A stretch of 46,190 nt of DNA from Azonexus sp. (GTDB lineage Bacteria > Pseudomonadota > Gammaproteobacteria > Burkholderiales > Rhodocyclaceae). The position numbers were made by a program, and so were the translations under genes. The stretch lies in the NCBI GenBank assembly GCA_017983755.1, contig JAGOAU010000019.1:1-46190 (forward strand). The letters are read 5' to 3'. This document shows positions 1 through 46,190 of this stretch, in pieces (within the stretch, counting starts at the first letter, position 1; each line of letters begins with the position of its first letter). Under the pieces are notes generated by a model. It ran no database searches. It saw only the letters and a list, made by a program, of their open reading frames with translations, and had not been told where the DNA came from.

Positions 1-102
1 GCGTTTCGGACCCACCCCTTCCCTTCCCGAACAGGACCGTGAAACGAAACCGCGCCGATGATATTGCACATTGCGTGTGAGAAAGTAGGTCATCGCCAGG
101 CT
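1..102 (+). rRNA. rrf: 5S ribosomal RNA, 3' part (5' end outside window)
   Basis: The first ~102 bases carry typical betaproteobacterial 5S segments: CCCACCCCTTCCC, then CCGAACAGGACCGTGAAAC, then GAAAGTAGGTCATCGCCAGG at the 3' end. The 5' end lies before the window, so an rRNA operon reads into this region from the left. The 3' end is placed after the closing-stem sequence GCCAGGC and is accurate to a few bases. A strong terminator follows directly. Confidence 0.93.
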
Positions 103-110
103 CCCTCATC

Positions 111-152
111 ACAAACCCCCCGCAGCCAAAGGCTCCGGGGGGTTTGTCATTT
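111..152 (+). terminator. Rho-independent terminator of the rRNA operon
   Basis: A 12-bp perfect stem pairs ACAAACCCCCCG (111-122) with CGGGGGGTTTGT (136-147). A nested AGCC/GGCT pairing lies in the loop, and CATTT follows. It sits 9 bases after the 5S 3' end. Confidence 0.85.
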
Positions 153-197
153 CTAAACGACCAATGAACCAAACAGCAGGCGGACGCGCGGCTGTGT

Positions 198-203
198 TAG
201 AAT
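198..203 (+). promoter_or_regulatory. -10 element of the 4.5S RNA promoter
   Basis: TAGAAT lies 7 bases before the first base of the 4.5S RNA stem (211), the right distance for a sigma-70 start. No convincing -35 hexamer was found 16-18 bases further up. Confidence 0.5.
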
Positions 204-210
204 CAACCAC

Positions 211-306
211 GGCGGGTCTCCCCGCATTGCAGGGTGGTGAATCTGGTCAGGTCCGGAAGGAAGCAGCCACAGCCATTTACTGCAAGTGCCGGGGGTTAGG
301 CTCGCC
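211..306 (+). ncRNA. ffs: Signal recognition particle 4.5S RNA
   Basis: This RNA is the scaffold of the bacterial signal recognition particle: it binds Ffh and docks ribosome-nascent chain complexes to the membrane. The diagnostic domain IV segment GGTCAGGTCCGGAAGGAAGC is present near 245-264 and is followed by AGCCA. The ends GGCGGG (211) and GCTCGCC (to 306) pair to close the long hairpin. Its length of about 96 bases fits the short 4.5S class. The place just before dnaX is common in betaproteobacteria. Confidence 0.93.
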
Positions 307-336
307 AATTTCATTTTCTGATCGGGTGTGGGGCGC

Positions 337-1932
337 ATGAGTTATCAGGTTCTCGCGCGCAAGTGGCGGCCGCGCAGCTTTAGCAGTCTTGTCGGGCAGG
401 AGCACGTGGTCCGGGCATTGACCCATGCCTTATCCAGCCAGCGCCTTCATCACGCCTATCTTTTTACCGGAACGCGCGGGGTCGGCAAGACGACCCTGGC
501 ACGCATCCTGGCCAAATCGCTTAATTGCGAAACAGGCGTGACGCCGACGCCGTGCGGCGTTTGTTCTGCTTGTCAGGAAATCGATAGCGGGCGTTTCGTG
601 GATCTCCTCGAGGTTGATGCGGCAACCAATACGCGCGTCGACGAGATGCGGCAATTGCTCGAGAATGCGGTCTACGCACCGACTCGCGGGCGCTACAAGG
701 TGTATGTGATCGACGAAGTGCATATGCTCTCCAACTCGGCCTTCAACGCGATGTTGAAGACGCTTGAAGAGCCTCCCGAGCACGTCAAGTTCATACTGGC
801 GACCACCGATCCGCAAAAAATTCCGGTGACCGTCCTCTCGCGCTGCCTGCAGTTCAATCTCAAGCAGATGCCCCCGGTGGCAATCGGAACCCATCTTGCG
901 CATGTTCTGCAGGCGGAGGGGGTTGCCTATGACCATGCAGCGCTTGGCTTGATTGCGCGCTCTGCTGCCGGCAGCATGCGCGATGCGCTGTCGCTGCTCG
1001 ATCAGGCGATCGCCCATGGCGCCGGCAAGGTCGAGGAAGAGCAGGTCCGCGCCATGCTCGGAACGGTCGACCTCGATTATCTCTTCGCGATCCTGGAAGC
1101 CGTGGAGGCTGGAGACGTCGGGGAATTGCTCCGTATTGCTGCAGACATGGCGGTGCGCAGTCTTTCCTTCGGTGCGGCGCTGCAGGAGTTGGCAGGTTTG
1201 CTGACACGGCTGCAGATTGCCCAGAAGGCGCCGGCTTCGATTGATGACCAAGACCCTGACCGCGTCCGCCTTTTCGATCTAGCGGCCAGGTTTTCTCCCG
1301 AGTTCGTCCAGTTGGCCTACCAGATCGCTATCCATGGCAGGGCAGAATTGCCAATGGCCCCGGATGAGTACGCCGGGTTCGTGATGACGCTGATGCGACT
1401 GCACGGCTTCCGGCCGGAATCGGTCGCCGATGTCGTATCCTCCGTCCAGTCGGCCGTTCGGAGAACTTCCCCGGTCGCGGCGCCCGTGGCTGCTCCTGCA
1501 CCCTCGACTCCGATACCTCGTGCCAGGATGTCCGAACAGCCGGCGGCGCTGGTCGATGGTCACTGGGGCGAAATAGTCGGCGAATTGCAGTTGAACGGTT
1601 TGGCGCGGGAGTTGGCGCAACATTGCGAACTGCGGGAACTCAACGAGACCGACTGCGTATTGCGCCTGGCGCCGGCGCACGGGCATCTTCAGATGAAGCC
1701 GGCACCCGACAAGTTGCGCCAGGCGTTGAGCGATTATCTTGGGCGCCCCGTCTCGTTGCGTTTTGAACTGGCGCAGACCGAAACCGATACGCCGGCGGCG
1801 ACTGCCGGACGTGAGCGCCGTGAACGCCAGGAGCAGGCAATTGCGGCAATCGAGCAGGATTCCTTTGTCCGGGACGTCATCGAGAGTTGCGATGCGTCGC
1901 TGGTTGAATCATCAATCAAACCCATCGTATAG
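337..1932 (+). CDS. dnaX: DNA polymerase III subunit tau (DnaX)
   Basis: Clamp-loader ATPase subunit of the replicative polymerase. With delta and delta' it opens and loads the beta clamp, and the tau C-terminus links polymerase cores to the helicase. The 531-aa protein starts [12 protein letters not shown], the family N-terminus, so ATG 337 is preferred over the in-frame GTG at 328. It has a Walker A (GTRGVGKT, residues 45-52), a zinc site (Cys64, Cys73, Cys76, Cys79) and a Walker B/DEVH box (126-129). The Pro/Ala-rich linker near 390-410 separates the ATPase from the C-terminal domain. I saw no slippery A-AAA-AAG heptamer in the 3' half, so no frameshifted gamma form is predicted by that route. 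It begins a compact operon with ybaB and recR. Confidence 0.95.
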
Positions 1933-1945
1933 CGGAGATACACAA

Positions 1946-2269
1946 ATGATGAAGGGTGGCTTGGCTGGCCTGATGAAGCAGGCGCAGGTAATGCAGGACA
2001 ACATGAAAAAAGTGCAGGAACAGCTGGCGCAGACCGAGGTCGAAGGCCAGTCCGGCGCCGGCATGGTCAAGGTCGTCATGACCTGTGCTCATGATGTTCG
2101 TCGGGTAAGTATCGATCCCTCGGTTCTGGATGATCGGGAAATGCTCGAAGACCTGATCGCCGCGGCGGTCAATGATGCGGTTCGCCGTGGCGAGGCTCTG
2201 AGCAAGGAAAAAATGTCCGGCTTTACGGCAGGGATGAATCTGCCACCCGGCTTCAAGCTGCCTTTCTGA
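1946..2269 (+). CDS. ybaB: YbaB/EbfC family nucleoid-associated protein
   Basis: Small DNA-binding protein of the YbaB/EbfC family, which forms dimers with a tweezer shape and coats DNA. The 107-aa sequence starts [14 protein letters not shown] and has the family pattern of an N-terminal helix (about 5-35), a beta region ([17 protein letters not shown]) and C-terminal helices. The longer frame opening at 1739 overlaps dnaX. The ATG at 1946 is chosen because it follows AGCGGAGA at a good distance and gives the family length. It sits 13 bases after dnaX and 4 bases before recR, the classical dnaX-ybaB-recR order. Confidence 0.93.
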
Positions 2270-2273
2270 AGCA

Positions 2274-2873
2274 GTGAATCCATCAGGTCTCGAGGCGCTG
2301 ATCGAGGCGTTGCGCTGCCTGCCCGGGGTCGGTCCAAAATCGGCTCAACGGATGGCATATCATCTGTTGCAGCACGACAGAAATGGTGCACTGCGCCTGG
2401 GCGATGCCTTGCACCACGCCTTGACATCGATTCGCCACTGCCGGCGCTGCAATACGTTCACCGAGGAAGATATTTGCGAGCGCTGCGCCTCGCCCCGGCG
2501 GGATGCCTCTCTGCTTTGTGTCGTCGAAACCCCGGTCGACATGAACATGATGGAACAGACGCATGCCTATCAAGGGCTTTACTACGTGCTGATGGGGCGC
2601 ATCTCGCCTCTGGACGGTGTTGGCGCCCGCGAACTCGGGTTGGAACGGCTGCTCTCGCGAATTCTCGACGGTGTCGTGCGCGAGGTGATTCTGGCGACGA
2701 ACTACACCAACGAAGGTGAGGCAACTGCACATTACATCATGGCAATGCTGAAGCCCAAGGGAATCAGCGTGTCGCGAATCGCGCGTGGCGTGCCGGTCGG
2801 CGGGGAACTCGAATATGTCGATAGCGGGACGCTGGCTCAGGCATTGCGCGAGCGGAGGGCGTGCGCAGGGTGA
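2274..2873 (+). CDS. recR: Recombination mediator protein RecR
   Basis: RecR works with RecF and RecO to load RecA onto SSB-coated single-stranded gaps. The 199-aa protein (usual length about 200) has an N-terminal helix-hairpin-helix ([17 protein letters not shown], residues 16-32), a zinc finger formed by Cys56, Cys59, Cys68 and Cys71, and a Toprim domain from about residue 80 ([11 protein letters not shown]). It starts with GTG at 2274, four bases after ybaB stops, which suggests translational coupling. It is the last gene of the dnaX operon; petA after it has its own -10 element. Confidence 0.95.
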
Positions 2874-2903
2874 CAATGTCTTTTATCGCGAGTTCCATTG
2901 TCG

Positions 2904-2909
2904 TATAAT
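2904..2909 (+). promoter_or_regulatory. -10 element before petABC
   Basis: A perfect TATAAT lies in the 83-base gap between recR and petA, 47 bases before the petA start. No good -35 hexamer is seen at the normal spacing. Confidence 0.5.
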
Positions 2910-2956
2910 CCAGCGTTTATTTTTAATCCCATCCAATTCCTTTAGGGGTCAGCGTT

Positions 2957-3553
2957 ATGAGCAATCAAGGAAAAATGGACTGCGGGAGACGGCGTTTGAT
3001 CGTCGCCACCGCGGCCGTCGGCGGGGTCGGTGCGGTTGCCGCGCTGGTGCCGTTCGTCTCCAGCTTGCTTCCGTCCGAGCGCGCCAAGGCAGCAGGCGCT
3101 CCGGTAGAAGCCGATATCAGCAAGCTTGAAGCCGGCCAGATGATGACTGTCGAATGGCGGGGCAAGCCGGTCTGGATTATCAACCGGACCAAGGAGATGC
3201 TGGCCACATTGCCCAAGCTCGATGGTCAGGTGGCTGACCCGAAGTCCGAAAAGAATCAGCAGCCGCCATATGCTCAGAACGAAAACCGCTCGATCAAGCC
3301 GGAGTACATGATTGTCGTCGGCATCTGTACTCACCTGGGGTGCTCGCCGTCCTCGAAGTTCAAGGCCGGTGCCGAAGAAGGCATGCCTGGTGACTGGCTG
3401 GGCGGTTTCCTCTGCCCCTGCCATGGCTCGACCTTCGATTTCGCCGGTCGTGTTTTCAAGGCGAAGCCTGCCCCGACAAACCTCGAAGTTCCGCCGCACA
3501 TGTATCTCTCTGATACCCGTGTCGTCATCGGCGAAGACAAGAAGGGAGCATAA
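2957..3553 (+). CDS. petA: Ubiquinol-cytochrome c reductase, Rieske iron-sulfur subunit
   Basis: High-potential [2Fe-2S] subunit of cytochrome bc1. It takes one electron from ubiquinol at the Qo site and passes it to cytochrome c1 on the periplasmic side. The 198-aa protein has a twin-arginine-type N-terminus (GRRRLIVATAA) that leads into a membrane anchor at about residues 14-37, as expected for Tat-inserted Rieske proteins. Cluster ligands are in CTHLGC (Cys124, His126, Cys129) and CPCHGS (Cys153, Cys155, His156); Cys129 and Cys155 are the usual disulfide pair. The start follows TTTAGGGGTC. It is first in petABC and ends 2 bases before petB. Confidence 0.96.
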   Translation: MSNQGKMDCGRRRLIVATAAVGGVGAVAALVPFVSSLLPSERAKAAGAPVEADISKLEAGQMMTVEWRGKPVWIINRTKEMLATLPKLDGQVADPKSEKNQQPPYAQNENRSIKPEYMIVVGICTHLGCSPSSKFKAGAEEGMPGDWLGGFLCPCHGSTFDFAGRVFKAKPAPTNLEVPPHMYLSDTRVVIGEDKKGA

Positions 3554-3555
3554 AA

Positions 3556-4857
3556 ATGGCTGCTGGCAAGTCCGAAAAATACAAATCCGACGGCTCACTT
3601 GGTGGCAATGCCCTGGAATGGGTGGATGCCCGTTTCCCGGCGACGTCGCTGTGGAAAGAGCACCTTTCCGAATACTACGCACCGAAGAATTTCAACTTCT
3701 GGTACTTCTTCGGTTCTCTCGCGCTGCTGGTTCTGGTCATCCAGATTGTCACCGGCATCTTCCTGGTCATGCATTACAAGCCGGATGCCGCGCTGAACGC
3801 CAACGGCGTGCCGATCGCTTTCGCGTCCGTCGAGTACATCATGCGTGACGTACCGGGTGGCTGGATCATCCGCTACATGCACTCGACCGGCGCCTCGGCA
3901 TTCTTCATCGTGGTCTATCTCCACATGTTCCGCGGCCTGCTGTACGGTTCCTATCGCAAGCCGCGCGAACTGACCTGGCTGTTCGGCGTCGGCATCTTCC
4001 TGGTGCTGATGGGCGAAGCCTTCTTCGGCTACCTGCTGCCATGGGGGCAAATGTCCTTCTGGGGCGCGCAGGTGATCGTGAACCTGTTCTCGGCGATTCC
4101 CGTAATCGGTAACGATCTGTCTATCCTCATCCGTGGCGATTTCGTCGTCGGCGATGCGACCCTGAACCGCTTCTTCTCCTTCCACGTCATTGCCTTCCCG
4201 TTGATCCTGATCGGCCTCGTCGCTGCGCACATCCTGGCGCTGCACGAAACCGGCTCGAACAATCCGGACGGTATCGAGATCAAGGCCAACAAGGACGAGA
4301 ACGGCATTCCGCGCGATGGCATTCCCTTCCACCCGTACTACACGGTGAAGGATATCGTCGGCGTCGTGGTTTTCCTGATGGTCTTCTCCGCCGTCATGTT
4401 CTTCGCGCCCGAGGGTGGCGGCTACTTCCTGGAAACGCCGAACTTCTACCCGGCCGATCCGCTGAAGACGCCTCCGCACATCGCGCCGGTCTGGTACTTC
4501 ACGCCGTACTACTCCATCCTGCGTGCCATGGTCTGGAACTTCTTCGGTCTCGATGCCAAGTTCTGGGGTGTGGTGGCAATGGGTGCCTCGGTCGTGATCT
4601 TCGCCTTCCTGCCCTGGCTGGATCGCAGCCCGGTCAAGTCGATCCGTTATCGTGGTCCGATCTACAAGACCATGCTGACGCTGTTCGTGATCTGCTTCTT
4701 CATCCTGGGCTACCTCGGAACGCTCTCCCCGTCCCCGATGGGCGAACTGATTTCCCAGATCTGCACGGTCTTCTATTTCGGCTTCTTCCTCGGCATGCCG
4801 TGGTGGTCCCGAATGGACAAGTTCAAGCCCGTGCCAGAACGCGTGACGATGAAGTGA
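3556..4857 (+). CDS. petB: Ubiquinol-cytochrome c reductase, cytochrome b subunit
   Basis: Membrane subunit that carries hemes bL and bH and the Qo and Qi quinone sites. The 433-aa protein has about eight or nine membrane helices. Heme-ligand histidines lie in YMHSTGASAFFIVVYLHMF (helix B) and SFHVIAFPLILIGLVAAH (helix D). The Qo signature that is PEWY in mitochondria reads PVWY here (residues 311-314), a form I recall from beta- and gammaproteobacteria. Start ATG 3556 follows AAGGGAGCATAAAA, only 2 bases after petA. Confidence 0.96.
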   Translation: MAAGKSEKYKSDGSLGGNALEWVDARFPATSLWKEHLSEYYAPKNFNFWYFFGSLALLVLVIQIVTGIFLVMHYKPDAALNANGVPIAFASVEYIMRDVPGGWIIRYMHSTGASAFFIVVYLHMFRGLLYGSYRKPRELTWLFGVGIFLVLMGEAFFGYLLPWGQMSFWGAQVIVNLFSAIPVIGNDLSILIRGDFVVGDATLNRFFSFHVIAFPLILIGLVAAHILALHETGSNNPDGIEIKANKDENGIPRDGIPFHPYYTVKDIVGVVVFLMVFSAVMFFAPEGGGYFLETPNFYPADPLKTPPHIAPVWYFTPYYSILRAMVWNFFGLDAKFWGVVAMGASVVIFAFLPWLDRSPVKSIRYRGPIYKTMLTLFVICFFILGYLGTLSPSPMGELISQICTVFYFGFFLGMPWWSRMDKFKPVPERVTMK

Positions 4858-4868
4858 GGGTGCAAAAA

Positions 4869-5588
4869 ATGAAAAAATTCCTGATCGCATTGCTTTTCGC
4901 GCCGATGATGGCCATTGCCAGCGGTGGCAACGTGCATCTCGACAAATGGCCCGGCTCGGTGAGCGACAAGGCTGCGCTGCAGAGCGGCGCCAAGCTGTTT
5001 GTCAATTACTGCCTGAACTGCCATGGCGCCTCCTACCTGCGCTACAAGAACCTGATGGAACTCGGCCTGACCGAGCAGCAGGTGAAGGACAACCTGATGT
5101 TCACCTCGGACAAGATCGGTTCTCTGATGGGGGTCGCGGCACGTTCCGACGAGCAGAAGCTGTGGTTCGGCGCCACGCCGCCGGACCTGACCATCGTTGC
5201 CCGCGCCCGTGGCGAAGCAGGCAACGCGGGGGCAGGCGCCGACTGGCTCTACACCTATCTGCGTTCCTTCTATCGCGACGCGAATCGTCCGACGGGCTGG
5301 AACAACGTGGTGTTCGAGAATGTGGGCATGCCCAACCCGCTCTGGCAACTGCAGGGCCAGCAAGTGCTGAATCATGAAACGCACAAACTGGAACTGGTGG
5401 TTCCGGGCCAGCTTTCGCCGGCCGAGTTCGACAAGGCGATTTCCGATCTGGTCGGCTTCATGGTCTGGATGGGCGAACCACAACAGGAGTTCCGCAGGAC
5501 TCTGGGTTTTGGCGTTCTCGCCTTCCTGCTGCTGCTCTTCGTTCTCGCCTACGCGCTGAAGAAGGAATACTGGAAAGACATTCACTGA
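4869..5588 (+). CDS. petC: Ubiquinol-cytochrome c reductase, cytochrome c1
   Basis: Periplasmic c-type heme subunit that takes electrons from the Rieske protein and passes them to soluble cytochrome c. The start chosen is ATG 4869 (MKKFLIALLFAPMMAIA), which gives a clear Sec signal peptide (about residues 1-17). The frame is open further upstream to 4800, but that part overlaps petB. The heme-binding motif is CLNCH (Cys48, Cys51, His52). A C-terminal membrane anchor (FGVLAFLLLLFVLAYAL) is followed by a positively charged tail. Length is 239 aa. It is the last petABC gene. Confidence 0.95.
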   Translation: MKKFLIALLFAPMMAIASGGNVHLDKWPGSVSDKAALQSGAKLFVNYCLNCHGASYLRYKNLMELGLTEQQVKDNLMFTSDKIGSLMGVAARSDEQKLWFGATPPDLTIVARARGEAGNAGAGADWLYTYLRSFYRDANRPTGWNNVVFENVGMPNPLWQLQGQQVLNHETHKLELVVPGQLSPAEFDKAISDLVGFMVWMGEPQQEFRRTLGFGVLAFLLLLFVLAYALKKEYWKDIH

Positions 5589-5608
5589 TCCTTTCAGGGT
5601 CAGCTGAC

Positions 5609-5645
5609 GGCATCGCGGGTTTGGCTCAGGCCGGCCCCCGATGCC
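5609..5645 (+). other. Hairpin after petC, possible weak terminator or processing site
   Basis: GGCATCG (5609-5615) can pair with CGATGCC (5639-5645) in the 83-base gap between petC and sspA. No run of T follows, so this is not a standard intrinsic terminator. Confidence 0.3.
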
Positions 5646-5671
5646 GAATCTCATTTTGAGGGTTACAGCAA

Positions 5672-6268
5672 ATGATGAACCTCTACTCGGGCACCACCTG
5701 CCCATTCAGCCATCGCTGCCGCATTGTCCTTTACGAAAAGGGCATGGATTTTCAGGTGATCGATGTCGATATGTTCAACAAGCCGGAAGACCTGGCCGTC
5801 ATCAACCCGCACAATCGGGTGCCGGTGCTGGTCGAGCGCGATCTCGTGCTGTTCGAGCCGAACATCATCAACGAATACATCGATGAGCGCTTCCCGCATC
5901 CGCAGTTGATGCCGGCCGACCCGATCATGCGGGCGCGTGCGCGCCAGCTGCTGGTCGGCATGGAGCGCGAGATCTTTTCGTTCATGGAAGTGATCGAGAA
6001 GAACGGCAAGACCGTCGACAAGGCGCGTCAGGAAATCCGTGCCCGTCTGACCGAGATCATTCCGATCTTCAACAAGCAGAAATTCATGCTAGGCGATGAG
6101 TTTTCCATGCTCGACGTGGCCATTGCGCCGCTGCTCTGGCGTCTTGACCACTATGGCATCGACCTCGGCAAGGCGGCGGCGCCGCTGATGAAGTACGCCG
6201 AGCGCATCTTTAGCCGCCAGGGCTTCATCGACGCCCTGACGCCGTCCGAAAAAGCGATGCGCAAGTAA
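5672..6268 (+). CDS. sspA: Stringent starvation protein A (GST-fold)
   Basis: RNA-polymerase-associated protein with a glutathione-S-transferase fold but usually no GST activity; in enterobacteria it modulates transcription under starvation and acid stress. The 198-aa protein has a thioredoxin-like N-terminal half (LYSGTTCPFSHRCRIVLYEKGM) and an all-helical C-terminal half (about 90-198). Two ATGs are adjacent (5672 and 5675). The order petABC-sspA-sspB is a familiar betaproteobacterial arrangement. sspB follows after 3 bases. Confidence 0.92.
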   Translation: MMNLYSGTTCPFSHRCRIVLYEKGMDFQVIDVDMFNKPEDLAVINPHNRVPVLVERDLVLFEPNIINEYIDERFPHPQLMPADPIMRARARQLLVGMEREIFSFMEVIEKNGKTVDKARQEIRARLTEIIPIFNKQKFMLGDEFSMLDVAIAPLLWRLDHYGIDLGKAAAPLMKYAERIFSRQGFIDALTPSEKAMRK

Positions 6269-6271
6269 GGC

Positions 6272-6706
6272 ATGGAACTGCCCTCGACCAAGCCCTATCT
6301 TGTCCGCGCCATCTGGGAATGGTGCAACGACAACGGCTTCACGCCGTACATTGCCGTTCAGGTTGACGCACGGACCAATGTGCCGCGCGAATTCATCCGC
6401 GACGGCCAGATCGTCCTCAATCTCGGCCCGGATGCGACCAACAAGCTGCAGATCGGTAACGAACTGATCGAATTCCAGGCGCGTTTCGGTGGCGTTGCCC
6501 GCCAGTTGTCGGTGCCTGTGGCCCAGGTATCGGCGATCTACGCGCGGGAAAACGGTGCCGGCATGGCCTTCGAGGTCGGTGACGACAGCGGGCTCGGGGA
6601 ACCCGACACGGTGGAAGCTCAGTCTGCCGTGGAAGAGGTTTCCGAAGAAGGTCCCGAGCCGCCGCGCCCTGAAGGAGGGCGTCCCAAGCTGCAGCGCATC
6701 AAATAG
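6272..6706 (+). CDS. sspB: ClpXP protease specificity-enhancing factor SspB
   Basis: Adaptor that binds ssrA-tagged proteins and delivers them to ClpXP. The 144-aa protein has the tag-binding core (STKPYLVRAIWEWCNDNGFTP... to about residue 110), then an acidic flexible linker (DTVEAQSAVEEVSEEGPEPP). It ends in GRPKLQRIK, matching the ClpX-docking tail at the end of the E. coli protein. It starts 3 bases after sspA stops and is followed by a strong terminator. Confidence 0.93.
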   Translation: MELPSTKPYLVRAIWEWCNDNGFTPYIAVQVDARTNVPREFIRDGQIVLNLGPDATNKLQIGNELIEFQARFGGVARQLSVPVAQVSAIYARENGAGMAFEVGDDSGLGEPDTVEAQSAVEEVSEEGPEPPRPEGGRPKLQRIK

Positions 6707-6710
6707 GGAC

Positions 6711-6725
6711 GGCTGTTGCGGTCGA
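6711..6725 (+). repeat. Post-gene repeat motif, copy 1
   Basis: GCTGTTGCGGTCGAC begins 4 bases after the sspB stop codon. The same core (TGCGGTCGAC) recurs just after four other genes in this window, always in the direction of the gene before it. Confidence 0.5.
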
Positions 6726-6726
6726 C

Positions 6727-6741
6727 GCACCAAAACGGGGA
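6727..6741 (+). promoter_or_regulatory. NtrC-like half dyad upstream of nasA
   Basis: GCACCAAAACGGGGA matches the left part of the NtrC consensus GCACYANNNTGGTGC exactly; the right half is degenerate. Its centre is 87 bases before the predicted sigma-54 start, the same distance as the site before nirB. It overlaps the left arm of the sspB terminator. Confidence 0.4.
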
Positions 6742-6769
6742 GATTTCCGCAAGGAGTCTCCCCGTTTTG
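6731..6769 (+). terminator. Rho-independent terminator after sspB
   Basis: CAAAACGGGGAGA (6731-6743) pairs perfectly with TCTCCCCGTTTTG (6757-6769). A and T runs at the stem ends would let it work in both directions. It separates sspB from the nitrate assimilation genes. Confidence 0.85.
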
Positions 6770-6794
6770 CATCCAAGTCCATGATTTTTCAAGA

Positions 6795-6810
6795 TGGCAT
6801 GGCTGTTGCT
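6795..6810 (+). promoter_or_regulatory. Sigma-54 (-24/-12) promoter of nasA
   Basis: TGGCATGGCTGTTGCT has the -24 GG (6796-6797) and -12 GC (6808-6809) with the required 10 bases between them, and matches TGGCAC-N5-TTGCW at all but one position. Predicted start of transcription is about 6821, so an ATG at 6781 cannot be the nasA start. Confidence 0.85.
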
Positions 6811-6834
6811 CACAGCCTGCCCGGAAGGAAAATC

Positions 6835-9558
6835 ATGAAAACGGAAGTCAAATCCACCTGTTGCTACTGCGGCGTCGGCTGCGGCGTCCTGATCGAAACC
6901 GAAGACGGGAGGATTGCCAGCGTTCGCGGCGATCCCGAGCACCCGGCGAACCGCGGCCGCCTGTGCACCAAGGGTGCGACCCTGCACCTGACCGCAGATC
7001 CCACCTACCGACTCCAGCACCCGGAGCGCCGCGCCGTGCGGCAGGGGCCGCGCGAGACCGTCGGCTGGGATGCGGCGCTCGATGAAGCCGCCGAGCGCTT
7101 TGCCGCAACCATCCGCGCCCATGGCCCGGATGCGGTGGCCTTCTACATCTCCGGCCAGTTGATGACCGAGGACTACTACGTCTTCAACAAGCTGGCCAAG
7201 GGTTTGATCGGCACCAACAACGTCGATACCAATTCGCGGCTCTGCATGTCCTCGGCGGTGGCCGGGTACAAACAGACGCTCGGCGCCGACGCGCCGCCCT
7301 GCAGCTATGCGGACATCCTGCAGGCCAAGGTCATTTTCATCGCCGGTGCCAACCCGGCGGTGGCGCATCCGATCATCTTCCGCTATGTCGAAGATGCGCG
7401 GGCCGCCAATCCGGATCTGAAGATCATCGTCGCCGACCCGCGCCGCTCGGAAAGCGCCGAGATTGCCGATCTGCACCTGGCGATCAGGCCGGGCACCGAC
7501 ATCGCGCTGTTCAACGGCATGCTCAACGTGCTGATCGCCGATGACCTGGTCGATGCACCCTACGTCGAAGCCCATACCAATGGCTTTGCGGCGCTGGCCG
7601 AGATTGCAAAAAATTACCCGCCGGCGGTCGTTGCCGACATCTGCGGCGTCGAGGCAGCGGATATCGTCAAGGCGGCACGCTGGTTCGGCGGCAGCGCGGC
7701 GTCGCTGTCGATGTATTGCCAGGGCCTGAATCAGTCGGCGCACGGCACCCACAACAACGCCGGCATCATCCACCTGCATCTGGCGACCGGCCAGATCGGC
7801 AAGCCGGGGGCCGGTCCCTTCTCGCTGACCGGACAGCCCAATGCCATGGGTGGGCGCGAGGTCGGCGGCCTGGCCAATCTGCTGTCGGCGCACCGCGATC
7901 TTGGCAACCCGGCGCACCGTGCCGAAATGGCCCGCTTCTGGGGCGTGCCTTTCGTGCCCTCCAAGCCGGGCAAGTCTGCGGTCGACCTGTTCAAAAGCCT
8001 GAAAACGGGCGAGATCAAGGCGGTCTGGATCGCCTGCACCAACCCGGCGCAATCGCTGCCGAACCAGGCGGCGGTCCGCGAAGCGCTGCAGGCAGCGGAA
8101 TACGTGGTGCTGGAGGAAGCCTACGGCAACACCGATACTGCCGATTACGCCGATCTGTTGCTGCCCGCCAGCGGCTGGGGCGAGAAGCACGGCACGGTGA
8201 CCAATTCCGAACGCTGCATCACACGTGTCCTGCCAGCCGTTTCGGCGCCGGGCGAGGCGCGCCACGACTGGGAGATCGTCGTCGATTTCGCCCGCCGGCT
8301 CGGGCGCAAGCTCGATCATGCCGGTGCCGACAAGCTGTTTCCCTACGCCGATGCCGAGTCCATTTTCAACGAGCATCGTGAAAGCACGCGCGGCCGCGAT
8401 CTCGACATCACCGGCCTCAGCTACGAGCTGCTCGAACGGGAAGGCCCGCAGCAATGGCCGTACCCTGAAGGCGCCGGCAGTGGCAAGATCCGCCTCTATG
8501 AAGACGGTCGTTTCCCGACGCCCGATGGCCGGGCGCGCTTCGTCGCCATCGAGCACCTGCCGACCGCCGACGTGCCCGCCGCCGATACGCCGATCAGCCT
8601 GCTCTCCGGCCGCATGCGCGATCACTGGCACGGCATGAGCCGTACCGGCACCGTGCCGCGCCTGTTCAATCTCGAAGACGAGCCGCTGCTCGCCATGCAT
8701 CCGTGCGATATGCGCCACCGCAATCTGGAAAGCGGCGATCTGGTTCGCGTGACCAATGCCCGTGGCGCAACGACTATGCGCGTGGCCGAGCGGCCCGGCC
8801 TGCAGCGCGGCCGCGCCTGGATGCCGATGCACTGGGGCAGCCAGTTCATGAATTCGCCCGGCGCCAATGCGGTCGCCTGCGACGTCATCGACCCTTATTC
8901 GATGCAGCCGGAACTCAAGCATGCCGCGGTGCAGATCGCCAAAGTCGACCTGCCTTACCCGCTGGCCATCGTCCGCCGCTGCGCCAGCCGCAGCGAAGCC
9001 TTGGTGATGATGCAGGAAGCCAGATCAAGGATGGCCGCCTTTCCTTATGCGACTATCGGTCTGTACGGACGCAGCAGCCCGCTGGTGGTTTTCCGGGCGG
9101 CGGCGGAAAGTGCAGTCGATGCAGCGCAGATCGCCGAACTCGACCGCCTGTTCGGCATGGCTACCGATGACGGGGCCATCGTCTATGAAGACGCACGGCG
9201 CAGTATTGCCAAGAAGGCGATTGCCCGCGATGGAAGGCTGCTCGGCGTGCGCCTGGCGGGCGAAACCCTGGCGCAGAACTGGCTGAAGCAGGCGATGGCG
9301 GAGGATGAACTCGACGCCAGCCTGATCCGCCTGGCCCTTGCGCCGAGCGCCAGGCCGCCGGTGACGATGGCGCCGCGCAACATCATCTGCAAGTGCGCCG
9401 ATGTCAGCGACGTGCAGATCGGCAAGGAACTGGCCGCCGGCGCCAACCTGGCCGGCCTGCAGGAAAAGCTGAAATGCGGTACTTTCTGCGGCTCATGCGT
9501 ACCGGATATCAAGCGCATGGTGGCAGAATACGGGACACAACAAGCTGCGGCAGCCTGA
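6835..9558 (+). CDS. nasA: Assimilatory nitrate reductase, catalytic subunit, with C-terminal BFD domain
   Basis: Cytoplasmic Mo-bis-MGD enzyme that reduces nitrate to nitrite for nitrogen assimilation. The 907-aa protein begins with a 4Fe-4S motif (Cys9, Cys12, Cys16, Cys44), followed by the molybdopterin oxidoreductase body and the molydopterin-dinucleotide-binding domain (about 575-690). A C-terminal BFD-type [2Fe-2S] domain contains CKC and CGTFCGSC, as in Klebsiella-type NasA. The start is ATG 6835 because it follows GGAAGGAAA and lies 14 bases after the predicted sigma-54 start; the frame is open back to 6781, but that segment contains the promoter itself. ybiB follows after 18 bases. 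Confidence 0.95.
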   Translation: MKTEVKSTCCYCGVGCGVLIETEDGRIASVRGDPEHPANRGRLCTKGATLHLTADPTYRLQHPERRAVRQGPRETVGWDAALDEAAERFAATIRAHGPDAVAFYISGQLMTEDYYVFNKLAKGLIGTNNVDTNSRLCMSSAVAGYKQTLGADAPPCSYADILQAKVIFIAGANPAVAHPIIFRYVEDARAANPDLKIIVADPRRSESAEIADLHLAIRPGTDIALFNGMLNVLIADDLVDAPYVEAHTNGFAALAEIAKNYPPAVVADICGVEAADIVKAARWFGGSAASLSMYCQGLNQSAHGTHNNAGIIHLHLATGQIGKPGAGPFSLTGQPNAMGGREVGGLANLLSAHRDLGNPAHRAEMARFWGVPFVPSKPGKSAVDLFKSLKTGEIKAVWIACTNPAQSLPNQAAVREALQAAEYVVLEEAYGNTDTADYADLLLPASGWGEKHGTVTNSERCITRVLPAVSAPGEARHDWEIVVDFARRLGRKLDHAGADKLFPYADAESIFNEHRESTRGRDLDITGLSYELLEREGPQQWPYPEGAGSGKIRLYEDGRFPTPDGRARFVAIEHLPTADVPAADTPISLLSGRMRDHWHGMSRTGTVPRLFNLEDEPLLAMHPCDMRHRNLESGDLVRVTNARGATTMRVAERPGLQRGRAWMPMHWGSQFMNSPGANAVACDVIDPYSMQPELKHAAVQIAKVDLPYPLAIVRRCASRSEALVMMQEARSRMAAFPYATIGLYGRSSPLVVFRAAAESAVDAAQIAELDRLFGMATDDGAIVYEDARRSIAKKAIARDGRLLGVRLAGETLAQNWLKQAMAEDELDASLIRLALAPSARPPVTMAPRNIICKCADVSDVQIGKELAAGANLAGLQEKLKCGTFCGSCVPDIKRMVAEYGTQQAAAA

Positions 9559-9576
9559 ACGCAGCCGGAGGAGACA

Positions 9577-10566
9577 ATGAGCTACGCCCAGTACATCAAG
9601 GAAATCGGCCGTGGCGCCGAAGGTTCCCGCGATCTTTCCGCCGACGATGCGCGCCGCCTCTACGCGGCGATGCTCGACGGCGGCGTGCCCGACCTCGAAC
9701 TCGGCGCGATCATCCTCGGCCTGCGCGTCAAGGGCGAATCGCTCGACGAGATGCTCGGTTTCCTGGCCGCCACCGAGGAGCGCACCCACGCGCTGCAGCG
9801 CCCGCACGGCCGGGTCCGCCCGGTTGTCCTGCCGACCTACAACGGCGCGCGCAAGGAAGCCAACCTGACGCCGCTGCTGGCGCTGATGCTGCAACGCTTC
9901 GGCGTTCCCGTGCTGGTCCATGGCCTGCTTGAAGGCTACGGGCGGATCACCAGCGGCCATGTCTTCCGCGAACTGGGGGTCATGCCCTCGGTGTCGGTGA
10001 CCCAGGCGCAGGCGACGCTCGACGAGAAGGGGCTGGCCTTCGTGCCGCTCAGCGCCATGTCGCCGGGCATTCACAACCTGCTGGGTTTGCGCGCCCGCCT
10101 CGGCGTGCGCAACAGCGCCCACAGCCTGGTCAAGATGCTCGACCCCTTCCGTGGCGAAGGCGTTCTGGTCGCCGCGGCCACCCACCCCGACTTCATCGAC
10201 CTGATGCGTGACATGCTGCTCACCCTTGATCGCCCCGGCATCCTGCTGCGCGGCACCGAAGGAGAGCCGTTCGCCAATCCCAAGCGGCGGCCGCGTCTCG
10301 AATATGTGCATGACGCCTGCGCCGAGGTCCTGTTCGAGGCCGAGCACGACAGCCTGCGCGCGCTGCCCAACCTGCCCGAAGCGACCGATGCCGTGAGTAC
10401 CGCCGCCTGGATTCGCCGCGTGCTGGATCACCAGTTGCCGCTGCCCAAGCCGATCGCCAACCAGCTGGCGTGCTGTCTCTTCGCCTCCGGCTACGCCGAG
10501 GATCTGAACCAGGCCAAGGCCATCGTCGCCGTCGAAGCCGGCACCCTGTCCCCTGCCGCCGGCTAG
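9577..10566 (+). CDS. ybiB: YbiB family DNA-binding protein (TrpD2-like)
   Basis: Member of the family related to anthranilate phosphoribosyltransferase (TrpD2/YbiB). E. coli YbiB keeps the phosphoribosyltransferase fold but binds nucleic acid. The 329-aa protein shows the helical N-terminal domain (LSADDARRLYAAMLDGGVPDLELGAIILGLRVKG, residues about 20-53) and a C-terminal domain with LVHG...GRITSG and GLRARLGVRNSAHSL motifs of the fold. It follows nasA after 18 bases, so the two are probably co-transcribed. Its contribution to nitrate assimilation is not known to me; ybiB-like genes next to nasA occur in other proteobacteria. Confidence 0.85.
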   Translation: MSYAQYIKEIGRGAEGSRDLSADDARRLYAAMLDGGVPDLELGAIILGLRVKGESLDEMLGFLAATEERTHALQRPHGRVRPVVLPTYNGARKEANLTPLLALMLQRFGVPVLVHGLLEGYGRITSGHVFRELGVMPSVSVTQAQATLDEKGLAFVPLSAMSPGIHNLLGLRARLGVRNSAHSLVKMLDPFRGEGVLVAAATHPDFIDLMRDMLLTLDRPGILLRGTEGEPFANPKRRPRLEYVHDACAEVLFEAEHDSLRALPNLPEATDAVSTAAWIRRVLDHQLPLPKPIANQLACCLFASGYAEDLNQAKAIVAVEAGTLSPAAG

Positions 10567-10616
10567 GCCGGCGCTCCCCCGAACCCCCCGTTTGCTGCAC
10601 CGTAACGGATAGACTC

Positions 10617-10631
10617 GCCCTGCTTTGGTGC
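10617..10631 (+). promoter_or_regulatory. NtrC-like site upstream of nirB
   Basis: GCCCTGCTTTGGTGC matches GCACYANNNTGGTGC in its whole right half (TGGTGC) and most of its left half. Its centre lies 87 bases before the predicted start of transcription. A weaker half site (GCACC) occurs about 20 bases further up. Confidence 0.5.
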
Positions 10632-10634
10632 GGG

Positions 10635-10650
10635 TTTGCTGCGGTCGACC
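10635..10650 (+). repeat. Post-gene repeat motif, copy 2
   Basis: TTTGCTGCGGTCGACC lies 68 bases after the ybiB stop, in the ybiB direction, and just before an A-rich stretch. It shares the TGCGGTCGAC core with the other copies. Confidence 0.45.
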
Positions 10651-10684
10651 GCCTGAAAACACGGAAAATCATGGGCTTATGACT

Positions 10685-10700
10685 TGGCACGGCGATTGCT
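10685..10700 (+). promoter_or_regulatory. Sigma-54 (-24/-12) promoter of the nirB operon
   Basis: TGGCACGGCGATTGCT is a full match to TGGCAC-N5-TTGCW, with GG (10686-10687) and GC (10698-10699) 10 bases apart. Predicted start about 10711, which leaves a 120-base untranslated leader before nirB. Confidence 0.9.
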
Positions 10701-10725
10701 GAAGTTGGTCAAGACAGCGAATCTG

Positions 10726-10801
10726 CCGCCAGCGTAGGCGGTCTGGGCCAGGATGGCCCGCAATGGCAACGACGTCATGCGCTGAAACACAAGTTTCGCG
10801 C
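10726..10801 (+). promoter_or_regulatory. nirB leader RNA with ANTAR-type hexaloop hairpin
   Basis: Three consecutive hairpins can form in the 120-base leader. First: CCGCC (10726-10730), six-base loop AGCGTA, GGCGG (10737-10741). A at loop position 1 and G at position 4 are the features described for ANTAR-protein targets. Second: GGGCC/GGCCC (10745-10759) with a five-base loop. Third: GCGC-T-GAAAC/GTTTC-GCGC (10779-10801). No clear T run follows the third, so terminator function is uncertain. NasT is encoded at the end of this operon. Confidence 0.45.
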
Positions 10802-10830
10802 CTCGTGCGCACGCAACGTTGGAGCCCCTC

Positions 10831-13275
10831 ATGAGCAAACCTCGTCTCGTCCTGATCGGCAACGGCATGGCCGGTGTCCGTACCGTCGAAGAACTGCTGA
10901 AGATCAAGCCGGATCATTACGACATCACGATCTTCGGTGCCGAACCGCACCCGAACTACAACCGCATCCTCCTTTCCCCGGTGCTGGCCGGCGAAATGAC
11001 CATCCAGGAAATCGTTCTCAACGAACTGGACTGGTACAGGGAAAACAACATTACGTTGCATACCGGCAAGCAGATCGCCCGGATCGACCGCGTCAACCGC
11101 AAGGTCGTCGCCGATGACGGCAGCGAGGAATATTACGACCGCCTGCTGATTGCCACCGGCTCGACACCCTTCATGCTGCCGATTCCCGGCAACGACCTGC
11201 CGGGCGTCATCGGCTACCGCGACATCAAGGATACCGACGAGATGATCGAGGCCGCCCGCCTGCACAAGCACGCAGTGGTCATCGGCGGCGGCCTGCTCGG
11301 CCTGGAGGCGGCCAACGGCCTCAAGCTGCGCGGCATGGACGTCACCGTCGTGCACCTCGGCCCCTGGCTGCTCGAACGCCAGCTCGACGAAGTCGCCGGC
11401 AAGATGCTGCAGAAGTCGCTGGAAGACAAAGGCCTCAAGTTCCTGCTGCAGAAGCAGACTGAGGCCCTGATTCAGGGCGAGTCCGGCCGCGTTGCCGCGG
11501 TGCGCTTCAAGGATGGCATGCAGATCCCGGCCGACCTCGTCGTCATGGCCGCCGGCATCCGCCCCAATTACGCGCTGGCCGAAGCTTCCGGCATCTACTG
11601 CAACCGCGGCATCGTCGTGAACGACACGATGCAGACCTACGACCCGAAGGTCTACGCGGTCGGCGAGTGCGTCAGCCACCGCGGCATCGCCTACGGCCTG
11701 GTGGCGCCGCTCTTCGAGCAGGCCAAGGTCGCCGCCAACCATCTGGCCAACTACGGCATCGGCCGCTACACCGGCTCGGTGACCTCGACCAAGCTCAAGG
11801 TCACCGGCATCGACCTGTTCTCGGCCGGCGACTACATGGGCGGCAAGGACACCGAGGAAATCATCCTCAACGACCCGCATGGCGGCGTGTACAAGAAGCT
11901 GGTGATCAAGGACAACAAGCTGGTCGGCGGCGTCATGTACGGCGACACGGCCGACGGTCCGTGGTACTTCCAGCTGCTCAAGGACGGCCGCGACATCCAC
12001 GATATCCGCGACCACCTGATCTTCGGCCAGAACCTGGTCGGCGACGTCGGCCACGCCGGCAACAGCAAGGCAGCGTCGATGGCCGACGGCGCCGAGGTCT
12101 GCGGCTGCAACGGCGTCTCCAAAGGCAGCATCGTCAAGGCGATCAAGGAGAAAGGGCTCTTTACCCTGGACGAGGTCAAGAAGCACACCAAGGCGGCCTC
12201 GTCCTGCGGCTCCTGCGCCGGCCTGGTCGAGCAGATACTGGCGTCGACCATCGGCGGCGCCTACACGCCGGCTGCTTCCGACAAGAAGCCGGTCTGCGCC
12301 TGTACCGAACAGTCGCACCAGATGGTGCGCGACGCCATTCGCGACCAGCACCTGACCAGCAAGGAAGCCGTCTTCAAGGCCCTCGAATGGAAGACGCCGA
12401 ACGGCTGCGACAAGTGCCGGCCGGCGGTGAACTACTACCTGATCTCGACCTGGCCGCACGAAGCCAAGGATGACCCGCAGTCGCGCTTCATCAACGAGCG
12501 CGCCCACGCCAATATCCAGAAGGATGGCACCTACTCGGTCGTGCCGCGCATGTGGGGCGGCCTGACGACGCCGAACGAACTGCGCGCCATCGCCGACGCC
12601 GCCGAGAAGTACAACGTGCCGACCGTCAAGGTCACCGGCGGCCAGCGCATCGACCTGCTCGGCGTCAAGAAGGAAGACCTGCCGAAGATGTGGGCCGACC
12701 TCAACGCCGCCGGCATGGTCTCCGGCCACGCCTATGGCAAGTCGATCCGCACCGTGAAGACCTGCGTCGGCGCCGAGCACTGCCGTTTCGGCACGCAGCT
12801 GGCGATGTCGATGGGGGTCAAGCTGGAAAAGATGCTGTTCGACATGTATGCGCCGCACAAGGTCAAGCTGGCCGTTTCTGGCTGCCCGCGCAACTGCGCC
12901 GAGGCCGGCATCAAGGACGTCGGCATCATCGGCGTCGATTCCGGCTACGAGATCTACATCGCCGGCAACGGCGGCATCAAGACCGAAGTCGCCCAGTTCC
13001 TGTGCAAGGTGAAGAGCGACGAGGAGGTCATGGAATATTCCGGCGCCTTCCTGCAGCTTTACCGCGAGGAGGGCTGGTACCTGGAGCGCACCTGCCACTG
13101 GCTGGAGCGCGTCGGCATGGACTACGTCAAGGGCAAGATTCTCGAGGACGAGGAAGGCCGCAAGGTGCTTTACGCCCGGCTGCTCGATGCGCTGAAGGAT
13201 GCCAAGGACCCGTGGGCGACTTCGCGCGAGCCGCAAGCGATCAAGCAGTTCATCCCGATCACGGTCGCCCCCTGA
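10831..13275 (+). CDS. nirB: Assimilatory nitrite reductase [NAD(P)H], large subunit
   Basis: Cytoplasmic siroheme enzyme that reduces nitrite to ammonium with NAD(P)H. Over 814 aa the order is: FAD/NAD(P) pyridine-nucleotide oxidoreductase domain (1 to about 300), two BFD-type cysteine regions (Cys424, Cys426, Cys459, Cys462, then a second set around CACTE and GCDKC), a sulfite-reductase-like half domain, and the siroheme/4Fe-4S ligands Cys645, Cys651, Cys685 and Cys689 (CVGAEHC ... CPRNC). ATG 10831 follows TTGGAGCC; a TTG at 10819 is in frame but less likely. It starts an eight-gene same-strand run up to nasT. Confidence 0.96.
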   Translation: MSKPRLVLIGNGMAGVRTVEELLKIKPDHYDITIFGAEPHPNYNRILLSPVLAGEMTIQEIVLNELDWYRENNITLHTGKQIARIDRVNRKVVADDGSEEYYDRLLIATGSTPFMLPIPGNDLPGVIGYRDIKDTDEMIEAARLHKHAVVIGGGLLGLEAANGLKLRGMDVTVVHLGPWLLERQLDEVAGKMLQKSLEDKGLKFLLQKQTEALIQGESGRVAAVRFKDGMQIPADLVVMAAGIRPNYALAEASGIYCNRGIVVNDTMQTYDPKVYAVGECVSHRGIAYGLVAPLFEQAKVAANHLANYGIGRYTGSVTSTKLKVTGIDLFSAGDYMGGKDTEEIILNDPHGGVYKKLVIKDNKLVGGVMYGDTADGPWYFQLLKDGRDIHDIRDHLIFGQNLVGDVGHAGNSKAASMADGAEVCGCNGVSKGSIVKAIKEKGLFTLDEVKKHTKAASSCGSCAGLVEQILASTIGGAYTPAASDKKPVCACTEQSHQMVRDAIRDQHLTSKEAVFKALEWKTPNGCDKCRPAVNYYLISTWPHEAKDDPQSRFINERAHANIQKDGTYSVVPRMWGGLTTPNELRAIADAAEKYNVPTVKVTGGQRIDLLGVKKEDLPKMWADLNAAGMVSGHAYGKSIRTVKTCVGAEHCRFGTQLAMSMGVKLEKMLFDMYAPHKVKLAVSGCPRNCAEAGIKDVGIIGVDSGYEIYIAGNGGIKTEVAQFLCKVKSDEEVMEYSGAFLQLYREEGWYLERTCHWLERVGMDYVKGKILEDEEGRKVLYARLLDALKDAKDPWATSREPQAIKQFIPITVAP

Positions 13276-13302
13276 TTCCAACGATTAGCGAGAGAAAACG
13301 TC

Positions 13303-13614
13303 ATGAGTGACTGGAAACTGATTTGCAAGCTGGAAGACATCCCGCAACTGGGTTCGCGTGTCGTGCATTGGCCGGAGCGCGGCAAGATCGCCGTGTTCCG
13401 TACTTCTGACGACGAGGTCTTCGCCCTGCACGACAAATGTCCGCACAAGGGCGGCCCGCTGTCGCAGGGCATCGTGCACGGCAAGCGGGTGACCTGCCCG
13501 CTGCACGGCTGGAACATGGGCCTGGAAGATGGCCATGCCGTGGCGCCCGACGTCGGCTCGTGCAAGAAGTTCGAAGTGAAAGTGGAGGGCGGCGACGTCT
13601 TCCTCGCCGCCTGA
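13303..13614 (+). CDS. nirD: Nitrite reductase small subunit
   Basis: Rieske-like partner of NirB. The 103-aa protein has the [2Fe-2S] ligand pattern CPHKGGPLS (Cys46/His48 region) and CPLHGW, so this version probably binds a cluster, unlike the E. coli NirD in which the ligands are lost. It starts 27 bases after nirB after an AGCGAGAG ribosome site. It is soluble, with no signal peptide. Confidence 0.94.
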   Translation: MSDWKLICKLEDIPQLGSRVVHWPERGKIAVFRTSDDEVFALHDKCPHKGGPLSQGIVHGKRVTCPLHGWNMGLEDGHAVAPDVGSCKKFEVKVEGGDVFLAA

Positions 13615-13617
13615 TTA

Positions 13618-13629
13618 GCTGCGGTCAAC
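13618..13629 (+). repeat. Post-gene repeat motif, copy 3 (one-base variant)
   Basis: GCTGCGGTCAAC begins 3 bases after the nirD stop codon and differs from the core by one base (GTCAAC for GTCGAC). It lies in the nirD-transporter gap, in the direction of the preceding gene. Confidence 0.35.
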
Positions 13630-13647
13630 CACCGAAAAGTATCCAAA

Positions 13648-14862
13648 ATGGACAAGAAATCATTCCTGCAGGCCGGCCACACGCCGACCCTGCTCGCCGC
13701 CTTCCTCTATTTCGACCTCGCCTTCATGGTCTGGGTCATCCTCGGCCCGCTCGGCGTCGGCATCGCCAAGGACCTCGGCCTGTCGCACGCCGAGAAGGGC
13801 CTGATGGTCGCCACCCCGGTGCTGGCCGGCGCGTTGCTGCGCATCATCATGGGCATTCTGGTCGACCGCCTGTCGCCGAAGAAGGCCGCCATCATCGGCC
13901 AGGTCATCGTCATCGCCGCGATGGCCTACGCCTGGCTGGCCGGCGTTCATTCCTACGCCGAAGTGCTGATCCTCGGTCTCTTCCTGGGTGTTGCCGGCGC
14001 GTCGTTCGCTGCCGCGCTGCCGCTCGCTTCGCGCTGGTATCCGGCCGAGCACCAGGGCACGGCGATGGGCATCGCCGGCGCCGGCAACTCGGGGACCGCG
14101 CTCGCCGCGCTGTTCGCCCCCGGCCTCGCCGCCGCCTTCGGCTGGACCAACGTCTTCGGCATCGTGCTGATTCCGCTGGTCATCGTCCTCGTCGTCTTCT
14201 GCTTCATGGCCAAGGATGCGCCGGATGCGCCGCCGCCCAAGACTCTGGCAGAGTACCTGAAGGTGCTCAAGGACAAGGACGCCTGGTGGTTCATGTTCTT
14301 CTACTCGGTAACTTTCGGCGGCTTCGTCGGCCTCGCCTCGTCGCTGGTCATCTACTTCAATACGCAATATGGCCTCGACCCGAAGATGGCCGGCTTCTTC
14401 ACCGCCGGCTGCGTCTTCGCCGGTTCGCTCGTCCGCCCGATCGGCGGCAACGTGGCCGACCGCATCGGCGGCGTCAAGTCGCTGACCGTGATGTACATCT
14501 TCGCCGCCATCTTCCTGGCCATCGTCAGCTTCGGCCTGCCTGAGGCGTGGATGGCGCTGGTCGTCTTCGTCGGCGCCATGCTGGCGCTCGGAATGGGCAA
14601 CGGCGCGGTGTTCCAGCTCGTGCCGCAACGCTTCCGCAAGGAAATCGGCGTGATGACCGGGCTGGTCGGCATGGCTGGTGGCGTCGGCGGCTTCTACCTG
14701 GCCTCCAGTCTCGGTTACTCGAAGCAGCTGACGGGCAGCTACCAGATGGGCTTCCTGATCTTCGCCGCACTCGCCGTGCTCGCCTTGGTCGGCCTGACCG
14801 GCGTCAAGACCCGCTGGCGCACCACCTGGGGCGCCAGCCACCTGACGGCCGCCAAGATTTGA
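13648..14862 (+). CDS. Nitrate/nitrite transporter, NNP family of the MFS
   Basis: Inner-membrane permease that imports nitrate and/or exchanges it for nitrite. The 404-aa protein has about 12 predicted membrane helices. Two nitrate-signature-like stretches are visible: GIAGAGNSGTALAALFAPG (around 150) and GLVGMAGGVGGFYLASSLG (around 338). The MFS loop motif DRLSPKKAAIIG follows helix 2. Overall it resembles NasA/NarK1-type permeases; I leave the symbol blank because the naming of these paralogs is mixed. It is a second nitrate uptake route beside the NrtABC system at 20-23 kb. It lies 33 bases after nirD. Confidence 0.9.
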   Translation: MDKKSFLQAGHTPTLLAAFLYFDLAFMVWVILGPLGVGIAKDLGLSHAEKGLMVATPVLAGALLRIIMGILVDRLSPKKAAIIGQVIVIAAMAYAWLAGVHSYAEVLILGLFLGVAGASFAAALPLASRWYPAEHQGTAMGIAGAGNSGTALAALFAPGLAAAFGWTNVFGIVLIPLVIVLVVFCFMAKDAPDAPPPKTLAEYLKVLKDKDAWWFMFFYSVTFGGFVGLASSLVIYFNTQYGLDPKMAGFFTAGCVFAGSLVRPIGGNVADRIGGVKSLTVMYIFAAIFLAIVSFGLPEAWMALVVFVGAMLALGMGNGAVFQLVPQRFRKEIGVMTGLVGMAGGVGGFYLASSLGYSKQLTGSYQMGFLIFAALAVLALVGLTGVKTRWRTTWGASHLTAAKI

Positions 14863-14893
14863 TCCCACAACCTCGACAGAGAGAACAAGACCA

Positions 14894-15688
14894 ATGAAAA
14901 GAAGGGATTTTCTGGCGTCGACCGCAGCGCTGCTGGTCGCCACACCGCTGTTTGCCGCCGAGGCGGGCAAGGGTAGCCTCACCTTGGGCGCCGCAATCAA
15001 CAAGGCCGGCCGCCAGCGCATGCTGTCTCAGCGCATGGCCAAGGCTTTCGCCATGCAGGCGGCCGGCGTCATGCCGGACAAGGCGGGCAGCCTGCTCGAT
15101 CACTCGCGCCGCCTGTTCGAGGCGCAACTCGCCGAACTGAAGACGCTGGCGCCGAGCGAGGCGATCCAGGCAGCGCTGGCCGATCTCGACAAGGCCTGGG
15201 CCAGCTATCGCGAGGTGCTGGCCAAGCCGCGCACCCCGGAAAACGCCCGTCTGGTGCTCGCTGAATCCGAGAAGACCCTGCGCGCCGCGCATGTTCTGAC
15301 CGGTCTCTACGAGAAACAGTCGGCGAGCAGTGCCGGCCATCTGGTCAATATTTCCGGTCGCCAGCGCATGCTGTCGCAGCGCATGGCCAAATGCTTCCTG
15401 TTCGAGCAGTCGGGCGTCGCTGTCGACAGTCTCAAGGTGGAACAGGAAGCGGCGCGGCGCGACTTCGTCGCCGCCCTCGCCGAGCTCAACGCGGCCCCGC
15501 AGAACACCGCCGAAATCCGCACCGAACTGGGCCTCGCCAATACGCAGTGGATGTTCTTCGAGCAGGCGTTGAACGGCCAGGAGCGCAACCGGGAAATCGC
15601 CGCGCGCAACGTGGCGACGACCAGCGAGCGCATCCTCGAAGTGATGGACAGCCTGACCGGCCAGTACGAAAAGCTGGTGCGCGGCTGA
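14894..15688 (+). CDS. Exported protein with two tandem NarX/PilJ-type P-box sensor modules
   Basis: A 264-aa protein with an N-terminal export signal (MKRRDFLASTAALLVATPLFAAEA; the RRDF start could be Tat or Sec). Two copies of a helical module follow, each opening with a nearly identical box: INKAGRQRMLSQRMAK (35-50) and NISGRQRMLSQRMAK (152-166). The box resembles the periplasmic P-box by which NarX/NarQ bind nitrate and nitrite, and the PilJ N-terminal domain. No membrane anchor after the signal, no HAMP, kinase or methyl-accepting domain is present. Encoded between the nitrate permease and a kinase fusion, it is plausibly a periplasmic nitrate/nitrite-binding protein, but that is inference. 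Confidence 0.75.
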   Translation: MKRRDFLASTAALLVATPLFAAEAGKGSLTLGAAINKAGRQRMLSQRMAKAFAMQAAGVMPDKAGSLLDHSRRLFEAQLAELKTLAPSEAIQAALADLDKAWASYREVLAKPRTPENARLVLAESEKTLRAAHVLTGLYEKQSASSAGHLVNISGRQRMLSQRMAKCFLFEQSGVAVDSLKVEQEAARRDFVAALAELNAAPQNTAEIRTELGLANTQWMFFEQALNGQERNREIAARNVATTSERILEVMDSLTGQYEKLVRG

Positions 15689-15733
15689 TGGCGCGGCAGG
15701 GCGGCGGCATGCGGGCAGGGTAGTATCCGCTCC

Positions 15734-17440
15734 ATGGGAAATCTGCAGAACAACCGCCTCTGCCTGGCCGTCGGCCACGCCTCGCTGACCGGGCCGCGCG
15801 AGCGCAACGAGGACTACTGCGGCGTCGTCACGCCCGAGGGGCAGGAGCTCGAGAACAAGGGCGTCATCGCTGCCGTCGCCGACGGCATCGGTGGCCACAA
15901 GGGCGGGCGCGAGGCGGCCGAATACACGGTGCGCGGCCTGCTCTCCGACTATTTCGCGACGCCCGATACCTGGGGCGTCCCGCGCGCAGTCGAGACGGTG
16001 ACGACGGCGCTCAACCGCTGGGTCATCGCCGAAGGCAGCCGCAACGCCGAACTGGCCGGCATGGCGACGACGCTGTCGGTCCTTGTCCTGCGCGGTCGAC
16101 GCTATTACACGGCCCATATCGGTGACAGCCGCATCTATCGCCTGCAGGAAGGGCGACTGTTGCCATTGACCGTGGACCACAGCTGGGAACACCCGGAACT
16201 GAACAACGTGCTGTCGCGTGCCATTGGCCTCGACCCGCGCGTATTGATGGATTTCACCGACGGCGACCTGGCGGTCGACGACCGTTTCCTGCTCGTTTCC
16301 GACGGCGTCTGGGGCGTGTTGCCCGACGCCCTGATGGCCGAGGTGCTGCTCGACCACCCCGAGCCGCAGGCCGCCGCCGCCGCGCTGACCAGCCTGGCGC
16401 TGGCGCAGGGCGGGCACGACAACGCGACGGCGGTGGTCGTCGACGTGCTGGCCCTGCCCAGGAGCAGCCTGCGTGACAGCCTGGAGAGTGCCGCCAGCCT
16501 GCCGCTGCCGAGCCGCCTCAGGGTCGGCCACGAACTCGACGGGCTGATCGTCGAGGAAGTGCTGCACGACGCGCGGGAAACGCTGCTTTACCGCGTGCGC
16601 AACCCGCGCAGCGGCCAGCAACTGGTACTCAAGACCCTGCAGCCGATCATGGAAGGCGACGCCGGGGCGACGGCGGCGCTGCTGATGGAGGAATGGCGCG
16701 CCCGGCGTGTCGTCTCGCCTTTCTTCCCGCAGGTCGTGCCGGCCGAGGAGAAGAGCTGCCTGTATTACCTGATGACCTGGCACGCCGGCGCCACGCTGCA
16801 GGCGCGGCTCGACGCCGACCAGCATTTTCCGGCCGGCGAGGTGGTGCGCCTCGGCGTCGCGCTGCTCAAGGGCATCGCCGCGCTGCACCGGCTCGACATC
16901 GTGCATCGCGACATCAAGACCGACAACATCCATCTCGGCCAGGACGGCGTGCTGCGCATCCTCGACCTCGGCGTCGCGTTGAGCCTCGGCGAGCGCAAGC
17001 CGGACGATCCGGTCGGCCAGGCCGGCACGCCATCGTACATGGCGCCGGAACTGTTCGAAGGTGCGGCGCCGGAACCTGGTTTCGATCTCTACGCGGCCGG
17101 TGTTACGCTGTACCACCTGCTGACCCGCAAGTATCCGTATGGCGAGATCGAACCTTTCCAGAAGCCCAAATTCGGCGAGCCGGCGCGGCCGACGCGCTGG
17201 CGCCCGGAAATTCCCGGCTGGCTGGAGAACATCCTGCTCAAGGCGGTGGCGCGCGAGGCGAAGGATCGCTTCGAAACCGCCGAGGAATTCCTGCTTGCCC
17301 TCGAACGCGGGGCCAGCCGGCCGGTCGCCGCGCCAGGCCGGCAGCCGCTGGTCCAGCGCAACCCGCTCATGCTGTGGAAGATCGTTGCCGCGGCGTCGCT
17401 CGCGGTCAACCTCGTTTTGCTGCTCAAATTGCTCCACTAG
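15734..17440 (+). CDS. PP2C-type phosphatase / Ser-Thr protein kinase fusion, membrane-anchored
   Basis: A 568-aa two-domain signalling protein. Residues about 1-240 are a PP2C phosphatase with its metal-binding motifs (RERNEDYCG, DGIGGHKGG, HIGDSR, SDGVWG, GGHDNA). Residues about 270-525 are an eukaryote-like kinase with LVLKTLQP (ATP Lys), HRDIKTDN (Asp393), DLG in place of DFG, and GTPSYMAPE. The glycine loop is poorly conserved. A single C-terminal membrane helix (about 545-566) would leave both enzymes in the cytoplasm. Similar fusions sit beside nirB/nasA in some Pseudomonas. Its target is unknown. Confidence 0.88.
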   Translation: MGNLQNNRLCLAVGHASLTGPRERNEDYCGVVTPEGQELENKGVIAAVADGIGGHKGGREAAEYTVRGLLSDYFATPDTWGVPRAVETVTTALNRWVIAEGSRNAELAGMATTLSVLVLRGRRYYTAHIGDSRIYRLQEGRLLPLTVDHSWEHPELNNVLSRAIGLDPRVLMDFTDGDLAVDDRFLLVSDGVWGVLPDALMAEVLLDHPEPQAAAAALTSLALAQGGHDNATAVVVDVLALPRSSLRDSLESAASLPLPSRLRVGHELDGLIVEEVLHDARETLLYRVRNPRSGQQLVLKTLQPIMEGDAGATAALLMEEWRARRVVSPFFPQVVPAEEKSCLYYLMTWHAGATLQARLDADQHFPAGEVVRLGVALLKGIAALHRLDIVHRDIKTDNIHLGQDGVLRILDLGVALSLGERKPDDPVGQAGTPSYMAPELFEGAAPEPGFDLYAAGVTLYHLLTRKYPYGEIEPFQKPKFGEPARPTRWRPEIPGWLENILLKAVAREAKDRFETAEEFLLALERGASRPVAAPGRQPLVQRNPLMLWKIVAAASLAVNLVLLLKLLH

Positions 17441-17455
17441 CCGCGAGGCACCGGC

Positions 17456-18655
17456 ATGACCCCGCCAATGTCGCCAGCTGCCGCGCGCATGCCGGCCGGC
17501 GTCTGGGTGCTCGGTTTCGTCAGCCTGCTGATGGATGTCTCGTCGGAGATGATCCACAGCCTGCTGCCGCTGTTCATGGTCACTACGCTCGGTGCCAGCG
17601 CGCTGATGGTCGGCGTCATCGAAGGCCTGGCCGAGGCGACGGCGCTGATCGTCAAGGTTTTTTCCGGCGTGCTCAGCGACTATCTGGGCAAGCGCAAGGG
17701 GCTGGCGGTGTTCGGCTACGCGCTCGGGGCGCTGACCAAGCCGGTCTTCGCGCTGGCCTCGGGGGCCGGCATCGTCCTCGCCGCCCGTCTGCTCGACCGC
17801 GTCGGCAAGGGGGTGCGCGGCGCGCCGCGCGATGCGCTGATCGCCGACATCGCGCCGCCGCAGATCCGCGGTGCTGCCTTCGGGCTGCGCCAGTCGCTCG
17901 ATACCGTCGGCGCCTTCGTCGGCCCCTTGCTCGCCACCGGCCTGATGCTGCTGTGGGCGGACGATTTCCGGGCGGTGTTCTGGGTTGCCGTGATTCCCGG
18001 GCTGCTTGCCGTCGTCTTGTTGTGGGCCGGCATCCGGGAGCCGCAGCGGCCGTTGCCGGAAAAGCGCGGCAACCCGATTTCCCGCGCCAATCTGCGCCGG
18101 CTCGGCAGCGACTACTGGTGGGTCGTCGCCGTCGGTGGCGTGTTTACGCTGGCCCGCTTCAGCGAGGCCTTTCTCGTGCTGCGCGCCCAGCAGTCGGGCA
18201 TCGCCCTGGCGCTGGTGCCGCTGGTCATGGTCGCCATGAACGTCGTCTATGCGCTGTCCGCCTATCCCTTCGGCAAGCTGTCCGACCGCGTCGGCCACGG
18301 CCGGCTGCTGGCCGGCGGGCTGCTGGTGCTGCTCGCCGCCGACCTGGTGCTGGCCGGCAGCAACCACTGGAGCGGCGTGCTGGCCGGGGTGGCGCTGTGG
18401 GGAATACACATGGGCATCACCCAGGGGCTGCTGGCGACGATGGTCGCCGATACGGCGCCGGCGGACCTGCGCGGCACTGCCTACGGCTTCTTCAACCTGG
18501 TCAGCGGGCTGGCCATGCTGCTCGCCAGCGTTTGCGCCGGCCTGCTGTGGGACAGCTTCGGCGCGGCCTTCACCTTTTACGCCGGTGCCGCGTTCACCGC
18601 GCTCGCGCTGCTGGCGCTTGCCTGGCGGCCGCTGCTGCCGGCGCCACGGGCCTAG
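17456..18655 (+). CDS. MFS transporter of unknown substrate
   Basis: A 399-aa major facilitator with about 12 membrane helices. The A-like loop SDYLGKRKGLAVFGYALG follows helix 2, and LLDRVGKGVRGAPRDALIAD after helix 4 is typical of a broad uncharacterised bacterial subgroup. It does not carry the NNP nitrate signatures of the permease encoded at 13.6 kb. It lies 15 bases after the kinase fusion and 72 bases before the chelatase gene, so it is probably in the nirB operon. A role in nitrite export or nitrate uptake is possible but not shown by sequence. Confidence 0.8.
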   Translation: MTPPMSPAAARMPAGVWVLGFVSLLMDVSSEMIHSLLPLFMVTTLGASALMVGVIEGLAEATALIVKVFSGVLSDYLGKRKGLAVFGYALGALTKPVFALASGAGIVLAARLLDRVGKGVRGAPRDALIADIAPPQIRGAAFGLRQSLDTVGAFVGPLLATGLMLLWADDFRAVFWVAVIPGLLAVVLLWAGIREPQRPLPEKRGNPISRANLRRLGSDYWWVVAVGGVFTLARFSEAFLVLRAQQSGIALALVPLVMVAMNVVYALSAYPFGKLSDRVGHGRLLAGGLLVLLAADLVLAGSNHWSGVLAGVALWGIHMGITQGLLATMVADTAPADLRGTAYGFFNLVSGLAMLLASVCAGLLWDSFGAAFTFYAGAAFTALALLALAWRPLLPAPRA

Positions 18656-18727
18656 GCGCCGGCGTCGCCTGCTGGTCTTCTGCGTGCGCTGGCGGGATAA
18701 TCGGCCTCCCTGCCGGAGATTCGTCCT

Positions 18728-19108
18728 ATGACCACTGCCATCATCCTCTTCGCCCACGGCGCCCGTGACCCGGAATGGGCCAATCCGCTGCGCCGCGTGC
18801 AGGCGGCGATCCGCCAGCGCGCCGGCGGCGTGACGGTCGAACTCGCCTTCCTCGAATTCATGGCGCCAACGCTGCCCGACTGCGCTGCGGCGCTGGTCGC
18901 CGGTGGCGCCTCGGAAATTGTCGTGATGCCGATGTTCATCGCCCAGGGGGGGCATCTGAAGCGCGACGTGCCGGAAATCATCGACCGGTTGCGGTCGACC
19001 CATCCGGAAGTGCGATTTTCACTGGGCGGCGCCATCGGCGAGAACGAGATCGTCATCCAGGCCATGGCCGAGGCGGCGCTGAAGGCAGCTGGTTCGGAGT
19101 TTGCTTAA
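18728..19108 (+). CDS. cbiX: Sirohydrochlorin chelatase (CbiX/SirB family)
   Basis: Small single-domain chelatase of 126 aa that inserts a metal into sirohydrochlorin: iron for siroheme, or cobalt for the B12 route. The N-terminus AIILFAHGARDPEWANP holds the first conserved His (His10) and MFIAQGGHLKRDVPE holds the second. In this setting iron insertion to supply siroheme to NirB is the likely role. The start follows CCGGAGATTCGTCCT. nasT follows after 8 bases. Confidence 0.85.
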   Translation: MTTAIILFAHGARDPEWANPLRRVQAAIRQRAGGVTVELAFLEFMAPTLPDCAAALVAGGASEIVVMPMFIAQGGHLKRDVPEIIDRLRSTHPEVRFSLGGAIGENEIVIQAMAEAALKAAGSEFA

Positions 19109-19116
19109 GCACCTCC

Positions 19117-19692
19117 ATGCTCACCGTACTCGTCATTGATGAATCCCGTTCGCGGGCCGGAGAAATCTGCGCCGGGCTGGCGCTCGCCGGCTATCAGGTG
19201 GCGGCGATCCTGGCCGGCTCCGAAAACCTGACGGCGGAAGTCGAGAAGCTTCAGCCCGACGTCATCCTGATCGACACCGACAGCCCGAGCCGCGACACGC
19301 TGGAAAACCTGGCGGCCATGCACAAGGACATGCCTCGCCCGGTCGTCATCTTCACCCAGGAAGACGGCCAGGCGACCATCCGCGATGCCGTCAGGGCGGG
19401 CGTTTCCGCCTATGTCGTCGATGGCCTCGATCCCAAGCGCATCAAGCCCATCGTCGAGGTGGCGCGCGCCCGTTTCGAGGACACGCAGGCCCTGCGCCGC
19501 GAGCTCGACGAGATTTCGCAGAAGCTGTCGGACCGCAAGCTGGTCGACAAGGCCAAGGGCGTGCTGATGAAGGCGCGCGGCCTCGACGAGGATGCCGCCT
19601 ACCACGCCATGCGCAAGCTGGCGATGGAGCGTGGCCAGACGATGGCCAAGGTGGCGCGCGACGTCATCGACATGGCGCGCGTGCTGCTCTGA
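19117..19692 (+). CDS. nasT: NasT-type response regulator with ANTAR RNA-binding domain
   Basis: A 191-aa regulator with an N-terminal receiver-like domain (1 to about 120; possible phospho-acceptor Asp53 in LIDTDSP) and a C-terminal ANTAR domain (about 128-188, KLVDKAKGVLMKARGLDEDAAYHAMRKLA). ANTAR proteins bind paired hexaloop hairpins in leader RNAs and prevent termination. The ATG at 19117 is chosen; the frame is open upstream inside cbiX, but that part is an overlap artefact. In other bacteria NasT is held by the nitrate sensor NasS; no NasS is in this window. It is the last gene of the nirB operon and lies just upstream of the nrtA leader, its likely target. Confidence 0.9.
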   Translation: MLTVLVIDESRSRAGEICAGLALAGYQVAAILAGSENLTAEVEKLQPDVILIDTDSPSRDTLENLAAMHKDMPRPVVIFTQEDGQATIRDAVRAGVSAYVVDGLDPKRIKPIVEVARARFEDTQALRRELDEISQKLSDRKLVDKAKGVLMKARGLDEDAAYHAMRKLAMERGQTMAKVARDVIDMARVLL

Positions 19693-19719
19693 GATTCCCT
19701 GTTGTTGTGCAGGGGAATC
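19693..19719 (+). terminator. Hairpin directly after nasT
   Basis: GATTCCC (19693-19699) pairs with GGGAATC (19713-19719) immediately after the stop codon. It is followed by GGGTTGTTGC rather than a T run, so terminator strength is doubtful. Confidence 0.35.
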
Positions 19720-19726
19720 GGGTTGT

Positions 19727-19743
19727 TGCACTGCAACAGTGCA
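19727..19743 (+). promoter_or_regulatory. NtrC-like dyad upstream of nrtA
   Basis: TGCACTGCAACAGTGCA is a perfect 17-base dyad with the outer TGCAC and GTGCA of the NtrC consensus TGCACYANNNTGGTGCA. The centre is about 124 bases before the predicted sigma-54 start, a usual enhancer distance. Confidence 0.6.
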
Positions 19744-19832
19744 TGACTTTTCGGGCCGGCCTGATTCCCCGAAATAAAAAAACACCAAAAAAATCATATA
19801 GTTCCAAGGTATTAGTTCGTTGTAACTAGCCC

Positions 19833-19848
19833 TGGCACGGCCATTGCA
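19833..19848 (+). promoter_or_regulatory. Sigma-54 (-24/-12) promoter of nrtABC
   Basis: TGGCACGGCCATTGCA is a perfect match to TGGCAC-N5-TTGCA, with GG (19834-19835) and GC (19846-19847) 10 bases apart. Predicted start about 19859; the leader to nrtA is 149 bases. The 315-base gap between nasT and nrtA is fully used by the NtrC-like dyad, this promoter and the leader structures. Confidence 0.9.
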
Positions 19849-19891
19849 ATAGTCCTCGTGAAACGCACGGTCAATGGCGGCCGGGCAAGAG

Positions 19892-19981
19892 TCTGATCGA
19901 TTCGATCGGACTTTGGGGACAAGGGCGTCCACCTGTGCTGCCGAGACTTTGCGGCATGGGTGTGGCGCCCGTTTTGTTTTT
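19892..19981 (+). promoter_or_regulatory. nrtA leader attenuator: ANTAR hexaloop hairpin overlapping a terminator
   Basis: GGAC (19917-19920), loop AAGGGC, GTCC (19927-19930) form a hexaloop hairpin with A at position 1 and G at position 4. The competing structure pairs GGGCG (19923-19927) and part of TCCACC with GGTGTGG and CGCCC (19966-19970), enclosing a TGCCG/CGGCA hairpin (19939-19956), and is followed by GTTTTGTTTTT (19971-19981). The two folds exclude each other, as needed for NasT-controlled antitermination. A long upstream hairpin (GTCTGATC/GATCGGAC, about 19891-19911) could be the partner hairpin, although its loop is five bases. Confidence 0.6.
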
Positions 19982-20007
19982 CGATTCGAGCAATCAAGGA
20001 GCAAGCA

Positions 20008-21273
20008 ATGGAAGACACCAAACTGGCGCCGGAATCCAAGCCGTCTTTTTCTCGTCGTGATTTTGTTTCAGCCGCACTGGGAGCATCGCTGATGACCATG
20101 GTACCCCCAGGCGTTCGCAGCGGTGCCTGGGCCGCCGGCTCGGACGCCCCCGAAAAGAAGGAAGTCCGCATCGGCTTCATCCCGCTCACCGACTGCGCCT
20201 CGGTAGTCATGGCCTCGGTGATGAAGTTCGACGAGAAATACGGCATCAAGATCATCCCGACCAAGGAAGCCTCGTGGGCTTCGGTGCGCGACAAGCTGGT
20301 CAATGGCGAGCTTGACGCCGCCCATGTCCTGTATGGCCTGATTTACGGCGTCCAGCTCGGCGTCGGTGGGCCGAAGAAGGACATGGCCAACCTGATGACC
20401 CTGAACAACAACGGGCAGGCGATCACGCTTTCCAACCAGATGAAGGACAAGGGCGCGATCGATGGGCCGAGCCTGGCGGCGCTGATCGCCAAGAAGGAAA
20501 AGGACTACACCTTCGCCCAGACCTTCCCGACCGGCACCCACGCCATGTGGCTCTACTACTGGCTGGCGGCGAACGGCATCAACCCGATGAAGGACGTCAA
20601 GACGATCACCGTGCCGCCGCCGCAGATGGTTGCCAACATGCGCGTCGGCAACATGGACGGCTTCTGTGTCGGCGAGCCGTGGAACAACCGTGCGATCATG
20701 GACAGCGTCGGCTTCACCGCCGTCACCTCGCAGGACATCTGGGTCGATCACCCGGAAAAGGTGCTCGGCACCACCGCCGAATGGGTGCAGAAGAACCCGA
20801 ACACGGCGCGCGCCATGGTTGCGGCCATCCTTGACGCCAGCAAGTGGATCGACGCCTCGATCGCCAACAAGCAGAAGACGGCCGAAACGATCGCCCAGAA
20901 GGCCTACGTCAATACCGATACCGAAGTCATCGTCGCCCGCATGCTCGGCCGCTACCAGAACGGCCTCGGCAAGAGCTGGGACGACAAGAACCACATGAAG
21001 TTCTTCAACGACGGCACGGTGAATTTCCCCTACCTGTCCGACGGCATGTGGTTCATGACGCAGCACAAGCGCTGGGGGCTGCTCAAGAGCCATCCGGATT
21101 ACCTGGCGGTCGCCAAGCAGGTCAACCGCGTCGATATCTACAAGCAGGGTGCCGCCGCTGCCGGCGTTGCCCTGCCCAAGAGCGACATGCGTACCAGCAA
21201 GCTGATCGACGGCGTTGTCTGGGACGGCAAGGACCCTGTGAAGTACGCCGACGGATTCAAGGTCAAGGCCTGA
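20008..21273 (+). CDS. nrtA: Nitrate ABC transporter, substrate-binding protein
   Basis: Periplasmic nitrate/nitrite-binding component of the high-affinity NrtABC importer. The 421-aa protein has a twin-arginine signal (SRRDFVSAA at 15-23, hydrophobic stretch, then ALG/WAAG near 40-44) and a CmpA/NrtA-type binding fold beginning EVRIGFIPLTDCASVVMA. Typical segments GTHAMWLYYWLAANGINP and FCVGEPWNNRAI are present. ATG 20008 follows AAGGAG at 7 bases; the frame is open to 19960, but that start lies inside the attenuator. It is transcribed from the sigma-54 promoter at 19833 through the leader. Confidence 0.95.
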   Translation: MEDTKLAPESKPSFSRRDFVSAALGASLMTMVPPGVRSGAWAAGSDAPEKKEVRIGFIPLTDCASVVMASVMKFDEKYGIKIIPTKEASWASVRDKLVNGELDAAHVLYGLIYGVQLGVGGPKKDMANLMTLNNNGQAITLSNQMKDKGAIDGPSLAALIAKKEKDYTFAQTFPTGTHAMWLYYWLAANGINPMKDVKTITVPPPQMVANMRVGNMDGFCVGEPWNNRAIMDSVGFTAVTSQDIWVDHPEKVLGTTAEWVQKNPNTARAMVAAILDASKWIDASIANKQKTAETIAQKAYVNTDTEVIVARMLGRYQNGLGKSWDDKNHMKFFNDGTVNFPYLSDGMWFMTQHKRWGLLKSHPDYLAVAKQVNRVDIYKQGAAAAGVALPKSDMRTSKLIDGVVWDGKDPVKYADGFKVKA

Positions 21274-21290
21274 GGGCCGGGGAGAGAATC

Positions 21291-22232
21291 ATGAGCGCAT
21301 TGACGATGAGCGGTGATTTTGGCCTTGAAAAGCCGGTCGACCGCAGCAGCATAAACAGCCAGCCGGTCGCGGAAGTTGTCGCCGAACCGGCCAAGGAAAA
21401 GAAGATGGAAAAAGTTGCAACCCTGCCGGTGGCAGATACCGGCACACCGATCGGCGAACGGCTGGCCGCCATCGGCCGTGCCATCCTGCCGCCGCTGCTC
21501 GGCATGCTGGTCCTGCTCGGCATCTGGTATGTCGCCACCCACAAGGGCGGCAGCATCCCCGGGCCGGCCCAGACCTGGGATGCGGCGGTGGCGCTGTTCG
21601 CCGATCCCTTCTACCGCAACGGGCCGAACGACCAGGGCATCGGCTGGAACGTGCTGTCCTCGCTGCAGCGGGTCGGCATCGGCTTCGGCTTCGCGGCGCT
21701 GGTCGGCATTCCGCTCGGCTTCATCCTCGGCCGCTCGCCCTTCCTGTCGGCGATGATCAACCCGATCATCAGCCTGCTGCGCCCGGTATCGCCGCTGGCC
21801 TGGCTGCCGATTGGCCTGCTCGTCTTCAAGAAGGCCGACCCGGCGGCGACCTACACCATCTTCATCTGCTCGATCTGGCCGATGATCATGAACACCGCCC
21901 AGGGCGTGCAGCGTGTGCCGCAGGACTACCTCAACGTCGCCCGCGTGCTGGCGCTGTCGGAATGGAAAGTCGTCACCAAGATCCTGTTCCCGGCCGTGCT
22001 GCCCTACATGCTGACCGGCATCCGTCTGTCGATCGGCACCGCCTGGCTGGTCATCGTCGCTGCGGAAATGCTTACCGGCGGCGTCGGCATCGGTTTCTGG
22101 GTGTGGGACGAATGGAATAACCTGAAAGTCGAGCACATCATCATCGCCATCTTCGTCATCGGCATCGTCGGCCTGATCCTCGAGCAGAGCCTGATCCTGC
22201 TGGCCAAGAAGCTGACCAAAGAATCGTCGTAA
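21291..22232 (+). CDS. nrtB: Nitrate ABC transporter, permease
   Basis: Inner-membrane permease of the NrtABC importer, 313 aa. The first ~55 residues are a cytoplasmic extension; then about six membrane helices follow. The loop that contacts the ATPase (EWKVVTKILFPAVLPYMLTG) matches the EAA motif of binding-protein-dependent permeases. ATG 21291 follows GGGGAGAGAATC and lies 17 bases after nrtA. An open frame reaches back to 20844, but it overlaps nrtA and is not used. Confidence 0.94.
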   Translation: MSALTMSGDFGLEKPVDRSSINSQPVAEVVAEPAKEKKMEKVATLPVADTGTPIGERLAAIGRAILPPLLGMLVLLGIWYVATHKGGSIPGPAQTWDAAVALFADPFYRNGPNDQGIGWNVLSSLQRVGIGFGFAALVGIPLGFILGRSPFLSAMINPIISLLRPVSPLAWLPIGLLVFKKADPAATYTIFICSIWPMIMNTAQGVQRVPQDYLNVARVLALSEWKVVTKILFPAVLPYMLTGIRLSIGTAWLVIVAAEMLTGGVGIGFWVWDEWNNLKVEHIIIAIFVIGIVGLILEQSLILLAKKLTKESS

Positions 22233-22244
22233 GGAGCGCACATC

Positions 22245-23045
22245 ATGGAAAAATTCGTACAGATCGAAGCGGTGGGCCAGACTTTCGATACCAAGAAGGG
22301 CAAGTTCGTCGCCCTGCGCGACATCGACCTGACCATCAAACAGGGCGAGTTCATCGCCCTGATCGGCCACTCCGGCTGCGGCAAGTCGACCCTGCTCAAC
22401 CTGATCGCCGGCCTGACCAGGCCGACCACCGGCGTCCTGCTCTGCGACGGCCGGGAGATCGCCGGCCCCGGTCCGGAACGCGCCGTGGTCTTCCAGAACC
22501 ACAGCCTGTTGCCCTGGCTGACCTGCTTCGAGAACGTCTATCTGGCGGTCGAGCGCGTCTTCGGCGCCAAGGAAGGCAAGGCCAGGTTGAAGGAGCGCAC
22601 CGCCGCAGCGATCAACCTGGTCGGCCTCGACCACGCCAGCAGCAAGTACCCGCATGAGATTTCGGGCGGCATGAAGCAGCGTGTCGGCATCGCCCGCGCG
22701 CTGTCGATGCAGCCGAAAGTGCTGCTGATGGACGAGCCGTTCGGTGCCCTCGATGCCTTGACCCGCGCCAAATTGCAGGACGAGCTGATGAAAATCTGCG
22801 AGGCGACCAAGGCGACCACTGTCATGGTCACCCACGATGTCGACGAGGCCGTGCTGCTCTCCGACCGCATCGTTATGATGACCAACGGCCCGGCGGCGAC
22901 CATCGGCGAAATCCTCGAAGTCAATCTGCCACGCCCGCGCGAGCGCCTGACCCTGGCGCACGATCCGGCCTACATCGACTACCGCGCTGCGGTGCTCGAA
23001 TTCCTTTACGAAAAGCAGGCGCACGTCGAGAAAATGGCCGCCTAA
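22245..23045 (+). CDS. nrtD: Nitrate ABC transporter, ATP-binding protein
   Basis: ATPase that powers nitrate import with NrtB. The 266-aa protein has Walker A (GHSGCGKST), Q-loop, the signature SGGMKQR, Walker B (VLLMDEPFGALD) and the H-loop His (VTHDVDEA). It lacks the extra NrtA-like domain of cyanobacterial NrtC, so it matches the short NrtD/NasD type; some annotation calls such proteins NrtC. It starts 12 bases after nrtB with AAGGAG and is followed by a strong terminator. Confidence 0.92.
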   Translation: MEKFVQIEAVGQTFDTKKGKFVALRDIDLTIKQGEFIALIGHSGCGKSTLLNLIAGLTRPTTGVLLCDGREIAGPGPERAVVFQNHSLLPWLTCFENVYLAVERVFGAKEGKARLKERTAAAINLVGLDHASSKYPHEISGGMKQRVGIARALSMQPKVLLMDEPFGALDALTRAKLQDELMKICEATKATTVMVTHDVDEAVLLSDRIVMMTNGPAATIGEILEVNLPRPRERLTLAHDPAYIDYRAAVLEFLYEKQAHVEKMAA

Positions 23046-23095
23046 TCGTTCACCTCCTCCATCGTCGCTAAGCTCTCTCTCTCCATAGCGACTTT

Positions 23096-23128
23096 TGCCC
23101 ACTGGCTCCCGCCGGTGGGCATTTTTTT
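23096..23128 (+). terminator. Rho-independent terminator of nrtABC operon
   Basis: TGCCCACTGGC (23096-23106) pairs with GCCGGTGGGCA (23111-23121; one T-G pair), loop TCCC, followed by TTTTTTT (23122-23128). Confidence 0.92.
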
Positions 23129-23203
23129 GCCATTTGATTCATGTCCTTGCATTTTCCGGGGGGGCGGGGCTATGGTGCGGTTCATCGCATACGAGAGACC
23201 CCG

Positions 23204-25153
23204 ATGTTCGCTTTTCCCGGCAAGCTGTCCCGCAAGATCGTCGGGACGCTGTTCGTCTTTTTCCTGGTTGCCCTGTCGGCGATCGGCATGACGCTCTACC
23301 TGTCCTGGCAACTGGAAGGGGTGGCGGCGGCGATCAATGATGCCGGCAGCCAGCGCATGCGCACCTATCGCATCGCCCATTTGATGGCGCGCAGCCTGGA
23401 GCTCAAGAGCGAGGCCGTGGCCTTTGGCCGCGATGTACAGACCGAGGTCGAGCGTTTCGACCACGTATTGCTCGACCTGCGCCAGGGCGACCCGGCTCGG
23501 CCGATGGCGCCGCCGCGCGACGCCGACGTCCAGCAGCGCCTGCTGGCCGTGGAAGAGCAATGGCGCGAGACGATGCGCCCGCTGGCCGCGGATTTCCTGA
23601 AGGGACCGGCCGTTCAGAACGAGGCGCTGCTCGATCGCTTCGACGACGAACTCGAAGCCTTCGTCGGACGCATCAACGATCTGGTGCTGGCGATGGAGAG
23701 CAGCTACGCCCGCGACACCAATCTCCTGCGCACGGTGCAGGCAGCGCTAATCCTCCTTGCCGTGATCGGCACGGCGATCCTGATCCGTTTCTTCATGCAG
23801 CTGGTAATCCGGCCGGTCGGCGAACTGCAGGCCGGCATCCGGCGCATGACCAACGACGACCTGACGGTGCGTCTGCCGATCAAGACCGACGACGAACTGG
23901 GCGGGCTGGCGAGTGGCTTCAACCAGATGGCCGAGCACCTGCAGCAGGCCTACAACACCCTGGAGGAGCGGGTCGAAGCGGAAACCCACAACCTCGCCGA
24001 GCGCAATCGCGAACTCGGCATCCTCTACGAAATCACCGCCTTTCTCAGCGAGCCGGCGCCGATCGAGGCCATCTGCCAGGGCTATCTCAGCCGCATCCGC
24101 AACGCCCTGGGTGCCGATGCCGGGGCTGTCCGCCTGTACGCGGCCGACACCGAAAAGCTCTACCTGATGACCCACGAGGGCTTGTCGGATGAATTCGTCG
24201 TCCGCGAAAGCGAGATGAATTGCAGCGACTGTCTGTGCGGCGACGTCATCCGGACCGGCATGCCGGTCGCTTTCAGCACGCTCAATCCGCCGCCCGGCAT
24301 GAAGTTGCGGACCTGCGTGCACGAGGGCTTCGCGACGGCGACCGCCTTCAACATCCTGTACAACAAGCAGCGGATCGGCGTCTTCAATCTCTATTTTCAG
24401 CAGCATCGCGACATCTCGGCGCAGGAGGTCAACCTGCTGGAGACGCTTGGTCAGCACCTCGGCGTGGCTGTCGAGAACCAGCGCCTGCGCTCGCGCGAAA
24501 AGGAGCTGGCGGTGTCGGAAGAGCGCAACCTGCTGGCCCAGGAACTGCACGACTCGATCGCCCAGGGGCTCGCGTTCCTCAATATCCAGGTCCAGTTGCT
24601 GCAGGATTCGCTGCGCAAGGGGCGCGCCGACGAGGCCATGCAGACCGCCGGGCAACTGCGCGAAGGGGTGCAGGAAAGCTACGACCATGTGCGCGAACTG
24701 CTGGTGCATTTCCGCACCCGCATGCACCAGTCCGACCTCGATTCGGCAATCGTCGCCACGCTCGAAAAATTCGAGGGGCAGACCGGCATCGCCACCGAAT
24801 TCGCCCGTGAAGGCAGCAGCGCGCCGCTCGAGCCGACCGACGAGATCCAGGTCATGCACATCGTCCAGGAGGCGCTGTCGAATATCCGCAAGCATGCGCG
24901 TGCCAGCAAGGTTCAGGTCAAGGTGCGCCGTTCGCGGCGCGCGGTCGAGGTGGAAGTGGCGGACGACGGGGCCGGTTTCGATCCGGTGAACGAGCCGAAA
25001 GTCCTGTCGGAGCGCCATGTCGGGCTCAAGATCATGCGCGAGCGGGCGCACCGTATCGGCGGGGAGTGTCAGATAACATCGGCACCGGGCGAGGGCGCGC
25101 GGGTGCGCCTCGTCCTGCCGAAAAAGCAAGGGGAGGTTGTTCGAGATGACTGA
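23204..25153 (+). CDS. narX: NarX-type nitrate/nitrite sensor histidine kinase
   Basis: Membrane histidine kinase, 649 aa. Order: membrane helix (about 12-33), periplasmic P-box AINDAGSQRMRTYRIA (42-57) and helical sensor, second helix (about 178-200), HAMP (VIRPVGELQAGIRRM, around 205-255), GAF-like region (about 290-435) with a Cys group CSDCLCG, a HisKA_3 dimerisation box with phospho-acceptor His449 (QELHDSIAQGL), and a HATPase_c domain (NIRKHA, DDGAGF, GLKIMRERA). ATG 23204 is preferred over the upstream ATG 23141 because it gives a normal N-terminus. It overlaps the regulator gene by 8 bases. 'NarX' is by domain order; exact orthology is not proven. Confidence 0.88.
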   Translation: MFAFPGKLSRKIVGTLFVFFLVALSAIGMTLYLSWQLEGVAAAINDAGSQRMRTYRIAHLMARSLELKSEAVAFGRDVQTEVERFDHVLLDLRQGDPARPMAPPRDADVQQRLLAVEEQWRETMRPLAADFLKGPAVQNEALLDRFDDELEAFVGRINDLVLAMESSYARDTNLLRTVQAALILLAVIGTAILIRFFMQLVIRPVGELQAGIRRMTNDDLTVRLPIKTDDELGGLASGFNQMAEHLQQAYNTLEERVEAETHNLAERNRELGILYEITAFLSEPAPIEAICQGYLSRIRNALGADAGAVRLYAADTEKLYLMTHEGLSDEFVVRESEMNCSDCLCGDVIRTGMPVAFSTLNPPPGMKLRTCVHEGFATATAFNILYNKQRIGVFNLYFQQHRDISAQEVNLLETLGQHLGVAVENQRLRSREKELAVSEERNLLAQELHDSIAQGLAFLNIQVQLLQDSLRKGRADEAMQTAGQLREGVQESYDHVRELLVHFRTRMHQSDLDSAIVATLEKFEGQTGIATEFAREGSSAPLEPTDEIQVMHIVQEALSNIRKHARASKVQVKVRRSRRAVEVEVADDGAGFDPVNEPKVLSERHVGLKIMRERAHRIGGECQITSAPGEGARVRLVLPKKQGEVVRDD

Positions 25154-25814
25154 AAAGATCCGTGTGCTGCTGGTCGACGACCACGCCCTGTTTCGCGGCG
25201 GGGTCAAGGCGCTGTTGCAGCGCCATGACGATTTCGAGGTGCTCGACGAGACCGGCGACGGACTGGAAGGCATCAAGCGGGCGCGCTCGCTGCAGCCCGA
25301 CGTCGTCCTGCTCGACCTGCACATGCCCGGCATCAGCGGGCTGGAGGCGGTCAAGGTCATCAACGAGGAAATTCCCGGCGTCCGGGTGCTGATGCTGACG
25401 GTTTCCGAAGACGCGCAGGACCTGATGGAAGCGCTGCGCGCCGGGGCCAGCGGCTATCTGTTGAAGAACATCGAGACCGACGCCCTGCTCGATGCCATCC
25501 GCCGTGCCGCCGAGGGTGATTCTGTGGTGTCGCCGCAGATGACGGCCAAGCTGATCCAGGGGGTGCGCGAGCAGCCGAAGGTGTCGAGCCTGGTCGTCGA
25601 GCGCGACAAGTTCTCACCGCGCGAGCGCGACATCCTCGCCTGCCTGGCCCAGGGCGAGAGCAACAAGGAAATCGCCCGTGCCCTCGATCTCGCCGAAAGC
25701 ACGGTCAAGATCCACGTCCAGAACATCTTCAAGAAGCTGAACATGACGAGCCGCGTGCAGGTCGCGCTCTATGCCGTGGAGCATGGCTTCGGCCCGCAGC
25801 CGCGCCATGCCTGA
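25146..25814 (+). CDS. narL: NarL-type response regulator
   Basis: A 222-aa two-domain regulator. The receiver has the acidic pocket (Asp11, Asp12), phospho-acceptor Asp57 (VLLDLHMPG) and LLKN. The C-terminal LuxR/NarL helix-turn-helix is at about 152-212 (FSPRERDILACLAQGESNKEIARALDLAESTVKIHVQNIFKKL). ATG 25146 lies inside the end of the kinase gene (ATGACTGA overlap), typical of a coupled pair. It probably controls nitrate-responsive promoters. It ends 9 bases from the convergent small gene that ends at 25824. Confidence 0.9.
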   Translation: MTEKIRVLLVDDHALFRGGVKALLQRHDDFEVLDETGDGLEGIKRARSLQPDVVLLDLHMPGISGLEAVKVINEEIPGVRVLMLTVSEDAQDLMEALRAGASGYLLKNIETDALLDAIRRAAEGDSVVSPQMTAKLIQGVREQPKVSSLVVERDKFSPRERDILACLAQGESNKEIARALDLAESTVKIHVQNIFKKLNMTSRVQVALYAVEHGFGPQPRHA

Positions 25815-25823
25815 TTTCGGCGC

Positions 25824-26093
25824 TCAGTCGCGAATGGGCTGCGGGCAGCGGGTGCGGAATTCCTCATAGGTACGCAGGCGCAGGGCTGCGGTTTCCATGT
25901 CGCCGCGGTCGACCGCCTGTTCAGCCCGGTTCTTGAGGACGTCACGGATATATGCGACGCCGCGCTCGCTACGCAGCATGGCGCAACCGATCTGGGCGGC
26001 GATGATGGCCGGCAACCTTTCCTGCTCGGCAATGGCGGTAACCTCTTCTTCGGTCAGGTCGCACATGTCGATGAAATCCCGCAACGAAAGCAT
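25824..26093 (-). CDS. Small protein of unknown function, paralog A
   Basis: An 89-aa, all-helical-looking cytoplasmic protein starting MLSLRDFIDMCDLTEEEVTAIAEQERLP. I do not recognise a named family. It is clearly paralogous to the protein at 26261-26524: both begin MLS-x-x-D, share DxCDL and AIAE/AVAE-x-E, and have the same length and spacing. A good ribosome site (AAGGAGA) precedes the ATG. It converges on narL with a 9-base gap. The location suggests a link with nitrate signalling, but nothing in the sequence shows a biochemical activity. Confidence 0.75.
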   Translation of the reverse strand: MLSLRDFIDMCDLTEEEVTAIAEQERLPAIIAAQIGCAMLRSERGVAYIRDVLKNRAEQAVDRGDMETAALRLRTYEEFRTRCPQPIRD

Positions 26094-26180
26094 GGGCTGT
26101 CTCCTTGAATCTTTGTAGTTATTTTGTCCGACCGGTCATGCCGGTCATGGTTCCGGTGACATTGTAACGATCTGCATGCA

Positions 26181-26210
26181 AAAAAGAACCCGGCCACCGG
26201 GGCCGGGTTC
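26181..26210 (-). terminator. Rho-independent terminator of small-protein gene B
   Basis: GAACCCGGCC (26186-26195) pairs perfectly with GGCCGGGTTC (26201-26210). On the minus strand the stem is followed by TTTTTT. It lies 50 bases after the gene that ends at 26261. Confidence 0.85.
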
Positions 26211-26260
26211 ATGACCGGTCAAATGCCGGTCGGTCCTCGGAGGAGGATCCGGAAAGCGTT

Positions 26261-26524
26261 TCAGCCGGAGATCGGGTGGGTGCGCTGCAGGTGCTGGTAG
26301 GTTTCGCCGAGTTCCTGCACGTGCTGGAAATGGCCCGATTCGAGCGCATGTTCCATATTCTCGACGATCATCGAGTGCAGGCGGACGACGCCTTCCGGCG
26401 TGCCCAGCAATGTTTCACCGAGTTCCGCCGCTAGCGTCATGGGAATGTGTTCGTGTTCGGCTACCGCCGCGATTTCACCGCGGTCAAGATCGCAATAGTC
26501 AAGGACATCCTGAATGGAAAGCAT
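26261..26524 (-). CDS. Small protein of unknown function, paralog B
   Basis: An 87-aa protein, MLSIQDVLDYCDLDRGEIAAVAEHEHIP..., paralogous to the product of 25824-26093 and encoded in the same direction upstream of it. It is predicted helical and soluble. A strong ribosome site (AGGAGGA) precedes the ATG. Its own terminator separates it from paralog A, so the two are probably expressed separately. Both have an AACTACAA motif upstream. I cannot assign a function. Confidence 0.75.
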   Translation of the reverse strand: MLSIQDVLDYCDLDRGEIAAVAEHEHIPMTLAAELGETLLGTPEGVVRLHSMIVENMEHALESGHFQHVQELGETYQHLQRTHPISG

Positions 26525-26658
26525 GTATTCCTCCTGGGCTTGGCAAAGATAACTGAGGGGTGGCGCTGAACCGCCTGTTATCGTTGTTGTGTCCGCCTTG
26601 TAGTTTTTGTCGGTGGAGGGTCACCTTCTTTTTAGGTGGAAAATACTAAAAAAACAAG

Positions 26659-26673
26659 GTCGACCGCAGCAGC
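26659..26673 (-). repeat. Post-gene repeat motif, copy 5
   Basis: On the minus strand, GCTGCTGCGGTCGAC starts immediately after the TGA of the spermidine-synthase-like gene and is followed by CTTGTTTTTTT. It has the same core and orientation as the copies after sspB, ybiB, nirD and the MBL gene. Confidence 0.5.
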
Positions 26674-27450
26674 TCAGATGCGCAGCATGCCGCCGGGCAG
26701 CGGGTGGCCGAGTTGCAGGCGGCTGATCGTCGGCAGCAGGTCGAGGCGGGTTTCCTGCTTCAGGTGTTGCGCCCGCGCCCGCATGTCGTCCAGCGCCACC
26801 GCGACCGGCTCGCCGCCGCTGGCGAAGGCGATGGTGTTGCCGCTGTCGCACGAGGGAAAAACAGCCACGCGCCCGTCGAAGGCGCTGCGGATGCGCTCGA
26901 CGCTGCCGGCGAAACCCTTGTTGCGGCCGAGCAGATTGACACAGAGCAGCCCGTTCTCCGACAGCCGGGCACGGCAAGCCTGGTAGAAGGGCAGGGTGTC
27001 GAGCGTGCCGGCGCGGGCGTCCGGGTCGAAGCCGTCGACCAGGATGTAGTCGAAGCGGCGTTCGCCGGCCAGCATGTAGTCGGCGCCGTCGCCAATGACG
27101 ACGCTGAGGCGGGTCGGGTCGTCCGGCAGCCTGAAATACTGGCGGGCGATGAATTCGACTTGCGGATTGATCTCGACGACGGTGGTCCGGCAATCCGGTA
27201 GATTGCGGTAGATGAACTTGGCCAGCGAGCCGGCGCCGAGTCCGACCAGCAGCGCGCTGCGCGGCCAGCGCTCGCCGCCACGCAACAGCAGCCCGGCCAT
27301 CATCTCGCGCGTGTAGGCCAGCTCCAGCGACCACGGCCGGGCAATCCGCATCGCGCCCTGCACCCAGTCCGAGCCGAAATGCAGGTAGCGCACGCCCGCC
27401 TCTTCGCTGATATCGACGGCGTGCCGGGGAGGGGGTTTCTTGGGTTTCAC
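26674..27450 (-). CDS. Spermidine-synthase-like methyltransferase-fold protein
   Basis: A 258-aa Rossmann-fold protein of the spermidine synthase (SpeE)-like superfamily. Motif I is LLVGLGAGSLAKFI (about 67-80), followed by TVVEINPQV and the acidic loop DGADYM. FDYILVDGFDPDA is the region that holds the catalytic Asp in SpeE. The short length and the lack of an N-terminal beta domain place it among the many uncharacterised 'spermidine synthase-like' proteins. True polyamine synthesis is uncertain. It is transcribed towards the narL side, with tRNA-Arg upstream on the same strand. Confidence 0.75.
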   Translation of the reverse strand: MKPKKPPPRHAVDISEEAGVRYLHFGSDWVQGAMRIARPWSLELAYTREMMAGLLLRGGERWPRSALLVGLGAGSLAKFIYRNLPDCRTTVVEINPQVEFIARQYFRLPDDPTRLSVVIGDGADYMLAGERRFDYILVDGFDPDARAGTLDTLPFYQACRARLSENGLLCVNLLGRNKGFAGSVERIRSAFDGRVAVFPSCDSGNTIAFASGGEPVAVALDDMRARAQHLKQETRLDLLPTISRLQLGHPLPGGMLRI

Positions 27451-27469
27451 GGTGGATTCGCCTTTGGAG

Positions 27470-27544
27470 TGGCGCCCCCAGGTGGAATCGAACCACCAAT
27501 TCGCCCTTAGGAGGGGCGTGTTATATCCATTTAACTATGGAGGC
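27470..27544 (-). tRNA. tRNA-Arg (anticodon CCT)
   Basis: Read on the minus strand: acceptor GCCTCCA pairs with TGGGGGC. The anticodon stem CGCCC/GGGCG has loop CTCCTAA, giving anticodon CCT. The T arm contains GGTTCGATTCC, and CCA is encoded (27470-27472). The D arm AGTTAAATGGATATAAC is near-identical to E. coli tRNA-Arg(CCU). Length 75. Confidence 0.95.
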
Positions 27545-27620
27545 GAACCGTGCTTGCCGGCAGGCGCGCATTGTACCGGTGGCCGGCCAATTTGTGATAG
27601 ATGCGCCTTCCTCAAGCCGT

Positions 27621-27667
27621 TAGAATGTCGGTTCTCGATAACTCGGCGCCTTGCGGGGCGCCGTTTT
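27621..27667 (+). promoter_or_regulatory. Promoter and terminator-like leader hairpin before uup
   Basis: TAGAAT (27621-27626) is a likely -10. Its transcript would at once contain CGGCGCC (27644-27650) paired with GGCGCCG (27657-27663) followed by TTTT, 10 bases before the uup ATG. The hairpin looks like a weak intrinsic terminator or an attenuator in the leader. Confidence 0.4.
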
Positions 27668-27677
27668 CCATTGCGCC

Positions 27678-29600
<1,923 letters not shown>

Positions 29601-29639
29601 GCCGGCAGTTTCCAGTCAGGTCTCCGACAGACAAGGCAA

Positions 29640-30851
29640 ATGAACACAACATCCGCTACCTGGCGCACGCCGACGGTCATCCTGGTCGTCGGCTGCATCA
29701 TCCTGACGCTGTCGATGGGCGTCCGCCATACCGCCGGGCTCTTCCTGCAACCGATGACGGCCGATCACGGCTGGAGCCGGGAAACCTTCTCCTTCGCCAT
29801 TGCCATCCAGAACCTCATCTGGGGTCTGGCGTCGCCCTTTGCCGGCGCGCTGGCCGACCGCCACGGAGCAGGGCGCACGGTGCTGGGGGCGGCGGTGCTC
29901 TATGTCGCGGGACTGGTGCTGATGTCACAGGCCGGCTCGCCGCTGAGTTTCGACCTGTCGGCTGGCGTCTTGATCGGCCTCGGTCTTTCCGGCACCACCT
30001 TCGCCGTCATCATGGGCGTCATCGGCCGCCACACGACGCCACAGAAGCGCAGCCTGGCGCTCGGGATCGCCAGCGCCGGCGGTTCGTTCGGCCAGTTCGC
30101 CGTGCTGCCGGTCGGCCAGATGCTGATTTCAACCTACGGCTGGCAGAGCGCGCTGGTCCTGCTGGCTTGCGGTGTCGGCCTGATCGCGCCGCTCGCCTGG
30201 GCCATGGCCGATGGCCACAAGGCGGTAGCCGGGGCTGGTCAATCGGTGGCCGAGGCGCTGCGCGAAGCCGGTGGCGAGCGGAGCTTTCACTACCTGTTCT
30301 GGAGCTTTTTCGTCTGCGGCTTCCAGACGGCTTTCATCATGCTGCATCTGCCATCCTATCTGGTCGATTCCGGATTGACCGCCAATGTCGGGATGACGGC
30401 GGTGGCGCTGATCGGTCTCTTCAATATTTTCGGGTCCTTCATCTTTGGCTGGGGCGGCGGGCGCTACAGCAAGAAAAACCTGCTGGTGCTGATCTATGCG
30501 CTGCGCGCCGTGGCGATCCTGGTTTTCATGCTTTTGCCGATGTCGACCGCAACCGCCTGGGTTTTCGCCGCCGTGATGGGACTGTTGTGGCTGGGCACGG
30601 TGCCCTTGACCAACGGTCTGGTCGCCCAGATCTTCGGCTTGCGCTACATGTCGATGCTGACCGGCGTCGTTTTCCTCGGCCACCAGCTGGGCAGCTTCCT
30701 CGGCGCCTGGCTGGGCGGACGGATCTTCGACGAGACTGGTTCCTACCTGCTGGCCTGGGGGGGGTCCATCGGCCTCTCGGTGTTGGCGGCGATCTGCTCG
30801 TGGCCTATCAACGAGAAACCCTTGGCGCGGCATGCCGGAGCGACAGCGTGA
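29640..30851 (+). CDS. MFS transporter of unknown substrate
   Basis: A 403-aa major facilitator with 12 predicted membrane helices. The N-terminal region LSMGVRHTAGLFLQPMTADHGWSRETFSFAIA resembles the oxalate/formate and monocarboxylate-type MFS group. A DRHGAGRTVLGAAVLYVAG loop follows helix 2. Substrate cannot be told from sequence. It lies 39 bases after uup. A tiny membrane-protein frame overlaps its stop codon (GTGA). Confidence 0.82.
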   Translation: MNTTSATWRTPTVILVVGCIILTLSMGVRHTAGLFLQPMTADHGWSRETFSFAIAIQNLIWGLASPFAGALADRHGAGRTVLGAAVLYVAGLVLMSQAGSPLSFDLSAGVLIGLGLSGTTFAVIMGVIGRHTTPQKRSLALGIASAGGSFGQFAVLPVGQMLISTYGWQSALVLLACGVGLIAPLAWAMADGHKAVAGAGQSVAEALREAGGERSFHYLFWSFFVCGFQTAFIMLHLPSYLVDSGLTANVGMTAVALIGLFNIFGSFIFGWGGGRYSKKNLLVLIYALRAVAILVFMLLPMSTATAWVFAAVMGLLWLGTVPLTNGLVAQIFGLRYMSMLTGVVFLGHQLGSFLGAWLGGRIFDETGSYLLAWGGSIGLSVLAAICSWPINEKPLARHAGATA

Positions 30852-30982
30852 AAGCGCAGTGGCGCTGGTTCCTGACGGGCGTTGCGGCGGCGCTGGCGGT
30901 GCTCCTCCTGGCGCTGATCTTCATGGCTTACCAGATGCCGGAACTACTGCTCGACTGGGCCAACATCCGTTATTGCGGCTAA
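30848..30982 (+). CDS. Putative small single-pass membrane protein (44 aa)
   Basis: A GTG at 30848 overlaps the MFS stop codon by four bases (GTGA). It opens a 44-aa frame, MKAQWRWFLTGVAAALAVL..., with one clear membrane helix (about 8-28) and a short polar tail. The 4-base overlap suggests translational coupling with the transporter. No ribosome site is obvious inside the MFS gene end. Evidence is limited to the frame, its position and its hydrophobic profile. Confidence 0.45.
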   Translation: MKAQWRWFLTGVAAALAVLLLALIFMAYQMPELLLDWANIRYCG

Positions 30983-31040
30983 CTTTCCGCTGGCGGGTGG
31001 CGTGCGATAATGGCCGCCACTCCGTAACTTCCGATCCGCC

Positions 31041-31682
31041 ATGCGCTACGCCATCATTCCGGTTACTCCCTTCGAGCAGAACTGCACTGTTTTCTGGTGC
31101 GAGAAGACCCGCCAGGCGGCGGTCATCGACCCCGGCGGCGACATCGAACGCATCCTTGGGTTTCTCAAGAAGGAAGGGCTGTCGCTGGCCAAGATACTGG
31201 TCACGCATGGCCATATCGACCATGCCGGCGGTGTTGGTGCGCTGGCAGCGCAGACCGGCGTGACTATCGAGGGGCCGCATGAGGAAGATCGCTTCTGGAT
31301 CGTCGGCATGCCGCAGCAAAGCAAGATGTTCGGCTTTCCGAACGTGCTAAGTTTCGAGCCGGATCGCTGGCTCAAGGCCGGCGACAAGGTGCATTTCGGC
31401 GAAGTCGAACTCGACGTCCTGCATTGCCCCGGCCACACGCCGGGCCACGTGGTTTTCTACCATCAGCCGAGCAAGCTGGCGCAGGTCGGCGATGTGCTGT
31501 TCAACGGTTCGATCGGTCGCACCGACTTTCCGCGTGGCGATTACGATACGCTGATCCGCTCGATCCACGAGCGCCTGTTTCCACTTGGCGATGACGTCGA
31601 GTTCATTCCCGGCCACGGGCCGATGTCCACCTTCGGCGAAGAACGCCGCTACAACCCCTTCCTGAGCGGCAAATACGGCTGA
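31041..31682 (+). CDS. Metallo-beta-lactamase-fold hydrolase, YcbL/glyoxalase II-like
   Basis: A 213-aa metallohydrolase. The metal site THGHIDHAGG gives His56, His58, Asp60 and His61. Further ligands lie in CPGHTPGHVVF (His about 133), VGDVLFNGSIGRTDFPRGD and FIPGHGP. The short, single-domain form without the glutathione-binding helical domain of GloB matches the YcbL type of glyoxalase II. The natural substrate is not certain. It is followed closely by post-gene repeat copy 4 and the glycosylase gene. Confidence 0.85.
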   Translation: MRYAIIPVTPFEQNCTVFWCEKTRQAAVIDPGGDIERILGFLKKEGLSLAKILVTHGHIDHAGGVGALAAQTGVTIEGPHEEDRFWIVGMPQQSKMFGFPNVLSFEPDRWLKAGDKVHFGEVELDVLHCPGHTPGHVVFYHQPSKLAQVGDVLFNGSIGRTDFPRGDYDTLIRSIHERLFPLGDDVEFIPGHGPMSTFGEERRYNPFLSGKYG

Positions 31683-31691
31683 TTCAGTGGT

Positions 31692-31705
31692 CTGTTGCGG
31701 TCGAC
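31692..31705 (+). repeat. Post-gene repeat motif, copy 4
   Basis: CTGTTGCGGTCGAC starts 9 bases after the stop codon of the MBL-fold gene and is followed by GGGATTTTTT. It is in the direction of the gene before it. Confidence 0.5.
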
Positions 31706-31739
31706 GGGATTTTTTGGCCGATTTTCAAAAGACGATGCG

Positions 31740-32357
31740 ATGACTCCGGATTACTGGCAGCAGGCGGCGCAGGAGCTGGCGGCCGCCGACGAGCGCATGG
31801 CCGAGCTGGTGGAGCGTTACGCCGGCCTCGGTCTCGTTTCGCGCGGCGACCCGTTCGGCACGCTGGCGCGTTCGATCGTCGGGCAGCAGATCTCGGTCAA
31901 GGCGGCGGACGCGGTCTGGGGGCGCTTCGTCGCGGCGGTGGGGGAGGTCTCGCCGCCGGCCGTCCTCGCGGCGGGCGAGGAGGGGCTTGCCGGCTGCGGC
32001 TTGTCGCGGCGCAAGAGCGAGTATGTACGCGACCTGGCGGCGCATTTTGCCGGCGGGCAGCTCGATCCGGACGCGTGGACGATGATGGACGACGAAGCCG
32101 TGATCGCCGCGCTAACCGAGGTGCGCGGCATTGGCCGGTGGACGGCGGAGATGTTCCTGATCTTCAACCAGTTGCGCCCCGACGTTTTCCCGCTCGACGA
32201 TCTCGGTCTGCAGCGGGCAGTGCATGAACGCTATTTCGGCGGCGAGAAACAGCCGCGCAAGGTGCTGGCCGCCTGCGGTGAGCGCTGGCGGCCGTGGCGT
32301 TCGGTCGCCACCTGGTATCTATGGCGCAGCCTCGACCCGCTGCCGGTCGAGTATTGA
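31740..32357 (+). CDS. DNA-3-methyladenine glycosylase II-like (AlkA/HhH-GPD family)
   Basis: A 205-aa helix-hairpin-helix base-excision glycosylase. The family core includes GDPFGTLARSIVGQQISVKAADAVW (residues about 36-60), the HhH hairpin LTEVRGIGRWTAEMFLIF and the catalytic Asp in FPLDDLGLQ. It lacks the N-terminal domain of E. coli AlkA, so it corresponds to the short form. ATG 31740 is chosen over an in-frame upstream start at 31695 that falls in the repeat/T-rich intergenic segment. It acts in repair of alkylated bases. Confidence 0.85.
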   Translation: MTPDYWQQAAQELAAADERMAELVERYAGLGLVSRGDPFGTLARSIVGQQISVKAADAVWGRFVAAVGEVSPPAVLAAGEEGLAGCGLSRRKSEYVRDLAAHFAGGQLDPDAWTMMDDEAVIAALTEVRGIGRWTAEMFLIFNQLRPDVFPLDDLGLQRAVHERYFGGEKQPRKVLAACGERWRPWRSVATWYLWRSLDPLPVEY

Positions 32358-32380
32358 GATTGGCATTTCGGCCTTTGGGG

Positions 32381-32386
32381 TAAAAT
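32381..32386 (+). promoter_or_regulatory. -10 element before accA
   Basis: TAAAAT lies 29 bases before the accA start. TTGGCA (32360-32365) could be a -35, with a short 15-base spacer. Confidence 0.4.
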
Positions 32387-32414
32387 ACGCGCCAACCAAG
32401 AAAACGGGCTGTCC

Positions 32415-33383
32415 ATGAAAACAACTTTCCTAGACTTCGAGCAGTCGATTGCCGACCTCGAATCCAAGATCGAAGAGTTGCGCTTTGTCCAGGATGATTC
32501 CGCCGTCGATATCGCCGAAGAAATCGGCCGACTGGAAAAGAAGAGCGCGCAACTGACCAAGGATGTCTACGCCAAGCTGACGCCGTGGCAGATTTCCCAG
32601 GTGGCGCGCCACGCGCAGCGGCCCTACACGCTCGACTACATCTCGCTGATCTTCACCGACTTCGAGGAACTCCACGGCGACCGTGCCTTCGCCGACGACC
32701 ACGCCATCGTCGGCGGTCTGGCCCGTTTCAACGGCCAGCCGGTGATGGTGATCGGCCACCAGAAGGGGCGCGACACCAAGGAAAAAATCTATCGCAATTT
32801 CGGCATGCCGCGCCCGGAGGGCTACCGTAAAGCCCTGCGCTTGATGAAGCTGGCCGAGAAATTCGGTATCCCGGTTATGACCTTCGTCGACACGCCGGGC
32901 GCCTACCCCGGCATCGACGCCGAGGAGCGCGGCCAGTCCGAGGCCATCGGCCGCAATCTCTATGTGATGACCGAGCTGAAGGTGCCGGTCATCGTCACCA
33001 TCATCGGCGAGGGCGGTTCCGGTGGCGCGCTGGCTATTGCCGTCGGCGACGTCGTGCAAATGCTGCAGTATTCGACCTATTCGGTGATTTCGCCGGAAGG
33101 CTGCGCCTCGATCCTCTGGAAGAGCGCCGAAAAAGCCCCGGAAGCGGCGGAAACCATGGGCATCACCGCGCATCGCCTGAAGACGCTGGGCCTCATCGAC
33201 AAGATCGTCAACGAGCCGCTAGGTGGTGCCCACCGCGACCACGCGGCGATGGCACACAACCTGAAGAAGGCGCTGCAGGACGCGCTCAAGAATCTTTCCG
33301 CGCTGTCGACTGCCGAACTGCTGGCCACGCGCTACGAGCGGCTGATGAGCTATGGCCGCTTCAAGGAACAAGCCGTCAAATAA
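32415..33383 (+). CDS. accA: Acetyl-CoA carboxylase carboxyltransferase subunit alpha
   Basis: With AccD it transfers the carboxyl group from biotin to acetyl-CoA, giving malonyl-CoA for fatty acid synthesis. The 322-aa protein (usual about 320) starts [23 protein letters not shown], has the crotonase-type carboxyltransferase core, and includes [26 protein letters not shown] and [11 protein letters not shown], both highly conserved in AccA. Its last codons overlap the tilS start by 32 bases, so the two are co-expressed. Confidence 0.96.
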
Positions 33384-34323
33384 TCTCCCGGCTCGGGTCG
33401 CTGCGTTTCTTGCGGCCCGGACGCGTGGCGACGAGCGCCTGAGCGTCGGCCTTTCCGGCGGCTGCGACTCGGTCGTACTCGTGCACATCCTCGTCGAACT
33501 CGGTTTCGGCGAGCAACTCGATGCCATTCATGTCCACCATGGGTTGTCGCCAAATGCCGGGCGCTGGGCCACTTTCTGCACGGACTACTGCCAGCGTCTC
33601 GGGCTTGTTTGCCGGGTGGCGCATGTCGAGGTCGCGCGTGACAGCGGCCTCGGCCTCGAAGCGGCGGCCCGTGCGGCGCGTTACGAGGTTTTCTCCGGCA
33701 TGGCCGCTGAAACGCTGCTGCTCGGCCATCATCAGGGTGACCAAGCGGAAACCGTGCTCTTCAACCTGTTGCGTGGTGCCGGGGTGACCGGGGCGGCGGC
33801 GATCCCCACTGATCGCAGGCAGGGCCGCCTGCGCATCCTGCGCCCCTTGCTCGATGTTTCGCGTAATGAAATCGAGGCTTATGCCCGGGCTGCGCAACTC
33901 GAGTGGATCGACGACGAAAGCAACGCCGATACCGCCTTGTCGCGCAATTTCATGCGCCACGAGGTGTTGACCGCGCTAGCCGAGCGCTTTCCTGCGGCGG
34001 AAAAGAATCTGGCGCAGGCCGCCAGCCACTTTGCCGAGGCGGATGCCTTGCTCGGCGAGTTGGCATTGATCGACTGGCTGGCGGCAGCCGATGGCGAGGC
34101 ACTGTTGCTGGTGAAAGTGCGCGAAATGTCGTTGCCACGCCTGAAGAACCTTTTGCGCCATCGCCTGCGTCAGCTAGGCTGGCAGGCGCCAGCGACTGCG
34201 CGCCTCGACGAGTTTGCGCGGCAACTGCGCAGCGCCGGCCCGGACCGCCATCCGGCGCTCGATCTTGCCGAGGGCAGTATCGTTGCCGGCCAGGGGCGAC
34301 TGCGCTGGATCGTCCGCGGGTAA
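33352..34323 (+). CDS. tilS: tRNA(Ile)-lysidine synthetase
   Basis: Converts C34 of the tRNA-Ile(CAU) anticodon to lysidine so that it reads AUA. The PP-loop ATPase motif SGGCDS is at residues 35-40. [19 protein letters not shown] and the RNFMRHEVL segment are typical. The 323-aa length is shorter than E. coli TilS (432), so the C-terminal substrate-recognition domain is reduced or absent, as in several betaproteobacteria. The start (ATG 33352) lies inside the accA end; a later start is possible, but the PP-loop must stay. Confidence 0.9.
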
Positions 34324-34366
34324 CAATCTGTTACCAAGCGCCGTTCCGGTGCATTGACCCTTCAGT

Positions 34367-34372
34367 TACAAT
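34367..34372 (+). promoter_or_regulatory. -10 element before dapA
   Basis: TACAAT (extended as TTACAAT) lies 29 bases before the dapA ATG in a 78-base gap. A convincing -35 at normal spacing was not found. Confidence 0.35.
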
Positions 34373-34401
34373 CACGGGATTATTTTTTTGCTGAACAGGC
34401 C

Positions 34402-35280
34402 ATGATTACCGGATCCCTTGTCGCCATCGTCACGCCCATGCACGAGGATGGCAGCCTCGATTTGAATTCCCTGCGCAATCTGGTCGATTTCCATGTGCGC
34501 GAGGGTACCGACGCCATCGTCATCGTCGGCACCACCGGCGAGTCGCCGACCGTCGATGTCGAAGAGCATTGCGAACTGATTCGTGTCACGGTCGACCACA
34601 CCGCCGGGCGCATTCCCGTGATCGCCGGTACCGGCGCCAATTCCACGGCCGAAGCCATCGAGTTGACCCGCTTCGCCAAGAAGGCCGGCGCCGACATGGC
34701 ACTGTCGGTTGTTCCCTATTACAACAAGCCGACCCAGGAAGGCCTCTACCGTCATTTCAAGGCGATCGCCGAAGCGGTCGAACTGCCGATCCTGCTCTAC
34801 AACGTGCCCGGCCGCACCGTAGCCGACATGAGCAACGACACCATCCTGCGTCTTGCGCAGGTGCCGGGCATCGTCGGCGTCAAGGACGCCACCGGCAACC
34901 TCGACCGCGCCTGCGACCTGATTGCTCGCGCACCCAAGGATTTCGCGCTGTACACCGGCGACGACATGACGGCGGTGGCGACCATCAGCCTCGGTTTCCA
35001 CGGCGACATCTCGGTCACCGCCAATGTCGCGCCGCGCCTGATGCACGAAATGTGCGTCGCTGCCCGCAACGGCGATATCGCCAGGGCGCGCGAAATCCAT
35101 TTCAAGCTGCTCGGCCTGCACCGCGACCTGTTCTGCGAAGCCAATCCGATCCCGGTCAAGTGGGCAGTGCAGCAGATGGGCCTGATGCCGACCGGCATTC
35201 GCCTGCCGCTGACCCCGCTGTCCGAAGCCAACCAGGGCCGCGTTCTTGCTGCCATGCGCCTGGCCGGCGTCATCGCCTGA
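34402..35280 (+). CDS. dapA: 4-hydroxy-tetrahydrodipicolinate synthase
   Basis: Condenses pyruvate with aspartate semialdehyde, the first committed step of lysine and diaminopimelate synthesis. The 292-aa TIM barrel starts [13 protein letters not shown], the family start, so ATG 34402 is preferred to an upstream in-frame start at 34354. The catalytic residues are in place: Thr44/Thr45 (GTTGE), Tyr133 (LLYNVPGR) and Schiff-base Lys161 (GVKDATG). bamC follows after 10 bases, the dapA-bamC order known from E. coli. Confidence 0.96.
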
Positions 35281-35290
35281 CGGAGTAAAC

Positions 35291-36430
35291 ATGAATTATC
35301 GGCTTTCCAGCCTCGCGCTGGCGCTGTTGGGTATCGCTGTTGCCGGTTGCAGCAGCGTGAGCGACATCATCCCGGATTCGAAAAAGGTCGAATACAAATC
35401 GGCTGGCAAGGTGCCGACGCTGGAGGTGCCGCCCGACCTGTCGCAGGTAGCGCGCGACGACCGCTACGCCGTGCCCGATGCGGCCGGCAAGGGCAGCGCG
35501 ACATTCTCCGCCTATTCCGCCGATCGCACCCCGGCCGCCCAGGCGCAAAATACGACGGTTTTGCCAACGGTGGACAAGGTGCGCGTCGAGCGTTCCGGCA
35601 ACCAGCGCTGGCTGGTCGTTACTGCGTCAGCCGACCAGTTGTGGGGGCCGGTCAAGGATTTCTGGCAGGAAACCGGCTTCATCGTCGTCGTCGAACGTCC
35701 GGACGCCGGCGTGATGGAAACCGATTGGGCCGAAGACCGCGCCAAGATCGGCGGCGATTTCATCCGCAATACGGTAGGCAAATTCCTCGATTCGCTCTAT
35801 TCGACCGGCGAGCGCGACAAGTTCCGTACCCGCTTCGAGCCGGGTGCGGAGCCCGGAACCACCGACATCTTCATCAGCCATCGCGGCATGGAAGAGGTTT
35901 ATACGTCGTCCGCCAGGGACGACACGCGCTGGCAGCCGCGTCCGCCGGATCCTGAACTCGAGGCCGATATGCTGCGTCGCCTGATGGTCCGCCTCGGTAC
36001 GGAGAACCAGCGTGCCGCAACCAGTGTGGCAGCGGCCAAAGCCGAGCCGCGTGCAAAACTGGCGTCGAACAACGACGGTACCGGGACGCTGGAAGTTTAC
36101 GAGCGCTTCGACCGCGCCTGGCGCCGTGTTGGCCTGGCACTGGATCGCGTCGGCTTTACCGTCGAGGACAGGGATCGTTCGAAGGGACTATATTTCGTCC
36201 GCTATGTCGACCCCGAGCGCGATACCAAGAAGACCGACACCGGCTGGCTGAGCAAGCTGAATTTCTGGAAGAGTTCCGATCCGGTGGCAGACACCAGGGT
36301 GCAGTATCGCATCCACGTCAGCGAATCCGGGTCGAACAGCACGGTTCAGGTTCTTTCCAGCGAAGGCGGGACCGACAAGTCGGAAACGGCCAAGAAGATC
36401 CTGGCGCTGCTCTACCAGCAGTTGCAGTGA
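35291..36430 (+). CDS. bamC: Outer membrane protein assembly factor BamC
   Basis: Lipoprotein of the BAM complex that inserts beta-barrel proteins into the outer membrane. The 379-aa protein has a lipoprotein signal (AVAGC, lipid-modified Cys20), a flexible N-terminal segment that binds BamD (about 25-95) and two helix-grip domains (about 100-215 and 255-375). ATG 35291 follows ACGGAGTAAAC. The location directly after dapA supports the call, since BamC sequences diverge strongly. The last 4 bases overlap the following gene. Confidence 0.88.
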   Translation: MNYRLSSLALALLGIAVAGCSSVSDIIPDSKKVEYKSAGKVPTLEVPPDLSQVARDDRYAVPDAAGKGSATFSAYSADRTPAAQAQNTTVLPTVDKVRVERSGNQRWLVVTASADQLWGPVKDFWQETGFIVVVERPDAGVMETDWAEDRAKIGGDFIRNTVGKFLDSLYSTGERDKFRTRFEPGAEPGTTDIFISHRGMEEVYTSSARDDTRWQPRPPDPELEADMLRRLMVRLGTENQRAATSVAAAKAEPRAKLASNNDGTGTLEVYERFDRAWRRVGLALDRVGFTVEDRDRSKGLYFVRYVDPERDTKKTDTGWLSKLNFWKSSDPVADTRVQYRIHVSESGSNSTVQVLSSEGGTDKSETAKKILALLYQQLQ

Positions 36431-37194
36431 TCCGCTTCGCCTCGCTCGGCAGCGGCAGCGCGGGTAACGCGCTGCTCGTCGAGAGCGGCGCCACCTGCCT
36501 GATGGTCGATTGCGGTTTCGGGCAACGCGAGACGCTAAGGCGTCTCGCTCGCCTTGAACGGCGCCCCGAAGATCTCTCGGGCATCCTGGTGACTCATGAA
36601 CACGGCGACCACGTCGGCGGTGTCTTCCCTTTTGCCCGGCGACATGGCTTGCCGGTCTGGCTGAGCCATGGAACCTTTTCGGCCTGTGAGTCCATTGCCG
36701 CGGGCGTCGATATACGCATTGTCGACAGCCATGATCGATTCGAAGTCGGTGCGCTGGAAATTCAGCCCTATCCAGTGCCGCATGATGCCCGCGAGCCGAT
36801 CCAGTTCGTCTTCTCCGACGGAAAGCGGCGTCTCGGACTGCTGACGGATGCCGGCGAGATAACCAGGCATATCCGCGAGGTGCTCTCGGGTATCGACGCG
36901 CTGATCCTCGAGTGCAACCACGACGCCGACCTGCTGGCGGCATCGAACTATCCGGTGTCGCTGCAACGACGGATAGCGGGCCGTCTCGGCCATCTTGAGA
37001 ACAGCGCCGCTGCCGGTCTGTTGCGGGAGATCGATTGCAGCAGGCTGCAACATCTGGTGGCCGCCCATCTGAGCGAGTCCAATAATCGTCCTGCCTTGGC
37101 ACGGCAAGTGCTGGCTGTGGCGCTGGGTTATGCCGACGATCAGGTCGGCCTGGCCTGCCAGTCAGAAGGTTTTGTCTGGCGGCAGATCAGCTGA
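36427..37194 (+). CDS. Metallo-beta-lactamase-fold protein, YycJ/WalJ-like
   Basis: A 255-aa MBL-fold protein with THEHGDHVGG (His57, His59, Asp61, His62) and later ligands (PHDA, LTDAGE, ECNHD, AHLSESNN). The start FASLGSGSAGNALLVESG is typical of the YycJ/exonuclease-like MBL subgroup. The GTG at 36427 overlaps the bamC stop (GTGA), so translation is probably coupled. Some members are 5'-3' exonucleases; here that is only a family-level suggestion. A bidirectional terminator follows. Confidence 0.85.
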   Translation: MIRFASLGSGSAGNALLVESGATCLMVDCGFGQRETLRRLARLERRPEDLSGILVTHEHGDHVGGVFPFARRHGLPVWLSHGTFSACESIAAGVDIRIVDSHDRFEVGALEIQPYPVPHDAREPIQFVFSDGKRRLGLLTDAGEITRHIREVLSGIDALILECNHDADLLAASNYPVSLQRRIAGRLGHLENSAAAGLLREIDCSRLQHLVAAHLSESNNRPALARQVLAVALGYADDQVGLACQSEGFVWRQIS

Positions 37195-37205
37195 ACGTAA
37201 ACAAA

Positions 37206-37229
37206 AAAACGGGGCCGCAGCCCCGTTTT
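37206..37229 (+). terminator. Bidirectional Rho-independent terminator
   Basis: AAAACGGGGC (37206-37215) pairs with GCCCCGTTTT (37220-37229), loop CGCA. A runs on the left and T runs on the right serve both convergent genes (the one ending at 37194 on the plus strand and the one ending at 37247 on the minus strand). Confidence 0.88.
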
Positions 37230-37246
37230 CGCTGAAAACCGAAGAA

Positions 37247-37552
37247 TTACTTCTTGGCTTCCATGCCGGCCATGCCAGCTTGCGGAGCGGCGACGCCAGC
37301 CTGACCGGCTTCGCTCTTGGCTTCCATGCCAGCCATGCCGGCTTGCGGAGCGGCCATGCCGGCCATACCTGCTTGTTCGGCCGGCTTGGCGGCTTCCATG
37401 CCAGCCATACCAGCTTGCGGAGCGGCAGCCGGAGCCGGAGCGGCAGCAGCCGGAGCCGGTGCCGGAGCGGCGGCCTTCGGCTCTTCCTTCTTGCCACAGG
37501 CGGACAGGGCAACGGTAGCAAGCAGGGCGGCAACGAGAATGGACTTATTCAT
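37247..37552 (-). CDS. Small Met/Ala-rich repeat lipoprotein
   Basis: A 101-aa predicted lipoprotein: signal MNKSILVAALLATVALSAC with lipid-modified Cys19, then a short KKEE segment and an Ala/Pro-rich stretch (26-45). The rest is four imperfect copies of an AGMAGMEA unit (about 46-99), mostly as PQAGMAGMEA. The methionines recur in a GMxGM rhythm. Met-rich periplasmic sequences can bind copper(I) or silver, but here this is only a possibility. The DNA repeats are also near-identical, so the copy number may vary between strains. I know no named family. Confidence 0.75.
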   Translation of the reverse strand: MNKSILVAALLATVALSACGKKEEPKAAAPAPAPAAAAPAPAAAPQAGMAGMEAAKPAEQAGMAGMAAPQAGMAGMEAKSEAGQAGVAAPQAGMAGMEAKK

Positions 37553-37595
37553 GGGATTTCCTTATCGACAAGTAGAAAAAGTGAAGCCAGAAATT

Positions 37596-37629
37596 CTGAT
37601 GGTCAATAGACCAATCAGTGATAATTATA
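37596..37629 (-). promoter_or_regulatory. -10 element and dyad before the repeat lipoprotein gene
   Basis: On the minus strand TATAAT (37624-37629) is followed by an imperfect dyad built from CTGAT-GGTC and GACC-A-ATCAG (37596-37618), which would lie at the start of the mRNA or act as an operator. Confidence 0.45.
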
Positions 37630-37682
37630 TCAATTTTTGGTATGGGCGCGCGAAATGCTGCGCTGCGGAAAGCGCCTGGGTT

Positions 37683-38159
37683 TCAAAGTCCGAGAGTGGT
37701 CGCGCTCACCGGTATGCCGCCTTCCGCCCAGATTTCGTCGAAACGCCGGCGATACGGCATGATTTCGTCGCTTTCGTCGATCAGCAATTTGCAGCGCGGT
37801 TGATCGCGATCGAAGCGGATCAAGGCATGCACATCGTCGACCAAAATCATCGAATCACGAAGATGGGCGAGCTGTTCCGGGGTTTGTTGCACTGCGCTGT
37901 TGTGGCTATATGTTGCCAGTAATTCCAGCAGCAGGGGCTGTCGTTGCTCCAGGGGCAACGTGTTGCGCAACGCAATGCGCAGGCAGTCGCTGCGCACCGT
38001 GGCGAGCGGCACCTTGAGTGCGGCGATGCGCTCCGGCATTGCGAGGTGCATCAGGCCGAGGTCTTCGTCGTAAATGCAGATTCGTTTACGGGCGAGTGCC
38101 AGAATGCGATCAATCGCCACTTGGTATTCGGGCCAGGAAGTAAATAGTTCGCGAGACAT
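37683..38159 (-). CDS. Conserved-looking hypothetical protein
   Basis: A 158-aa soluble protein beginning MSRELFTSWPEYQVAIDRILALARKRICIYDEDLGLMHL. Patterns such as ICIYDEDL and MILVDDVHALIRFDRDQPRCKLLID look like alternating strands and helices of an alpha/beta fold. The overall style recalls degenerate phospholipase-D-like domains, but the HKD motif is absent. No signal peptide or membrane helix. It is divergent to rlmD with a 51-base gap. I do not recognise the family. Confidence 0.7.
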   Translation of the reverse strand: MSRELFTSWPEYQVAIDRILALARKRICIYDEDLGLMHLAMPERIAALKVPLATVRSDCLRIALRNTLPLEQRQPLLLELLATYSHNSAVQQTPEQLAHLRDSMILVDDVHALIRFDRDQPRCKLLIDESDEIMPYRRRFDEIWAEGGIPVSATTLGL

Positions 38160-38210
38160 GACTTGTAGTTTAGTCCATTGTTAGAATTTGCGCTTTTTTC
38201 GGAGCAGTTC

Positions 38211-39509
38211 ATGCCGATCGGGGTTATCGAGTCTCTGGATCATGAAGCACGCGGAATTGCCCGCCAGGACGGCAAGACGATCTTCGTCGATGGCGCCTTG
38301 CCGGGTGAAACTGTGGAGTACGCAAGCTTCCGGAGAAAGCCCAAGTACGAACTGGCGCATCTGGTCAGGGTGCTCTCCGCGTCGACGGCGCGGGTGACGC
38401 CGCGTTGCGAACATTTCGGCATTTGCGGCGGCTGCGCCATGCAGCATCTCGACCCGTCGGCGCAGGTCGCGGTCAAGCAGCGGGTGCTCGAAGACAGTCT
38501 GTGGCATATCGGGCGTGTACGGCCAGGACAGATGCTGGCGCCGATCCATGGTGAGCCATGGGGCTATCGGCATCGGGCCCGGCTGGGCGTCCGCAGGATA
38601 GCGAAGAAAGGCGGAATGCTGATCGGATTCCACGAACGGCGCAGCAGCTACATCGCCGACATGCGTTCCTGCGCTGTGCTGCCGCCCCATGTCTCGGCCT
38701 TGTTACTGCCGCTGCGCGAACTCATTGCGGCCTTGTCCGTTGCCGAGCGTTTGCCCCAGGTCGAGTTGGCGGTGGGCGTCCAATGCACGGCCTTGGTCTT
38801 GCGCATACTCGAACCGCTCAATGCGCATGACGCGGATTTGTTGCGCGAGTTCGCCGACCGGCATGAGGTTGTCTTTTATCTGCAACCCAAGGGCCCGGAT
38901 ACAGCCTATCGCTTTTACCCCTTGCCCGGTCCCCTGCTGACGTATTCCTTACCAGAGTTCGGACTGGAGCTCGAGTTCAGGCCGACGGATTTCACCCAGG
39001 TGAACCACGCGGTCAACCGTGTTCTGGTGCGGCGCGCCCTGCGGCTTCTCGATGCGCAGGCAGGTGAGCGGATCGCCGACCTGTTCTGTGGCCTGGGCAA
39101 CTTCACGCTGCCGATTGCCCGTTCCGGCGCTACGGTGGTCGGTGTTGAGGGAAGTCCTGCACTGGTCGAGCGCGGGCGGCAAAGTGCTGCCGCCAACGGG
39201 CTGGCCGACAAGGTCGAATTCGCAGTCGCCAACCTTTTCGAATGCACGCCGGAGTCCATGGCGGCGCTCGGTCATCTGGACAAAATGCTGATCGACCCGC
39301 CGCGCGAGGGGGCGATCGAGGTGGTCAAGTCGCTAGGCGAGGACGGCCCGCGCCGCATTGTCTATGTTTCGTGCAATCCGGCCACGCTGGCGCGCGATGC
39401 CGAGGTGCTCGTCGCGGTCAAGGGCTATCGTTTCACGGCAGCCGGCGTGGTCAACATGTTTCCTCACACCGGTCACGTCGAATCGATTGCAGTTTTCGAC
39501 AAGGCATGA
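38211..39509 (+). CDS. rlmD: 23S rRNA (uracil(1939)-C(5))-methyltransferase RlmD
   Basis: Methylates U1939 of 23S rRNA using S-adenosylmethionine. The 432-aa protein has an N-terminal TRAM domain (1 to about 58), a 4Fe-4S cluster motif (Cys66, Cys72, Cys75 plus a Cys near 162 in RSCAVLP), the SAM-binding motif [15 protein letters not shown] and the catalytic nucleophile loop [15 protein letters not shown] 38211 follows GGAG at 7 bases; an in-frame TTG at 38178 is unlikely. A terminator follows. Confidence 0.94.
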
Positions 39510-39512
39510 AAA

Positions 39513-39536
39513 AGGGCGGCCGTGGCCGCCCTGTTT
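39513..39536 (+). terminator. Bidirectional terminator between rlmD and the BI-1 gene
   Basis: AGGGCGGC (39513-39520) pairs with GCCGCCCT (39525-39532), loop CGTG, with GTTTT on the right and AAAA on the left. It serves convergent genes. Confidence 0.85.
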
Positions 39537-39553
39537 TCACGCGATGCCGAAGT

Positions 39554-40246
39554 TCAGTCACGCTCGCCGGTGAAAGCCATAATCAGCTGCAGCAGACTGA
39601 CGAAAACGTTGTAGATGTCGAGGTAGACCGCAAGCGTCGCCGAGACATAGTTGGTTTCGCCACCCTGAACGATGCGGCTGATGTCGTAAAGGATATAAGC
39701 GGAAAAGAGCAGCACCACTACGGCGGCGATGGTCAGCGACAGGGCCGGAATCTGGAAGAAGATGTTGGCAACCGCCGCCAGCAACACGACGATCATGCCG
39801 ATGAACAGGAATTTGCCCATCCCGGTGAAGTCGCGCTTGCTGACTGTCGCGATGCTGGCCATCGTCAGGAAGATGGCGCCGGTGCCGCCGGCTGCCAGGC
39901 CGATCATCGAGCCGCCATTGGAGAAACCGAGCGCTACCTGCAGGATGCGTGACAGCATCAGGCCCATGAAGAAGGTGAAACCAAGCAGCAGGGCCACGCC
40001 GAGGCCGCTGTTCTTGTTCTTCTCGATGCCCCACATGAACCCCCAGGCAATGCCAAGGAAGAGCATGAAGGCCATGAACGGGCTTCCGGCAAGGAAGCTG
40101 AACTGCATCTGGATGCCGACGAGCGCGCCGAGCACTGTCGGGATCATGGACAGGCCAAGCAACAAGTAGGTGTTACGCAGAACGCGGTTTTGCTGAAGCG
40201 CAAGTTCCTGTGTGTTCTGGCCGGCGATCTGGAAGTCAGTTTGCAT
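39554..40246 (-). CDS. Bax inhibitor-1/YccA family membrane protein
   Basis: A 230-aa inner-membrane protein with seven predicted helices after a short cytoplasmic N-terminus. The family segment FSAYILYDISRIVQGGETNYVSATLAVYLDIYNVFVSLLQL near the C-terminus is highly typical, including the Asp residues of the proposed pH-sensing pair. E. coli YccA binds FtsH and limits its protease activity. It reads away from the tRNA-Ser region and is the last clearly core gene before the element. Confidence 0.92.
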   Translation of the reverse strand: MQTDFQIAGQNTQELALQQNRVLRNTYLLLGLSMIPTVLGALVGIQMQFSFLAGSPFMAFMLFLGIAWGFMWGIEKNKNSGLGVALLLGFTFFMGLMLSRILQVALGFSNGGSMIGLAAGGTGAIFLTMASIATVSKRDFTGMGKFLFIGMIVVLLAAVANIFFQIPALSLTIAAVVVLLFSAYILYDISRIVQGGETNYVSATLAVYLDIYNVFVSLLQLIMAFTGERD

Positions 40247-40373
40247 GTGAAATCTCGCTTTCCTTAGTTGATTCAGTGATTAAGACTAATCGAGCAGGGA
40301 CAAAGTTTCAACAGCTTGATGACTTGCGCCAGCGGGTAATTGGGCATGGTGCTGTGCTATCATCCGGCCCCTC

Positions 40374-40412
40374 GGGTCTGTGGCAGAGCGGTTGAATGCA
40401 CCGGTCTTGAAA
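40374..40412 (+). pseudogene. 5' half of a tRNA-Ser(TGA), broken after the anticodon loop
   Basis: GGGTCTG-TG-GCAGAGCGGTTGAATGC-A-CCGGT-CTTGAAA reads as acceptor 5' strand, D arm, anticodon 5' stem and complete anticodon loop (TGA). The expected ACCGG then does not follow; the sequence switches to GATGGCGGG. No CAGACCC acceptor partner is found nearby. TATCAT (40358-40363) upstream may be its old -10 element. It looks like a tRNA split at the anticodon loop, plausibly the left junction of the element that follows. Confidence 0.7.
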
Positions 40413-40542
40413 GATGGCGGGCACGCCATGCGTGCGCAGCGGTACGGCATCGCAAGACGCTTGTGCTGGAAGGGTTTGCAGGGTTGCAGCAGTTTTTTCT
40501 TACGGGCTAGAAAGTTGGTCGGTAAGCGAGCGGTAAGCAAAA

Positions 40543-40630
40543 GGAAGCTTGGCAGAGTGGTCGATTGCACTGGTCTTGAAAACCAGCAAGGGGAAACCCT
40601 TCGTGAGTTCGAATCTCACAGCTTCCGCCA
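40543..40630 (+). tRNA. tRNA-Ser (anticodon TGA), complete
   Basis: Acceptor GGAAGCT pairs with AGCTTCC. The anticodon stem CTGGT/ACCAG has loop CTTGAAA (TGA). The long variable arm AAGGG-GAAA-CCCTT is typical of serine tRNAs; the T arm holds GTTCGAATCTCAC, and CCA is encoded (40628-40630). Length 88. It differs clearly from the broken copy at 40374 (D arm GAGTGGTCGATT versus GAGCGGTTGAAT), so it is not a simple duplicate. Confidence 0.95.
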
Positions 40631-40955
40631 CAATACCTTATCGCCGGCCAAATGCCACCATTGGCCTCACCTGCAATGCCGGCGCAGCGAGACAGCGCGG
40701 CGGGCACTGGCTAGGGCGCTGCGCAATCAATACTAGGGGTCGGGCGGGGTTGCTGCCGGCGCTGTAAGCGGCCCGCATAGCCAGCCATATCAGTGAGGAA
40801 TCGGGCATTTTCCGCTGATTATGCGGAATGCTTAAAACCGGCTGCAACCCTTCTGCTAGAAGGGTTTTCGCGATCGAGTTCCATTCAATGCAAGGATACT
40901 GGCGAAGGTCGATCGGGCAACCTGCGGCGAATGCGTCCGATTGCTGCCGAGACTG
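40631..40955. other. Gene-free 325-base region after tRNA-Ser
   Basis: No supported gene. It holds a short dyad TTCCGC/GCGGAA (40810-40828) and, at 40846-40868, a terminator-like hairpin. A segment CTTAAAACCGG (40831-40841) resembles the 3' side of a tRNA-Ser anticodon arm, but no T arm or acceptor strand follows. Confidence 0.5.
40846..40868 (+). terminator. Rho-independent terminator, rightward
   Basis: AACCCTTCT (40846-40854) pairs perfectly with AGAAGGGTT (40858-40866), loop GCT, followed by further T. It could end the tRNA-Ser transcript. Confidence 0.7.
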
Positions 40956-41120
40956 TTACCGCTTGCGAACTGGCGGGGGCAGGTCTTTAGCGCACGAAGC
41001 GCACACCTTGATTTTCTTGCCGTTCCGAATGATGGTGCGCGAGCCGCTGGTCGTGTTCTGCCGCTCTTTACAGAGTCCGCAGCGCCACGTCAGGAAGTTG
41101 ATTGTCGAGACTGCTTTCAT
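40956..41120 (-). CDS. Small zinc-ribbon-like protein (54 aa) of the element
   Basis: MKAVSTINFLTWRCGLCKERQNTT... ending in VCASCAKDLPPPVRKR. Two CxxC pairs (Cys14/Cys17 and Cys40/Cys43) about 22 residues apart suggest a zinc ribbon. The ATG overlaps the stop codon of the upstream gene (ATGA), which indicates coupled translation and sets this start over the longer open frame to 41408. It is the last gene of the minus-strand operon. Function unknown; DNA or RNA binding is possible given the basic charge. Confidence 0.6.
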   Translation of the reverse strand: MKAVSTINFLTWRCGLCKERQNTTSGSRTIIRNGKKIKVCASCAKDLPPPVRKR

Positions 41121-41551
41121 GCTGCTGGCTTGGTGACCCGCTTCTTCGGCGGCGCGATGCCGTGCAGCTTCGCCAGCAGTGACAAAGCGTTCGTCCTTGA
41201 TGTACCCGTGCCGTCCAGATAGTTGTTCGCTTCCTCGTTGAGGCGGGACAGCACCATCTCGCGAAGGTGTGCAGCAAACAGACGGTCGGCGCACTCGGGA
41301 TCGAGCGTGCCGGCGTAGATTGTCGCGTTCGCCATGTAGTTCAGGAGACTGCGCTGCCGCTGGAGCTGGTAGCGTTTTTCCTCCAGCCACTTCAACGTCC
41401 GTTCCCACACTTGGGGATCCGGTTCGCCGTCGGCGCGGTCAATCACACCGCGAAAGCCTTGGAAGTGGATTTCGAACCTATCAGCGGTCGAAACCCCGTC
41501 AGGGTAGATGACCGTGTAACCGTCTGCGATGTTGTGCTGTATCGAGTTCAT
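41117..41551 (-). CDS. Hypothetical protein of the element (144 aa)
   Basis: MNSIQHNIADGYTVIYPDGVSTADRFEIHFQGFRGVIDRADG..., with a beta-rich N-terminal third and a helical remainder (LEEKRYQLQRQRSLLNYM..., NALSLLAKLHGIAPPKKR). The basic C-terminus KKRVTKPAA could bind nucleic acid. It starts 3 bases after the upstream gene and overlaps the next by 4 bases. Not recognised. Confidence 0.65.
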   Translation of the reverse strand: MNSIQHNIADGYTVIYPDGVSTADRFEIHFQGFRGVIDRADGEPDPQVWERTLKWLEEKRYQLQRQRSLLNYMANATIYAGTLDPECADRLFAAHLREMVLSRLNEEANNYLDGTGTSRTNALSLLAKLHGIAPPKKRVTKPAA

Positions 41552-41554
41552 GAT

Positions 41555-42262
41555 CTAGTCCATGTACTTGAGCGGAGGGCCAGGAAGCGTTGTCGGGATG
41601 TCAATGTCGAAGCTAACAACCTCGACACCGCCAACGACCTTCTCGGTGGCGGTGGTAGCCCCAATGCTACCGCCGTCGGCGTCAGGCATAGCTTGAGGGC
41701 CTTCGGTCGCTACCTGTGGTAACAACCTACCGTCGCCATTGCTTTCGACAATACGGAAGGTGATTTGACGATTTTCGTTGTTTGACAGCATCAGGGTCTT
41801 GGCAGGGCCGTCGGTGCCGAAGTGCGCGGCAAGTTTTTCCGCTACACGGGTTGCGACATTCACTGCATTGAGATGAACGCCCATGTCGCGCATGTACTCC
41901 GTTATCGGCTGTCCAGCTTCGTCGAACACGGGTTGTCCGTCGGCATCCAGAACAGGAACAAGGATTGGCTGTCCTTTCGCATCAACAACGGGGACAAACT
42001 TTCGCATGGCCTCAGCAGCGTTGCGCCACAGCTCGGTCAAGCGTGCGCTCTGCATTTCGAAGAGTTCTTCTTGTAGCGCCTTGATCGACTCGCTTTTGTA
42101 CGACTTGAAGTAGTTGCAGAGGTCGGTATTGTCGATTCCGACTACTGCTTCAATCTGACGCAAGCTGTACCCGTCGATTCGCATTTGCAGCGCCTTTTCT
42201 CGACGCTCTTTCAGTTGCATCACGAATCGGCCAGAGGCGTCGTGCTTTGATTTTCGGGGCAT
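41555..42262 (-). CDS. HTH protein of the element, small-terminase-like N-terminus
   Basis: A 235-aa protein, MPRKSKHDASGRFVMQLKERREKALQMRIDGYSLRQIEAVVGIDNTDLCNYF. The segment EKALQMRIDGYSLRQIEAVVGIDNTDLCNYFKSYKSES (about 18-55) reads as a helix-turn-helix of the type seen at the start of phage small-terminase and related recruitment proteins. In the middle are three DxxGQP units (about 92-122: DAKGQP, DADGQP, DEAGQP). The ATG overlaps the upstream stop by one base (TGATG), with AAGGA before it; this decides the start over the longer frame to 42352. The DNA-binding role is inferred from sequence style only. Confidence 0.6.
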   Translation of the reverse strand: MPRKSKHDASGRFVMQLKERREKALQMRIDGYSLRQIEAVVGIDNTDLCNYFKSYKSESIKALQEELFEMQSARLTELWRNAAEAMRKFVPVVDAKGQPILVPVLDADGQPVFDEAGQPITEYMRDMGVHLNAVNVATRVAEKLAAHFGTDGPAKTLMLSNNENRQITFRIVESNGDGRLLPQVATEGPQAMPDADGGSIGATTATEKVVGGVEVVSFDIDIPTTLPGPPLKYMD

Positions 42263-42726
42263 CAAAATCCTTTCTGAAGTTGGGCGATGTACTCGCGCAT
42301 CGCTCGCACCTTTTCGGCCTCGGCTGCTTCCGCTTTTGCGCGTGCAGCCCACTCGGCTTCGGCGGCGGCAAGGACTGGGGCAAGGGCAGCATCGCGAACG
42401 GCATCATCGGCCGCCTGCTTCTGCCGAATGGTGCGAAGCGTCAAGTAGGCGGTTCGATAGCCCTGCGCTACCTGCTTCGCCCGCTGGCCGAGTACCGTTT
42501 GCGCATACATGCGCATCACCTGCTCGTCGTTCCGGCTGTACAGACAAAAGAAGGACAGCAAGGCCATGTCGGCCTCGCTGGCGGAAGGGTAGAAGCCATG
42601 CCAGCGACCCTCGCAAAGCATGATGAACTTCGCCCCGTTCTTAGCATTGGATGCCCGACGCCAAAGCACGGCGTCGTCGTCCTTTTGAGGTTGGTCGTTG
42701 TAATGACTGAAGTTCAGGGTTTCCAT
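42262..42726 (-). CDS. Solo helical domain related to phage primase-polymerases
   Basis: A 154-aa protein, METLNFSHYNDQPQKDDDAVLWRRASNAKNGAKFIMLCEGRWHGF. The core SASEADMALLSFFCLYSRND, then EQVMRMYAQTVLGQRAKQ, matches the pattern (S-x-AD-x-AL ... RLF-x-x-S-x-L-x-R-x-K) that I know from the helix-bundle domain following the polymerase core in NrS-1-type phage primase-polymerases. Here it stands alone, with no polymerase domain attached, plus an Ala/Glu-rich coiled coil (about 105-145). The start is placed at ATG 42726, 5 bases after the upstream gene ends; the ATG at 42786 would overlap that gene. Confidence 0.55.
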   Translation of the reverse strand: METLNFSHYNDQPQKDDDAVLWRRASNAKNGAKFIMLCEGRWHGFYPSASEADMALLSFFCLYSRNDEQVMRMYAQTVLGQRAKQVAQGYRTAYLTLRTIRQKQAADDAVRDAALAPVLAAAEAEWAARAKAEAAEAEKVRAMREYIAQLQKGF

Positions 42727-42731
42727 GGCAG

Positions 42732-43175
42732 CTAGGCAGCAGCGGGAGGGGTTGTTCCCACACTGTTGGCTGGCTGTAGCGCCCATGGTGGGAGCGGCAT
42801 TGTTCCGACGGGTACAGCTTGCTTCGGCATGGGCTGTGCTTCATAGTCAATGGAGTAATCCACCTTCCCGATCTGCATCAGAGTCTCCCCTTTGTGTTGT
42901 GCAATCTGCAATGCGAGTTTGCTATCGCAACCCTCGCACCAGAGATGAATTAGTACCCCGTCGTCGTACCGACTTGGGTTCAAGCGCATGTCGTTATTCA
43001 CCCCACTAGCAGGGTGCCGACCCCTGATAATTTCAATATGGGTTCCTGTTGGCCCATCACTGTTGCGATGAAAGATTTCTACCTTCCCGTGATGAAGACA
43101 CGGGCATTCGCAAATCGGGCACGTCAATGCCGCTTCCCCTGTAGTGTTTAAGGTATTTCCGAAATTCAGTTTCAT
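42732..43175 (-). CDS. Hypothetical zinc-binding-like protein of the element (147 aa)
   Basis: MKLNFGNTLNTTGEAALTCPICECPCLHHGKVEIF..., with CPICECPCLHH near residue 19-29 and WCEGCDSKLALQIAQHKG near 79-96; together these can form a zinc site. The C-terminus is Pro-rich (PMPKQAVPVGTMPLPPW). A good ribosome site AGGAGACTGGA precedes the ATG. A 118-base gap separates it from the gene upstream, the only real gap in the operon. Function unknown. Confidence 0.65.
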   Translation of the reverse strand: MKLNFGNTLNTTGEAALTCPICECPCLHHGKVEIFHRNSDGPTGTHIEIIRGRHPASGVNNDMRLNPSRYDDGVLIHLWCEGCDSKLALQIAQHKGETLMQIGKVDYSIDYEAQPMPKQAVPVGTMPLPPWALQPANSVGTTPPAAA

Positions 43176-43293
43176 TCCAGTCTCCTATTGCGTTTGAAAA
43201 AGGCGGGTTCCAGCGCGGGGGTCAATCAGGACGGGGAACTTTGGAGCAGCAACCATCCTCACCGTTTTCACGGCAACGCTGGAACCCTTAAAT

Positions 43294-43572
43294 CTACGAA
43301 CTAAACCGTTGCATCTCGGTGCCGATGAAGCCGACCTGATTTGCTGCCGCATTGATGCGGGGAACCAGCTTGGCGACCTGTGCTTGTGCGTCGCTGCCGC
43401 TGTACGGCGGGAACTCGCTACCTGCTTTCTTGGCAGCGGCGACCGCCTCGGCATAGTTGGTGGCGTTGATGCGCAGGACGGAAAGCTGAACCTCGACCTC
43501 GTTGGCGAGGTCGTTGATGTGCTTGAGGGTTCCAGCGATGTCGTTGAACCGGGCTTGTGCTTCTGCGTTCAT
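43294..43572 (-). CDS. Hypothetical small helical protein of the element (92 aa)
   Basis: MNAEAQARFNDIAGTLKHINDLANEVEVQLSVLRINATNYAEAVAAAKKAG..., mostly helical and likely coiled coil. It starts one base after the stop of the upstream gene (TGA-C-ATG), with GGAAGGGG before it, so the longer frame opening at 43803 is not used. No family recognised. Confidence 0.65.
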   Translation of the reverse strand: MNAEAQARFNDIAGTLKHINDLANEVEVQLSVLRINATNYAEAVAAAKKAGSEFPPYSGSDAQAQVAKLVPRINAAANQVGFIGTEMQRFSS

Positions 43573-43573
43573 G

Positions 43574-43900
43574 TCAGCGCCCCTTCCGATGTTGGTTTTC
43601 AGAGAACAGCGATTCGGCGCGTTGCTTTGCAGCAACCGCACGCGGGCCACCTTGTTTCTGCACGTGCTGGCGGTCCAAGCTGGACTCCACCATCTGCCGC
43701 TTGAGTTGCTGGAGCTGTGCGTTCTCCGCGAGCGACAGGTTTCGGGGTTTGGCGGCGTCGTTGCGAGCGGTCTTTTGCAAACGCGCAATCTCGTCCTCGT
43801 CAAACTTCACGCCGTTGCGGATGAACTGGTTCCGCAGGTGGTTGGCAACCTTGGGCGACGGTGCCATCGCGATGGACAGCTCAGGGGTCAGGTCGTCCAT
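43574..43900 (-). CDS. Hypothetical basic helical protein of the element (108 aa)
   Basis: MDDLTPELSIAMAPSPKVANHLRNQFIRNGVKFDEDEIARLQKTARNDAAKPRNLSLAENAQLQQL..., with a basic C-terminal tail (RAVAAKQRAESLFSENQHRKGR). It starts one base after the upstream stop, preceded by CAAGGACGC. Charged and helical, it may bind DNA; no family is recognised. Confidence 0.6.
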   Translation of the reverse strand: MDDLTPELSIAMAPSPKVANHLRNQFIRNGVKFDEDEIARLQKTARNDAAKPRNLSLAENAQLQQLKRQMVESSLDRQHVQKQGGPRAVAAKQRAESLFSENQHRKGR

Positions 43901-43901
43901 C

Positions 43902-44351
43902 TCAGCGTCCTTGCAGGATGTGCGGCGGAGCAGGTTCTGCCGGCGCCGGTTGCGAAAGAATGCCATTTTTGACCCATTTGCCGTCTTGGAAGACGTGACG
44001 CTCGATGCCTGGGGTCTCACCGACTCCAGACACCGTTACAGCGTAGGGGTCGGCAGGGTCGGTCGTTTGCCGGTCGAGGTCTTGCATGGCTTTGACCCTC
44101 TCACGGTGCGCCTGTCCGACTTCCTTCGAGGAGGTGCGGATTGCATCTTGCATCTTTTGTGCGGCGGAGGGCAGAACGAGCTGTTCGCTGATGTACTTGG
44201 CAACCTCGGTCTCGGGATAGCGAATGCTTCCGCCGCCCACCTTGACAAAGTTGGGGCCGGTGCCTTCCGCCCTCCAGCGATCCAGCGACGAAACGGAGCA
44301 GGACAAATATTCGGCAACCTCGTCCGGCGTTAGCAAACGTGGCAGATTCAT
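43902..44351 (-). CDS. Excisionase/AlpA-like winged HTH DNA-binding protein
   Basis: A 149-aa protein whose first ~55 residues, MNLPRLLTPDEVAEYLSCSVSSLDRWRAEGTGPNFVKVGGGSIRYPETEVAKYI, are a typical MerR-like 'excisionase family' helix-turn-helix. Such proteins act as recombination directionality factors or operon activators in phages and islands. The C-terminal part is polar and low-complexity, ending PAPAEPAPPHILQGR. ATG 44351 follows CAGGGAAACGCC and has two palindromes just upstream. It heads the minus-strand operon and is a candidate master regulator of the element. Confidence 0.8.
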   Translation of the reverse strand: MNLPRLLTPDEVAEYLSCSVSSLDRWRAEGTGPNFVKVGGGSIRYPETEVAKYISEQLVLPSAAQKMQDAIRTSSKEVGQAHRERVKAMQDLDRQTTDPADPYAVTVSGVGETPGIERHVFQDGKWVKNGILSQPAPAEPAPPHILQGR

Positions 44352-44385
44352 GGCGTTTCCCTGTAAGTGATAGCAACAGGTGCAA

Positions 44386-44408
44386 TTTACCCGTAAATGC
44401 CACTGGCA
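44386..44408. promoter_or_regulatory. Two adjacent palindromes before the excisionase-like gene
   Basis: TTTACCCGTAAA (44386-44397) and TGCCACTGGCA (44398-44408) lie side by side 34-57 bases before the ATG of the excisionase-like gene. Paired dyads at this distance suit repressor or autoregulator binding. Confidence 0.45.
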
Positions 44409-44716
44409 TAGCTTGATTATTGCGAGGGTGAGGCGGTGGCCGGCCTGCACGTACACGCGGGCGCTGTGGGCGGGCCAGCGGTGCGCCAATACCAGTGCGG
44501 CGTCGGTGCTGTGATCGTTGCCCCTGCCAGCGTTGTGTGCCGGCTTCGCGGCCTCCGTGGGCGGATGCCTGGCTGTTGTTACCACATGGTCAGCAGCCGC
44601 TTTATCGCCATTCGATACCGTAGGCTTACCGCGCCGAACCCCCGATGTTCTATGCCCGCCTAGTGGTGTCGGTTTGCTGGTTGAACTACGCCAAACAATG
44701 GGTTTGGCGGAACTGT

Positions 44717-44741
44717 CAGCGATAGGGGTTTCCTATCGCTG
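44717..44741. repeat. Perfect 10-bp inverted repeat
   Basis: CAGCGATAGG (44717-44726) and CCTATCGCTG (44732-44741) with loop GGTTT. No T run on either side, so it is not an obvious terminator. Confidence 0.6.
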
Positions 44742-44849
44742 CGCCGGTTTTGATAAGGTGCCGGTTTCTCCAGCCTCTTATGTGTAACAGCCCATGCCCT
44801 CGCATATTCACCAGCTAATAGAATGATGGAACTAGCTGAATAACGCGAA

Positions 44850-45012
44850 CTGTTAAAAAATTAAAATTAAAAGGCCCGAGTTACCCTGTACACCCCCCAA
44901 GAGGCTAACAATAGCCTTTAACATTTTAACTTTTAATTTAACTATATAACTAACTGTATTTGCTAGGGTTTCTCGCCCTGGGCCGGTTTTAACAAACTTT
45001 TAACTTTTTAAC
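44850..45012. other. AT-rich repeat block, candidate replication origin
   Basis: The segment 44852-44875 (GTTAAAAAATTAAA..., ending AAAAGGC) is an imperfect inverted partner of 44914-44942 (GCCTTTAACATTTTAAC..., ending TTTAAC). Six TTAAC units occur at 44918, 44926, 44938, 44989, 45000 and 45008. The AT content is far above that of the surrounding DNA. Confidence 0.4.
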
Positions 45013-45059
45013 GGCGGGATGGCAGAATAATCCACCATTCACCGCCATCGGCCATGTGG

Positions 45060-46091
45060 TTAATGAATATCAACGTAATAGCATTCACCCCTAGCTGCAA
45101 TCCCTGCCGGAAAAACTTTGACAGGCGTCAGAACTCCCTCGCTTATCAGATTGGCGACAACACCTTTGAGTGGATTGATGTTATTCACCTTCTGGAACTG
45201 CGGAAGGGCGGAGGTCCGCGTCATCATGTAGCTCCAAGTGACGATTCCGGCTTTTCGCAATTCCGGCCTCACACGATAGCTGGCCTTCGGTTCCTCGCCA
45301 ATGTATTCTGCGAGGATGGCCTTTAACTTGCGCTCGGCGGAATCGTTACCGCTACAGAGATCACCTGCATTTACCAGTTCGTCGTAATGAGCAATTTCGC
45401 GCCGAATAAAATCGATAGCCCATTCAGCGTGGGCGACAGACACTTTCGGCAGGTACGGGTTATCCGCCGCCGCCAGCAGTCCAGCGATTTTCAACGCCTT
45501 CAAGTGGGCGCGTGTTCTTGATTGGCGTAATGCGTCATCTGTTATATCGACAAAATAGCGGTCAATCTCTTCATTGAAATCATTCAGAAGCTTATTGGCC
45601 TCGTTGTCGATTTGAATGTCGATGAAATTATCTCCCTTATCCATCAAATCAGCATGGTTGAATACATCCACCCAGTGAGTAACGACATCCTGTGGAATGC
45701 TTTTTAACGGGTTGGCAACGTATGGGGGCCGGTTCCCTTTGTATTGGACGTTTCCGAACCTCGAAAGAAAACCGTCTTCCATCATCGGCCCGTTGCATGC
45801 GCCATTAAAAACCTGAGGCGTCGTATCGCCGAATACGCTGTAGGAAACAGGCCCCACGTCAGCGACCGTTTTTTCGTCCGCGCTGTAGTGCAGACCGCCG
45901 GCAGACATGGTTGATGCGCTCTTCGTATAGATTCGCGTCATCGTACTTTTAAGTCCTTTCTCTGCACTAGGGCGGCGATCATTCCATGAAACAAACCTCT
46001 GCCCAAGCTCTTGTGAAATATGAAGAATCGAACGGTGCTTGGCAAGGTGTTTCATGAGCCCCTGTGTCGGCGCGCGTTTAAATTTGACCAC
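45060..46091 (-). pseudogene. C-terminal part of a DUF3987-like replication/primase-helicase ATPase
   Basis: A 343-aa frame whose first recognisable part (GLMKHLAKHRSILHISQELGQRFVSW) resembles the middle, not the start, of DUF3987-type phage/plasmid ATPases. VSYSVFGDTTPQVFNGACNGPMMEDGFLSRFG is the conserved post-ATPase motif. No Walker A is present. The first codons (from GTG 46091 to about 46058) fall in an IS21-like end, so the gene seems 5'-truncated. Translation could restart at ATG 46055. The rest (to residue 343) is intact, with no stops. Family assignment is from memory of the motif pattern. Confidence 0.5.
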
Positions 46092-46134
46092 CTGTGCGCG
46101 TTGAATTTTGACCAGGGGTGATAGCCACCTGACA
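46065..46134. mobile_element. Short IS21-family-like terminal fragment
   Basis: A 70-base segment runs from TGTCGGCGCG (46065) to CCACCTGACA (46134), with TGTC and GACA at its ends. It holds two direct repeats, AATTTGACCACC (46082) and AATTTTGACCAGG (46104), about 23 bases apart. Multiple spaced GGTCAAATTT-type repeats are a feature of IS21-family ends. No istA or istB is present, so it is a remnant or solo end. Confidence 0.4.
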
Positions 46135-46190
46135 TAGGTAGGCTTGTGGATAAGTGTAGCTCAGAACAACTGATTTCCGAGCCACGATGA

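Follow-up and report, generated by a model that had tools for sequence, protein, structure and literature searches.

The window (the whole 46,190-nucleotide stretch of DNA that was analysed) carries a cluster of nitrate genes on the + strand in the order nasT, leader, nrtA, nrtB, nrtC/D, NarX/NarQ-like kinase and NarL-like regulator. The genes and promoter elements that concern us here are as follows:

19117-19692, + strand: nasT, receiver-like and ANTAR RNA-binding protein (Pfam PF03861, E-value: 4e-19, and PF00072; best PDB sequence match 6wsh)
19727-19743, strand not set: NtrC-like dyad TGCACT-N5-AGTGCA, found by eye
19833-19848, + strand: sigma-54 promoter TGGCAC-N5-TTGCA (spacer GGCCA), read from the sequence
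20008-21273, + strand: nrtA, nitrate-type binding protein with a twin-arginine signal (assigned by eye), kin of signal-less NasS proteins
21291-22232, + strand: nrtB, permease (TIGR01183, above cut-off)
22245-23045, + strand: nrtC/D, ATPase (TIGR01184, above cut-off)

The first-pass annotation had named the gene adjacent to the leader as a NasT-type ANTAR protein, and Pfam agrees: the ANTAR domain scores 68.6 bits and lies alongside a receiver domain. NasT is the sole ANTAR match in its own genome (74% complete), and its best PDB match, 6wsh, is one that we take to be EutV. From the sigma-54 site, transcription is expected to start near 19859. The candidate NtrC-like dyad at 19727-19743, called against the NtrC consensus, lies about 115-130 bp upstream of that expected start. 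The nitrate genes are flanked on one side by a PilJ-domain protein with a Tat-like signal and a PP2C phosphatase-kinase fusion (14894-15688 and 15734-17440), and on the other by the NarX/Q-NarL-like pair at 23141-25814.

The leader contains the following elements:

19865-19886, + strand: P1 ANTAR hairpin, hexaloop AAUGGC (19873-19878) with A1 and G4
19888-19914, + strand: spacer hairpin of 12 bp with loop AUU, inside the P1-P2 linker
19917-19930, + strand: P2 ANTAR hairpin, GGAC-AAGGGC-GTCC, with a 4-bp stem and hexaloop AAGGGC (19921-19926) with A1 and G4
19923-19970, + strand: intrinsic terminator hairpin that excludes P2, from folding
19971-19981, + strand: T-rich run GTTTTGTTTTT (9 T of 11) directly after the terminator, read from the sequence

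P2, the bases that it shares with a terminator ending at 19970 and the 11-base T-rich run had been described in the first-pass annotation, with the statement that the two folds cannot coexist, and all of these features are read in the sequence. Bases 19923-19930 are common to P2 and the left arm of the terminator, and the P2 pairs have a probability of 0.0 in the full-leader ensemble, so the two folds are incompatible. Only a single hexaloop was described in that annotation; P2 was correctly identified, but the full motif is a dual hexaloop of which P1 was overlooked. Two A1/G4 hexaloop hairpins with stems of at least 3 bp are present, together with a terminator overlapping P2 and an ANTAR protein encoded in the genome. 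The 12-bp spacer hairpin and the missing separate NasS gene, which went unremarked in the annotation, are more unusual than the points that it raised.

The leader (19859-19985) has a minimum-energy fold made up of P1, the linker hairpin and the terminator (-63.6 kcal/mol, z -5.6), and none of 200 shuffles is as stable. The core pairs of P1 have probabilities of 0.98-1.00. Forcing P2 in the full RNA gives -56.6 kcal/mol, a cost of 7 kcal/mol. In prefix RNAs with a 3' end at 19931-19941, P1, the linker hairpin and P2 all form; with the end at 19950-19966 a long-range fold breaks P1 and retains the linker hairpin and P2, and with the end at 19971 the terminator forms. The overlap of hexaloop and terminator, for which the annotation had proposed a folding check, is seen in these folds.

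Upstream regions of related nrtA genes were taken from an NrtA scan of genome contigs, using the best 80 of 591 related stretches; 78 have at least 100 nt upstream, and the two loci that were too short were dropped. A three-part detector (sigma-54 box, P1 and P2/terminator) fires in 44 of these 78 regions. P2 with an overlapping terminator is found in 60 of the 78 and the box in 72. The full trio occurs in none of 390 dinucleotide shuffles (P2/terminator 2, box 0) and in none of 351 random segments from the same loci (P2/terminator 1, box 3). The detector is negative in 34 of the 78 regions, some of which may fail because of the strict rules and short contigs. Among the same best 80 of 591, a NasT match is present at 67 loci and each stretch has one NrtA-like frame. 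An ANTAR gene is encoded in 43 of the 46 family genomes with an nrtA of at least 60% identity.

The P2 pattern was looked for in 40 genomes of the genus, 35 of which have a match; 40 places, picked mainly by the GGAC...GTCC stem, were fetched. Twenty-eight of these precede a gene at least 75% identical to NrtA, all with a sigma-54 box. The pattern also matches coding sequence (12 of the 40 places have neither an nrtA match nor a sigma-54 box) and its reversed form is about equally frequent in the 40 genomes (78 versus 73), so that the P2 pattern alone proves nothing. Twenty-five of the 28 genes have a signal sequence (19 distinct, 6 duplicates) and three do not (L132, L138 and L154), these being nasS genes with a classic nrtA behind them; all 25 signal-bearing nrtA leaders retain both hexaloops and the terminator. 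G062, a complete genome of the same genus, has nasT and nrtA on separate contigs, more than 150 kb from the contig ends, and its nrtA leader is intact, indicating that the pair is retained without linkage. The G062 nasT precedes ribosomal-protein-like frames (L099 and L100). The leader model R1 finds a single strong site in seven of eight genus genomes; in the eighth, G113, the site is a hairpin-less leader scoring 22.9 bits. Second, weak R1 matches of similar score in G000, G082 and G096 were rejected as protein-coding (pyrF-like frame by reading). With the short-linker model R2, the best match across the window's own genome is the nrtA leader (E-value: 0.35), with nothing stronger.

Compensatory changes in homologous leaders, another check proposed in the first-pass annotation, are found in the P1, P2 and spacer stems. 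In 19 short-linker leaders (alignment A3) the P1 and P2 helices are paired in 96.1% of cells. Double-change cells number 36, compared with 9.5 in shuffled alignments and at most 16 with slid partners. Because both stems barely vary within the genus, their covariation comes from more distant leaders. For the spacer hairpin, 30 leaders aligned by model R1 (A5, which excludes L132 and L138 and, being aligned to the model structure, favours that structure) give 39 double-change cells against 12.6 shuffled and at most 6 slid, with double changes in eight of the nine modelled pairs. In A5, 80.5% of hairpin cells are paired and the inner pairs are mostly not conserved. An independent MAFFT alignment of 11 leaders (A1) gives a result of the same sign (14 double-change cells against 5.3).

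P1 and P2 are 30 nt apart, and the hairpin occupies 27 of these, leaving 1 + 2 unpaired nucleotides. The linker was compared in 39 leaders (the window, 10 near relatives, not all of them named to genus, and 28 genus leaders), which represent 31 distinct sequences. In 29 of the 31 the linker is 24-34 nt long (by the script's 4-bp definition of P1), and all 29 long linkers fold below their own shuffle mean (mean z -2.4), the weakest (L154, -0.01) no better than its shuffles. The same-genus leaders L132 and L138 have a 7-nt linker with no hairpin and are both ahead of a signal-less nasS form. The loop of the genus hairpin is 3-9 nt, and an A1/G4 hexaloop was found in none of the 28 distinct linkers checked. 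The number of unpaired bases left in the linker was dropped as evidence because shuffled linkers leave about as few, leaving energy and covariation as the arguments for the hairpin. A third hexaloop hairpin is found mid-leader in several Cupriavidus/Comamonadaceae records, and three successive hexaloop hairpins rather than two were seen in L028, L029, L030, L032, L042, L045, L065 and L079. Other leaders have a long linker with no hairpin (L071, 20 nt; L035, L065 and L073, 15 nt). Both kinds of leader weaken a strict spacer rule.

In the EutV study of Ramesh 2012, linkers are 5-12 nt and induction is drastically lost at 3 or 14 nt (PMC3369931), and the addition of 20 nt to the EutV linker is reported to abolish antitermination in vitro (Walshe 2022, PMC8934654). 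Wider limits have also been used: an actinobacterial survey accepted linkers of 2-25 nt (PMC8164766), and the search model of Ramesh 2012 itself permitted a variable linker (PMC3369931). Against these ranges the window linker measures 30 nt raw, longer than the spacings at which EutV works, and about 3 nt unpaired when the hairpin is discounted. On the simplest reading, the linker hairpin would be a fold-out insertion that holds the hexaloops near each other, and the comparison shows how an ANTAR linker may lengthen while its hexaloops remain close.

It is doubtful that the linker hairpin is instead a separate element, such as a site for RNase or for pausing, or a third ANTAR hairpin that has decayed. 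Such an origin would agree with the third mid-leader hexaloop of the Cupriavidus/Comamonadaceae leaders L028, L030, L032, L042, L045, L065 and L079, and the genus hairpin accompanies signal-bearing nrtA and is absent before the signal-less form in two leaders, so it may be linked to gene type. However, the genus loops lack the A1/G4 hexaloop while the stem covaries, and the linker is 7 nt where the hairpin is missing. A far less credible explanation is that the terminator is an ordinary one, either in the leader or at the end of the nasT transcript, with hexaloops that arose by chance. Although nasT lies directly upstream in the same direction, a sigma-54 box separates it from the leader, G062 keeps the leader with its nasT elsewhere, and the detector fires in no shuffle or random segment. 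The covariation of P1/P2 and of the spacer also contradicts it.

The leader is a genuine and well-conserved NasT-type ANTAR attenuator, known in kind and variant in its hairpin-filled linker and in the absence of a separate NasS. ANTAR motifs upstream of nitrate/nitrite transporters have already been reported in general terms (Ramesh 2012, PMC3369931). The nasA/nirB leaders of the NasS-NasT systems of Paracoccus, Azotobacter and Pseudomonas combine the same REC-like/ANTAR NasT with a hairpin leader before nitrate-assimilation genes, and NasT binds nasA leader RNA in gel shifts (PMC3795266). Here, in contrast, no separate nasS was found, the target is nrtABC with a Tat-type binding protein, and a hairpin fills the 30-nt linker. 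The eut leaders controlled by EutV in Enterococcus have the same two A1/G4 hexaloops, with P2 overlapping the terminator, but their linkers are 5-12 nt (PMC3369931) rather than 30 nt with a hairpin. In the receiver-like domain, the window NasT has D at the position of the conserved K of EutV, by reading of the 6wsh alignment. Klebsiella nasF, which opens a nitrate ABC importer operon controlled by nitrogen and sigma-54, is subject to the same nitrate-responsive ANTAR antitermination, although NasR is a one-protein NIT-ANTAR sensor, whereas the window NasT is receiver-like plus ANTAR with no NIT domain. The likeness to nasF drawn in the first-pass annotation holds for ANTAR antitermination; the contrast that it made of the importer and the sigma-54 promoter is weak, as nasF shares both features.

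The model that we propose for this locus is the following. The sigma-54-type promoter would drive nrtABC, probably under nitrogen-limitation control. The nascent RNA is predicted to fold P1, next the spacer hairpin and next P2. Active NasT on P1/P2 would block the terminator, so that nrtABC is transcribed by read-through; without active NasT, the far more stable terminator would form. The spacer hairpin would absorb 27 linker nucleotides, leaving about 3 unpaired, such that the two hexaloops stay near each other. Nitrate is the probable signal. It is highly probable that the leader attenuates transcription of the nrtABC nitrate importer in a NasT-dependent way, as had been suggested from the sequence: the adjoining NasT, the mutually exclusive folds and the covariation in homologous leaders all support this reading.

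In the systems described to date, NasS restrains NasT until nitrate or nitrite binds (PMC3795266). The window's own genome (74% complete) and G062 (100% complete) were searched for a second NrtA/NasS-like protein, and neither yielded one. An ANTAR gene together with exactly one NrtA-like protein is encoded in 27 of the 81 family genomes, that of the window included (matches weaker than approximately 1e-58 are uncounted). Genomes with no separate NasS offer a direct test case for how NasT is switched. Second NrtA-like copies at 35-38% identity were considered as NasS candidates and rejected: L101, the sole one opened, is in an operon with a cyanase-like frame (by reading), and so the group was taken as cyanate-type.

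The window NrtA is itself a relative of NasS. It is 48-57% identical to four signal-less proteins encoded beside nasT (L211, L213, L214 and L215), which show 29-36% identity to the other NasS type or to classic NrtA. In a 43-row tree, these four and the window NrtA fall in a 23-row clade (100/99), with the four together at 97/92. A closer kinship of the window NrtA with NasS than with other binding proteins was not supported by the first tree, in which L173/L174-type NasS was the only one included, and held once the NasS proteins of G281, G252, G365 and G189 were included. Two same-genus genomes, G113 and G116, have the gene order narK-kinase-nasT-leader-signal-less gene-classic nrtA-nrtB, and a short contig of G105 (same genus) has the matching middle part. 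The signal-less gene of these three genomes (L236-L238) is 72-74% identical to the window NrtA. A 48-row tree groups all of these in a single 29-row clade (100/100), and within it the three genus NasS proteins join L176 (99/94) and not the small group of the window. Long branches, and an odd composition of the four signal-less rows, drew warnings from the tree program. Two of the L236-L238 leaders, which precede nasS, are without the spacer hairpin. Gene starts and signals are our own calls, and the twin-arginine flags on L213 and L214 are attributed to RREV in the mature part. The tree placement and the genus loci thus show a family that alternates between signal-less and signal-bearing forms.

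A second family behaves similarly. The seven-row group of L173-L175, L224 and L230-L232 mixes both forms (85/83 in the 43-row tree), and its signal-bearing members form their own group in the 48-row tree (84/83). L175, L224, L230 and L232 are 61-69% identical to L173/L174-type NasS, yet have Tat-type signals and adjoin nrtB. Sensor and binding protein thus seem to have swapped roles in this second lineage. Signal-less NasS is usually accompanied by a separate classic nrtA (L173, L174, L213-L215, L225-L227 and L236-L238), with narK alongside instead in L211. Exceptions to an either/or rule are L176, a signal-bearing form with a classic nrtA, and G269 and G381, in which the signal-bearing form occurs with another NrtA-like frame.

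A possible internal translation start was found within nrtA:

20079-20094, + strand: GGGAGCATCGCTGATG, possible internal Shine-Dalgarno sequence GGGAG (20079-20083) and ATG (20092-20094, codon 29)

GGGAG sits 8 nt before codon 29. The glycine codon at this site is GGA in all 31 distinct signal-bearing genus genes, while in the same genes GGA encodes 8 of the 839 glycines of the mature part and none of the 8 other signal-region glycines; the three signal-less genus genes have no such glycine codon. No other of the 87 four-fold columns has A as its main third base. The third base is invariant in nine of the 87, and in the other eight it is G or C. The predicted Shine-Dalgarno pairing is among the best 3% of the gene's codons in 18 of the 31 genes and ranks in roughly the top 5% in every one. 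Beyond the genus, 6 of 20 genes use GGA, near the 9 of 38 for other signal-region glycines, a background level that confines the constraint to the genus, whose species share ancestry. A protein started at codon 29 would have 24 residues before VRIGF, compared with 23 in the three genus NasS proteins (counted from the second of two ATGs in L138 and L154).

We tentatively suggest, as a possibility short of an even chance, that a NasS is hidden in nrtA: the signal-less codon-29 form would restrain NasT until nitrate binds, and the full-length form, exported by the Tat system, would feed the transporter. If so, one gene would supply both the binding protein of the importer and the protein that represses its own attenuator, which would close a feedback loop. 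The GGA constraint might instead reflect translational pausing in signal peptides or inheritance without function. Tat substrates fold before export, and sensing by the uncleaved NrtA precursor is a further alternative. Since no NasS was found, the attenuator could also be real and NasT constitutively active, with nrtABC controlled at the sigma-54 promoter only. The single NrtA-like protein found in the window's 74%-complete genome and in complete G062 fits this explanation, as does a Paracoccus nasS mutant reported to express nas without nitrate (PMC5424462). A useless attenuator should decay, yet the hexaloops and terminator are kept in the 25 signal-bearing genus leaders, and NrtA, as a NasS relative, could itself be the sensor. 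We consider constitutive NasT unlikely.

The window scores below the cut-offs of two Rfam families, RF03032 (narK; 20 bits, cut-off 43.2) and RF00625 (P11; 16.3 bits, cut-off 70), probably because of its long linker. The consensus of these families contains a sigma-54-like box and a hexaloop hairpin (GAC-AAAGAC-GUC or GGAC-AAAGGC-GUCC). The RF03032 model seems to take in the -24/-12 promoter, that is, DNA rather than RNA. In the 81 family genomes RF03032 has 24 matches (E-value: 0.001 or less), two of them above the Rfam cut-off; 22 of the 24 overlap a dual-hexaloop R2 match, and 19 are found no more than 400 nt upstream of an nrtA-like gene. Of the five that are not before nrtA, one lies in G011; the other four, which were opened, are ahead of nirB, a FocA/NirC-like frame, cobA-nasC and cobA-nirB (L179-L182, with gene names from a reading of the frames). 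P11 has 12 matches in 369 genomes of the class, one above cut-off; 11 of the 12 overlap an R2 match (E-value: 1 or less; P2 half only in L205) and precede nirB-like or nrtA/nasS-like frames. The P11 match L199:5441-5580 is among those examined as ANTAR-hexaloop leaders before nirB/nrtA-type genes. In G281, which has the above-cut-off P11 match and is taken as Pseudomonas-like, the order is nasS-nasT-leader-narK-kinase-P11-nirB. These matches link both families, narK RNA and P11, to NasT antitermination; our literature search for such a link found no paper stating it. The P. stutzeri ncRNA NfiR, described as homologous to P11, depends on NtrC for its expression and has a predicted sigma-54 site (PMC6606865). 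NfiR may be such a leader too, and the "small RNAs" of P11 type may not be dedicated regulators but leaders that have been terminated.
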